Source: Azadirachta indica (Eukaryota; Streptophyta; Magnoliopsida; Sapindales; Meliaceae). From it: a DNA stretch of 64,000 nt. This document shows positions 1 to 64,000 of this stretch, one piece after another; position 1 is the stretch's first letter, and every line of letters starts with the position of its first letter. The position numbers and the translations under genes are program-made. The stretch spans positions 9,371,657-9,435,656 of the forward strand of contig CM040449.1 of assembly GCA_022749755.1 (NCBI GenBank). Reading direction: 5' to 3'. The notes beneath the pieces were generated by a model, which saw only the letters and a program-made list of their open reading frames with translations, made no database searches and was not told the DNA's origin.

Positions 1-570
1 TTTTTTGTATATAGGTGTAAAAGTAGTGCAAACTGCAATTAAAGATATAAAGTATCCATTTGCATAAATCTCACTTAAGCATTAATCAATGTCGTGGACA
101 TAACTTTGTGTAGACATTTTCAAATGAAATGATTCTTGTTGCAAGTGAAAGTTGACTTTATTTTGCATAATTCATACTCTACAACTTTTGCAAATTCAAA
201 ATGGTTAGGCGCCGAAAGTGAGAAGGAATATAATGAACCATGGTCTATATATGTACATTCTAGACTTGTGAACACCTTTCTGCCTTTTGGCCATAACTTT
301 ATGAATACTTTATCAATTATGTTGCTTCTTAAAGTAGAGGAACCACAAAAAAATCAACCACAAATTGTATGTTACGCATAATTTCAAATTCATGAATCTG
401 AGATGTCTAAGTAGTAATAATTCTGATAGTGGTTATCAATATTGCAATTTGAGCATGCTTTACAGTTTTCATTATATCTCATGTTCTAGACTTCAAAATG
501 ACATGATTCTTAAGGAATGAGAAAGTTTATTCAATTATTCACAATGTATAAAGGCTATTTTCTCTAATGT
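1..570 (+). repeat. Interspersed LTR-like repeat family R1, copy a
   Basis: This stretch matches, in the same orientation, the repeat at 6811-7500 and, inverted, the copies at about 625-1200 and 3400-3906. A shared landmark is the block around 45-125 (the direction that reads GTAAAGTATCC.. in other copies) followed by the 'AGACAT..TCAAATG' segment. The left end is cut by the window edge. The ORF at 136-381 lies inside the repeat and shows no protein family features, so I do not call it a gene. The family is unnamed here; the copies differ by many substitutions, so it is old. Confidence 0.7.
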
Positions 571-624
571 GGCATAGGAAATAATAAAAATTTAGCTACA
601 ATCTAGCAAATAAAGATATGATGA

Positions 625-1200
625 AACCACAACTTGTATATGTCCATATATGTAAAGCATCCACACTACAACTTGCATGCTTCGCCAGTTTCACAATAAT
701 CATTTACCCAAGTTATAGCTACCTTTCTTGTGGTTATATTGCTTTAAGAAGCAACACAATTGGTGGAGTATTTAGAAAGTTATGGTTAAAAAAAAAAAGG
801 TGTTCACTGGTCAAGGATATAAATGGATGGACCATTTTGAATTTGCAAAAGTTGTCTAACTACGAATTATTAAAAACTGAGTTAGCATTTAATTGCAATA
901 AGCATCATTGTATTTGGAGATGTCTACACAAAGTTATGACCATGACACTAATTTATATTCGAGTTGTATGCAAGTGGATACTTTACATCTTTAATTACAA
1001 CTTGCACTCCTTTTACATTTGTACACAAAAATATATCATATTAGTACTTTAATACAAGTACTATACTAATTCAATCTTGTACAATGTACATATTTACATG
1101 TATTTGAGTTTTAGATCATAAAAACATGCAAATAAAAGTTATAGCAATAAAATTTCATTAGTAATTCGTAAATGTGGACATTAATTCAATAGTAATGCAA
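625..1200 (-). repeat. Repeat family R1, copy b (inverted relative to copy a)
   Basis: Reverse-complement match to copies a and d. The segment 880-1140 pairs with 1-125 and continues into the block 'GTATTTGAGTTTTAGATCAT' at about 1098, which is also found at 6740 and, inverted, near 6865. The ORF at 618-1052 is an open frame through the repeat. Its translation resembles that of the minus-strand frame at 6995-7192 only because both are copies of one repeat. Copy b has the same orientation as copy c, and a gag-protease relic lies between them. Confidence 0.65.
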
Positions 1201-1285
1201 TAATGTCTTGTAAAATATATGTAAATGATGTACTTATAAACAGTTATCAATGTCCAAAACAATAAAATCGGCTAGAAATATGAAC

Positions 1286-2605
1286 ATAACAACCTTGACC
1301 AATATATCCTTAATTATACCCCTTGAATGCTTGATCGATCGATCCACCAATTGTAGTGATACAGTTGTTGCCTTAGCTTCACTAAGTTCTAATTTCCTAA
1401 AAACAAAAAAAAGGCATTAAGTTAATATTTGCACCTAAATCACATAGGATTTTTCAAAATGACAATTCTTAGTGTGCAAGGTATGGTGAAATTCTCCGAA
1501 TCTTTTAATTTTGGTGGCAATTTGTTTTGCAAGATTGCGCTACACTCCTAAGTTAATATCACTATTTCATTTTCTTCCAATTTCCTCATGTTGGACAAAA
1601 TCTTCTTCATGAATTTTGCATAGGTTAATTTTTGTTCTAATGCATCTATAAAAAGAATGTTAATATGCAATTTCCTTAAAACATCAAAGAATTTAAAAAA
1701 TTGCTTATCTAACTTGTTCTTTCGAATATGCTGAGGAAATGAAATTTACGGCACGTATAAGAGAGGTGACACATATTTCTTGACGGGAGTTGTTTCTTCC
1801 ACTTGTGACATTGAAGGACTTGCTTCCATGGATATGTTGGTGGAGTTATCAGCTTGCTTCTCGTTTTCTTTGCATTTGTGTTTGGTGTACTCTATGGACA
1901 AAACTCAGCTTGTTTTCGTATTGCTTCTTTCAATTTGCTTTGCGGCTCATTGAGTTGTTTCCACTGCTAAGTATAATTGTATTCACTCGCTCCTCAAGAT
2001 TTGTCTTAATATTACTTGATAAGGAGCCTTGTGATTTGATGGATGTCGCTTGATTTTATAATGTTATGTTTTTATTATGAATTTGGAAGTGTTCACGGTG
2101 AGCTAAGTAAAGGCATCTTCCAAGGACACCTTCTTTTCTTGAGGTTGAAATTCGAGAGGTGGTCCTATAACATTCTTATTATTGGTTCATGAAAATTTTG
2201 GGTGATTACACCATCCTTAATTATAAGTGTTGGAGAACAAATTGCTCTATTGTTGATTTTAATTCCTAACACACTGGACTTGTTCTAAGTGTGATAGAAC
2301 AAAATGGTTGCCAACTTGGCATTCATAACAGAATAGGTTCCATTATATAAATCATAAACTACTAGTAAAGTGTGAATGGCATTTGCTATCCTAGCTTTAA
2401 GTTGCTTAGTCAATGTCATTAATTGAGCAATAACTGCAGAAAGATTATCTACCTCATTCGCTCCAAAGGCTTTCTTTGGTGTCAAATGTTCAATTGACCA
2501 TTGATATACATTAACAACCATCTCTTCTACCAATTCATAAGCCTTATTATGTGTTTTCCCCATTAAAGTACATCTTGCTGTTGCAATGAAAGAGATTAGC
2601 AAATT
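1286..2605 (-). pseudogene. Decayed Ty3/gypsy gag-protease
   Basis: Reading the minus strand from 2602, the translation shows gag C-terminal sequence of the plant Ty3/gypsy type (KTHNKAYELVEEM, then YQWSIEHLTPKK and a VDNLSAVIAQ segment, 2285-2602). A broken linker follows (2230-1760), then the pre-protease block (KLHINI.. FMKKILSNMRKLEENE.. LPPKLKDSENFTIPC, about 1690-1470) and the protease flank (VFRKLELSEAKATTVSLQL, then VDRSIKHSRGIIKDILVKV) down to 1286. The active-site stretch that normally reads LCDLGAS is missing, apparently deleted near 1440. Several stops and frameshifts interrupt the frame. Reverse transcriptase and integrase are absent, so this is a truncated internal region. It lies between two LTR-like repeats of equal orientation (copies b and c), so it could be the remnant body of the element that owns them. 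Confidence 0.75.
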
Positions 2606-3124
2606 TAAGTTTGGGAATATTTGATATATTCATTTTTTATATATATTTATGCTTCGTTTATACAAATATTAAGAAGAATTTGTAACATTTGAAATGAAGA
2701 CATGTTAATTTTTTCTTGTATTTGTTTTGTTTTTATTTGCAAAAAAATGAAGACAAAATTTTATTTCTAGCAAATGAATGTGAAGAAGGGATTTGGGCTA
2801 AATGAAAGGAAACTGATTTGGGTTTCATTACAACTTGTTTAAGGAAAGCCAAAACCAATATAATGTCAAGCCTCTTTTCTTGACTTGAGAGGACTATAAA
2901 AACACTAATTTGTTTTATGATTAGGCATTTTAAAAAGAATGCAGTAGTTGCTAGAAAAAGGGATCCGATTTGTCTCTCTATTTGGAGCACAAAGGAGAAG
3001 GAAGAAAATTGATTTTCTAGATTACTGATTTTTTGTGTGATTGTTTTTATTTAATGAGGAACTAATCTTTTTGCACCCGAACAAAGATGCAACCTAGCTA
3101 AGAACATTTATTTTTCAAAAATTG
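2606..3124. other. AT-rich spacer, no gene seen
   Basis: No coding or structural feature can be supported here. An open minus-strand frame at 2733-2990 has no recognisable protein features. The segment may be 5' leader sequence of the gag relic to its left, but I see no primer-binding site. Confidence 0.4.
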
Positions 3125-3906
3125 TGTTGGAAAAGGGTGAACAATACATTATGTAAATAAAACTAAAATTAAATTAAGAGAAGAGAAAAAAAGATAGGAC
3201 TTCCCTTAAGAGAGTAAAGCAAAGAGAACCTTGTTCAAGGGATGCCCAAAGGATGCCCCTAAAAATTATTGAAACCATAGTTTAATAGGTAGGACAAAGG
3301 AGTCTTTAAGTGTATAAACACATACAAGTTATAGATTTTATGACGTCTCTGTTACCATATTGTAGCCCATGTTTGATTGTCTCCCACGCCAAATTAGAGA
3401 AAGAGGTCTTCATCCACATTGTCCATTATTGAATAAATTTTCTTTTGTTTCAAGAATCATGTGCTTTAGATATGTGAAACGTGAGATATGATTAAAAGAA
3501 TAAAACATGCTCAAATTGTATATAGCTAGACATTATTGAAATGACGAGTTTTGTAGATAGCTTAGGTCCACAAATTTGAAATTATACATAACATAAAAGT
3601 TGCAGCTACTATCCTTATGGTTCCATTGCTTCAGGAATCAACCCAACTGGTTAAGTATTCAGAAACTTATGGTTAAAAGACAGAAATGTGTTCATAGGTC
3701 GAAAATGCACATGAACAGACCATGCTTCATTATATACCTTCGCACTTTAAAATTTGGACAAGACATGAATATAAATTATACACAATTGATTCAACTTTAA
3801 CTTACAACAAGAATAATTGCATTTAGAGATATTTACACAAAGTTATGGTCATAAAACTTATTCATGCTCAAGTGAATTATATGCAACTGGGTACTTTAAA
3901 TCCACT
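3125..3906 (-). repeat. Repeat family R1, copy c (outer portion)
   Basis: Inverted match to copy d: 3125-3290 corresponds to 7640-7775 (shared 'ATACATTATGTAAATAAAA' region, GGGCATC and TTCTCTTTG blocks), 3480-3600 to 7330-7440, and 3600-3906 to 7020-7310. It stops abruptly at 3906 where a copia LTR begins. The missing remainder of this copy resumes at about 6600-6810, so it is one repeat split by later insertions. Confidence 0.65.
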
Positions 3907-4353
3907 TGTTGAAAATAATCTTTAATCAAGTGCACAACTTTAAATAATTGACGCAAGAAAATATCTATAATTTACTTCCAATGCTTTTACTACAACACTT
4001 TTCATAAATACAATTAACAACTGAAGAGAAAATACAAATTTTAACACTCACGCTCTTTCTTAAAGAGAACACATAATATTACAAAGGCTTAATGCCTTAT
4101 TTTCCTACATAACTTCTTAATTATTATACTTGGATGCATGACTCTAATATGAAGGAGGTATTTATAGCATCCAAGATTCTATCACCATCATTCAAATATT
4201 AAAATGAAGAATGATCATAGCCTTACAAAATGGCTAACATATACGTAACTTCCCACTGAAATAATGTTTTAATTATTTATCATTTCACCAACCAAAAGAA
4301 GCTTCTATGACTTTAGGTTTGATTGTAATTTAGGCTAAGGTTGTGTCTCAACA
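3907..4353 (-). mobile_element. Ty1/copia 3' LTR
   Basis: A 447-bp LTR with matching inverted ends (TGTTGA at 3907 and TCAACA ending at 4353). On the minus strand a TATA-like CTATAAATA lies at about 4165. Immediately upstream of its start (minus strand) is a purine tract, GTTGAAGGGGAG (4354-4365), the expected polypurine tract, followed by copia RNase H coding sequence. It interrupts repeat copy c. Only this LTR is present; the 5' end of the element is missing. Confidence 0.75.
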
Positions 4354-5128
4354 CTCCCCTTCAACACTAACTTAAATTCTTTTCACCTCATTAAGCTGAC
4401 AATGAAACTTTTCGAATTTGCTGGTACACGAACATTTAGTAAACAAGTTTGCAACTTAATAATCAATTTTGATCTCTTTCATCTCAATCTTCTCTTGCAT
4501 AAACTTTTCTCTGATAAAATAATAATGCACTTTAACATACTTAGTTATTACATAAAAGACTAGATTTTAGCCAAACCAATTGCCGATTGATTATCATAAT
4601 AAAATAGAACTACATAATCCACTAAATGATGTAGATCATTTATCAACTATATTAACCACCTAATATCTTGAATGGCCACAATTGTTGCTCAATATTCTAC
4701 TTCTGTTATTAACAAAGATATAGTCAGTTGTCTCTCGCCACACCAAGAAATTGTGCCTGAACCAAGGGTAAATGCATATTCAATAGGTAATCAACGAGTG
4801 TCATGATCTCTTGTATAGTAAGCATCAGAATAGCTTTTGTAGAACAACTTCGTCTTTCTTCTATAGTAGACCATCATTAATTGTACCTTTACATATCTTT
4901 AAATTTGTCAAACAACTTCAAAATGAGACTTCTTTGAGTTTTGTATGTATCAGCTCATCGCACCAATTGCATAAGAAATGTTAGGCGAAATTTAAGTTAA
5001 GTAAATTAGACTACCTACCAATTGCCAATACATTGTTGTAGCTTCTAAATCTTTTTCTTCGTGTGAACACATCTTGACATTTAGTTCCACCGGTAGTTTC
5101 TCGACACTAATGAAACTAATAAATTGAA
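4354..5128 (-). pseudogene. Ty1/copia polyprotein C-terminal end (RT tail and RNase H), degenerate
   Basis: The minus-strand translation contains copia landmarks in order: KMCSHEEKDLEATTMYWQLV and GSLIYLT (about 5080-5010), ISYAIGAMS, RYVKVQL, SDAYYTRDHDTR, then SGTISWCGERQLT (S-W-C-S-K-R-Q in intact elements), EVEY.ATIVA, YYDNQSAIGLA and the terminal stretch before the polypurine tract. Frameshifts and stops occur throughout. In RNase H the QSA motif survives but the EAEY-type motif is altered to EVEY with a stop after it. The upstream part of the polyprotein is missing beyond 5128, where a non-autonomous MULE is inserted. Confidence 0.8.
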
Positions 5129-6381
5129 GGGTTATTTTCAACTGGCTACTCTAAGTATACTTGTATTTTGTTGTGATATAAGAAATATTCCGACGCTATG
5201 TTACTGTACAAAAAGATTAGAAATATCTCATTGAGCTACAAATTTTAATATCCATTCAAAATCTTTTAATAATGTAAGGGCATACTTGTCTTAACACTTA
5301 ATTTAACCCATTCATCATAAAATAAGGGTGTTTTAGTCATTTAATAAAAAACAATAATTAAAACCAAAAGTTAAATGGGTCTAACTTAAAAATATATAAT
5401 ATTAATTAAAATTTATAAAATAATAAAAAAAGGAAATGGGTGCAATTCAAATGTATAATATTAATAAAAATTAATAAAATAATACAAAAGGAAAATCCTT
5501 AAGCTTTTAATTTCTAGTCCTAATCAAAACATAGTCTCAAAATCAAACATAGCTGCCACCTTTAAATTGTAGCCACCTGTCATTGTCACATCAACCGCCC
5601 ACGTAATTGTCGCTCCTTACACACCACACGATCATCATTCCTCACACGCCCACATCATCGCCACGTCTCACATGCTTACGCTATCACTGCTTCTCACACG
5701 CCTACGCTTGTCTCCAAAATATGCAATAATTGAAGCGATATGAGATCTACATTTCCCAATCATATATTTATTTTTCAACCAAACCTTATACACAAATCAA
5801 AAAACTAGAGCCGCCATCAACATTTATGCTTTCGACCAAGCAATGTTCTTCTTTGATTTGCAATAGGCGATGTCACATATGAAAATCTTTAATGTTATGG
5901 AAGGTGATGATGGAGAGGTAAAAGAGATTGTGGCAAAACCAATTAACTGAATTATAGTTAAATTTTTGATGAATTTGTTTGTTGATTTCTAAAAACTGAA
6001 GCAAAAATGGTGATAGTGCTTATGGGCATGAAATGGCGATTAATGATTTCGCTTGATGAATTCTGGAAACTAAAGCAAAACAGGGAATGAAATTTTTTTT
6101 AGTTTTTGTGGATAACTAGGTATAAAGGTCACATGAGTATTTATGTTTTTAGGCATTTTTTCAAATCTCAGGGTTATAATTGTCATTTAATGATTTTTTT
6201 GCAATATGTAAGGGTATATTGGTCATTGCACCAATACTATTAAAAGTTTTTAGAAGGACATTAAAAATTTGTAGCTTATTAAGATATTTTTTATCTTTCT
6301 GTACTGTAGTGTAGCTTCAAAATATTTCTTATATCACAACGAAATACAATCATATTTAAAGTAGCCAATTAAAAGTAACCC
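5129..6381. mobile_element. Non-autonomous Mutator-like element (long-TIR MULE, about 1.25 kb)
   Basis: The first about 145 bp (5129-5275) and the reverse complement of the last about 145 bp (6237-6381) match closely. Both begin GGGTTA.TTT.AA.TGGCTACT and share the core TTGTGATATAAGAAATATT. They are flanked by near-identical 9-bp direct repeats, TAAATTGAA (5120-5128) and TAAATTAAA (6382-6390), the target-site length of Mutator-like elements. The interior has no transposase; it includes a stretch (about 5575-5710) clearly richer in G and C than the surroundings, rich in CACACG/CCACG motifs. That could be captured host sequence, but I cannot identify a source gene. Confidence 0.8.
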
Positions 6382-6390
6382 TAAATTAAA

Positions 6391-6599
6391 ATAACATAAT
6401 ATGAAAAATTAAATATTAATAGCTATGGTGAAATCTACTAATCAATAAAATTTACAATTTTGTTTTGTTTGTTTAATTTAATTCTCAGCAAATTTTATGT
6501 TAATCAAACCTTGTTAATTAAAATTTTGAATTAAATTTAGGATTAATTATCTTTGATACTTAATAAATTAACCAATTCTTATGGGAACGGCACTTAATT
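6391..6599. other. AT-rich spacer, nothing recognised
   Basis: Very AT-rich sequence to the right of the MULE's target duplication. I see no continuation of the copia polyprotein here. Confidence 0.4.
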
Positions 6600-6810
6600 T
6601 ATCATATATTACTTGTTAACAATAACGTGTACTTCCATTTATAAAAATCTGCAATACTTATAGACAAAAATTTACCATATAAATACTTAAATGCAAGTAT
6701 TATACTCAAGTCATATTGTACAATTATACATATTTGTATGTATTTGAGTTTTAGGTCATGAAAACATGTAAATTAAAGTTACGGCAATGAAATTCATAAT
6801 TTATGCACAA
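6600..6810 (-). repeat. Repeat family R1, copy c (inner portion)
   Basis: This is the part of copy c displaced by the copia and MULE insertions. It matches 1000-1140 of copy b (AAATGCAAGTATTATACT, GTATTTGAGTTTTAG, AAAACATGTAAATTAAAGTT) and is inverted relative to 6830-6960. It forms the left arm of the palindrome centred near 6810. Confidence 0.6.
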
Positions 6811-6936
6811 ATAAGGACATGTATAAATTGTGTGTCGTAACTTTAATTTACATGTTTTCATGATCTAAAACTCAAGTACATGCAAATATGTATAATTGTA
6901 CAATATGGCATGAATATAATACTTGCATTTAAGTGT
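6684..6936. repeat. Large imperfect palindrome at head-to-head junction of R1 copies c and d
   Basis: Arms of about 100 bp (6684-6783 and 6836-6936) are reverse complements with only a few mismatches, for example ACAATTATACATATTTG on the left against CAAATATGTATAATTGT on the right. The loop is about 52 bp. It results from two copies of one repeat meeting in inverted orientation. Confidence 0.85.
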
Positions 6937-7790
6937 TATGTGGTGTATTTTTGTGTATAGGTGTAAAAGAGTGCAAATTTTGTAATTACAAATATTAATT
7001 TAAAGTATCCACTTGCATACAATTCACTTGAGTACGAATCAATGTCATGACCATAACCTTGAGTAGACATCTCCAAATGCAATGATTCCTATTGCAAGTG
7101 AAAACTGAAATTATGCACAAATGATATTGAGACAACTTGTCCAAATTTAGAATGGTTCGACATAGAAAATGTGAAGAAATATAATGAAGCATGGTCTGTC
7201 TATGTGCATCATGGACCTATGAATACATTTTTGTCATTTGACCATAACTTTCCGAATACTACACTAATTGAGTTGATTCTTGAAGCAATAGAACCATGAG
7301 GACAGCGAATACAACTTGTATGATGTATATAATTTTAAAATCGTGCATCTCAACTGTCTACAAAAGTCGTCATTTTGACAGTGTCTATAAATATTATAAT
7401 TTTGAACATGTTTTACTATTTTAATCATATATCATGTTTCACATATCCAAAGGAAATTATTGTTGTTCAATTATGCATAATGTGTATAAAGACCTTTTTG
7501 TCTAATTCAACGTGGAAGACAGTCAAACATGAGGTACAATCTGACAGATGGAGATGTCGTGAAATTTGCAACTTGCATATGTTCTCACATGTAATGCCTC
7601 TATGTATTGCCTATATAAACTGTGGTTTTGATCATCTTTGAGGGCATCTTTTTGGGCATTTGTTAGAGGTGGTTCTCTTTGTTTTACCTTCCTTAGGAGA
7701 AGTCTTCTCTCTATTTCTCTCCTCTTGATGTAATTTGAGTTTTATTTATATAATGTATTGTTCACCCTTCATCAACCAATTTTCATCAAG
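6811..7790 (+). repeat. Repeat family R1, copy d (longest copy; LTR-like)
   Basis: The most complete copy. It has an LTR-like order of signals on the plus strand: a TATA-like CTATATAAAC at 7611-7620, then a pyrimidine-rich stretch with TTTATTTATATAATG (about 7741) that could hold a polyadenylation region, and 'ATTGTTCACCC' after it. The same signals appear, inverted, in copy c at 3130-3290. No coding capacity is supported; the frames at 6995-7192 and 7375-7641 are chance frames inside the repeat. Confidence 0.55.
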
Positions 7791-8164
7791 GGTTTGAAGA
7801 TGACGATCAATCAATTTGAAACCTTGTGTTAAATCTTTGATGAAAGTAATTCTTATTTCATTTTTTATTCATTGTTCAATATATTTAGAACTTTTATACT
7901 TGGTTTCATTGATTTAAGTTAGATAATGGAAGGATAAACATATTGTGGAAGATTGCCTTAGTTACTATGATTGTTCACAACTATGCAATCTACAAGTTTG
8001 TAGAATCTTATCAAGTAATATAATGATAAGAAAGGGATATTTAACCCATGAGGATTGAGTTTTCAAATTCTAAACTAACTACTATAATTATGATAAATTA
8101 ATTTTATCTAATTAATCGTTACTTGAATAAGTTCAAATACAAAGAAAATATAAAGTTTATTGCC
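7791..8164. other. AT-rich spacer, no gene seen
   Basis: Simple AT-rich sequence. It may continue the LTR material on either side, but no boundary or reading frame can be supported. Confidence 0.35.
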
Positions 8165-9500
8165 AATCTAATAACAAAAATAGAAAAAAAAAAGAAAATG
8201 GAGCTAATACTGTTAGTGTTGAAATTAATACGAATTGGTCCTAAGATCTTGACTTTATGTAATTATCACTGTATTTCTTCTAACTAGGAACTGGTAATGC
8301 TTTCAGCTTCAATACTAATCACGAGTTATAAACTGACCTCATTCTCTCTCCTAAGTGTCGAATAAAGTTCTATGTAATTGCACGTCATTTAGGCTTACCT
8401 ATTATTAACCACTAAGGACTCACTTACCTCTCAGTCTCTTAATATCCGCAGTGTTAATCTAATTGCCTAGATACTAATATCTTTTTAGATGCTCAATAAT
8501 TTAAACTGTGTTTCCTAATCCCCATGAACAAATTAAACTCTCTCAAGCACCAATTTATTCATGATTAATCAAATAATTCATCAAATAACAAATTATAGGC
8601 ATTAAGTACAAGGAAAGCACAAATGACTAAGACTTATTAACATTAACAAGTTCTAAATTATTTATATCATGATTTAATTAGAATACATCAAGACCTTGAA
8701 ACATAAAGTTTAGCCTAACATTTCACAAACCAACATCAAATTCATCATGAGGTTAATAATCTTCAAAATAATTAAAAATAATTAAAACAATATCAATTTT
8801 AAGACAAATAGTAGAGTTTAAGAAATAAAACTAGTAATGCAAAAGCTTTCAATCCACCAAACTTCAAGTATTCTCCCAAATTCTTCAATCTAAGATGAGT
8901 TCCACTTCTTTCTTCTCTAGGATTCTTTCTACTTTTCTCTCTTTTTCACACTAAAAACTCTCTTTCCTCAATTAGTGGTGGCTGATGTCAGAATTAAAAC
9001 CCAGGTTAGCTTAAAATCATGCCATCTAATAGTCAAAATTGAGTTAAGGTGTCATTTAAAACCCAGAAGATGCAGAAGAATGGCCAAAGGTGCGAAGGCA
9101 TAGTCAAGATGGCGCTAGCATGTAGGCTAGGCTCCTTCAATGGCTCCTTTATACTGCTAGGTTAATGTAGCCACGCCACCCACTTTGCCTTCCTTTATCT
9201 TCTTTGCTCACGCGACGGTAGAGAGTATGGTGTAGCCGCGCCATGCGTGCTGCTTCCACTTTTTTTTCTTTGCACTTTAGTCTCTGGACAAAGGCTTAGT
9301 GGATTTTTTGTGCTTTGTTTTCCTAACCTTTTTCTTGTCCTATCTGCTACTTCTTTTTATACTGAAATTGCTTGGATAATTGTTTACTTGCCTTTTTACA
9401 CATAAACACTCAAATCATCAAATAACAATGAAGCTTAAGGATTTATGCAAATTTTTAGGTTCAAAGGTCATCAATTTATTAGTAAAAAACTCACTTATCA
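8165..9500 (-). mobile_element. Probable Athila-like LTR fragment
   Basis: On the minus strand this reads like the long LTR of Athila-type Ty3/gypsy elements. It has a GC-richer upstream part with GCGCGGC/CACGC motifs (9100-9260), a TATA-like TATAAAAAG near 9355, a purine-rich stretch GAGAAAGAAG (about 8900-8960), then a long AT-rich tail. No coding sequence, primer-binding site or target duplication was found, so boundaries are approximate and the assignment rests on resemblance only. Confidence 0.35.
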
Positions 9501-9879
9501 ATTATTATGTTGAATAATTCATGAGTTATATTTAATAAATGTTAAAGATTATTTCTTGTTTATTGTTCTTCATATTTTGGTTGTCAATTATGGATTGGCC
9601 ACCTATAATTTGTGATTAGAGTTAACAATTAAGAATTAAGGTGTTAAACACATCTCATCTTACCTTAATTAAACTTTCTTGAACAAGTGTTTAAGTTAAA
9701 TCCATTGACTTGGTTTAATTTAAGTGGTCATGTAATGTCCTTGTGAATATGGCAATTAATTAAGTACAGGTCTCACATCAAAGATATATTTAATTAATTA
9801 GAAGTGAGAATTACCATGATCACTGGAATTTTTCAGCCTTAGTGAAAAGATCAATAATATAGATTTTAAAATATTTATA

Positions 9880-10170
9880 TGATTCACTTAATATTTCAAT
9901 TCATGAGTAGATAGTTTGTCAATTCCCATTTTATTTGTTTATATTTTTTTCGTAATTTCATTTTTACGTTCTTTCAATTTATTTAGTTGATTATTTAATC
10001 TAAAATTGTATCAAACTACAAATTGATTAAAGTGTTTAGGATCTTATTGTTTATTGAATTTTGTAATTTAAAGAAAATAATTAAGAGTTCAAACCACTGC
10101 AATTCCTCTAGCGATTGACCTTGGACTGAACTCATCACTAGCTACTATTGACTCTACACTTGCGAGCAAA
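9880..10170 (+). mobile_element. Fragment resembling the 3' end of an Athila-type LTR
   Basis: The stretch 10099-10165 (CACTGCAATTCC, then GATTGACC, then CACTTGCGAG) resembles the conserved end of Athila-type LTRs, which normally reads 'caattccctgtggattcgacc' followed by 'acacttgcgag'. It is preceded by the usual AT-rich tract. No primer-binding site follows. It lies inverted to the LTR-like fragment at 8165-9500. Confidence 0.3.
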
Positions 10171-10344
10171 TTAAAATTTGTATATTGATCATATACATCC
10201 GTATAATAATACCTTAACCTTGTATTTGGTCCTCTTTAAGTAAACTCATACTTAATACTATATACATTCATATACTACTTCTAAGGCTCACAATTTAATA
10301 CCAAGAGTCCATTAACCTATATAAGTACCAACATAGAGTAGGCA

Positions 10345-12434
10345 TGTGCAATACCCGTATTCTAGTATTAATCAAAGTGTATACATATGGATGAATATGA
10401 TAATCTTTTTTAAAAATAGAATAGAGGTTTTGGTTAATAAGACTTCATTTCATGTAAAAAATGAAAAAGGGGAAGTTAACGGAGTTGGATGAAAATGAGA
10501 GGTGACATGCCTTTTCCTAAAATCGTGCCAAGGAATCAAAAATATAATAATGGTAAAATTTTGGTTAATGCTGCATTGTATTTATAATAGAATAATGTTA
10601 AAGTTTAGTAAATGTTGCTTAGTGTACATGTAAGAAGTTGGAGAAATAAATAGCTACATAGAAAAACAATTGACCAAATGGCAAGGGGTTTTGTTTGTGT
10701 TGGCAATATTGTGTGTTGAAGTAGAGAAAGACATCGACAAATGGAATGATAAATGACCAAGTGGAGAGATTTTGCATGAGTTGGAAATATATAGCCATGC
10801 ACTTATATTTATAGACATGCATGCTTCAAATTTTGCTTTAAGAATTTAAAAGAAGTGATTTAGAATTTGAGAAGCCGAAAGAGGAGAGAAAGAAACAAAG
10901 AAAGAAGAAAGAGAAGGAGAATAGAGAGGGAAAGAGGAAGTAGTAGGATTTTAGAATTCGGTTAGATTTTTATACCATTTGTTACATTTGGTTTCAATTT
11001 TTAGTAGATTATTTTATATAGTTAGTTTACTTGCCTTTAAACTTATTAGGTGCTATATTATGAGTTAATAATTGTTATTACTAAATTGATAAGAAGTGTC
11101 CCCAAAGAGGCGAAAAAATCTACATGAGTGTAAAAGTTGCGTTGCGGTATTGAGGTAGGTATTTATATGCTTTTATGTTGGTTTTTAGTTTTAAAATTGA
11201 AAAGTAGGTTGTTTTATTTTAATTGAAGTTTTTAGTGAATTTTTGTGAAAAATGGTATTTTATTGATTTAAGCTTAAATAAATTTTTGAGGAGTTTGGTG
11301 CTATATTTGATTTAAGAATTAAATAACTACATATGAAATTTGCTATCGAATTTGCTGCAAGGGTTAAGTGAATATTTATGAAATTTGGTATTATGTTTTA
11401 TTTTAAGGTTAAATGAGAATTTACGAAAGTTTTGAATTATTACATGTTGATTCAATTAATTATTTTTCTAAATTCAGTTGAATAATAATTGTATATCAAT
11501 ATTATTTTTATAAAAATAGGGAGAAAATTGTATTAACACGTTGTGTTTTATAAATGAATGACTTTCATGGAAATGTGGTGTTTAAAGCAAACTGCGAAAG
11601 TTATTGTGATAATATAAATATAGACATAAAGTAACTTGGTAATGAGGATGTGATGACCATGATTGTTGTCATGATGCATCGGTGACTGGAGCAACTGTCC
11701 CTCAGAATAATGCCCGTAAAATACGTTTGAGGTGACAGTTTTTCGAAATAATGACTGTAAAGCACATTTAGCAAGTTTGGGGCAGCAGTTCATGGAAATA
11801 ATGCTCCTAAAGTACGCAGTTAATATTATTAAAATTGTTGATAATAATTGAAATAAATGTAGATGTTACTTTATGAATAATTGTTTTGGAATGTATTCAG
11901 AATATTTTGTTGCTTGGAATTAGAAAAGAATTTTTTATGAAAATTTGTTTATTTTCCTAAAACCTTCAATTATGTATAAATATCTATTAGGTATTAGCTC
12001 ACTCTTATTTTTTAGATTTTTGGTAATACTGGAGATATATCTAGTAGAAGACAAATGATACTTTAGGATGAGGATTTTACTAGCATAGAGCTTGTAATCA
12101 CCCTTACTTTTTTAGTTTTTTGGTAATGCTAGATATATGTTTAGTGGAAGATGAATGATACTCCGAGACGAGAACTTTACTATCATAGAGCTTTCAATTA
12201 TAGATGTAGGAGCTTGCAGTGTATAGTTTTGATGTCTTTTCTATGTTCAGTGTTTTGAATATTAGGAACCCTAGGTATTGTATATTTTGTTAAGGAATGA
12301 AATGTAATAGGTACTGTTGTTTTCAATTAGAAATTAGAATGAGATGTAGAAACTTAAAAAAAAATTGAAAAATCTTAGGGCATTATTGTATGCATATGTA
12401 TTTATATACTATGTAGCACTTAGGAGTTGTTACA
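10345..12434 (+). mobile_element. Probable solo LTR of a chromovirus-type Ty3/gypsy element
   Basis: The left end TGTGCAATACCCGTATT (10345) resembles the 'TGTAATACCCCGTATTTT' start of Del/Tekay-type LTRs, and the right end TTGTTACA (ending 12434) resembles their usual terminus. Between them are a TATA-like TTATATTTATAG (about 10804), a purine-rich leader with GAGAGAAAGAAAC (10870-10950), a triplicated 'AATAATG.C.GTAAA' block (about 11690-11815) and a directly repeated about 99-bp unit (12004 and 12103). No internal coding region is attached on either side. Clean 5-bp target duplications were not seen, so boundaries are provisional. Confidence 0.5.
12004..12201. repeat. Direct duplication, two units of about 99 bp
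   Basis: Both units start CTTA(T/C)TTTTTTAG and end CATAGAGCTT.CAAT. They share TTTTTGGTAAT and AGATGAGG/AGACGAG blocks and are diverged by many substitutions. Lies within the probable solo LTR. Confidence 0.75.
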
Positions 12435-13590
12435 AGAATAGAATAAAGAGAAGTAAAAGAGAATAGTCTCCTGATTTGGGTATATTTTTAATGAAAAATT
12501 GAGAAGGCTTTTCTCTTCTCTTTTTTCTATTCTATTCTTTTGGTTTTATTTTGTTTTTGGATGTTTTGCAAATCTTCTCTAATTACGTACGTTCTGACCT
12601 AATAGTTCACAACTCGTTATTAGCATGAACCCTAAATATAAAATATATTTTATTCTGTATACTCTATTTTTTGTTTATAACTATTTTTATAAATATTCTC
12701 TATGATTTAATTATAACTCGCTTTAGGAAAAAAGTATAATATATTATGACGTTTCTATAATATTATCTTTATATGCTATGTGGTTGTCATTGATTAGATT
12801 TTTAATTATAGAAAATAAATATAATATTGAATTTGTGTTTATTTCTGTTTGTATATTTATTCAATATTGATATTTATTTTAATTACAATTTCAATATTCA
12901 TTTTTGAGTTATATTATTATCAATATTGTTAAATACTATTGTAATATGAAATTTGCAAAATAAAGAACATAAAGTCCTAAAGGGTAACCTCATAATTAGA
13001 ATCTAAACTTTTAAAATTGAACTATTAATCAAAATATGAAGTTTTGAATTAAAAAAATTTGTTAGACTGGAACTTTAAGCTTTAGATTAATCATTTGTAT
13101 GGTTTGGAGTTTCATATAGTAACTCTATGGACTTAAAGTTCCAGTTATTGAAATTAGAACTTGAAGTTTTAAATATATGCTCTCAATATATTTTCATGGG
13201 TTATTGTTGAAATGTATTTTCATTTCATGAAAACACCATTAAATTAGAGAAAAATATCTTTGAAGGAAATGAAAATTATAATTTCTCTTTTTATTATTAA
13301 TATAATAACATATTAAAGCAAAGAGTTAGTTAAATCAACTATACATTAGTTAAATGTCGCAAATGAGCTGTGCTAACCCAATAAAATTAGGCCCACGTGG
13401 GTTTTTATATCAGCTTGTCACAACACATAATAAGAGACAATCTAACACAACCCATATGATATTATGCATGTTGTGCTGGCCCGCTATATTGAAAGGTGGC
13501 CTAACTTAACTTACAATGCTAAATGAGCCTCGTTTGGTCAATAAGTTTAATAGTCTAGCTCAGTATTAATATTAAATTATTATTAAGGAT
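12435..13590. other. AT-rich intergenic; small hairpin and a GGCCC-type repeat
   Basis: 12438-12466 and 12511-12539 form an imperfect inverted repeat (AGAATAGAATAAAGAGAA against TTCTCTTCTC..ATTCTATTCT). 13360-13560 contains the GGCCCACGTGGG / GCTGGCCCGC style of plant interspersed repeat also seen at 60880-61205. No gene is seen. Confidence 0.5.
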
Positions 13591-13595
13591 ATTAT

Positions 13596-13736
13596 CACAT
13601 ACCTCCCCTAAGATTTGAAATTCTATTACTTAGATAGAACGAATTGAGAATGTATTACTTTTCTCCTTTGGACTGTTAGTCAACTAACTCTAATAATGTA
13701 ATTGCTTAAATACCCCAAACTCTCTTCTTTTTATTT
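13596..13736 (+). repeat. MULE-type terminal inverted repeat fragment (ACCTCCCCT family)
   Basis: Begins CACATACCTCCCCTAAGATTT and continues with CTGTTAGTCAA.TAACT and 'ATACCCCAAA'. It belongs to the same family as 17474-17600 (same orientation) and, inverted, 33925-34058 and 35310-35422. Its true partner is not determined. Confidence 0.5.
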
Positions 13737-13740
13737 ATGA

Positions 13741-16262
13741 AAAATCTAACAACAGCTGCAAATGTGATGTAAGTTTGGTAGGACTTGTTCTTTTGTGAGT
13801 TAACAAATTCAAAGTATAATAAATAGATTGAAAACATTGTCTTATCCTTTAGGATTTACATAATTTATAGTAAATAAAATAAACTTTAACAATTTTTTTT
13901 TTGGTACGAACTGTAGAGATCACCTTTAAATACATAATTTGTTAATGAAAATAAAGAAAATGAGTACAAAAAGGAAACCAAAAGTTGTACCAAAAATTAT
14001 AACAAGAGTTGTTGCGAGCAACAACATCCAAAAAAACCAATAACTCTAATAGCATTCCAGTAACTGAAGAGAAATTAAATACCAACTTATAAAGACATGT
14101 TGTGTACGAGACATGTTGTGTATAGTATCCCTACTATGGCACTAAACTAAAACATAAAAGAAGTTAACAAAACTAATAATTGGTTAATCATCCTTATAAA
14201 ACTCAAGATCACATGTAGCACAACTAAGTCCTAACTTGGGCATATTGTCTACCACACAACTGTTTTTACAATATATCCCTTTGTTGATAAGACTTTAAAA
14301 GCCACCTTCAAATCACACAACAAAAGTAAAAATAGGTGCCATACTCCAACTTCAGATCCCTACATTTGATCCTAAAAATCTGCAACCATAATATACTAAC
14401 ACAATAATCGAATAGACACAGTTTGCAATTTGTGTCTTGCAATTTGTAATAGTCCCTTGCATAACAAAAATCAAGCATAAAAAACACAGAGTAAACACAT
14501 ACACACAAAAAAATTAAATAGTTTGCATAAATTGCACGAAAACATCAATTGAAATTCAAACCACATATACTCATTTAATGAAGCAAGTTAAAACTACTTG
14601 ATTAAGGACAAAGTGGTATCACAAAAAACACACAGTGAAACTTCTCAATCAATTCATTTTGTACATCCAATAGCCAAATTGTAAAATATGTGATATGAAA
14701 TTATCCAATGTTCCAATCAAAACACATGTATAAGAATAAATTCAACCTCACAACAATCACTGTATCTAGTGCTACATATGGTATACATTCTAAAAAACCA
14801 ATTACTCAACACTATACATTCATCAATCCAGTAGCTCAAATATACACCTTATATGCATCTCAATATCGTCATTTTAGGGATTTTACAAGTACAACTTAGA
14901 AAACACAAAACCCACAAAATTTGTTGTATAATATATCATAATATTCCAACCAATAACACAACACATACAAACCCACATCTCAAACATAAAATCAAACACT
15001 AAAACAATGAGCAAGCTAAAAATCCACAGCTCTAAATCCTAGAATATCAACATTTCACAGAACCTCATCTTCATCTAACATGCATCCTAAAAAACTGTAG
15101 CATGTGTACATGGCACTCATTACGAGTTTCTTGTGCTCTTTCAAGCTACAATTTTCACTTTCCTGGTGTGTGGATCTTTTTTTTGTTTCTCTCTTTTGAG
15201 TGAACAATAAATCCTAAAGGTAAGAAAAACTTGCTCTAGGCCTCGATTGCAGCTTCCATTTTAGTCGATTTGTACAATTTCTGCCTAAATTTGACTATCT
15301 ATAGACATTCCCACCTTCCCTTAGTCATGCGAACTCTAAACTTAGTCTCTGCTCATTTCATGCAAAAAACATTGATCAAAATTAAGTTGCTTTTACTTTT
15401 ATAATTTTGAAGCTGATGGTCAACTAACGATCAACTCTGACTCTAGGGTTCAAATTTTAAAAAAACTGGTTCAACTCATTGGTTCAGTTCAATTGGTTCG
15501 AAAATATTTAAATTAGTAAATGATAAAATCGGAACATAGAGGAATGTTGGGATATTAGAGAAAATATAAAATAGTAATGAGGTATTGACTCAAAAATTAA
15601 GGAGGAAACATATATTGTCCCTATTGTTTTTGCAATTTTTTTGTTGTGCTGCATATTTTGGAAATTCTGAAAAAGTGGTTGTTTTGGAAAAGCTTCTATT
15701 GCGTTTTCCATCTTCTTCTGTATTTTCAATTGGCTCATAGGCTAATTTTGTATTTCCGTTAATAAGTTTTTATGAAATAATATCCAATAAAAAATTATGC
15801 CCATGAATTGTGTGCCATTATGATTTTGTAATGCATTGCTGTTTAAAGGTCATTATGAGTAATATTGAGTGTAATCAAATTGCTTGTTTTATTTGACAAA
15901 TTAATAATTTTTCATATGATAAACTATATTAATTAGTAATTGATAAGTTTGTGAACATAAATTTTATGAATTTACTTGAGATTAATATTTTGTTGATAAT
16001 AAAATTTTGGTAGGGGCAAATTTTATATTTAAGTGGCAATTTTTCAAATTTTATATATGATAACATTCCTAATTAATAATGATAGTAAATCACATGTTAG
16101 TGCATTGTTTATCATCATATTGTTCTTGAAAAAATAATTAATGTGAGCCTATTTTACACCCTAAAAGACTTACACTCTAATAAATTTCAAAAATAGTATT
16201 TTTCTAAGCACAATTAAGGACATTTACTATTTATATAGGTTTTATGTTATTCTATTTTAATT
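13741..16262. other. AT-rich intergenic, no gene supported
   Basis: Short open frames at 14308-14508, 14708-14899 and 15508-15738 have no domain or compositional support. A 13-bp direct repeat GACATGTTGTGTA occurs twice near 14093 and 14110. The stretch 15440-15500 has repeated GGTTCA/ATTGGTTC motifs typical of decayed plant repeats. Confidence 0.5.
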
Positions 16263-16700
16263 TGTTAATGATTATTGATATAATCATTTATTTTTGTCAC
16301 ATTATCCATGAATATATATATATATATGTGTGTATATGTGTGTGTGTATATATTTATAACTTATTCTTGAATGGAGTACGACAACTTACCTGTTAGGAAA
16401 GTTGAAGGAGATAGAAAAATTTATATATAAATAATCGCACATGAATAAATAACCATTATTTTATTTTTCTATTTGATGATATTGTAGCAATGTCTGTATC
16501 AACTATTAATGATTATTGTTATAATGCATTTATTTTTGTTACACATGACTTATGAATATATACATATAGAAAATGCATTCTTGAATGGTGCATGACATTT
16601 TACCTATTAACAAAGTTGGAGGAGATGGGATCATTCATAGATATATAATTATACATTCATAAATAATGATAATTATATTTATTATTTTGTTTGATGATAT
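16263..16700. repeat. Diverged direct duplication (about 240 bp) with TA/TG microsatellite
   Basis: The block from 16263 (AATGATTATTG.TATAAT..TTATTTTTGT) recurs from about 16505 with the same order of motifs, including TTCTTGAATGG and AA(A)GTTG.AGGAGAT. The first unit contains a (TA)n(TG)n microsatellite at about 16312-16352. It lies directly upstream of the Transposase_24-like gene and may be part of its promoter or 5' intron. Confidence 0.6.
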
Positions 16701-16706
16701 TTCAGC

Positions 16707-17364
16707 ATGGCTTCATGAAAACGTCACCACACAACATCTTCTCTAATTAACACGCAGCTTCATGCTGGATCTCTGTTAACTACATTAGCAATTTCTTCCT
16801 CCGACAGTCTTGGTAATCATTATGTAATAATTATTTTATTGTGTTTTACTAATATTTTATTTGAATTTAATATTATTTTATATACAGCTCCCCAAATTAA
16901 GAAGAATGAACAAGGTCCATCGAGAGAAATAAAATTTAAAAAACGGTTGCAACAAGCGCAAAATTCATTGCCAATTGAATTTAATGAGGTTATGAAAAAA
17001 CTGATCGGAGCTAACGCATTATTGTTAGCTAGTGATATTGGTGTTGTTGTCAAGAAATATGTAATGTTAGAAGCTACAAGATGGAAACAAGTGACCGAGA
17101 CACAAAATTTATTGATGATTGATGCAATTGTGGTAATTGTTTTCTTAATTATATATTTATCTAATATTATTATTTTTATTAATTGGTTATTATTTTAATT
17201 GTTCATATATAATATATATATATATTTTTTTTATGTTTTTCATTACAGGGAAGGTTTCAAATTGATATCCTACGGTTGAAGAGGCAGAAGAAAATCCACC
17301 ACAAGATGTTATTCAATCAGATTGGGAGCTTTTTTGTAATCGATCTGTTAGTGATGCATTCAAG
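16707..17364 (+). pseudogene. Transposase_24-type gene, exons 1-3 (broken)
   Basis: Three exon-like blocks are bounded by GT-AG signals: 16707-16812 (ATG at 16708 but a stop three codons later), 16888-17132 and 17249-17364. Exon 2 encodes the family's signature: a GANALLLASDIGVVVKKYV stretch followed by W-K-Q-V (the family pattern is N..L...IG..V....P...W). Exon 3 encodes VIQSDWELFCNRSVSDAFK after a one-base frameshift. This family of plant proteins is associated with En/Spm (CACTA) transposons; a domesticated relative cannot be excluded. The coding sequence continues at 35691-35797 and 59524-59741, separated by large transposon insertions. A middle exon (normally rich in K, N, R) was not found. 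The early stop and the frameshift argue for a pseudogene. Confidence 0.7.
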
Positions 17365-18387
17365 GTATATATTTTCAAATTTATGTGAATGTCAAAATAT
17401 AAAATGATAATTAAATTTTTATTTTTAATTTGTACAAAATAATAAATTGATTAAACATTACTTGTCAAATAAAGAAAATGCTCTAGACCCCCTCAGGTTT
17501 TTGCTAATTACCATCATTCCCATGATTTTTAAAAAATACACCATTACGTCCTACTGTTACTTAAACTAACAGGAAAATGAGGCTTTCAAGGGTAAATAGT
17601 AAATCACTTAATAAAACTTTTGAAAAAAAAACAGTTGACATCTAAGATTTGTTAGACATAATCCAAAAAAATTCCATAGTAATAAAAATCCAAATTGGGG
17701 TCTAAGGTTTTGCTCTATCCTTAACAGTTCATATGCTCATCACCTTGGTGCCATTGTGAGAGTAAAGATTACAGAGGTGAATTCGAAAGAAATCACAAAA
17801 CGCTAAACTTCATTTTGTGAAGAATCGATACCTGGTATTCTATGAAGTTGAAGCATGACTTATTGCATGAAGGACAACATTAGCGAACTTCGAGGCTATT
17901 GTTGATAGGTCAATATCCATCACAGTGTAAGTTTTATTACAAACAAAATGGATTACGTGGCTTATATTCTGTTTTAATATGATTTTTTTTATCATTTTTA
18001 TGTTTTCATTTCCATACAAGCTTATGGGTTTCACTTTTGTTGTTGAGTAAAGTTTTTGTATGGTTTTGTTACAATTATTTTGTTTGTTTGGATTAGTATT
18101 ATCATTTTGGTGTTGGATGCCATGGTTGTGGTTGTTGGTTTGGTGCGGGTTTGTGTAAATTTTATAAGTGGGTTCTAGCATAGGTTTATATAAGTTTTTG
18201 GACGTGGGTTTTCTACACTCATGGATTCTATTTTTAACTTGGGTATCGAATGCCTACAAGTAGTCATAAGTTGGGTTGATAGCTTGCAATTCAAGTAACT
18301 CTCTCTCTTTCCTCTTTTTCTTTGTGTCTTTTTGTTAAACACTTCGTTTCTTGATCTAATTTCGTTTGTTTCTATTCGCTTGTATAG

Positions 18388-18473
18388 TTTCTAGTGATGT
18401 GCTAGAAGAGCTCGTCGTTTCGAAGAAGTCAAGTTTACTCTTCGAGAAACGTTTAATTGAGAGACACATCTTG
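18388..18473 (+). pseudogene. Exon-like fragment of unknown gene
   Basis: An 86-bp block sits between an acceptor (..CTTGTATAG) and a donor (GTATGCCC). It reads open with a protein-like composition (SSDVLEELVVSKKSSLLF, then EKRLIERHIL) and is less AT-rich than the region. I do not recognise the family. The preceding pyrimidine-rich tract 18298-18340 could be a 5' leader. It may be a captured host-gene fragment inside element X. Confidence 0.35.
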
Positions 18474-19065
18474 GTATGCCCTTTTTTTCCTTTTGTTTTA
18501 ACTTAAATTCTAGGGTTTCTGTTTCTATGCCACTACGTTTGGTTACTGATAAAACGTTGAAGAATTACAAAATATAGTTACAGTTTCATTTTCTGTGGTT
18601 AAATCTCTAAGATTTAAGGCAAAATATGTTAATGAAAGTGTTTGTTGGTTAACTTTAAATTTGGAACTTTAATTCAGCCGACCTTCATATAACATGTCTC
18701 TATTCAAGCCAATTGGAGTTGATTTCTTTATTGTACTCTGCTGCTGATACTACCATCTTAAGGTGTTGATACTACTAGTTTGATGTGCATTGCTTTGCTG
18801 CAAATAGCTGCTAATTTTCTCTTCTGTTGCCTTGTTAGGCTGTTATTTTCTACTATTATTTCTGTGGTGATGATTTGCTGCTTCTGCTTATTGCTACTGG
18901 CTGTTTGTAGCAAAAAAAAGCAATATATCTGCTTTTAGTTTTGCAATTTTATAGGAAGGAAAATAGTAGCTAATTTGCTGTTGTTTTTATATTTTGCTAC
19001 AAAAAATATCAACTTATTTGCTAGTAAAAGGTTTTTTCTTTTTTGTTATTCTACAGAGAAAAAAA
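18474..19065. other. No gene; GCTG/TGTT-rich low-complexity stretch
   Basis: 18780-19010 is rich in TGCTG/TTGCTG words. Similar composition on the opposite strand occurs at 28680-28860 and 31330-31615. No frame is supported. Confidence 0.4.
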
Positions 19066-19193
19066 AATTTTACAAAAATACCCAATGTTCACTCCTATTT
19101 TTCTCAAATGACTATTGTTTAAAATTTTTTTGAAAAATGACCAACTGACTTCTTTTTGGACAAAATTACCCTTAACCCAAAAATTAAAACCTC
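19066..19193 (+). repeat. Left terminal inverted repeat of the 14.6-kb MULE
   Basis: Pairs with 33540-33667 with small gaps; the first about 65 bp are best conserved. A pyrimidine tract (19195-19265) follows. Confidence 0.8.
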
Positions 19194-19489
19194 ATTCTTT
19201 TTTCTTTCTTTCTTCTCTCTTTTTTCTTTTTTCTTTCTTCCGTATTCTCTCAATAAAATTATTTCTTCTCTAATCTTTTTTTACCACAAACTACTAACCA
19301 ACCATTTGAATTAAAAGAAATCAACCAACTATTTGTACAAGTAAGTGGGTAATTTTAATTTGGAAAATACAGAAAGAAAATTTGTTAAAAATATAAAATT
19401 TGATGTTGTTTTTGTATATTTTGAGATTATGATTATAAAAATTGTTATTGAGGTGTATGTAGATTGTTTGAATGTGTTTGATATAAATG

Positions 19490-19710
19490 ATTGAGAGAGA
19501 AAATGAAAGTTGAGATTTTACAAAGAAATTTACGACGTAGTTTCGATCATGAGCAATTTTTTTTCAGATCAAAAGTTAGTTTCGATTATGAGAAAAAATA
19601 CCTGTAATCAAAAGTAACTTTTGATCATGAGTATTTTCTCACATGATCGAAACTAACTTTCGACCATGATAAAAAAATTGCCTGTGATCGAAAGTTACCT
19701 TCAATCAAGG
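19490..19710. repeat. Subterminal TTTCGATCA-box cluster
   Basis: At least seven copies of (T/A)TTCGATCA.GA or its complement lie in alternating orientation (for example GTTTCGATCATGAG, TTTTGATCATGAG, CATGATCGAAACTAACTTTC). The same box builds the arrays at 22830-24215. Located just upstream of the MURA start. Confidence 0.7.
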
Positions 19711-19880
19711 GGTAAATGACTGTGCTTAAAAGTTTTTTATGAGCACCATAAAATTTGCCATTTTCCCCTCATTTTTAAGCAAAATTTGAGCAACTTTTAT
19801 TCTTCTTAAATCATAAAAAATTGTCTTTAATTAGAATTATATATATGATATTGTTAACATTGTTGAGTTTTTGTATAGGT

Positions 19881-22493
19881 ATGGCAGAGCCATTAACGAT
19901 AGTTACCGTGAATAGGGGCTTATAGGAGCAAACACCGGATAGAGGTAAAATATGTTGGGGGGAGGCAAAGGGGCATATGCATGGAATAAAACATAACTTA
20001 TAATGAATTTATGTAGATGTTGTATAAAGCATTGAATAATACTCTTTTCAAATACATCATCAAGATAGGAATAATATATTCGTTGTGTACAAAACCAGAG
20101 GGGAGGTGATTGGCAGCACATATTACCAATGAATTTGACTTTTAAGCGTTTATGACTGCTAATAACCCGTACATGATGAGTAAAAGAGGTTATTGTCCAT
20201 TATACATCACGCTGGATCGTGCAGGTAGTGAAGAATAGATAAGGCCACACGTTTCCAATCATGGTATAATAGGTGGAGTTCCTACAATACCAACCCAGTT
20301 TAGATCTTCGAGTAGAACTAATCAAGTGAATGATACACTTCCTGCAACATCACCAAATTTTCACTACAATATAGAATTTCAATGCACAGGTTAAAGCCTA
20401 GTAGATAATTACTCCCAACCAAGTGAAGCTCATGAAAGACCTGCACAACATTGTAATTTTTTTTCTGATGATGTGACCCCCATATATAGAGGCAATTCTT
20501 CTCCTTGATACAATGAAGATAATAATAATGATTATCATGATTATCAGCCAAATATTGGTGGCAATCATATTGCTAATCAGTGTGAAGAAAGAAGAAATGT
20601 CGTAGCCAAAGATACCGAGGAAATGGAAAGGTTGTGATTTCGGGTCTGGTCATATTAACAGCTCAGCAATAGCTCCATCTACTTTAAATCAATTTATTCG
20701 GTGGTTGCCTCCCGTTACGCCATGCATCACGATGCCAACAACCTCAACATCCTTAAGTACAGGATCAGGTAATGTTTGTATAGGACGGATTTTTAATATT
20801 AAGCAAGAATTTCGAGACAAATTAGGTTTAATGGCATTAAAGAACCACTTTTAGTTCAAGGTTTACAAATCATCAACATATCAGTATAAGGCCAAGTGTA
20901 TTATTGAGGGATGTGAATGGCGAGTTAGAGCTACAAAAAAGAACAATGATACGTATTTTTGGGTGTCTTGTGTAAATTCGGTCCATACATGTCAAAACGA
21001 AAAATTGCAGAATGGCCATCGGTAAGCATCGACTCGGTTAATAGGAAAACTAATTAAGGATAAGTTTACAAACGCTAATAGAATTTACACTCCTAGAAAT
21101 ATTCGTGATGATGTTCACAATGATTATGGAGTTCGCTTAAGGTACATAATGTCATGAAGAAGCAAGGAGCATGCATTAAAGCTCGTGTGTGGCAATCCAT
21201 CCAAATCGTTCAAGGGACTTCCGTTGTATTGTCATGTGTTAGGATCCTGGGATAATAATAGCGATTCAAAAAGATGTTGATGACCATTTCTTATATTTCT
21301 TTACGGCATTAGGGCCATGCATTCGAGGATTTCGTAACACAATATGTCCCGTTCTCATCGTTGATGTTACGTTGTTGAAGGGAATGTATAGAGGGACATT
21401 GTTCGTGGCCACTGCATTGGATGAAAATGACAAAATTTAGCTTGTTGGTTTTGGTGTTGCCGATTCAGAGAACGATGCGTCATAGGAGTGGTTTTTAGTA
21501 AAGCTTTAAGAAGCAATTGAGCCAATATAAAATTTGGTATTCATATCAGATTGGCCCAATAGCATTGAGAAGACTGTAGCCACGGTATTCCCAAAGGCAG
21601 CCTATGGTTTTTGTTCTTATCACATTTCTAGAAACGTGAAGGCAAAGTACAAGATACGATCGCAACAAATGGAGACTTTCTTAGCTACATACTTTCGTGC
21701 TATAAAGGCTTATCGAATAATTAAGTATAATGAATATTTACAAAATATGAGGAGGATGCATCTAACAGCAACTGAATACTTGGAAAATGAGGTTGGACTT
21801 AATAGATAGGCAAAAGCATATTTTTCATCTCGACGGTATAACCTAATGACAATCAATATTGTTGAAAGTATAAATGCATTATTGAAGAGCGTTAAAAGGC
21901 TACCCATTATTGCGTTAGCTAAGCATATTAGGTCATATGTCCAAAGATGGTTTTACAAGCGTAAGGAAGAGGCTTTAGCGAGAAATGTCTATCTAATTGA
22001 GGTCGCTCAAAAGGTACTTGATTTAAAATTAGAGAAGTCTCGTATCATGATTGTGCATCCAGTGTAACATTTTGAATTTGAAGTTAAATTTTGCAATATC
22101 ATTGAGATTATACACCTACAAGATAAAACATGTAGTTGCCGACAATTTGACCTGCAACAACTCCCATTTGCTCATGCTCTTGCAGCATGTAAAGATATTC
22201 GCTTTTCTCATAATTTGCTGTGCGCACACTACTACACTACTATCGCTTAGATAAATGCATATGCAGAGTCTATTCATCCAATTGGGAATGATGTAGACTA
22301 AGTGATCCCAAATGAAGTACGACAAATTAATGTTAATCCACCTAGACAATACCCTCCTTCTGCTCAACCTAAGAAACAGCGAATTCCTTGTGTGGGAGAG
22401 GAAGTTATTCGTCAGGCCTGTTCCAGGTGTCAACAAGTTGGACATAATCGTGCCACATGCAAAAATCCTATCCCCCTCCACCATAGTCAATGA
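19881..22493 (+). pseudogene. MURA-type MULE transposase (inactivated)
   Basis: The ATG at 19881 (MAEPLTIVTVNRG) is followed after 13 codons by a stop, and more stops and frameshifts follow. Domains in order: an N-terminal segment with LYITLDRAGS; a WRKY/GCM-like DNA-binding unit (CIIEGCEWRVRATKK, then HTCQNEKLQ, about 20890-21010); a DDE catalytic core with D in LIVDVTLLKG (21363), GFGVADSENDAS, D in FISDWPNSIEK (21549) and CSYHISRNVK; then E in NIVESINALLK (21864); a SWIM-like zinc finger CSCRQFDLQQLPFAHALAAC (22131-22190); and a CCHC knuckle CSRCQQVGHNRATC (22419-22460). The catalytic D, D and E are still visible. In the SWIM finger the usual Cys before AHA is Phe. The gene is convergent with the DUF1985/Ulp1 gene. 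It would have excised and inserted the element in the nucleus; this copy cannot be translated whole. Confidence 0.85.
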
Positions 22494-22829
22494 CATGTGT
22501 TTAATTTAAATGTTAGAAAGGATTTATTTGTTTATTTTTATAGTTATGCACTTTCAAACCAACAAAATAACTTGTAATCAAAGACATTTAATATTTGCAT
22601 TATTTGTACCACTTTGTTTACTTGAAATATGTGTTGTTCTTTGTGAATTTTATAATTTGCACTGACAAATGTAATGTTTATTGTTTATTTTTAACTTTTT
22701 TATTGCTGATATTACTTTTACACATTTTATATGTACCTATTGTACGATGTTTACATATCCATGTATCCCCACTAAAACAAACAAAATTAATGAATATACC
22801 ATCAATTTTTCTTCAAATTCATGAGAATT

Positions 22830-23205
22830 TGAATAATGAACCAAAACTGAACATGGTTGAAACTGCTTTTTACCTTGTGATCGAAACTACCTCTTCTTAT
22901 TTTTTTGAATCCTCCAGAAAAAAATAAAACTACAGTTTCGAATGTGCTAAAAATTAATGACGTGAATGAAACCATTTAGATACTGTGTGATATCAAATGT
23001 GTGAAATCGATCACAAAGTATTCTTTTAGTTTTGATCATATATAACACTTTAATCATGATGAAAAATACAATTTCAATTTTTTCCAAGATTTAAATACAG
23101 AAAAGGTAGTTTTGATCACGTTGTACTCAAAAGTTTCGATCACATGTAAAATTTGTAATATGATCAAAATTGCAATTTCGATTTCTACAAAAAAGCCTAC
23201 TTGAC
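22830..23205. repeat. TTTCGATCA-box tandem array 1
   Basis: Degenerate units built around GTGATCGAAACTAC / AGTTTCGATCACG boxes, each followed by an A/T-rich stretch and a 'TTTTTTC.AGA' motif. The array starts in the 3' flank of MURA and ends where a duplicated MURA segment begins. Confidence 0.7.
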
Positions 23206-23455
23206 TGGGCCTGCTCAAAAGGTTTTTGATTTAGAATTGGAGAAGTTCTGTACCATGACTGTACATCTTGTGTCGCATTTCGAGTTTGAGGTTAAACTTT
23301 ACAGGATTGTTGAAGTTGTACACCTTCAAAACAAGACATGTAGTTGCCGATAAATTTGAATTACAGTAGCTCTCATGTGCTCACACTATTGGAATGTGCA
23401 AACATATTCACTTTTCTCATTTTGCCCTGTGTACGTACTACTACATTATTTGCTT
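23206..23455 (+). pseudogene. Duplicated SWIM-finger segment of the MURA gene
   Basis: Matches 21998-22240 of the MURA pseudogene: AQKVFDLELEKFCTMTVH, HFEFEVKLYRIVEVVHLQ, NKTCSCR, then the 'CTCATTTTGCCCTGTGTACG' block equivalent to 'TTGCTGTGCGCACACTAC'. The copy starts and stops abruptly between two box arrays, so gene tail plus array were duplicated together. Not translatable as a protein of its own. Confidence 0.75.
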
Positions 23456-24215
23456 TCGATTTATTCTCCAACCAAAATACAAAAGATATTATTTCGATCA
23501 TAAGTAACAATTTTAATGTGATTGAAACTGTTTCTTCAATTTTTTCAGAACAAGAGACAGAGTATAGGTAGTTTCAAGCACATTGTGCTCAACAGTTTCG
23601 ATTACGACCAACATTTCTAACATGATCGAAACTACAGTTTCGATTTTCCAGAATAGGTAATAAAATATAAGAAGTTTCGATCATGTAGTGCTCAATAATT
23701 TCGATCACAGTCAAAATTTTAACACCAACGAAACTATAGTTTTAATTTTTTCAGAACAGGTGAAAAAATATATGAAGTTTCAATCATGTAGTGCTCAAAA
23801 GTTTCGATCACAACCATAATTGCACCATGTGATCGAAATTTCTTATATTTTGTCACCGATTCTAGAAAAATCAAAATTACAGTTTCGATCACGACCAAAT
23901 TTTTAACGTGATGAAAACTGTAATTTCGATTTTTCTAGAACCGTGACAAAATATAAGAAGTTTCGATTATGTGGTGCTCAGCAGTTTCGATCACGACTAA
24001 AATTTTTGACATGTTCAAAACCGTTGTTTCGATTTTTTCAAAACCAATGACAGATGAAGAGGAAGTTTCGCTCATGTCGTACTCATAAGTTTCTATGTCA
24101 TACAAAATTTCTTACGTGATTGAAATAGAAATTTTGATTTTTTCAGAGGAAATAAATAGGGGAAAGGCAAGTTTTATGATTAAAAAATTAATAGTTTCAA
24201 ACACATTCGGCATCG
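23456..24215. repeat. TTTCGATCA-box tandem array 2 (units of about 105 bp)
   Basis: Six to seven units, each starting (A)AGTTTCGATCATGTAGTGCTCA, then GTTTCGATCACGAC.AAA, then 'AC.TGATCGAAACT..AGTTTCGAT' and 'TTTTTC.AGAACC'. Units include 23571, 23677, 23776, 23956 and 24064. One unit carries an inverted partial copy (about 23825-23945). The array lies between the convergent MURA and Ulp1-like genes. Confidence 0.8.
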
Positions 24216-24422
24216 AGCATGATAACAATAATAATAACTAATTTCAACTTGGTTGGAACTGTACAGAACCCTAAAGGTAAGCCATATACATGATGTCTAA
24301 ATATCTATCTAGTAACATGTCTACATTAACTATCTGCAACAACTGGGCCCTCCACAACTTAACAGCTATCCTTCTCCTAAAAAATGGTCTATATGATGAC
24401 AAAAAGTCGAGGAGTCTGCCTA

Positions 24423-27400
24423 GTCCTATTTATTATATAACATGTAGGTAAAAACCCCATAATCTTTGGACACCTCCTGATAAGGCACTCTATCCACTGG
24501 GCACACCAACTCAAACAGATCAACGCAATACTCAATCTCAGTCCGCACGTCATAAAAACTTGCATCATATAAGAGAAATGGTATAAGCTCGCACATGGGC
24601 TTCATAACATTGGTTATCTCCTGATCAGAATGCACTGAAGGGGCCGAGTTTTAGACTGTGATACGTCGTCTACAAAAGTGTAATACACACGTGACCTAAT
24701 GACATGAACTAATGCAAATGGGTATAAACACTTCATTAACAGTCCATTATAGGCGATGCACACTTCTCTTTCTACCCTCTACATGTGACTCAATGTTGAT
24801 GCTCGGAGGGAAACTTCCTTTTACAAGCTGCCCTTTAAAATAATCATTCCACACACATCGTAAATATGTCTACAACGATTCGTCCAAAAAATGAAAGACT
24901 TAGTGCACAATATTAACAACAATAGATAAACTTTTAGGTATGAACACTTATATTTTAATTTTATATAGGGCCAACATACGTAAAGGTGTGTAAACGCAAC
25001 AGTCCACGTTGGGGCACTGTTTAGAGCATGCCCCTTGTCTATGGGCTAGCAATAGCATGTACTCATCAATATGCTACAATGAAAAGAAATTGTTAGATCG
25101 AATTAATATTAAAGAAAAAATTAAAAAAGATATATTCTTGAACCTACTAAATATAGGGAAATATGGTTACGTTGCATACCGTGTCCTTGAGCCATTGTCC
25201 TTTATTAGTAACGATGCTCTGAATCGTACATCGGCCATCCTCTCCTTGTTGAGGGCCTTTGTTGCTTGAAAGGGTTTGTATATGTTAAATGATGTGCCTG
25301 ACTCCTATTATATTCTTGCCCATACCGACTGCCGTTTACTAGGGGGGTCACTCAATGATACGAACACTATCCTGATCCATGCAATCAAATTGCATAATCA
25401 CAAAAAAGCGGAGATTTCAGTTGAATTAACTTACACTTAAATAAAACAAATAGAGTCTCCCCTAAATGTGAGAATACCTAAAAGAATTCGAATAAAAATC
25501 AATCACATTTAATAATATCATATCATCGACGCCTAAGGCACCGCAAAACAACCCCATAATGTCAAATTCAATAACATCAACTACAATCCAATCTTTATAT
25601 TTTGGAGTATGAGGTACTTAGAAGTTAAGAATTAGGCAGTTACGTAGGAAATGGTCATACCTGCGCATCTTCATCAGGAATCTGCGCATCCTCATCTAGC
25701 TAAGAGAAAACTCGAGTACTCACTTCCCTAACTAATATTGTAAGAGTCTTCTCTTATCGTCATAACAACTCCTCCTGGCCACGTAAGATATCTTTATGTC
25801 TATGCCACTTTTTTGTCTACTCATCTTTATAGGCATCAAAATTAGTACGTAGGGAATGTAGCTCACAAAGTATGATCTGACTAAAATGAGATGATGCTGG
25901 TTCATCGACGAAATTAGCGGCATCGTGGTGTGAATATAAAGCAATAGGAGAATGAGTTGAGGGCTCAGCCATCGAATCCATATTATGATGTAAAACCATC
26001 ATCGTAAGGAAAATAAGAGTGCAAAGTTATAAAATAAATTCTTCTAATTACTGTGCAAACTAAACCTGTAGTCCACTCACCTTCCTCTCATTCTTCCGTG
26101 CCAGCATAGGCAATGGGATATGCATATCGTGATCTATAGTCTGAAATATAACCATGAAATTGTTAATATACTCTCAATTATATTTTTTCTCCTTGTTACG
26201 TGCATGGCATGTCAGCATAAGCTAATACTTTCGAGTGTTTCAAGATATAATAGGTATAAGATACCTTATCTAGACTTGCGTTTCTTGATAAAGCAGACTT
26301 GTTGCTGGGCTCGAACTCGTCATCTGTGTGAAACCCTTGGCCATTCCTACTAAGTGCAGGGAAAAGATCATCCTCATACTACCCCTGTAACGCCTAATCA
26401 GAGTCTAAATTTATTACATAGGACTCTCCTCTTTCAATTTGGTCAGGTTCCAACACACGCAAAATTGTAGGGGGCTACCCAGAAAAAAAATAAAATCAAC
26501 CATTATACATTGATCAAATATAGAGCCCAACAAAACTTGTATGATTTGTAAATTTAAACTTGTCTGTCAATGAATATGAAAGTCTTTAAGTCAGTATCAT
26601 AGACATTCTTTCTCTTACAACCCACCTCAACATGCAAGGTAAGCAATTAGTGATACGTGTCCCCATCTCCATCGCAGCTATAGAAACCACCTCATATATC
26701 CAAATCTACAGAATGTTACCATTATATTAGTCTATATATATCTTTCAACAACTACCACAGAGGTGGAAACATAATATTAATAAAGAAATCATACCTGGAA
26801 TGCAAATGGAAATCCCACGAGATTATATTGATTCTTATGCTTCTTCCCTTTTCTTTTTTACTGGGTAGACTTAGCTTTGTACGTCGCCAACTGCGCACAC
26901 ATAACTCTACTCAAACATCGAAATATGTATATGAATACAGTCAATCCCTATAAATAACGGTTGAACTGCTCCAGATCATCAACTATCTGTAGTAACCACA
27001 TTCTGCATGATACTGTTGGCCTCTTCCAAGTATAACAAGCTCTAATATAACATATAATGACAACTTCACTACATCAAAGTCACTAATCCGATGAAAGTTC
27101 AATGCGTTGTATGCTGCCTCTATCTTCCACAAGGGTGTAGCTGTCTTTCCCATAAAGTACGTATCTATAAGCCTTGTTGTCCCTCTAGTATTATCAGTCA
27201 AATGAGGACCAAATCGTAACCCCATAATTACGCCAAACTCAATATGTGAAAAACGAAGAGTGTGCCCACCGACAAGAAACCACATCTCATCCTCCACACC
27301 CTCCGTCACCACCTCATGTAAAAGTCTATTGTCCATCAAATTTCTAGAGAACTTTATATCCTTTAGCTCTAGCAAGTAACCCAAGCACATCCCTCGAAAT

Positions 27401-27522
27401 ATCTCATGCTGGAGCCTAGTCAATTTTTGGCAAATATACTTCAACACACGCTATCGAGATCTCGATGATACTACGGCAGAAAAATAGTCAGCAGGCTTAA
27501 TCATCAACTCGGTGGTTATCAT
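24423..27522 (-). pseudogene. DUF1985 plus Ulp1-like (C48) cysteine protease gene of the MULE
   Basis: The minus-strand ATG at 27522 (MITTELMIKPADYFSAVVSS) opens a DUF1985 domain: LQHEIFRGMCLGYLLELKD, DEMWFLVGGHTLRFSHIEFG, VIMGLRFGPHL (27447-26983). A middle region at 26002-25690 (ILCELHSLRTNFDAYKDE, WHRHKDILRGQEELL) looks like a charged linker and ends in a donor-like GTATGACC. The Ulp1-like protease C-terminus is at 24790-24423 (RRITV.NSAPSVHSDQEI, MKPMCELIPFLLYDASFYD, then KDYGVFTYML). In active C48 proteases the last motif is DCGVF with the nucleophilic Cys; here the codon is TAT, Tyr. Stops and missing segments show the gene is dead. Such proteins remove SUMO-type modifiers when active; the role in MULE biology is not settled. 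Confidence 0.75.
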
Positions 27523-27714
27523 CTTATCTATACCTATAAAAAACAAAAAAAAACAAAAACAAAAAATCTCAGTGATCTATAATATACGTAGGTAGATAGT
27601 TTTGTAAGAAGATATAATAAAGCAAGCAAAGGAACCATACATAACAAAACATATGCATGTAAAATGCGTGCATCATTTCTTCTATATTCAAAGGGTAATC
27701 TGAAAAAATTGAAA

Positions 27715-27830
27715 GTGCAGTTTCGAGCAAGCAAAATAGAATGAACATGCTTGAAACTACACTTTCAAACATATTAACAAAAAAACAACATGCTTGAAAG
27801 TTTACTTTCGAGCATGTTGTTTTCTTATAT
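27715..27830. repeat. Variant box cluster (TTTCGAGCATG / CATGCTTGAAA)
   Basis: Alternating GTTTCGAGCAAGC, CATGCTTGAAACTACACTTTC and CTTTCGAGCATGTTG boxes in an inverted arrangement. They resemble the TTTCGATCA boxes of the arrays and lie just upstream of the minus-strand gene start, mirroring the cluster upstream of MURA. Confidence 0.65.
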
Positions 27831-29229
27831 CCACAATCTTATTTAGGGTTATCAACCATGGAAATTCTTTTAGAATTGGAATTAATTAATTATTAAATGG
27901 TATAAAGGATTTAAGTTGGAATATTAATTAGCCTAACCTTAAAGTACATCTAGTAATCTAAGATTCCATATCTGTACATCAGGTTGTATCACATTTTCCA
28001 TAAGCTTCAATATTATTGATTGATAATTTCAAAATATTATTGATTGATAATTTCAAAAATAAACAAAGGGGTAAATTTTAGTAGGCAAATTAATGTATGA
28101 CTAATGTAGATATAATCATATATATGTAGATCAGATTAATGCCAATTAAGAAGGAAACTCTCCCCCAGAACATCTAGTAAGAAACATTTCTAATGATTAG
28201 GCATAGAGTATCATTCAGCTATCGGGACAATAAGTTTACCAAAATTTCAATCTTGTTCAACAACACTCTACAGATTTTTTTACTTGAGGAAAAAAATCAA
28301 ATCTTGAGGAAACTGAATAACTTAAAATATTTCTTCAAAAGATTAAAACACATCACTTTCACGTTAAACATAAGAATCATGTCCATCTACATTCAATTAA
28401 TATATACATGTTTAAACTCAAGTGAACACGTCCAAAGTGAATGGTAAAAAATATGATGAGAGCAAAGCAATACAAAAATACAAAAGCCCATAAGAGTTGC
28501 AATGAAAATTAACACTATTGGAAAAAGCCTAGAACTTGATAATACTAATACATAGAACCATGTTTTAAAAGTATAAAGTATAAATATGGCACTAGCGTGA
28601 ATTACATTATAATTACATTATAAACAAAGCATATATATGTATATATATATAATTAGGAAAACCAGCAAAGCTGGCATGGAGTTGTAGGAAGCAAATACAC
28701 AAGAAAATCAGCAACTAACAACAGCTAATTGCACTAGCACCAATGACAAAATCTAGCAACTGAAGTAAAACAAGAAAACTGCCACCTTCTAACAAACCAC
28801 TAATTTCTAACAGCACCAACCAAAATCAGTAATAGCAGAATCTCAAAGTCCAAGAAATAACCAAATAGAGATAGTAACGACAAAAAAAAAAAAGCATAGG
28901 TCATGAAATCTATAATTAGGAAAACCCATATAGTTTTAGTGCAGCAAACCTCTTATTTTATTTGGAGAATCATACGACTAATGCAAAGAATGATTGCAGT
29001 TAACATCATCATTATCCTTTTCAAATCTTGAAAAATACCACAATCTATCAACAATCTATATACCTCCAATCACTAATCATTTGTCTCAAAATTCAAACAA
29101 CATTGTTAACAACAAAAATTCAAAACCGAAACACAATCATTCATGAAATCCCATAAAAACCATAACATTAATTTGCTCAATAATAAAACTCATTGTGATA
29201 AAAACAACTAAAAAAAGTATAAAATTACC
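27831..29229. other. AT-rich internal MULE sequence, no gene
   Basis: A 24-bp direct repeat (AATATTATTGATTGATAATT..) occurs twice at 28010-28058. 28680-28860 is rich in CAGCAA/AGCAACT words. Open frame 28193-28447 has no support. Confidence 0.45.
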
Positions 29230-29592
29230 GAATGCACAAAGACCTAATTCTTTAATATTTAATAATAAAAATATATTTAAAATTATAATTTTTGTGGTTT
29301 GATATTTTCCTTCTAAAAATTTTGCTCAAATTTGTAGCATTTTTTCAATATTATTAAATAAGAAATTATTTGATAGCATTTTTGTAAAACTGCAATGATT
29401 AATGTTGTACATAACATTACTCAAAATGCCACAAATTAAATATCATATATAATAAATTAAAAAGTATTATTATTTTAACAATTAATTGTAGTGTTTTTTA
29501 AAAATTGCTATAATAAACTAACATTTAATAGCATTATGAAAAAAAATGCTACTATAAAATGTAACCATAAGTCATTTTTGTTGTCGTGCATG
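29230..29592. mobile_element. CACTA-like terminal fragment
   Basis: Subterminal-style repeats (TAGCATTTTT, GCTATAATAAACTAACA, ATGCTACTATAAAA) end in TTTTTGTTGTCGTGC near 29592. That resembles the inverted form of the CACTAC(A)nG start of plant CACTA elements ('TTTTTGTTGTAGTG'). No matching left terminus or target duplication was found. Confidence 0.4.
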
Positions 29593-29706
29593 TTTATAGT
29601 GTTTTATGTTTAGCTCTAATTTCCCCTTTCTTAGCCTTAATTTTTGTTTCAATTAATGTATTTTCATCCCACTACTGTAAGTTTTCCTGTAGTAACTGTT
29701 AAAACT

Positions 29707-29806
29707 AAGTGAGAAAATGCCAAAATGCTCAAGCCAATCGATTTTGAGTGGACCCTAAGTGAGAAAAATGCCAAAATGGCAAAGCCACTCGATTTTGACT
29801 GGAGTT
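29707..29806. repeat. Tandem duplication, two 50-bp units
   Basis: Units start AAGTGAGAAAA(A)TGCCAAAATG at 29707 and 29757 and share GCCA.TCGATTTTGA.TGGA. Confidence 0.85.
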
Positions 29807-29809
29807 TTA

Positions 29810-30796
29810 TGATTTTTACCCATAAAGTAATGAGATATAAAGCGAAAATAACCATTGATAATCAATCAAACAAGACATTAAGCTATGTGTAATGTTGGCT
29901 TAACAATGCAGTCGAGACATTCTCCAGAAAAAGGGTTGTCAAAAAATGACTAAAAAAAAAAGAATGGACATAAAGAAAAAGAAAGAAACCTAGTTCACAA
30001 ATTGGTTGTTTAAATTACAGGACAAAAATCATAAAAAACAGGATGCTAGTGCCATAATAAACTGAAAACTAATAAATACAAATATATAAGAACATAAGAG
30101 ATCAATTTAAATGAGATGTATATTTCCAATGTTACCTTTTTTCAACTGGCGAAGTTATAGCAAACACCTATCATTATTTTCAATAGCACTAGAATTTGCG
30201 ATTATAAGATGAAAATCCTACACTATCTTCAAGATATGCAACAAATATTATTGATAATTATTAAGTTTGCAAGAAAATGTCTCCAAGATTTAACAAAGAA
30301 AAAAGGAGGATACAAAGGGTCTATTTGGCTGTGCTAATTATGAAATATAAATAAGTATTCATGTGTTTGGCTATTTGTTTGCTAATCAGATTTAATTAGG
30401 AGTGCGAATAGCATTTAAAATGTTTTATGGATAACACTAATAAGCATTGTAATAAATTTTACTTAAAGGTAATAAAAAAAAAAAAGAAAATTATATAAGC
30501 TTTTTTGGTTCAACACTCCAAACGCATCTTCAGACAAAGATTTAAAGAAGTCTTGCAATTACATTAATAGAAATACAGCTAATCAGTAAATTTTTCTCGC
30601 TACAAAAAGTAATTATATTCCTTTGATTAAATTCCAATAAATTTTTCTTTAAATGAGTTTATCATTACATAATCAACAATTAAGTTTCAAAGACTTTAAA
30701 AAAAAAAAAGAGAAATAAACAAAGTTTACATCCAAAAGAAAATGTAAAGAAAAAATTATAGATAACATACTAGAGAAATACAAAAATACCAATTAC
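29810..30796. other. AT-rich internal MULE sequence, no gene
   Basis: Poly(A) tracts and AT-rich sequence; nothing supported. Confidence 0.4.
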
Positions 30797-30850
30797 CAGG
30801 TGCAATGAGAACACTAGTTCCGTCAATATTCTTTTCCCAGCCATTCAGAC
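30797..30850 (-). pseudogene. Exon-like 54-bp fragment, possibly captured host-gene exon
   Basis: On the minus strand a pyrimidine tract and acceptor (CCTTTTTTTCTTTCCAG) precede a 54-bp block that reads LNGWEKNIDGTSVLIAP, followed by a donor (GTAATTGG). It has higher GC than its surroundings and a plausible protein sequence in an otherwise AT-rich part of the MULE. I do not recognise the parent protein. Confidence 0.35.
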
Positions 30851-31329
30851 CTGGAAAGAAAAAAAGGAATGACAAATAAAAGAGCAGTCTTCATACAAAA
30901 AATAAAAAATTAATGGCAGGAAGGCGGAAGAGATGTTCTTTTCCCTTTTCTCTCATATAAGTGGCATACACTGGTTCTGTAATTCATTATTGTTTTCATG
31001 TCTTTTGAACAAAAGCATAATGAAATATGCATCTTACCTTATGCGAAAGATAACATAATATTTATCAACACAATAAAGATTATAAAACACAAATTAGAAA
31101 TAAAACAATAATGTGTAGCTCTTGAAATAAATGAAATGCAGAAGATCAAATTCGGTGAAGTTAGGCAGGAAGCACTTTATAGCTCATTGCCTTGCAATAC
31201 TAATCCAACATCAAATTCTCAATTAAAACATGCGATAATCTTTACTTTTTTTTATAAATTATCTCCAAGATTTAATTTTTAGAGAGAAATACCATTAATT
31301 AATAAATAAGAGTATTAAACAAGAAGATG

Positions 31330-31615
31330 TGAAAAGCAAATAGCAATTGGCAGAAAAAATAGCAACAATCTTTAGCATGAGAATAGAAGTGAAAACATGA
31401 CAATAATAGCAAAACAACAGCAAGAAGGCAGCAACAGCAAAGTTAACAGCAAGTAGAAAAGCATCCAGAGCCACAAGAACACATAAACAAAGACTTCGAA
31501 CAATAGCAAACAAATGCAGTACAATAGCAGCATTAGTAATAAACAACCAAATAGCAGATCCCAACAGCAAAACCAGCATAAACAATAGCTCCCAACAACA
31601 GACAAAATATAAGAG
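31330..31615. repeat. CAGCAA/CAATAG low-complexity stretch
   Basis: Dense imperfect repeats of AACAGCAA, AATAGCA and related words. Two overlapping minus-strand open frames (31295-31605) are hydrophobic Leu/Cys-rich translations of this low-complexity DNA and are not called as genes. Similar composition on the opposite strand occurs at 18780-19010. Confidence 0.5.
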
Positions 31616-32920
31616 ATTAAAGATGTGATAATCTTTACTTAATTATCTATTTAATATGCATAGTACTTTAGATGAAACTCCAGTGTGCTTAATTGGGTAC
31701 AAGTAAAACAAATTAAAAGGAGCTTAACTTATTATTAGCTATCTAAATGAACCAAAAAGCAGCATGGATGTGATATGTAACACTCGTAATTTTGCTGCCC
31801 ATGTATGTGCCTTGTTTCATAGAAAAAGTGCTTTTCAAAGAAGAATTTTTGTTGAAATGATAATCAGAAGAGAAGAGGTGAAAGAAAATGCAAAGTACTA
31901 GCTTTTCAATTATTTAACTAGCTCTCCTCAAGTTTGGTACGATAATATTCAAAGCAAGCAAATCTCTCATTGTCTCTCCTAAATTATAAAATCATTCAAA
32001 GAATTTTTTGGTCTACCATTAAATCCTAGCTTCACTTCCAAGAAAATAATGCAGAGAGTTATCATTGATTAATTTGAAAGAATAATGAACTTTATCCTCT
32101 CTCAGTTTGCAAAGCTTTTATTCAAGTATGTATGGCATAGGTTAAAGTAGAATATTTTCATCCATCTTGATAAAGGCAAATATGCCAAGATTCAGCTAAT
32201 AATTTAAAGGGAATATATTCATTGTTTGTGATTATCTTCTTCCCTTTATCATTAGACCATCAACTTCATTCAACCTAATGAAAATAAAAATAATTAACTA
32301 ATATGTTTATTAATAATACAATAGTAATTATTTCAACTATATTTAAAATATGTATATACATTGTGTAGGTGATCATATGTGTATAAAAGTTAAAGAAATC
32401 ATGCCCTACGTATAAATAAACAATACAATAGAAATTTATTAAAAACATGTTTAGGATTGGGTAGATCATATGTGATAACTATACTTTCGTGCATATAGAT
32501 GCAACTACTTTCGCGAGCAACAAATATTAGCTTGCACAAAAGTGTGGTTTCGGCCTAAATAAAAATAATTGAATTTAAAATAAAAACTGCTACTGAAATT
32601 CAACATATGAAATTTATGAATTGCTTTGCAACCATATTAAATCAATTATCACCCAAATTGTCAAACTAAAGTGTCTACAACCAGCAAATTAACCAATGAA
32701 AAGTATATTACTGTGAAGTTATCACAATGTTTAGAAAACAAAAACATATTTACAAGAATGGAGTATGTTCAAACAAGCCACTTGATTATCAATTTATAAC
32801 AAGGAATGCAAAGAGACCACTGCATAATTCAAATATATTGAGAAATTATGCACAACTGCCAGAACTCATAATATATGTAACATGTTTTTGGGCTTGTAAA
32901 ACTTCATCTAGCTAAAATAC
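31616..32920. other. No gene supported; possible gag-like trace at about 31910-32150
   Basis: Plus-strand translation near 31915-32150 shows a weak gag-like string (TSSPQVWYDNIQSKQISH, FKEFFGLPLN) but no second landmark. TGTAACACTCGTAATTTTG at 31778 resembles the start of some LTRs. These are hints only. Confidence 0.25.
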
Positions 32921-33534
32921 ACATTTCCTATAATTAATCAATAAAATCCACATTTTCCATACAAATCCAGCCTTAAATTTATTTAAAAACCGAGAAATTA
33001 GGACAACTATATACCTTAATTGTCAATTTTTTATCGGATTTCTCCCCACAAGTTATCGTCGTTAACCAATGAAGATAGCTACCTGCGCCACCGTCTACAC
33101 TGTCATTTATGTACGTGGATCAAGGATTTCGAATTTGAAACGAAGATTTTTATGGCTTCAATTTGTTGTTTTAATTTTTTCTTCAACGTTTGGGAACGAG
33201 GAGATCGTCAAAATTGGGCAAAATTACACATTTCCTATAATTAATCAACAAAATCCACATTTTTCATACACATCCAAGCTTAAATTTATTTAAAAACAGA
33301 GAAATCAGAACAAATACATATCGTCACCATCGATTTTTCACTAGATTCCTCCCCACAAGTTATCGTCGTAAACCAGTGAAGATAGCTACCTATGTCACCA
33401 TCTACACCGTCATTTATGTACGGCGATCAAGGATTTCAAATCTGAAACGAAGATTTTTATGGCTTCAATTTGTTATTTCGATTTTTTCTTCAATGTTTAG
33501 GAACGAAAACATCATCAAAATTAGGCAAAATTAG
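32921..33534. repeat. Subterminal tandem repeat of the MULE, two units of about 307 bp
   Basis: Unit 1 begins ACATTTCCTATAATTAATCA at 32921 and unit 2 begins with the same words at 33228. Both contain CCCCACAAGTTATCGTCGT, GAAGATAGCTACCT and AACGAAGATTTTTATGGCTT. The array abuts the right terminal inverted repeat. Short open frames at 33020-33293 are shadows of the repeat. Confidence 0.9.
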
Positions 33535-33539
33535 GGATT

Positions 33540-33667
33540 GGAATATTTGGGTCATTAAGGGCAATTTTGTCTACAAAAATTAGAGATGGTCATTTTTTAA
33601 AAGAATTTTGAATAGTGATCATTTGAGAAAAATATGGGTGAATAGTGGGTATTTTTGTAAATTTTCC
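33540..33667 (-). repeat. Right terminal inverted repeat of the 14.6-kb MULE
   Basis: Reverse complement matches 19066-19193. Outer end on the plus strand reads GGGTATTTTTGTAAATTTTCC. Confidence 0.8.
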
Positions 33668-33924
33668 AAAAAAATACTACACATTGTTGTTTTGCTTTTT
33701 ACTTTGTCCCGCATCTCTACCTTTCTAGTTGTTAATTATAATCGAAACATTGTTTTTATATTCCCTTTTCTACCTTATAATATATTATTCTAATTAAAAA
33801 AAGTGAGGAAAGAAATTGTAAAAACAATTTATAGTTTATTGAACGATGTACAGAATGTTATGATCAAATAAAGATATGTCTAGATTTTAAGAAATCAATT
33901 TTTTCTCATTCATAAACTTAACAA

Positions 33925-34058
33925 TGAGGACATTATAGTCATTTAATACTTGACTAACAGATTTGGATGGTTAAAAGGGAGGTAAGTGTGTATTTCTTGA
34001 TACTTTCCATCTAAATGTCAAAATCCTAAACCTCAGGGGAGGTATTTGTTAAAACCCC
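33925..34058 (-). repeat. MULE-type terminal inverted repeat fragment (ACCTCCCCT family)
   Basis: Inverted relative to 13596-13736; contains ACCTCAGGGGAGGTATTTG and a CTTGACTAACAGATTTGGATGG block. Located between the right ends of the inner and outer MULE, partner uncertain. Confidence 0.5.
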
Positions 34059-34257
34059 ATTAAAATAACTTTATTGCTTTAAAATGTATTTATTTTTAGC
34101 ATCTTCCTTTCTTAATAATACGAATACAAAAATACATAGCATCATCAACATCATTATCAATACTATTATGATTTGATTCTTTTTAATGCTACCTATGCCT
34201 TGTTGTCCACCAAAGCTTGTACTGACTGTGTGTTTACTACCTTCGTATGATCATTAC

Positions 34258-34520
34258 TTGAAAACATTGTTGAATTGTTGCAACTTCTTGCATATACAAT
34301 GCATCTTTCACAATTATTGTATTCCTCTTTTGTCGACTTCCAAAGTCTAAAAGATCCATTTGATATCTCCTGAAAACAAAAAAAAATACTGGTTTTTTTC
34401 ACTTTCAAATATTCTTACTCCAACTTTTTTACCACAACGACATAATCTATTTCTAAACTTGATCATTCCATTATTTATTTGCATATCATCAATTGATCTT
34501 GAAGATATTATTGAAATAAG
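34258..34520 (-). pseudogene. Exon-like fragments, one with a GRF-zinc-finger-like start
   Basis: On the minus strand 34500-34389 reads SIDDMQINNG, MIKFRNRLCRCGKKVGVRI, FESEKN, which resembles the opening of plant GRF-type zinc-finger proteins (CxCG..., then ..SE.N). A separate 112-bp block, 34369-34258, follows a strong acceptor (TTTTTTTGTTTTCAG) and precedes a donor (GTAATG). It reads YQMDLLDFGSRQKRNTII, then VKDALYMQEVATIQQCFQ, with no stops. I do not recognise this second block. The two may be one captured gene fragment within element X. The open frame 34193-34408 is an alternative frame through the same DNA. Confidence 0.35.
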
Positions 34521-35309
34521 GTGTTGAATGTTTGGAGAAGGGTGAATGCTAGTAATTTTTGTAGTGTTTTGACTGGTTTTTAAAGTTAATTGATTGTGTT
34601 AAAGGAAAGGGGATGAATGGTGAGTGATTTATGAAGTTGATTAGCTGTAACAGGGGAGAGAAAGGAGAGAATGATGACTGATTGCTAGAGATCTTGGTAG
34701 AATGGTAGTGTATGTAGGAGAGGAGTGTATTTTATAGCCAATTTTGTGACCATTGTAGGTAAAAAAAGATAACTTTTTCCCCACTCTCATCCTTTAACTG
34801 ACAATTTTCAAACGTCATATCCATATCATGTGCCTTACATATAATTATTTACATTATTAATTTATTATACATATACTTATTAGATATTTAATATTCTTAA
34901 AGCAATAATTTTTTTTAGATTAAATTATTTATTAGTTTCCCAGTTTTTAGCTTATTGATCAAAATATTATATACATACTTATTATTTGATATTATTAAAA
35001 GCATAAAGAATTATTTTTTTGTTTGAATTATTACTTTTTTTTTAGTCCATTATCACTCATTTACTTTTTTTGCAAAATAAAAAATAATATTTAACTTTGT
35101 CTTCTCCTTCAAATTATGATAACAATTTAAATAAAAAGTATTTCAAATTCATAACTTTTTTTCAACATTACATCACAATTAAAAGAGCCTGTTACGAGCC
35201 CACAACATTAACAGAATGCAGGAACTACTTCTGATTCGTGGGGTCCATGACTAACACACGGGTTCCTTTTTTTTTTAACGTTGCATCATGTAGGTATAAA
35301 ATGGTAAAA
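34521..35309. other. AT-rich spacer, no gene
   Basis: No feature supported. 34570-34740 contains repeated 'GAGTGATT/GACTGATTG' words. Confidence 0.4.
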
Positions 35310-35690
35310 GCCTCGTTTTCTTGTCATATTAAGTAATGGTATGACATAACAGGATATTTTTGAAAATTTAGGAGGTAACGAGCAATTAGCTAAGACTTGA
35401 GGGGTGTCTATTGTATTTTCCCTTTTAAATAAGATAATTTAGTCTTTTATATTTATGTAAATGTTGGACGTGGTGGGGATTAAACCAATGTTTGATTTTT
35501 TTTTTCTTTAAATAACAAGTGCATATATGCTCAAAAAAAAGAATAATCCAATAATTTAACTTCTTGTGGTGTCAATCAAAGACACATGCACAACATTACA
35601 TTGAAATGGTATTAACACTAATATAATTTTAGCTTAAGTTATTTTTAAATATGTATTTTAATATTAAAATAATTTATTTTTTATATATAG

Positions 35691-35797
35691 AGGAGACAAA
35701 AGAAATTGGGAAGTTTACAAGATTAATTTTTTTATTTCATGGGATGCATTGGAGTCGTGACAATGGATGGAGTAGTTCGCATGCAAAATCTAAATAT
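35691..35797 (+). pseudogene. Transposase_24-type gene, exon 4
   Basis: Acceptor TTATATATAG precedes and donor GTGAGT follows this 107-bp block. Apart from a local irregularity it reads ETKEIGKFTR, then HGMHWSRDNGWSSSHAKSKY, matching the family segment that normally reads 'G..P...E.F..TH.....GW....A...Y' and belongs C-terminal to the exons at 16888-17364. The intervening 18 kb is inserted transposon DNA. The next acceptor (TATGTTAG, ending 35948) is where the Tat-type retrotransposon has inserted. Confidence 0.65.
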
Positions 35798-35944
35798 GTG
35801 AGTCATTTAACATTACATATAAACTTAAATAAATAGACAAAATAAAAATAGTTTTTAAATAGTTTTACTTGTTGATTAAATAATAAGTAGTGATAATAAT
35901 AATTTATATTATAAATTATAGCAAATTATTTGTTTTATATTATG

Positions 35945-35949
35945 TTAGA
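35945..35949. repeat. Target-site duplication TTAGA, left copy
   Basis: Identical to 59519-59523. Together they define the insertion of the Tat-type element. Confidence 0.8.
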
Positions 35950-36556
35950 TGTTAATGCGGAAAAATATCAACCCTGGTGAGAATAGGATACTGGGTGAGC
36001 TAGTATCCGAATTAGAGATAGATGCCCAATCAGTAGTCTGACCTCAACTTTTTGCACTTATTCCAACTGCGTCTGAGCCTCGAGGAGTTCTTCTAAGATA
36101 GTTCTCCACACATTTTTTAGTCACGAGCCAGGATGTCAAGAACCGTCCTTACCTCATATCCTCGCTAATCTTAGTCCTAAATCGAATAAATCTTCCTACA
36201 ACAAAGAACACAGTCAAAGGGGGAACACTAGAGCTTTTTCGAAAAGTCTACTCCAACGTTTAAGTCAATACCTTGAGGAAATGAATTTAAGACTCGACTT
36301 TATTAGTTCACAATGGCATACATAAAGCAACTTCATGTAAAAAGGAGAAAACCAACAAAAATGCACACAAGAGACCCTGGTGTAGGATACTTGTGACCCT
36401 TTTATGAGAAAAGAATAGTGAATAATTCACAAAATAACACCTATAATGAGTGTTTTAAGATTGTCTTGAGAGAAATCTATGAACAAACAAAATCTCCTTC
36501 TTGTCTTCTAGAGTGAGAAAATGTATATTAGCTTATGTTTTTTTTTTCAATGAGAG
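35950..36556 (-). repeat. Element B 3' LTR, left part
   Basis: Matches 58219-58815 of the right LTR (AAATATCAACCCTGGT, GTGAGCTAGTAT, GTAAAAAGGAGAAAACCAAC and so on). Its remainder is 47241-47956. TGTTAATGCGG at the outer edge is the diverged LTR terminus. Confidence 0.85.
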
Positions 36557-37480
36557 TGCTACAACTTAAAAGTTATAACTCCCAAGTATAGGTTGTCTCA
36601 AGTAATAAAGTTCAGAAATCTGAGTGTCGGTCCACAGGAAATACGTTATACAAGGTTCATAAATCCAATATTCAAATATGATGAAAATAAAATGAATTTG
36701 TTACTTGTTGAATGTAAATTTAATATGATTAATTATTAGGGCATTAGGGATTCATTTTGCTGATAATTATAGAAATCATTCTTTATTCAACTTTTTTAAC
36801 TCAATTAATCACGCTCTACTAACTTCTAATATATTTTTGACCATAAAAACCACCGAATTTCATAAAACATCCTTCTTCAAAGTTGTAGGTGGATGACTCA
36901 TATTTCTAATGGTCTATATCTCACCCTTATTGCTATTTTAGAACGTGAGTTGTGTTGACAATTGTCAGAGATGTTCAAGTCGCATTTCTCCACCGCCCTT
37001 CTAGAATTATAGCTCTTTTTGGTAGCCGACCAGTTAAAATTTGAGAAAGTGTAAAACCTAAATGATTTAGATCCGTTTCTCAGCTTTCTAGATCACCCAA
37101 CTATATAATTTTTTGTTACGTATTTAGGGGGATACGGCCCAAATACATAAGCATGTTGGGCTAGTTTAAAGATGCACTTAAGTTTTGTTGAAGCCCAATT
37201 TTGTCCTATTAATTGCTCGAACTGGTCCAACCTTTAACTTATAAAGTTGTGAAATGATGAGTTTATGTTTGTCCAGCCCAAGAATTGTATCAATTGATGA
37301 TTTGGATTGAAAGATACGCTCATTATACGAAACCTGCGTAAAACCGACTATTTAGTCCAATTCATGTTTTACAATTCAATATAAAGGAATATGCTTCGTT
37401 ATTGGGGAATAGAAGGACATTAGTAAGTGTAAATCATAATATTTCTCTTGATAAACCTACACTTTTAAACATTCCTCGCA
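36557..37480 (-). repeat. Element A 3' LTR (924 bp, internally deleted)
   Basis: Aligns end to end with 45837-47240 except that about 480 bp present in the other LTR (about 46088-46567) are missing at the junction TCAATTA|ATCACG (36801-36810). The missing piece holds the TATA-like signal of the intact LTR. Outer ends TGCTAC.. and ..CTCGCA. Confidence 0.9.
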
Positions 37481-37490
37481 CCCCCCAACC
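37481..37490 (-). other. Element A polypurine tract
   Basis: Minus strand GGTTGGGGGG lies immediately upstream of the LTR start TGCGAGG. It serves as second-strand primer in reverse transcription. Confidence 0.8.
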
Positions 37491-38608
37491 AGCTTTTTAC
37501 TAGTCCTAGTAATCTAAGCAATACCATTTAGAGTTAATTTATAGAATTTACATTCAAAATAAAAATCATTCTTTTCCTTTTCATCTTCTCAAAATAAATA
37601 GACTCTCACTTAAAAATTTACTATATATATGCCAAATACTCATCAATCAAATTATTAATAAACCTTTTTTTTGTGCCTTTGTAACTAATACATGTTATGA
37701 GACTTAATTGGAATCAAACAACATTGGTTCTAAATTTTGTCAAGGTAAATTTCTTTGGGCAAAGATTATTTCTATCTCCAATTTTTTTTATTTTTTGGTG
37801 CATACCCTAACCCATGTAACGAGCTTTGGGCCAATAACTCCCAGACCAGTTGGCCTTAGGGTATTGGGTGTTAAAACACCCCTACGGGTTTAATTACTTG
37901 AGTTAAGACTATGAACTTATTCATACCAAAACCTTACCATTTTACGCGAACATTCACTGCTAATTAGGCAAGAAATCCGGTTACTAAGTAAAAGCTTTGG
38001 TTAGAATTTTTAATTATTTATTTTTTCTATATTTTTTTTCTATTTTTTTTTTGGAGATTTTTTTTTTCTTTAACTCTTAGTTGCTACCTTTGACAAAATA
38101 AAAGAGCTCAAATATTGTAAAATTCCAATATGTCATCCACAATCATGTATCAAAGTGTGTGTGTGAAAGATGGTTTATAAATACTTTACTGATTGAGTAT
38201 TTGAGCAGAATTTGTTATGTGATGATGATGTGAGAGTTCGTAGATTTGATCAATTCAAAAAAAAGTGAATGATAAATTCTTTGTTGTGAAATTCAAAAAT
38301 TAAAACAAATGATAATGCATATCTATTAAGATGTGTCTCAGGAGTAAGATTACTCCTTACTGTACCATCTTTACAAATTATGAATCCAATTTTTTTTTTT
38401 AGTTGTATATATAAAAAAATTGATTACTTATGTCAACTACACTCCCCCCAACCAAATTGCAACATTGTCCCCAATGTTTAAATGTAAAGAGGTACAATAT
38501 AGAGAACATTACCTGAAATAGTAGTTATTGAAACACAAGTAAAACCTGAAACAAACTTAAGCAAAAATAACAAAATGCAATGAGTAAAAAAAAAAGAGAT
38601 AAGAAAAG
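37491..38608 (-). other. Element A 3' non-coding region
   Basis: AT-rich sequence between the LOG-like ORF and the polypurine tract. It contains a short GC-richer segment at about 37805-37890 with a stem-like GGGTGTTAAAACACCC (37868-37883). Open frame 37708-37893 on the opposite strand has no support. Confidence 0.6.
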
Positions 38609-39259
38609 TTACAAATGAAGCGACGAATCCAACTTTCGCTTTTTACTATTTTCACTTGACCATTCTAATCGTGTCATTGTTGGATCTGGTTCATGGACAA
38701 AGTTCTGCAACTGATTGATCAGGTCATTAACAGTTGGAGTAGAAATGAGGAGTTTACGAGCCATCTGTGAAATAAAATTCTGTTCTATAGCATGATCAAG
38801 AAAAGACAACAACTTGTTAAAAAAACCATTAACATTTAACAATCCTACGGGTTTTTGGTGAATGGTGAGTTGTGCCTAAGATGCAACTTGAAAAATTTCC
38901 TCTAAGGTTCCAAAATCACCTGGTAAGGCAATAAAAGCATCTGCAAAATCAAGCATTTTAGCAATTCTTTCATGCATTGTTGAGACCATTAGTTCTTCTC
39001 CAACTGTTTTGCCAATTATGTTACCTGCAGATAAAGCCTTTGGTATGATACCTATGACTTTACTTCCTCCTACATGTGCAGCAGTTGACACACACCCCAT
39101 TAACCCAAGGCTACCTCCTCCATATACTAGGTTAAGTTTTCGCTCAGCTAAAACTCGACCGAGGTTATCCGCTGCTTTTACAAACTCTTCACCTTTCCCA
39201 AAGCTTGATTCATAAAAAACACAAATAGTTTTAAATTGATGAATAGAAGCTCCTTCCAT
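38609..39259 (-). pseudogene. LOG-like cytokinin riboside 5'-monophosphate phosphoribohydrolase, intronless, one in-frame stop
   Basis: LOG enzymes release active cytokinin bases from their riboside monophosphates in one step. The minus-strand frame from the ATG at 39259 spans 216 codons, the usual length of plant LOG proteins. Visible family motifs: VYGGGSLGLMG (residues 44-54), VIGIIPKAL, MHERIAKM (about 96), the catalytic-site loop PGDFGTLEE (canonical PGGxGTxxE, Gly to Asp), then after the stop KPVGLLNVNGFFNKLL and ISTPTVNDLINQL. A single TAG at 38876-38878 replaces what is normally Trp before AQL. The remaining frame stays open to 38609. Plant LOG genes normally have several introns; this copy has none, consistent with capture through RNA. 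It lies in sense within element A, in the envelope-like position, 7 bp or more downstream of a 5' leader with a splice acceptor (39323). An active enzyme from this copy is unlikely. Confidence 0.85.
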
Positions 39260-39322
39260 TTTTTGCAGTCTTTTACCCTCCTCAATGATTCAAATTTTGT
39301 ATCAAAATAAAGAAGTGAGGTC

Positions 39323-39511
39323 CTGCATAATACAACTTAAAGAGAATGCATTAATGAAACCAATAGAGGTAAGCCACTATTATCATAAAGGTTAAAATTT
39401 AAAAATGTAAAAATATCAAAGATAACAGCTAATATAGGAATTTAAAACATAAAACTTTCAACAATGACAGCTAAAAGTAAATATTTATAGATAGTTGTGA
39501 TTGTAACTCAC
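39323..39511 (-). other. Putative intron upstream of the LOG-like ORF
   Basis: Donor GTGAGTTAC (from 39511) and acceptor GTATTATGCAG (ending 39323) on the minus strand would define a 189-nt intron joining the upstream ORF exon to the leader of the LOG-like ORF. Seen as signals only; no transcript evidence. Confidence 0.4.
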
Positions 39512-40082
39512 ATCTTCCTTTGATTTTATGTCTAGTAACGACTTAAACGCCCTCTATAGGTCGAGGATTGGCTTCCCATCCGATTTTCTTACAAATTATC
39601 AAACAGGGTCTTTTAAAGTCAGATTCCCAAGACTATAACGATCACGTTCTTTTTGAAATAGTGTATACAAATTTAGAATTTCACGTTGCACATATCCACT
39701 AGGATACGTCTCAAGAGTCAATAAGATATTATCTAAAGACTCCTTACTTAGTCCATCCTTGACGAATTTAATTTTATCTTCTCTATTAGTAGACACCATC
39801 CCTAGAGAACGACATTGCTTGTTACAGGTTAAACGTGCACATTTGTAACACACTTATAACCTTTTCGCTCTTCGTTTCTTTGCAAAAGAACTCTTACCTA
39901 AACCAAACATGCGTGAAACAAATGAATCAGAAAACTCATCTACTAAATGTACCTTTGCTTCAATTATCCACTGTACATCTTCAGAAATACCTTTTTGCAT
40001 AAGCATTCTTAATCTTGCACACCTAGCTTGATACATTTTTCGTAGAATGTCTTTAGGAAAAGAAGGAAAATATGTTTGCAAT
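39512..40082 (-). pseudogene. Unrecognised Cys-containing ORF in the envelope-like position of element A
   Basis: The minus-strand frame runs from an acceptor-like TTCTTTTTAG (ending 40083) to a donor GTGAGTTAC at 39511. It reads LQTYFPSFPKDILRKMY, ARCARLRMLMQKGISEDV, VDEFSDSFVSRMFGLGKS, a basic stretch KKRRAKRL, a stop, then CYKCARLTCNKQC, LGMVSTNREDKIKFVKDG, SLDNILLTLETYPSG and YTLFQKERDRYSLGN. Two more stops fall near 39598 and another near 39560. The spacing C-x2-C-x4-C-x3-C suggests a small metal-binding unit. It resembles no retroviral domain I know. With splice signals at both ends it looks like an exon of a host gene or of a spliced element transcript. Function unknown. Confidence 0.5.
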
Positions 40083-40324
40083 CTAAAAAGAATGACATCT
40101 ATAATAAAAAGAAGAAAAGAATAGAAAAAGAAGTGAGAGAAAATTTGGTATTAGTAATTTTGGGCAACTGAAAGAACCGACTTGAAAAGTCACGGAGTAC
40201 CGTTATCCGCCACTTGATCAGGAAAGTAACTAAAAACAAACAATGGAATCAATAAAATTAATAACCCAAGAAAACAAGTAATGTATATACAATAAAAAAA
40301 AATCATCCAGTGTTGTAAACAGGT

Positions 40325-41420
40325 TCATTCAAAGTGATAGACTCTATCAATAAGTGAAAAATTCTCAAAGAATGGCTTTAAACGGTGTCCATTAACTTTA
40401 AAAACATTACCATTTTTGGGGTTCTCAATCTCAATAGCGCCATGTGGGTAAACCTTTTTAACAATGAAAGGACCTGTCCATTTTGAACAAAGTTTGCCAA
40501 GAAATAGATGCAATCTTGAATCATACATGTGAAGGTTCAAATGATTTTCTAATGATATGTTTGTCATGAAACACCTTCATTTTCTCTTTGTAAATTCTAG
40601 AATTCTCGTAAGCTTCATTCCTAATTTCTTCGAGTTCATCTATTTGGAGTTTTCTCAACGATCCTGCTTTATCTAAGTCAAAATTAAGCATTTTAATGGC
40701 CCAAAAAAACTTTATATTCCAATTCCACAGGTAAGTGACAAGCCTTTCCAGAAACAAGTTTATAAGGAGACATGTCAAGTGATGATTTAAAAGCAATTCG
40801 ATAAGCTCAAAGTGCATCGGTTAGTCTTAAAAACCAATCCTTACGATACGGGTTTACCGTTTTTTCCAAAATGTGTTTTATTTCTCTATTGGCAAGTTCA
40901 ACTTGTCCACTTATTTGTGGGTGATAAAGGGTAGACACTTTATGTGTAATTCCGTATTTTTTCATTAAATTCTCAAAAACCTTATTACAAAAGTGTAAAC
41001 CTCCATCACTTATTATGGCTCAGGGCACTCCAAATCTTGAAAAAATATTTTCTTTCAAAAATTTCAAGACAATTTTATGATCATTATTTTTGCAAGAAAT
41101 TGCCTCTACCCATTTTGAAACATAGTCAAGTCCAACTAAAATGTATTGATACCCAAAAGAAGATGGAAAATGACCCATAAAATCAATACCCCAACAATCA
41201 AATATTTCAATGACTAAAATAGGATTTAATGGCATCATGTTTCTACAAGTTATTCCACCTAATTTTTGATAACGGTCACATGTTTTACAAAATATATATG
41301 TGTCTTTAAATAAGGTGGGCCAATAAGATCCACATTGCAAGATTTTTGCAGCAGTTTCCTTTGAAGAAAAATGACCACCACATGTTTCTGAATGACAAAA
41401 AGAAATGATATTTTGAATTT
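40325..41420 (-). pseudogene. Element A integrase (degenerate)
   Basis: Minus-strand fragments in order: zinc-finger remnant (CGGHFSSKETAAKI at about 41385, CKTCDRYQKLGGI), catalytic core with D in FDCWGIDFMGHFPSS, D in [16 protein letters not shown] (after a stop near 41020) and E in [13 protein letters not shown], then the C-terminal domain [19 protein letters not shown], ending at 40325. The DDE triad is visible, but stops near 41018 and 40807 and a frameshift near 40740-40540 break the frame. It would have inserted the element's cDNA into the genome. Confidence 0.85.
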
Positions 41421-41499
41421 CATTGTTAGGTACACATCTCCTTATAATTTGGTCAGGGCAATATTTGAAAAGATATGGATCATCCCAAAAGAAATTGCG

Positions 41500-42120
41500 T
41501 ACCTCCCTTAAAAATTTCTTTCTGTCTTGAGCATTTCAATGATTTGGCATTTGACCTGTAACAAGAATATTGACAATATCAGCGAACCAAGGTAAAATAG
41601 AAACATTGAAAAGTTGCTCATCAGGAAAATTGTCATTAATTGGTGTTGTCTTAATCGGTTCTTTAAACATAAGTCTTGACAAGTGATCAGCAACCACATT
41701 TTGTACTCCTTTTTTGTCTTGAATTGTGAGATCAAATTCTTGGAGTAGTAGGATCCACCTAATCAATCTAGGTTTAGCGTCCTTTTTTGAAAGAAGATAT
41801 TTTAATGCTGCATGATTACTAAAAATCATAATAGGTGAGCCAACAAGAGAAGATCGAAATTTATCCAATGCAAATACTACTGCAAGTAATTCCTTTTCAG
41901 TTGTAGAATAATTCATTTGAGCACTATTTAAAGTTTTACTAGTATAGTAAATCACATAGGGTTTTTTGTCTTTTCGTTGTCCTAAAACAGCTTAAACAGC
42001 ATAATCGCTAGCATCACACATGATTTCCAAAGGCAAAGTCCAATCTGAAGGCTGCATGATAGGAGCAGATGTTAGCATGGCTTTAAGTTTGACAAAAACT
42101 TCTTGACATGACTCAGTCCA
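41500..42120 (-). pseudogene. Element A RNase H region (degenerate)
   Basis: The minus-strand frame 41955-41536 reads YYTSKTLNSAQMNYSTTEKE, LLAVVFALDKF, FSNHAALKYLLSKKDAKPRL, then VVADHLSRL. These are the hallmark motifs of the Ty3/gypsy RNase H. The usual Asp in '(Y/F)SDHAAL' is Asn here, likely removing a catalytic acid. A tether toward integrase follows in a second frame (41735-41508). Confidence 0.8.
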
Positions 42121-42121
42121 C

Positions 42122-43321
42122 TCAAAGAGCATCTTTTAATAAAAGACTGCACAACGGTCTTGATATAACACTAAAATCTTTGATAAATCTCCTATAAAAA
42201 CAAGCATATCCTAAAAATGATCTAACATCTTTGATAGACTTAAGAATGGGTAAATTGGCAATTAATTCAATTTTAAATTTATCTACTTCAATTCCTTTTG
42301 ATGAGACAATGTGACCAAGCATAATACCATTTGTGACCATGAAATGACATTTTTTCCAATTAAGCACAAGATTCTTTTCTTCACACCTAATCAAAACTTT
42401 TTCCAAGTTAGATAAGCAATCATCAAATGAATCACCAAAAACAGAAAAATCATCCATGACAAGTTCAAGAAATCGTCCAACCATATCACTAAAAATACTA
42501 AGCATGCATCTTTGAAATGTAGTTAATGCATTACACAATCCAAATGGCATCCTTCTATATGCAAAAGTTCCAAATGGACAAGGGAAAGTGGTCTTTTCTT
42601 GGTCTTCAAGTGCAATTTCAATTTGGTTATACCCAGAATACTCATCTAGGAAATAATAAAATGCATGTCCAGCTACCTTTTCTAACATTTGATCCATGAA
42701 TGGTAACCGGAAATGGTCTTTTCTAGTCATTGAATTGAGTTTCTTATAGTCAATGCACATTCTTCAGCCAGTAATTGTTCTAATTGAAATTAATTCATTA
42801 TTTTCATTTTTGACTACAGTAACTCAAGATTTCTTAAGTACAACTTGTGTAGGACTTACCCATGTGCTATCAAAAATAGGATAAATGATCCCTACATCTA
42901 AAAGCTTGAGAACTTCATTTCTCACTACCTCTTTCATATTAGGATTTAGCCTACGTTGCATTTGTCTAGATGATTTGGCATTATCTTCCAAATATATCTT
43001 ATGTGTGCAAATCAAAAGATTAATTCCTTTTACGTCATTTATTGTCCATCCTAAGGCATGTTTATGCAATCTTAGAATTTTGAGCAACTTACATTCTTGA
43101 AGAACACTAAGTTTAGAAGAAATTATCATCGAAAAAGTTTCATTAGCACCCAAGAAAGCATACTTGAGATCAGATGGTAATGGTTTCAATTCAAGTTTTG
43201 GTGGTTGAACACTCGATGGCATCGATTTATCAGCAAGTTGAGGTAAGTTTTCAAATTTTGGTCTCCATCCATTAACTTCCAAAACCTGAGAAGATTTTAA
43301 AAAAGAATAAATATGAGACAC
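42122..43321 (-). pseudogene. Element A reverse transcriptase (degenerate)
   Basis: Two minus-strand frames, 43321-42824 (N-terminal part ending DVGIIYPIFDSTWVSPTQVV) and 42760-42122 (MCIDYKKLNSMTRKDHFRLP, FYYFLDEYSGYNQI, MPFGLCNALTTFQRCM). The active-site box reads LVMDDFSVF, with the first Tyr and Val of YVDD changed, and the FLDG motif is FLDE. A stop-bearing gap separates the two frames near 42770-42824. The frame ends at 42122 in LCSLLLKDAL. Confidence 0.9.
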
Positions 43322-43359
43322 TTCAAAATTTTCATCAAAATTGAAATTATTGCACCCAT

Positions 43360-44040
43360 TTAAACAGCATCCAAGGGATCAGAAAAAGATGAAACATTAA
43401 AGTAGTCATGAACGAGTTCCTCAATATAACTAACTTGATGCATGTCATCATTTTCACTAGGTTGCTTGCAAATATTGAACACATTCATTTCCAATATCAT
43501 GTTTCCAAAGGATAATTTTAGAACTCCATTTCTACAGTTAATTATTGCATTAGATGTAGTAAGAAAAGAACGTCCTAATATGACAGGAATTTGGGTATTT
43601 GAGTTAGGAACAGGTTGTGTGTCTGAGACAATAAAATCTACAAAAAAATAAAATTTATCTACTTGAACTAACACATCCTCAAGTATTCCTTATGGTACTT
43701 TCACAGAACGGTCAACAAGTTGAAGTGTTGTAGAAGTAGGTTTAAGCTCACCTAAACCTAATTGCTCATACACTGAATATGGCAACAAATTAACACTTGC
43801 ACCAAGATCAAGTAACGCATGGTTTATCCTAAAGTTTCCAATTACACAAGAAATGGTGGGACAACCAAGATCTTTATATTTTGTGGAGTGTTATGTTAGA
43901 TAATTGAACTAACATTCTCAGTTAAAAATGTTTTCTTTTGAACGTTAAGCTTCCTTTTAACAGTGCATAAATTTTTCAAAAATTTGGCATAAAAAGGAAC
44001 TTGCTTAATTGCATCTAACAAAGGAATGTTAATTTTGACT
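43360..44040 (-). pseudogene. Element A protease and preceding linker (degenerate)
   Basis: Pre-protease block VKINIPLLDAIKQVPFYAKF (about 44035), then ISCVIGNFRINHALLDLGAS (active-site DLGA, about 43815), VNLLPYSVYEQLGLG, LVDRSVKVP and, after a stop, VQVDKFYFFVDFIVSDTQP and PVILGRSFLTTSNAIINCRN (43674-43360). The order and motifs are those of Athila-type retropepsins. Frameshifts near 43900 and a stop near 43690 break it. Confidence 0.85.
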
Positions 44041-44052
44041 TGCTTAAAAAAG

Positions 44053-45690
44053 TTAAAAAGTTTCAAAATTTTGGTTCAACTTTTGAATTGGTTGCAATCT
44101 TTGAGGAAAAGAAGCAGAAATAGGGCATTTTTTAACATCACGCATCTTAGGTTCAACATTATTTTCCTCACTCACTAATTTTGATGGTTCTTTAGGTTCA
44201 ATTGCTTTCAAAGAAATAGTGTTATCAATGACCTTACCACTTCGGAGAGTAGTGATGGAGTTGGCATTCTCATGTTGTGTGCAATTTGAGTTAGAATCAC
44301 TTACATGAAATTGACCCACTGGATTTGGTTGTAGTTGAGCAGGAAATTTACCTTTCTCTTGACTGCGCAAAGCTGAGGTCAATGTTGAAAGTGTATTCTT
44401 GATATCATTAATGCCTTGTGATGTTTGATTGTTTATGCTTGTTTGCCCTTGCATGAATGTTTGTAACGTTTCCTCAAGAGTTTTCAAATGTGGTGAATGC
44501 TATGATGGAAAATTTGAAGGTCTTTGAGGTGGTGGATGGGCATGATTATCATTTTTCCAACTAAAATCTGGGTGATTTCTCTATTCAGGATTGTACGTTT
44601 CAAAATATGGAGAATTAGAGGAAAAAGGTTTTTTGAAAGAATTCATAGAATTTGCTTGGTCATGCAACACTTCTTTAAAAATTGGAATATTTGGACAATC
44701 TTGAGTGGAATGTCCTATAACTTCACAAATTTCACAAACTTCATCATTATGCACATATTTGACCTCTTTAACTTTCCTTAATTCCATGACTCCAATCTTT
44801 CTTGTTAAATTTGTAATTCTAGCACTTAAATCATCTTCTTGACTCAAATTATATTTACCCCCACTAGAACTAGGCATATTAGATCTAATTGAATTTTCAG
44901 AGGAACTAGTGGTTTGTTAGGATTAAGAGTTCTCAGCTAAATGATCTAAATACTCTAAAGTTTCTTCTGGATCTTTGTCTAAAAATTCACCATTACACAT
45001 TGTTTCAACAAATTGTTTTGTCTCTAGCGTTAACCCTTCATAAAAGAAACTTATCATATGCCATTTTTCAAAACCATGGTGTGGGTATGAATTCAACAAG
45101 TCTTTAAATCTTTCCAAACATTGAAAATAGATCTCATTTCCTTTTTGACAAAAATTTTGGATTTGTCTCTTGAAAGCATTTGTTTTATGTATTGGAAAAA
45201 ATAGCTTTAAAAATTTGGTTTGCATTTCTTATCATGTGCCTATAGATCTAGGTATTAATGGATTAAGTCATGTTTTTACTTTATCTTTTAAAGAAAAAGG
45301 AAACAATTTTAGTTTAATTATCTCTTCACTACATGTTTGATCCATAAATGTGGCACATACTTCCTCAAATTCTTTTAAGTGTAAATAAGGACTCTCAAAC
45401 TCTAAGCCATAGAAATTAAGAAGTAAAGGGATCATACCGAGCTTAAATATGAAGTTATTTGCACTAAGCGGAAAAATAAAGCATGAAGGAGATGAATTTC
45501 GAGGAGGTTGCAAATATTCACACATGGTTCGAACATGATGATTTTCATTTTCTCCATGTATACTTTCATTTTCAGCCATAGTGTTAGTTGTGTGTGAATT
45601 TAAAGATGAATCAAACAAATTTCTAAAGGAGGTTTCAGAATTACCTTTTACCAATCGATGAGAATGAGGATCATGATACCATCTAAGCAT
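44053..45690 (-). pseudogene. Element A gag (degenerate)
   Basis: Minus-strand frames 45690-45268 (TMCEYLQPPRNSSPSCFIF, YLHLKEFEEVCATFMDQ, IIKLKLFPFSLKDKVKT), 45225-44923 (KLFFPIHKTNAFKRQIQNF, GFEKWHMISFFYEGLT, QFVETMCNGEFLDKDPEE), 44877-44581 (zinc knuckle CEICEVIGHSTQDC) and 44487-44053 (C-terminal linker with TLRSGKVID). This is the Retrotrans_gag domain followed by a CCHC knuckle. Stops at the joins (about 45250, 44900 and 44500) inactivate it. Confidence 0.9.
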
Positions 45691-45810
45691 GAATAAAAAT
45701 AAAAATAAATAACAAGTAGATGAAAAAAATGTTAAAGTTAGAGTTAGAGTTAAAGGTTAAAGTTAGTAAAAGATAATTAAACAAAAACTAATAAACTTTA
45801 TACAAACCGT

Positions 45811-45831
45811 ACTCCCCGGCAACGTTGCCAA
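45811..45831 (-). other. Element A primer-binding site (tRNA-Asp-like)
   Basis: The minus strand reads TTGGCAACGTTGCCGGGGAG six bases past the LTR end. It matches the 3' end complement of plant tRNA-Asp (TGGCGCCGTTGCCGGGGA) except at two or three positions. This tRNA is the usual primer of Athila elements. Confidence 0.75.
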
Positions 45832-45836
45832 AAACT

Positions 45837-47240
45837 TGCTACAACTTAAAAGTTGTAACTTCTAAGTATAGGTTGTCTCAAATAATAAAGTTCAGAAGTC
45901 CAAGTGTCGGTCCACAGGGAATACGTTATATAAGGTCCACAAATCCAATGTCCAAACATGATGAAAATAAAATAAATTTGTTACTTGTTGAATGTAAATT
46001 TAATATGATTAATTATTAAGGCATTAGGGATTCATTTTGTTGCAAATTATAAAAATCATTATTTATTCATCTTTTTTAACTCAATTAAGAATTACTTAAT
46101 AGATAATCTTAATCGAAAGATAAATATATCAAAATACATCACAATACCTCTTTTAAGAAAAGGTAATAAAATAAAATATTAATCATTCAATTTATTTGTG
46201 AAAAATATAACATATCTTGTTCTCAGTTTGTAGAAAATGTGCAAGCATTCAGCGTACTTTTGTTAACAATGAATCAAGCCTCCTAACAAACCAAAACACT
46301 TTTAAAAAATATAATTCACTCAATTGAAAAGATTTTATATTGAGCACAACTTAGAATGATAAAAGAACAATGTTGTAACATCAACAAAACTAAACCCTTA
46401 GCCCTAATTTCTAATTTATAAAGATATTATTTAATTGAAGTTCAAATTAGAAAAAGAAAACAGAAATGGTAAAAATAATGATCTCCCTCTCACTTCTACA
46501 TCTTCCTTTATATAGGTAAAACAAAAGATATTTCACATGTGTGAACATAATTTGTCAATTTCTAATTAATCATGCTCTACCAACTCTAACATATTTTTTA
46601 CCATAAAAACCACTGAATTTCATAAAAACATCCTTCTTAAAAGTTGTAGGTGGATAACTCATCTTTCTAATAGTTTATATCTCACCTTTATTGCTATTTA
46701 AGAACGTGAGTTGTGTTGAAAATTACTAGAGATGTTCAAGTCGTATTTCTCCACCACTTATCTAAAATAATAGCTCTTTTTGGTAGCTGACCAGTTGAAA
46801 TTTGAGAAAGTGTAAAACATAAATAATTTAGATCCGTTTCTTAACTTTCTAAATCACCTAACTATATAATTTTTTGTTACGTATTTAGGGGGATACGGCC
46901 CAAATACAAAAGCATGTTGGGCTGGTTCAAAGATACACTTGAGTTCTATTGAAGCCCAATTTTGTCCCATTAATTGCTCGAACTGGACCAACCTTTGGCT
47001 TACAAAGTTGTGAAATGATGAGTATATGTTTTTCCAGCCCAAGAATCGTATCAATTGATGATTTGGATTAAAAGATACGCTCATTATACGAAACCCTGCG
47101 GAAAACTGACTATTTAGTCCAATTCATGTTTTACAATTCAATATAAAGGAATATACTTCATTATTGGGGAATAGAAGGACATTATTGAGTGTAAATCATA
47201 ATATTTCTCTTGATAAACCTACACTTTTAAACATTCATCA
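45837..47240 (-). repeat. Element A 5' LTR (1404 bp, full length)
   Basis: Ends TGCTAC.. and ..ATTCATCA. On the minus strand a TATA-like CTATATAAAGG lies at about 46506-46516. Compared with the 3' LTR the first about 127 bp (45837 on) differ at 14 positions, all transitions by my count. Confidence 0.9.
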
Positions 47241-47956
47241 AAGAGATTAAAAAATGAGCCAAAACTAAGAGAAGACCCCTTTTACCCTAAGATAAGTGCC
47301 TTTATAAATGTCATCTTTTTTGACTTGTGATTGATTGAAAAGAGTTACCTTAATTTCTCATGTTTGCGCCTTCCCACGTTTTTACCATTTAAAACCTTAT
47401 CTTAGGCCAAAATTATGGACACGCGATGAGTTGGGATTAGTTTTCATGACCTTATCTAAGATTATATGCCACGTGACATGATTTAATTCAAGTAGGAGAT
47501 TACCTTATCTCTTAAATACATATGGCAGAATCCTATTTGCTTTCATCTATAGTCCTCCAAATACTGACAGCATTAGGTAGGGCCCATTTTTAGTCTAGTA
47601 GGAGTTGAACTGTCTCCTAATTAAGTGATTGTGTCAGGTAGTGTCAAGTGGTCCCCCCGAGATAACTTACAAACATAGGAAACCTTTTTCATATTTTTAG
47701 AGACCAAATCCCTTAACTTTTGAGATTATTTTAGAGTGAAGTCCACTCCTTTATTTTCTTTTTGTGGACTATTAGTTATAGGCCACATGACACCTTTCAT
47801 GTGAACATCTTTTAAACTACTTAAGGTTATTTCCCTAGTTAGCAAGGATCCCTCGTAAGGTGGGGTTCAATATGAGTGGCGCGTCTCATAGGTGCTAGCT
47901 AGAGCATTGTGGGCTTACGTACCACCACGTGTTCAGCGTATTCTTTCCCTATAATA
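47241..47956 (-). repeat. Element B 3' LTR, right part
   Basis: Matches 58810-59518 of the intact right LTR (GACCCCTTTTACC, GTGCCTTTATA, CACGTGTTCAGC). Terminal dinucleotide mutated (CTATAATA against CTATAACA). Confidence 0.85.
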
Positions 47957-47970
47957 GAGGTCCCCCAACT
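47957..47970 (-). other. Element B polypurine tract
   Basis: The minus strand reads AGTTGGGGGACCTC directly upstream of the LTR start. Confidence 0.7.
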
Positions 47971-49022
47971 TTTAATGGCTAAGGAGATGGCGAAGGCATT
48001 CAAAGCTTCTAAATATTCCTTACCCTCATCACATCATGTTCCCTTCTCTTTGGTGGTCTTACTCTTGCCACCTTGGGGCATATGCATATCCTAGTACCTA
48101 TTCAGGGTGATTCGAGACAATAGAGAACACATGCTTATAGCAAACAATACTCGCGGGCGAACAAATTTTTTACTTATCTTGCTCCCTCTTTACCTAAGCA
48201 GAGCTTGGCGAAATTTCCACCCAATCTGAGGCAACCCTAGTTGATAATCCTTTGTGAGCTGAGAGTCTATTCTTCCTCAGCTTGGATTAAAATGACAAAG
48301 AGGTGCTCATAAGAGCTTCATCAATGTGTGGGCATTATAATTTGAATTTTTCCCTCTTTTCTGTAAGATATACAGTCCTTAGAACTCTAAGCATTAATGA
48401 AAGGTAATGATGGGGCACAGTTCCCACCTATGACTTTTGGGTTCCTAGAAGGACCCTTCTTTTAATTTAACTTTCCCTCTCTCTCTTCTTTTTTTTCTTT
48501 TTTTTTCTTCGGTGAATGGAGCATAAGGGTTGAGTGTAACAAGGCTGGGCGTCAAGGGAATAAAACTAAGGGCTGACAGATATATGGCAAGAACCTGATT
48601 GAAAAGTAATAGGGAATAATTTGAAAATCTTTAGACTATTCCCTTAAAGTACACTACCTTCTTATAACTTCTCTTCTTTGCCGTTTGTCTCTTCTTTGCA
48701 GGGACCCACCATAACCAAAAATTAGCTTATACCTACTTAATCACAAAGGAAGGGTCATACCCCTTCACATTTCAAAATTCCCCCTTTTATTAATTTATTA
48801 TTATTTTTTGTGGGGCCCATAGGTCAGAGGAAACTTAAAAGCTTTCTTTTCTCATTTTGGGACAACATTTTCCCCCTTGTACACCCTAACCATTGCTTTC
48901 TCCTTTTCCTGTCAAACGCCCCTGTCTATTCGTTTTCAACAAGCTACTCTACCTTCCTTGGTCGCACCCATCTTTCGTCGACGACTAAAAAAGGGCGAGC
49001 TTTGCCTTTTCAACGCTCTCTT
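47971..49022 (+). other. Element B 3' region, likely upstream region of the antisense gene
   Basis: Non-coding, with a pyrimidine tract (48475-48510) and CT-rich DNA before the ATG at 49023. The open frame 48810-49268 is a chance frame overlapping exon 1 of the antisense gene. Confidence 0.5.
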
Positions 49023-51699
49023 ATGGCAACTCCTGTTGCCTCTCAATCCCAATGCCACTCAAGCGCCTCTAGTACTACCTCTCGCGGTTCTTATCAAATT
49101 TCATTCTCGGCAAACTTAAAAAGTAAGTTCTCTCTCTTTATCCTTTGGCTTTTTGTGTTTTACTTAGCCTTCGTTACCTTTTATCTATCACAGGCTCACA
49201 AACCACTCGTTCATCGGAATGGGTTTGTGGGTCTACACGACCTGGTCATGGCTTACTTGTACGGTTGATTTTTTGTCATCCTTTTGTTGCTTAGTTAGCG
49301 TGGCATGTTTTTATGTGAGAACCATTCTTGTACTGCTTTATTGGCTTGTCATTACTTATGTTGTCATACATACGCCTTTTAATTTACTTGCATGTTGTGG
49401 CTAAGGGTATTTGTTGTTGAGTATAGTTTAGCTACCACAAAGGGTGTATTTTGCATGCATTGTATGATTGATAACTTGGTTTGAACCACGATGCTATGTT
49501 CTTGTGCGTGTGTCGAAATATTGCTTCTGCACATGTTCTTTTCACAATGATGCCTTACTGTGTTGGCTCCAAGAATCCATATTCGCATACTACTTCTTTT
49601 ATCACATTCCAAATTTCGTGGATGACTTACTAAGTTGTTTGGTTACCTCGTAGGCATGTCGAACACTGGAGAGTCTCAGCACATACCCTCAGACAATAAG
49701 GCTGCCATTCTTGAAAACATAACATCGTCTCCCGCTTCACCAATCCAAAGTAAGTGTTACAAGGTCTGGACTGGTCGTGGTCACTCCTGAGTGTCTAGGG
49801 AAAGTTTTGAGGGTGGTAAAGATCAAACTTTTTTCCTAAATTAGGAAAGAACCTCAGTGACCGAGGCAATGCTCATCTAGCTGAGGAAGACTTACAACAT
49901 TCCTTCATCTGTGAAGCTGTCTCTCTCTAAGCGAAGATTTAAACCAAGTCAGCCTAATCGCGATGAGGTAGTGATCTATTGTCAATCTTTCGAGTATGAT
50001 TTCTGGCTTCTAATGCAACCATTTTTTGTGCAAATCTTGAAAAGCTGGGAATAGTCCTTGCTCAGTTGAGCTCCATGGCTTAGCGAAACTTGGCGGTTCT
50101 TTATATTCTTTGGAAGGAAGTGTTAGGTGTTGATCCCACCATTGAAGACGTTCACGCCATTTTTACCTTGACTACGTTTCAAATCAACCGAATCTTTATT
50201 ACTTGAGGATGTATACTGGCCAACCTCACTTGATCCTCCAAGTGAGCCCGAATACTATTGACAAGGCTTGGGATAACTTTTGGTTTATGGCCTCTCGTGA
50301 TTGAGGGCACACGGTGATTAAGGATCGTAAGACTTACTCTGTCCCCACCCAATTCAAGTAGACAGGTGAGGTTTTTAGAGCCACATTGATTCTTTTGTTT
50401 GTTGGAACTTTATCTCATTTCCTCTTTTTACCCGGTTGTCTTTCGTTTTATGCAGAGAGATAGACTTTAATTTGTCTCGAGACATCGATATCAAGAGCGT
50501 CAAGGAATATGTAGCGACTCACCCATCTAAAACTAACATTGTCAATGATAAATGCTTTGCCAAGGAAAGATTGATTCCGCCTCCCTCCTTAGGTAGTATC
50601 CTTGGTGATTTAGTATTAATCCCCTACTTCCTTAAATTCAAGCGTCTTGACCCTGGTCATGTTCCTTTTCCCGGGTAATATAGGCCTTTTAAGTGGTGAA
50701 GTTTAACCACAAGGAAGATGACTGAAGGAAGTAAGACTGATCATGCTTTTTTAGATATAGTGAGGGCTAGGATGGCCAAGGCAGCTGGCACAACAGGTGA
50801 GAAGGCTACAACGACCTCAAGTAGAACTGAGGAGGTCGTAACTACATCAGATGGTCTCTTTCCTACGTTCAAGTGACCTAACAAAGTTGAGGGCTCAAAA
50901 TGGTTGTCCTAGCTGGCTACGAATCTTGGGAGTGTCCTTGGTGACCATTTCGCTCACATTACTCAATCACTGCCTACTTTGAAGCAGGTTCTTGAGCTTT
51001 CTAACTCTGAGAAGGGAAATGAGCTGGCGGGGTTAAACCCCAATCAAGTGATCGATATGGCTTTCCAACTCTTCTTACAAGTAAAGAACTTCCCCATTAC
51101 CTTTAATTTTGAAATTAAAATTTGAAATTTTAACTCCTTTTCCTTTTTTTCGTGATTAGGGATCCTTTCTCATGTCACAATCAGTGATAAGCTTAAAAAC
51201 TGGTTAGCCTCTGCTAGCCACATCGCCATATTAAAAGTCCAAGCGTCTTGACTTTTCCAAAAGGTTAAGGACAGAGATGACCAAATTTCTAAGTTGGAAT
51301 ATCAAATAAAAAAAGGTATAGGATGAGGTGGGGTCAGTGCAGGGTCAACTTCAAGCTAAAGCTGATAAGGCCAAGGAGCTCTAAATAAGTGTGGACAAGT
51401 TGAAGGCTGAGGCAGGTTCCAACCTCCTCAACGGATATCATTACACCCAATACCAGATGACTAAGAAATTCCCTAACTTGGACTTGTACTACATGGAGTT
51501 TGGGTTTGACCAAGATGAATTGATGGCTGAATTTGATAAAAATCAGACCCTGGCCAATGTTGCGAGAAGTTCTCGACAGCTTGCCACAAATCACTTCCTG
51601 AACTTGGAGGTGTCTCCTCCTCATTTAGGCCAGGAAGAGGGCGACCCCGAGGCTGGAGATGACGAAGGATCTCAGGTAAGGAAGAACAATAATGCCTAA
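49023..51699 (+). pseudogene. Five-exon antisense gene carried by element B (putative gypsy-type transposon / plant-mobile-domain-like)
   Basis: Encoded opposite to element B's gag-pol. Exons with GT-AG borders: 49023-49122 (MATPVASQSQ.., Ser-rich), 49654-49749 (SNTGESQHIPSDNKAAILEN), 49845-50365, 50456-51080 and 51160-51699. Exon 3 keeps a conserved-looking block (PNRDEVVIYCQSFEYDFWL, MQPFFVQILKSW), the pattern of proteins annotated as 'putative gypsy type transposon' in plants, but has many stops. Exon 4 contains REIDFNLSRDIDIKSVKEYV and PTLKQVLELS. Exon 5 encodes a charged, probably coiled-coil region (VKDRDDQISKLEYQIKK, DKLKAEAGSNLLNGY) and an acidic C-terminus. The family's function is unknown. 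Such extra ORFs near the 3' end are a known trait of Tat-lineage elements. Confidence 0.65.
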
Positions 51700-52439
51700 T
51701 CTGGCCCAGGACCCAACTACTGCTTTTATTATTCTAATCTCCCTTTTTTTCTTTTTCTGATATAAATGAACTTGGATGTTTTCTTGGTTTGTTTTAAACT
51801 TAAACATGTGGCTTGAACTTTGTTAGATGGGTTATTGCTTTAGGGTACTTTCGTTGAGGGCCTCTATTTTAGTTTGCTATATTACCTGCCTTTATTTGTC
51901 GTATGATCCGTACTGAGCTTTCTGTTCATTTGCTTGCACATGTTAATTCTATAAGTATGGCATTTTAATAGAAAATACCATTTTGTAGAAACAACAGATG
52001 GATCTACTTAATTTAGGTTATCCAACCTGACTTAGTGTCCCTCCTGACCTAAGATTGACATCCTACTTGATAGTAAGTAATATTAGTAGCAACTTCATCA
52101 TAATAATATATCACGGCGTAAATGAAATAAAGTTCAATAAGGATAATATTATGTACTAATCATGGCGAAATGAAACGAAGGACAACAAACAACTTGATAA
52201 GTCAAATATTAATATATCATTGCGTAGAAACATCACATCCCAATTAATGGAGAACAATAACTTTTCCGCCAAGGTGATGCTTTCCTTCAAAATGCTCACA
52301 TGAGATAGAGCAATGGAATAACACACTGTTGCCCTTCCGGGCGTACATACAAAAAAAGTATAGTCAGTAAAAACTTTACAGAAATTATGAAGACAAGACA
52401 AGCTTCTGCTGGAATCCATGCCCTGGCGGGATCATAGGT
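51700..52439. other. Element B spacer between antisense gene and pol
   Basis: No supported ORF. The minus-strand frame 52419-52156 begins inside the last codons past the integrase stop and has no family features. Confidence 0.4.
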
Positions 52440-53420
52440 AGTACTTCCTCAGCTAGTCAGCGTTCCTTGGTCGTTTCACTAGACGCCTATCTAGGTGAGC
52501 AAGTTTATACACTCCAGCTTTAATAACCTTTGTAATGCGAAAAGGTCCTTCCTAGGTTTCAAAATAATTGATAGAACCTCTCTTTTTAAATCTGAAGATC
52601 ACTTTCCTTAACACCAAGTCCCCTTATTTGAAGCTACGGGCTTGACCTTGTTGTTATAGTGCTTGGCAATCCTTTTCTAATATGTTACCATCCTAACTTA
52701 GGCTTGGTCCCTCTCTCTTCTAATAATTCCAAGGCAACATTAAGTTGGGATATATTATTGACCTCGTCGAAATAGAGCATCCTAAATGTGAGCATACCTA
52801 CCTCAACAGGGATTACTGCCTCAATTTCGAAAGATAAAGAGTACGAGTTTTTTCCTATGGCCATCTTGAAGGTAATGTAGTAAGCCACAATTATATAGTA
52901 AGCCACAATACCTCAAAAAGTTCATCAACCCATATCCCTTTTTTGTTGCCCAACTTCTTTTCAGCAAGTCCTTAATAACCTTGTTTATAGCCTCTACTTG
53001 CCAATTGGATTGTAGGTGCAGACGAGGTGTAACAATTCTCGATCTTCCAAGTTTTGCAAAAACTTTTGAATTTCTTGCTGTCAAATTATCGTCCATTATC
53101 AATAATTATCACTCGTGAGACTCCAAAACGGCAAATGATGGACTTTTAGATGAAGTCAATAGTTTTATCTCCGTGATCTTAGCTAAGGGTTCTAACTCTA
53201 CCAACTTCGTGAACTAGTCCACTGCCACTATAAGGAACTTGGCTTGTCCCCAACCTACTGAGAAAGATCTAATTAAATCGATCACTTACTAAGCGAAGGT
53301 TCAAGGTGAGATTAGTGTTGTTAAATTTTTGGGTAAAACCCAGATCATCTTAGCATATCTTTGACAGGTGGGGCAACTTTACAAGATGACCTGGGAATCT
53401 TTCTGTATAGTTAACCAATA
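52440..53420 (-). pseudogene. Element B integrase (degenerate)
   Basis: Minus-strand pieces: core with IIMDDNLTARNSKVFAKLG (first D region altered), HLQSNWQVEAINKVIKDLLK (Glu of DDE present in VEAINK), then SLSFEIEAVIPVEVGMLTF and ALELLEERGTKPKL, and the C-terminal GPFRITKVIKAGVYKLAHLD (about 52540). The usual 'SDNGTQF' is badly eroded and stops are frequent. Upstream traces near 53350-53420 (histidine/cysteine part) are weak. Confidence 0.75.
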
Positions 53421-54121
53421 ATATCCTTTTCATAAAACCTTGTAGGCCAGTAACCCTCTCCTTGAGTGATTTCCACAAGCTCCCTCATGGATTTCCCTCA
53501 GAATGTAATCAGCCTCATCTAGATGTAGACATTTTAAGTAGGCCATGGTAAAACTTCATCTGTACAGCACAACTCGATAATACAATAACAAGCCGCGATA
53601 TATTTGAGCTTCCTCGCCACTTCTTTCTCTTCAAAAAGGCGTCCTTCCTTCAAATATTCTATAATAGGGTTCATCTAACATAAAGTACTTAAGATACAAT
53701 GGACTGCTTTAATATTCTCCTCTATAGATGACCTGGGCAGAATCTCAACCAACACAGTACCATGTAAAAGAGTGTTAGTTAATGAAGCTAACCTTGATAG
53801 TATGTCAGACCTATGATTCTTTTCCCTTGGAATTTGCTACAACCTGACATTTCTAAGCTACTCTATCAACTTCTTGGCCTTCCTCAAGTAGGCTACCATA
53901 TTATCCTCTTTCGCTTAGTATTCATCATTAACTTGGAGTACAATAAGCTGGGAATTACTATTTACCTCTAATCACTTAGCTCCCAAACTCCTTGCCATCT
54001 TGAGACTAACGATCAATGCCTCGTACTGGACCTCATTATTAGAGGCTTTAAACTCGAATCTCAATGCATAGCTTACTTTAACCCTATGTAGGTTGGTAAT
54101 TACTATCCCAGCTCCACTTCT

Positions 54122-54520
54122 TTAAGAGCTAAATGACCCATCCACATGGAAAATCCATGATGAGGTGATCTCAGTTTTTTTGCCCTCATTCGGGTTGATG
54201 TCCACATTTGGGCACTCCATGTCAAGAGTGAACTCAGCCACAAAGTCAGCTAGGCCTTGTCCCTTAATTGCACTCTGCGGGCAGCAATAAATGTCGAACT
54301 CGCTCTCCACACACCACTTTATAAGCCTTCCCCAACTCTTCAGCTTATATAGGTTTTGTCTAAGAGACAAATTAGTTATGACGCTGATTAGGTAGGCCTG
54401 AAAGTACGACCTCAGTTTTTGCAACGACACAACCAATGCCAAGGCAAGCTGCTCTTGCTTAAGATACCTATTTTCTACATTAGTCAACGCCTTACTAGTG
54501 TAGTACACTAGTTTCTAAAA
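54122..54520 (-). pseudogene. Element B RNase H (degenerate)
   Basis: The minus-strand frame 54508-54122 reads YYTSKALTNVENRYLKQEQL, ALALVVSLQKLRSYFQA, GRLIKWCVESEFDIYC, KGQGLADFVAEFT, then SSWIFHVDGSFSS. The final VDGS motif is the start of the additional (archaeal-type) RNase H found in Tat-lineage elements. Its continuation at 54120-53430 is eroded. Confidence 0.75.
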
Positions 54521-55460
54521 CCATTCTTCCTTTTCTCGGATAAGAACCAAGCTTACTTTAATTATAGACACTACTAGATACATTAACAAGTTATCCCCCA
54601 CTTGAGGCTTAGTTAAGATGGGTGAATTAGTTAAATAAGCCTTCAATTCTTGAAAAGCAGCTTCACAATCTTTACTCCATTAATGCCCTTTAGACCTTTT
54701 TATACCTTGAAAAAAAGGGTGACATTGATCCATGTGCTTAAACACAAACCGGCTCAATACGGTGATTCTCCCTACTAATTTTTGTATTTTCTTGGTTGTT
54801 CGAGGTGATCTCATATCCAAGATGGCCTAGATCTTTTCCAAATTAGCCTTTATCCCTCTCTAATGGACCACGTAGCACAGGAACTTCCCAGTTACCACCC
54901 TAAAAGCAAACTTTTTCGAGTTGAGTTTCATACTATACTGTCTTAGCATGTCAAATGTCTCCTTGAGGTGGGACACGTGGTCAGCTATCTTCATCGACTT
55001 GGTGATCATGTTGTCGACATAGATTTTTATAGTCTTAATGATTTGTTCTTTAAAGAGCTTATTTACTAAGCATTGATATATGGCCCCCGCATTCTTTAAG
55101 CCAAAAGGCATTACTATATAGCAATAAAATCCCATATTTATGATGAAGGAGGTTCCCTCCTCATCAAAGGCGTACATCTTCACCTGGTTATAACCAGAAA
55201 AGGCATCTATAAAGATGAGCAACTTATGACCAATCGTGGCATCAACTAGCTGATCTATTTGAGGTAGCAAAAAGCTATCCTTAGGGCATGCCCTATTCAA
55301 GTCGGTGAAATCGACGCATATGTGCCATTTCCCATTTGGCTTATTTACCAACACAACGTTGGAGACCCATTCCAAATATTTTGTTTCACGAATGAACCCG
55401 ACTTGCAGTAGCTTATCAACTTCCTCTTCGATTGCATCATAATGTTCTTAGTTGAAAGCT
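54521..55460 (-). pseudogene. Element B reverse transcriptase (degenerate)
   Basis: The minus-strand frame 55375-54860 reads MEWVSNVVLVNKPNGKWHIC, VDFTDLNRACPKDSFLLPQI, FIDAFSGYNQV, IVMPFGLKNAGAIYQCL and the active-site box IYVDNMITKS. The second Asp of YVDD is Asn, which removes a metal-binding residue. C-terminal RT/connection sequence continues to about 54530 with stops. Confidence 0.85.
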
Positions 55461-55868
55461 CGTTGGTTTTAGCAAATTAGTCAACAAATGGGATCTATAT
55501 TGGGTCGGTAAAAGATGATGGCGAGATCGATGCCGTCATATCACTATGATCCCAAGCGAATAAGTCCAAATACTTAGTGAGAAATTTCACTAGGGATGTT
55601 TTAACATCCGAAGCAAGATGGGATCCCACCTTAGCTATCTTAGCTGGATCTTCCCGGTTGATTTGAACTACTTCTAACTCCTCTACAGGCTCACCTTATC
55701 GCTCAACTTTAGCTATTATCAGGCCAAGGATAGAAACCTAATGGCATTTCCCAACTAAGGTGGCATAGTAACTCCTCGCCGCTAGTTGGTCCCTGTTAAC
55801 AACCCCGACCTAGTAACTTATGGGAAACTTCAATTTTAGGTGGTATATAGAGACGACTCCTTTAATTA

Positions 55869-56200
55869 CTATAAGAATAGTCTTCCCAAGATTATATTGT
55901 AGAAGTTTGGGCGATCAACAACTATGAAATCAACCATGGTGATTAGTTGAGCAAGGTCTTCTCCAACAATTACCAGTAAGGTGATGCTGCCATACAATAT
56001 CAGTTGGTCTCCGGTGAACCCACTAAAAAAGGTTACAACCTGCTGCATCTTTACTAAACTTAAGCCCAGCTTGCTGAACGCTTCTTTGAATAGTATATCC
56101 ACCAAGTTTACTATATCAACAAAGATACAAGCTACATCCTTACTGATAATTCTCATCGTGGTGACCAAAACGTCAGCATAGGAGTACATCACATCCTAAA
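55869..56200 (-). pseudogene. Element B protease (degenerate)
   Basis: The minus-strand frame 56192-55869 reads DVLVTTMRIISKDVACIFVD, NLVDILFKEAFSKLGLSL and FIVVDRPNFYNIILGRLFL. In the family the active site reads VDTGSS(V/A); here it is VDIVNL, so the catalytic Asp-Thr-Gly is disrupted. Confidence 0.8.
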
Positions 56201-56450
56201 TGTCATCTTTAGTAAACATGATTGGCGTGAAAGCCACTATAGGTAGTTTCGAAGCTCTTTCTGTGAAGTAAACTTCTTGATGGTGTCGGGATAAAGTAGA
56301 ACTTCTAACATAAGCTTTCCTTGCCCGATTAGAGTTTCCTACTAAAGTAGGTCCTCTTAAAATCAAGCTGACGAAATTTCTGTTCTAAGTCACCTAGGGT
56401 CTTGGCTATTCTCGGTCCCTTTATAAGTTTTCTCTTGTCTGCCTAACTCC

Positions 56451-57653
56451 TTAAGTTTTCCCCCTCACCTTGAGCAGGAATTTTTTCAAGTACCTATTAT
56501 CGATCAAATTTTGAATATGCTCCTTTAGATCAAAACAATCTGCTGTATTGTGTGCATAATCTTCATGAAAGTCACAATACTTCTTAGGATTTCTTTTGGA
56601 AGGTAGGGTGGCCAACTTGGGCAGCTTGGTCAAGAGACCTTTGCTCCTATGGCATAAAACACTTGTTCCCTTAACACATTTAGGGGATGGTAAGTTTGTA
56701 TAATGGCAAATTTTCTTCTTAGCAGATGAGACACTTCCCTTAGTGATGGCAATAGCTGGGGCCTTAATGCCTTTGGTTTTGACTGAAGTGGGCGCTTGTA
56801 AGGCAAGGGCGCTTTTTGGCTTTTTGGCTGACACGAGACAAATCTCTGCTAAAGAAGAAGGGCCTAGGTGGCCAAGCATCTTGTTTCTTATTCTCCTTCC
56901 CTTTTTCACTAAGATCTCAACCTTTTCTCTTTCCCTTTTTATGCTGTGCTTCTCTTCAATAGTTATTTGCTTTATGGCACGATCGTAGGCCTCCTTATAT
57001 GAAGTAGGCGGTCTCTACTCAAAGGATATCCACAAACGGCCAGTGTGGAGGCTGTACCAAAAGTTCCTGAAAGTTTCCAATTCTTCATAGACATTCATTT
57101 GCATCACCTCAATATGGCAACGCTTCACATACTCATAATGCAGCTCTTGCCCATTTTATTTAATGTATTAGAGAGAGAAGGGATTCTTGGTTGGCGGCTT
57201 GACCCCTTAAAAATGGCGTACAAATTTGCTAGCAAAAGTAGTGAAGTCTCTTATACTTTCTAACGGGAGCTTCTTGTACCATGTTCTGGCCGACCCACTT
57301 AAAGTAGTTGAAAACACCTTCCACATTATCTTATCGGGCACTCCTTGTACCAATATCAAATTCTAAAAAATTTCTACATAGGCTACTGGGTCTGATTACC
57401 CACTATAAGAGTCAAGCTGTGGCATCTTAAACTTTCTGGGCAAGGTAGCATTTTTTACCTGGTCAGAAAGGAGTGCACTGAAGTTACCTAAGATGTCGAG
57501 TGAGTTGGGTTCCCCCATGCTTGCTTTGAACTCCCTCATTTCTTCTTGCATGACAAGAAATTGTTTTTGCAAACATTCCATATAAAGGGATTTAAAGTTA
57601 TTACCTTCTCCTTGGCGTCTTGCCATCAAAGAGTACTTTGAATCACCGTACAT
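56451..57653 (-). pseudogene. Element B gag (degenerate)
   Basis: Minus-strand frames: 57653-57396 (LSDQVKNATLPRKFKMPQL, DSYSG), broken middle (LVQGVPDKIMWKVFS, ARTWYKKLPLESI, RPPTSYKEAYDRAIK) and 56909-56451 with a Cys-His unit YCDFHEDYAHNTADCFDLKE, the pattern of Tat-type gag. It ends in KKFLLKVRGK. Frameshifts separate the pieces. Confidence 0.85.
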
Positions 57654-58190
57654 AAGTCATTTAAGCTGATTCCTTACTTCCTCAAACCGGTTGCTAGCCG
57701 TCAAATGACGGTCGCTACAGTGACTTCTAAGTAGTTCTCGGGCACTGGTCTTTACTGGGATAGCCGTGGTTAAGCACCCTACTAATTAAGAGTGGTCAGT
57801 TCCACTTGAAAAATGTTGCCCCTAGGCTGATTCCTCAACTGTTTCGCTAGACTTCGAGGCGATGGTGGTGGTATAACCAAGTTGTCGCACAAATACTTCA
57901 TCAGATATTAGAAATGTGACCTGGTTTCAGCTAACTCTTTCACTTTGTTAGCTTTCTCGGCCTCCAAATCCTGGCTGGTTTCTGGCCTTTTTTTTTCCTT
58001 TCTTGCTGGGAGCTGGGTTTGGTGCTCTTTCATTCTAGCTTTCCACAAACTCATCCTAAGCTTGGTTGTGAGATGAATGACTGCCTTGATTCGGCTCCCA
58101 CACAACCTCTCTTCTAACTCTTCTTGGGGTTCTAGAGTTCGACATTTAACTTTTTTGATAGGCATGCAAGTTATAACGGGACCTTTCGTT
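57654..58190 (-). other. Element B 5' leader and gag start
   Basis: Between primer-binding site and gag. The minus-strand frame 58225-57908 is charged (KAVIHLTTKLRMSLWKARM, KEKKRPETSQDLEAEKANK) and may be the N-terminal gag region. No domain can be named. Confidence 0.45.
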
Positions 58191-58194
58191 CTAC

Positions 58195-58214
58195 ATCCCC
58201 ACAGACGGCGGTAC
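58195..58214 (-). other. Element B primer-binding site
   Basis: The minus strand reads GTACCGCCGTCTGTGGGGAT four bases inside the LTR end. It matches the TGGCGCCGTCTGTGGGGA-type primer site common in Tat-lineage elements. Confidence 0.7.
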
Positions 58215-58218
58215 TTTT

Positions 58219-59518
58219 GATACAATAAAATATCAACCCTGGTAAGATAGGATATTAGGTGAGCTAGTATTCAAACTAGAGATGGATGCCTAGTCAATAG
58301 TCTGAGCTCAACTTTTCACACTCATTCCAACTTCGTCTGAGCTCCAAGGAGTCCTTCTGAGATGGTTCTTCACATGTTTTTGAGTCACGAACCAAGATGT
58401 CATAGACCGTCCTCACCTCATATCTTCGCTGATCTTGATCCCAAATTGAATAAATCTTTCTGCAACAAAGAACATGGTCAAAGAGGGAACGACGAAGGTT
58501 TTCCGACGAGCCCACTCTAATGCTCAAGTCAGCAGCTTGAGGGAGTGAATTTGAGGTTCAACTTTAGTAGTTCACAATGACGTACACAAATAACTTCATG
58601 TAAAAAGGAGAAAACCAACAAAAATGCACATAAGGGACCCTAGAGTAAGATACTTATAACCCTTTTATGAGACAAGAACAGTGAATAATCCACAAAATAA
58701 CACCTACAATGAGTGTTTTAATGTTGTTTTAAGAGAAACTTACAAACAAACAAAGTCTCCTTCTTGTCTTCTAAAGTGAGAAAATGTATAGTAGCTTATT
58801 TTTTTTTTTTTAATGAGAGAGGAAAAAAATGAGACAAAACTAAGAGAAGACCCCTTTACCTTGAGAGAAGTGCCTTTATATATCTCACCTTTCTTGACTT
58901 GTGATTGGTTGAAAAAAGTACCCTACTTTCTCATGTTTGTGCCTTCCCACATTTTTACCATTTGAAACCTATCTTGGAGCCAAAATTATGAACACATGGT
59001 GAGTTGGGATTGGTCTTTATGACCGTATCCAAGATTACATGCCATATGGCATGATTTAATTTGAGTAGAAGATTACCTTATCTCTTAAATACACATAGCG
59101 GAATCCTATGTGTTTTTATATGTGGTCCCCCAAATACTGACAACATTAGGTAGGGTCCATTTTCAGCCTCCTATGAGTTGAATTGTCTTCCTATTTAGGT
59201 GGCTGTGTCAAGCAGCATTAGGTGATCCCCCCAAGTGACTTGAAAACATAGAAAACTTTTTTCATATTTTTAGAGACTGAATTGGGATAATTTTAGAGTA
59301 AGGTACACTTCTTTGTTTTCTTTTTGTTGACTATTGGTTATAAGATACGTGGCACCTTTTATGTGAACACCTTTTAAACTACTTGAAATTATTTCCCTGG
59401 TCAGTAGAGATCCCTTGTGAGGTGAGTTTTAACATAAGCGAATCGTCTCATGAGTGCCGATTAGAGCGTTGTAAGCTTGCGTACCGCCACGTGTCCAGCC
59501 TATTCTTACGCTATAACA
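58219..59518 (-). repeat. Element B 5' LTR (intact, 1300 bp)
   Basis: Ends TGATACAATAAAATATC and ..CTATAACA. A minus-strand TATA-like GATATATAAAGGC lies at about 58873-58885. Direct partner of the split left LTR. The frames 58294-58527 and 59383-59577 are chance. Confidence 0.9.
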
Positions 59519-59523
59519 TTAGA
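59519..59523. repeat. Target-site duplication TTAGA, right copy
   Basis: Identical to 35945-35949. Confidence 0.8.
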
Positions 59524-59741
59524 CAAATTTTATTCATTAAAGATTTTATTTTTATATTATTTAATTTAATAGCATAAATATTATAGATTATTATTTAGTA
59601 AACGAGATTTACAATTTTTTTTAATTTATTTTTTTAATCTTATAGAAAAAATTCTATTTTAGAAGAAGACGAACAAATAGCTCATGATAAGGAAATTTGT
59701 GAAACAATTTTAGGCAAAAAATCTTATTTTCTGTGAAATGT
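59524..59741 (+). pseudogene. Transposase_24-type gene, 3' exons
   Basis: Directly after element B's target duplication the interrupted exon would continue (CAAATTTTATTCATTAAAG). A later exon starts after the acceptor TCTTATAG (ending 59645) and reads NSILEEDEQIAHDKEICETI, LGKKSYFL, stop, NVLGHS. This is the C-terminal pattern of Transposase_24-type proteins (..EICE.VLG.RSGY..GLG.G). The TGA at about 59735 replaces an Arg/Lys-type codon. Shows that the gene of 16707-17364 and 35691-35797 extended across the element B insertion. Confidence 0.6.
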
Positions 59742-60879
59742 GTTGGGTCATTCTAATTCAATTATTAATAAAATAATATTTATACAAATTACTAATTGTG
59801 ATTGACATCATATTCTAAATTTCTCATTTTATATGTCAATATGAGTATTTAGAACTTTTGGTTAAATTATGATCTAAATGTAATTAATTTTTTTAATATA
59901 GTATTAAATTGCTATATTTTATTTGTGATTACTAAATAATAATTGTTGATTATTAAGATGATTTTTATCAATTGATTATTGTTATCCATTATTTTATTTT
60001 CATTGATTATTTTATAAAAAAATTAAATATTTATTTTTATTATGCTATTTTAACGATATGTGAAATAGTGACTTTACGTATGAAAAATTAATTTATTGTT
60101 ATTAAAAAATATAATAAATTCATTTATGTTATGAGATTTGATAAAAAATTAAAAATTGTTGATATCTATTCTTAATAATAAATTAAAAATTTGTAATGGT
60201 AGAAGTTAATTTTTGTTAAATACTTTAAATATGTATTTAAATCAATAAATTTAATATTTTCTAAAAATTTATATTAAGTTTAATAGAGACTATTGTAAAA
60301 TTAAATTATTATATAAACTTTTAAATCCTAAATTTAAAAATAACATGAATTGCCCCCACCATTCTATCTTTTCCTCATAATCACTTGTTGCCTATTCTAA
60401 GTAACAATGTTTTTCACAAATATAAAGTACTTGGATAGTTGTTAATATTATATACAAAATTTTTTATTTTTATAATTTTAACAACCTTTAGTATTGAATT
60501 TGTGATATTTGAGATTTTGTTCAATATATTCTTCATTTTAGAGAATTTGATATTATATAAAGTAATTTATACTTTTAAATAATTTAGATTATAAAGTTAT
60601 TTTATATCAATATAATAATTTTAAATTATTTTAAAAATTGTTAAAGATAAAATTATACGTAGAATATTATTAACGATAATAATAGTTATAAAATTTGGAT
60701 ATAATAAAATTATTTTTATCAATATAATAATTTTATTTTATTTAACTAGGCATTAAATATAATTTGTTTATATAATTCAATGTTAGTGGTCTAGTAGGAA
60801 TGTAATTTTCTATTGACTTCCCATGCTGTGATCGATTTTGGCTAATATTGAATTTTTTTGTTTTATTGACAAAACTCAA
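59742..60879. other. Very AT-rich intergenic DNA, no gene
   Basis: Long runs of AT-only sequence with no supported frame or repeat structure. Confidence 0.6.
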
Positions 60880-61205
60880 ATGGACCAAGTTAAATGAGCC
60901 CTTGGGCAGGCCAGATCAAATAAGGGCTTAACTCGGGCCTGCGGGCCAGCCCAAATATAGCCCATGTTTTCGCCCACACACAGGCTTGACACAGCTTAAC
61001 AAGCTAACCTGAGCACAGGCCTCTTACAACCTTTATGGGTTGGATTTAATGGGCCATGCTAGACTTATAAAATTTAAAGTGGACTCGATCTGGCTTGACA
61101 TAATTACTATGTTTGCTTAGGTCAATTTAGCACGTGAGCCCGTTTAAACTTAAATTTTGTTGATTGAGTCCAGTCAAGCTGCCTGACTTGTTTGCAACCT
61201 CTACT
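60880..61205. repeat. GGGCC/GGCTTGA-rich interspersed repeat
   Basis: Contains many GGCC, GGGCTTA, GCCCAAAT, GGCTTGAC and CACGTGAGCCCG words in both orientations. Its composition is sharply higher in GC than the flanks. A related, shorter stretch is at 13360-13560. This is a common fast-evolving plant repeat type; no coding capacity. Confidence 0.55.
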
Positions 61206-61214
61206 TATAAATTA

Positions 61215-61525
61215 TATTTAAAAATTTTTAAAATAAGTAAAAAATTTAAAAAATTAGAATAAAAATTTAAAATAGAACAAAATAATTAAAATTCATTGAT
61301 TGATGCACTCGGTTACTGGTCACAAAACCCAAATTGAAGCCCGAGTGATATTTGTGCTTAATTACCAAATATCCCTCCCGGAAAAAATTAAAATTGTACA
61401 AAACTCCCAGGAGTGTCAACATGCAAATAAACTGAATATGGGGGTAAAATGTTTAATTTTGGAAACTAAAGGGTAAATTTTGCAAATCCGATTGTTATTT
61501 AAACCAACCCTAACTAGGGTTTTAG
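61215..61525 (+). promoter_or_regulatory. RPL3 promoter with paired telo-box motifs
   Basis: 61506-61513 reads AACCCTAA and 61516-61525 AGGGTTTTAG, a direct and an inverted telo-box-like motif three bases apart. Telo-boxes are known elements of plant ribosomal-protein gene promoters. A TATA-like TTATTTAAA lies at 61494-61502. The transcription start is inferred near 61526 (TCTCTCAG...), typical of a pyrimidine-rich leader. Confidence 0.6.
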
Positions 61526-63750
<2,225 letters not shown>

Positions 63751-64000
63751 TCATACAAAGGAATCAAATTTTTGGCCATCATAGTTGAACTAGGTGATTT
63801 AAAACTTTATGCAATTTATCTGTTCTCTTTGGACAATTTTGAGCCTTTTGTTCTTGTTTTAATGGATTTGGAACTTTGTCGTGTGTTATTTATTTCAATT
63901 GAGGATTTTTAAATTTTGAATTACTATTAAACTGCTGCCCAGCTAGAGTATGGTTTGTTTGATTTCATATATTTATTTTCAAAGTCCAGGCAAGAATGTC
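63751..64000 (+). other. RPL3 3' untranslated region and downstream DNA
   Basis: U-rich trailer after the TGA. Possible far-upstream T/G-rich signals (TTTGTTCTTGTTTT, 63847). No canonical AATAAA is evident before 64000, so the 3' end is not fixed. Confidence 0.5.

What the first reader, a model, noticed from the sequence alone, without database searches (positions are those of the whole stretch)
38609..39259. A LOG cytokinin-activation gene riding inside an Athila-type LTR retrotransposon
Seen: a full-length (216-codon), intronless LOG-like frame on the element's sense strand, between integrase and the 3' LTR, with YGGGSLGLMG and PGDFGTLEE motifs and one TAG stop. Known: plant LOG genes have introns, and Athila-type elements can carry an envelope-like ORF in this position. 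Inference: a LOG mRNA was captured by the retroelement and mobilised with it. If other copies keep the frame open, the genome could hold a family of mobile hormone-activating enzymes.
Basis: partly seen in the sequence, partly recalled or inferred. Interest (0 to 1): 0.88.

Follow-up and report, generated by a model that had tools for sequence, protein, structure and literature searches.

The report
Retrotransposon carrying an altered plant-hormone enzyme
A family of virus-like jumping elements in this plant genome, probably neem, carries its own copy of a plant hormone-activating enzyme, and the carried version has lost two residues of the substrate pocket that the ordinary plant versions we compared keep, so it may do a different job.

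Summary
Window 36557-47240 (- strand) is an Athila-like Ty3/gypsy LTR element with an intronless LOG (LONELY GUY) frame between integrase and 3' LTR; this copy is dead (TAG at codon 128). LOG belongs to the element family: the 40 scored genomic hits (of 210 candidates) are 92-100% identical, 8 of 40 copies are open, and 30 of 58 exact Asp-tRNA primer sites have a same-sense LOG 3-7.4 kb downstream, none opposite-sense. LOG in such elements is in print (Citrus, Populus; PMC9289625). Added here: element-type LOGs form one 100/100 clade with relatives in Meliaceae, Malvaceae, Sapindaceae, Salicaceae. The catalytic core is mostly kept, but pocket residues Lys99 and Glu124, invariant in 179 of 179 cellular LOGs, are both lost in 95 of 111 element-type proteins. 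Alanine at that Lys abolished activity in one bacterial LOG (PMC5379747). So 'mobile cytokinin-activating enzyme' is doubtful here; altered nucleotide specificity is the better reading. Nothing was assayed. A second small ORF beside LOG matches a plant-virus nucleic-acid-binding family (PF05515).

The parts
36557..47240 (-). LTR retrotransposon, Athila-like Ty3/gypsy, decayed copy
   Evidence: LTR pair, gag/RT/RNase H/integrase matches, primer site
45837..47240 (-). 5' LTR; holds about 475 bp (46089-46563) absent from the 3' LTR
   Evidence: aligned to the 3' LTR over 921 positions with 77 differences, K2P 0.090
36557..37480 (-). 3' LTR, TG...CA ends
47241..47245 (.). target-site duplication next to the 5' LTR (4 of 5 bases match the other side)
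   Evidence: read
36552..36556 (.). target-site duplication next to the 3' LTR
   Evidence: read
45814..45830 (-). primer-binding site, Asp-tRNA type, 2 mismatches in the 15 bases searched
   Evidence: chance mean 0.08; 7 of 100 shuffles had a match; tRNA type recalled; the exact 17-base form occurs 58 times in the genome
37481..37490 (-). polypurine-like tract before the 3' LTR
   Evidence: read
44923..45690 (-). gag, broken (ORFs 45268-45690 and 44923-45225)
   Evidence: PF03732 4.2e-08 on 44923-45222
42122..42760 (-). reverse transcriptase piece
   Evidence: PF00078 5.5e-22
41536..41955 (-). RNase H piece
   Evidence: PF17917 2e-23
40306..41340 (-). integrase, broken
   Evidence: rve match 6.1e-06, below the curated cut-off; C-terminal part aligned to the open frame in L027
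39737..40102 (-). small ORF like a viral nucleic-acid-binding protein (one TAG here; this copy itself not scanned)
   Evidence: place; the same ORF in other copies matches PF05515 Viral_NABP over cut-off in 9 of 9 and 1 of 2
39322..39328 (-). candidate splice acceptor ATGCAG|G 69 bases before the LOG start (inference)
   Evidence: present in 26 of 38 distinct upstream pieces
38609..39259 (-). LOG frame, 216 codons, TAG at codon 128 (38876-38878)

Best explanation
This is an old, decayed copy of an Athila-like retrotransposon family that long ago took up a spliced LOG mRNA and has since transmitted it as an element gene. Shown: element anatomy, family-wide presence of LOG, open frames in a minority of copies, the same dN/dS as integrase, one clade of element-type LOGs with members in several rosid families, and joint loss of two pocket residues. 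Inferred: the protein is made from a spliced LTR-driven RNA, forms a LOG-type dimer, keeps a phosphoribohydrolase-type phosphate and ribose site, but handles a nucleoside monophosphate other than, or less selectively than, the usual prenylated-AMP precursor; its basic C-terminal tail suggests nuclear action. Most likely it helps the element by changing nucleotide or cytokinin signalling in the host cell; which of the two is not settled.
Against: No transcript or enzyme data. Among copies dN/dS is 0.70 overall, 2.0 for dS below 0.02 (26 pairs) and 0.98 for dS 0.02-0.06, and third codon positions vary no more than first: within this genome most change is neutral decay. 14 element-type proteins keep both pocket residues (9 from Xanthoceras or Acer, 5 unnamed), so altered specificity is not a property of the whole clade. 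The pair is part of 32 positions that differ between the groups. The explicit Lys test in print was Lys to Ala with AMP in a bacterial type II LOG; Ile here, with a prenylated substrate, may still work. Context outside this genome was seen for two proteins; a Xanthoceras protein tested for the small ORF lacked it.
Confidence: 0.6

Rival explanations
1. The carried LOG is still a cytokinin-activating enzyme: the element makes active cytokinin in its host cell, keeping it dividing or in a state that favours transposition and transmission.
For: Catalytic Arg98 and Glu121, the phosphate loop and Trp128 are mostly kept; 14 members keep Lys and Glu; fold as in Arabidopsis LOGs.
Against: Lys99 is absent in 56 of 56 distinct copies here and in 96 of 111 element-type proteins; alanine at that Lys removed activity in CgLOGII, and alanine at the AMP-site residues nearly removed it in CgLOG, Ser19 excepted.
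Confidence: 0.3
2. LOG is a neutral passenger that spread with the element without a function for it.
For: dN/dS among copies about 0.65-0.70 and most copies broken; positions 1 and 2 vary about as much as position 3.
Against: Integrase, which the element needs, gives the same value on the same copies. Element-type proteins of about 216 residues at 54-83% identity to an open copy here persist in several plant families with the core mostly kept.
Confidence: 0.1
3. The element-type clade joins several independent captures of similar LOG mRNAs.
For: Retrocopying of LOG happened at least twice in this genome: an intronless LOG1-type repeat family exists (L078). Context in other species mostly unseen.
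Against: One side of a 100/100 branch in two trees, shared C-terminal tail, many shared replacements.
Confidence: 0.12
4. The LOG segment here is an independent retrogene insertion into this one element.
For: None found.
Against: Same position in the family.
Confidence: 0.01

Closest known systems
LTR retrotransposons with a YgdH/LOG domain in Citrus sinensis, C. clementina and Populus trichocarpa (PMC9289625; said there to agree with Steinbauerova et al. 2011)
   Same: LOG-family domain inside Gypsy-type elements.
   Different: Reported as a domain count; the passages seen give no frames, pocket residues, tree or neighbouring ORF. Here another host, with these described.
Plant LOG enzymes (Arabidopsis At2g37210, At5g11950, LOG7 type)
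   Same: Fold, length, PGGxGTxxE core, catalytic Arg and Glu.
   Different: Intronless, basic C-terminal tail, Lys99 and Glu124 replaced, carried by an element.
Orchid Ty3/gypsy elements with an acquired m6A demethylase domain (PMC9289625; title, start of abstract and passages seen)
   Same: Plant LTR element with a captured host-type enzyme domain in many copies.
   Different: Different enzyme, host and element lineage; the title calls that domain functional, here nothing was assayed.
Athila/Calypso elements with an envelope-like 3' ORF (recalled)
   Same: Extra ORFs in sense orientation between integrase and 3' LTR.
   Different: The ORFs here are LOG and a viral-type nucleic-acid-binding protein, not an envelope-like protein.

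Membership tests
LOG family (cytokinin riboside 5'-monophosphate phosphoribohydrolase) | LOG/Lysine_decarbox domain and fold | tested here: met
LOG family (cytokinin riboside 5'-monophosphate phosphoribohydrolase) | PGGxGTxxE motif with catalytic Arg and Glu | tested here: met
   Element-type: R98 in 101 of 111, E121 in 106 of 111, G115 in 109 of 111; own copies R98 in 55 of 56, E121 in 54 of 56, G115 in 48 of 56. The window copy itself has PGD.
LOG family (cytokinin riboside 5'-monophosphate phosphoribohydrolase) | base and prenyl pocket residues Lys and Glu | tested here: not met
   Own copies: Lys99 in 0 of 56; Glu124 in 0 of 56
LOG family (cytokinin riboside 5'-monophosphate phosphoribohydrolase) | phosphoribohydrolase activity on cytokinin riboside monophosphate | not testable with these tools
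   No assay; NCBIfam equivalog NF058542 scores 126 bits against a cut-off of 300, but a Citrus LOG7 also scores only 131.5
Athila lineage of Ty3/gypsy | position in an RT/RNase H/integrase tree | not tested
   No plant reference set was held
Athila lineage of Ty3/gypsy | LTR element with gag, RT, RNase H, integrase in Ty3/gypsy order | tested here: met
   integrase match below curated cut-off
Athila lineage of Ty3/gypsy | Asp-tRNA primer site (recalled for Athila; PMC6317226 lists tRNA-Asp among non-chromovirus primers) | tested here: met
   2 mismatches in the window; 30 of 58 exact sites lead LOG copies
Athila lineage of Ty3/gypsy | no additional archaeal-type RNase H (the feature that sets Tat apart, PMC6317226) | tested here: inconclusive
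   None in the seven window ORFs scanned, but the polyprotein frame is broken
Viral_NABP (PF05515) | score over Pfam's curated cut-off of 23 bits | tested here: met
   9 of 9 copies 24.9-35.6 bits; L048 32.8, L050 21.3, under it

The most novel reading that the evidence does not exclude
The 3' region of these elements is an accessory module of two host-facing genes: a nucleic-acid-binding protein of a type otherwise known from plant RNA viruses, and a LOG that lost its cytokinin pocket to read, hydrolyse or sequester another nucleoside monophosphate signal. The module would have been kept over a long span, inferred from its spread over rosid families, because it overcomes a host control on the element, such as silencing or a nucleotide-based defence signal.
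Probability: 0.22. Interest if true: 0.88.

Novelty: new variant of a known kind. Interest (0 to 1): 0.62.

Why it matters
Why plant retrotransposons keep captured enzyme genes is open. Here is a high-copy, cheap-to-assay case in which the captured enzyme kept its fold and catalytic core but changed two pocket residues together, in several plant families. One in vitro assay separates 'makes cytokinin' from 'does something else'. It also warns genome annotators: element-type LOGs are recorded as cytokinin riboside phosphoribohydrolase genes (for example in Melia and Populus).

Tried and rejected
Independent retrogene insertion: rejected, other copies have LOG at the same place. 'PGD' and 'YES' as features of the enzyme: rejected, decay of this copy. 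Strong purifying selection among copies: not found; codon-position diversity 0.079, 0.055, 0.057. Small ORF under selection: dN/dS 0.96 over 820 pairs of 41 copies, open in 18 of 41, so its retention is not shown by this test. Horizontal transfer, raised by the 90% match to Melia, dropped once the host looked like Meliaceae; not tested. Relatives in viral contigs: none confirmed for query P0002. L078 as ancestor of the element LOG: rejected, it sits among LOG1-type cellular proteins. The parent gene of the element clade was not found: the clade lies apart from the LOG1/3 and LOG7 proteins sampled. Papers: Steinbauerova et al. 2011 is not held; I recall from its abstract that two Athila-like elements resembled LOGL4, and saw nothing of it here. 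In the listings of searches I found no paper that describes the pocket change or the nucleic-acid-binding ORF in such elements; supplements could not be read.

Full report
Host. Size, a contig of 19,542,217 bases against a published scaffold N50 of 19,542,739 for Azadirachta indica (281 Mb; PMC10664250, passages), and Melia azedarach as source of the listed protein with highest identity point to neem. This is inference.

Anatomy. The element is on the - strand, 36557-47240. LTRs: 45837-47240 and 36557-37480, 77 differences in 921 aligned positions, K2P 0.090, or 3.5-6.4 million years at rates of 1.3e-8 and 7e-9, both recalled. A 5-base duplication with one mismatch, a polypurine-like tract and an Asp-tRNA-type primer site are present. 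gag, RT and RNase H match Pfam over cut-off, integrase under it; the coding region is broken into short ORFs. LOG occupies 38609-39259, with TAG at codon 128.

LOG belongs to the family. The LOG segment finds 210 candidates; the 40 scored are 92-100% identical over nearly the whole query, the window itself included. PF03641 lists 150 places out of 285 candidates; this capped list also contains members of the L078 family. The exact Asp-tRNA primer complement occurs 58 times; 30 of 58 have a same-sense LOG 3.0-7.4 kb downstream, 0 of 58 an opposite-sense LOG within 2-9 kb on either side, and 6 of 58 a same-sense LOG 2.9-8.7 kb upstream, five of them at 2.9 kb, as in tandem elements (165 LOG places typed). 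Of 40 copies aligned (the window and 39 fetched), 8 are open over all 216 codons, two of the eight identical. In the enlarged set, chosen partly for high scores, 17 of 56 distinct sequences are open from ATG to codon 205 or beyond. Of 71 premature stops, 61 lie at codons where the usual codon reaches the stop by C-to-T on one strand, such as CGA to TGA, CAG to TAG and TGG to TGA or TAG (my count).

Selection. Over 1540 pairs dN/dS is 0.70: 2.0 for dS below 0.02, 0.98 for 0.02-0.06, 0.51 for 0.15-0.2; diversity at codon positions 1, 2, 3 is 0.079, 0.055, 0.057. That is mostly decay after insertion. On the same 18 copies LOG gives 0.655 and the integrase C-terminal part 0.669: LOG fares like an element gene. 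The small ORF gives 0.96 on 41 copies.

Relatives. The first protein search returned 1257 proteins, 120 listed; named sources include Melia, Reevesia, Diplodiscus, Parasponia and Populus x canadensis, in Reevesia on many chromosomes. A third search added Xanthoceras and Acer. Two gene models show element context: a Melia protein starts with this element's gag start (19 of 25 identical) and an Acer protein begins with the neighbouring small ORF (43 of 89, with gaps); a Xanthoceras protein tested for the small ORF did not have it. Trees: 90 rows, in which 62 of 77 long first-search hits were kept after thinning, and 77 hand-picked rows including LOG7 types. In both, element-type LOGs are one side of a 100/100 branch; three Populus proteins named LOGL10 fall inside. 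The Parasponia protein was too short for these trees and falls in the clade in the quick tree. The first tree's bootstrap had not settled. The root is not inferred, so the parent gene is not identified.

Pocket. Of 337 proteins, 290 of 185-260 residues were aligned (47 dropped by length); a quick tree split them into 111 element-type and 179 cellular. Lys99 and Glu124 are in 179 of 179 cellular proteins. In element-type proteins both are lost in 95, both kept in 14, and two are discordant (P0320 Asn/Glu; P0019 Lys/Gln). Each needs two changes on a quick tree built without those columns. The core of nine residues is whole in 80 of 111, and 67 of these lack the Lys. In CgLOG the Lys forms part of the adenine and prenyl sites and the Glu, from the partner subunit, part of the prenyl site; alanine at the AMP-site residues nearly abolished activity, Ser19 excepted, without the passages naming each mutant (PMC4979012). 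In CgLOGII the equivalent Lys-to-Ala lost all activity (PMC5379747, passages). In all, 32 positions that are near-invariant in the cellular set are kept by under half of the element-type set, the pair included, so the pair is one part of a wider divergence. The own copies carry Ile/Thr/Met at 99 (53/2/1) and Gln/stop/Arg at 124 (52/3/1).

Expression, inference only. Open copies extend the LOG frame upstream of the ATG. ATGCAG|G lies 69 bases before the ATG and is kept in 26 of 38 distinct upstream pieces, no better than its surroundings.

Prior art. PMC9289625 (passages) reports YgdH domains in LTR-element consensuses of two Citrus species and, without their n5 filter, P. trichocarpa, in line with Steinbauerova et al. 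2011, which is not held. PMC7264820 has no word beginning with LOG, cytokinin or lysine decarboxylase in its main text; PMC6317226 none with LOG2, cytokinin or lysine decarboxylase; passages only were seen of both.

Noticed in passing
window 39737-40102 (-); L005, L021, L048, L053, L054, L059, L060, L062, L070, L075: Small ORF between integrase and LOG matches PF05515 Viral_NABP (a family of plant RNA viruses, recalled) over cut-off in 9 of 9 copies and 1 of 2; these also match PF01623, a carlavirus family, above or below its cut-off.
   Followed up: partly
G000:C7:771333-771950 (L078) and about 20 other places: A second, intronless LOG1-type repeat family with co-repeating flanks, distinct from the Athila LOG; its likely parent is a gene matched in six pieces at C13:18081157-18084664. 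Element class unknown.
   Followed up: partly
G000:C7:6.638-6.928 Mb: 21 same-strand LOG places, mostly 9-13 kb apart, with five primer sites among them 2.9 kb after a LOG: looks like a tandem array of these elements, perhaps near a centromere.
   Followed up: no
G000:C7:771333 and 5951032; C11:1820397 and 8674430; C10:1117541 and 3447989: Pairs with equal scores far apart on one contig, the C7 pair about 100% identical over 2.4 kb: possibly uncollapsed haplotypes in the assembly, which would inflate copy counts.
   Followed up: no
window 62950-63450 (+): ORF that looks like cytosolic ribosomal protein L3 (recognised from memory, not searched).
   Followed up: no
window 54122-58225 (-): Further retroelement-like ORFs (RT- and gag-like by eye, not scanned), perhaps a second LTR element remnant.
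   Followed up: no
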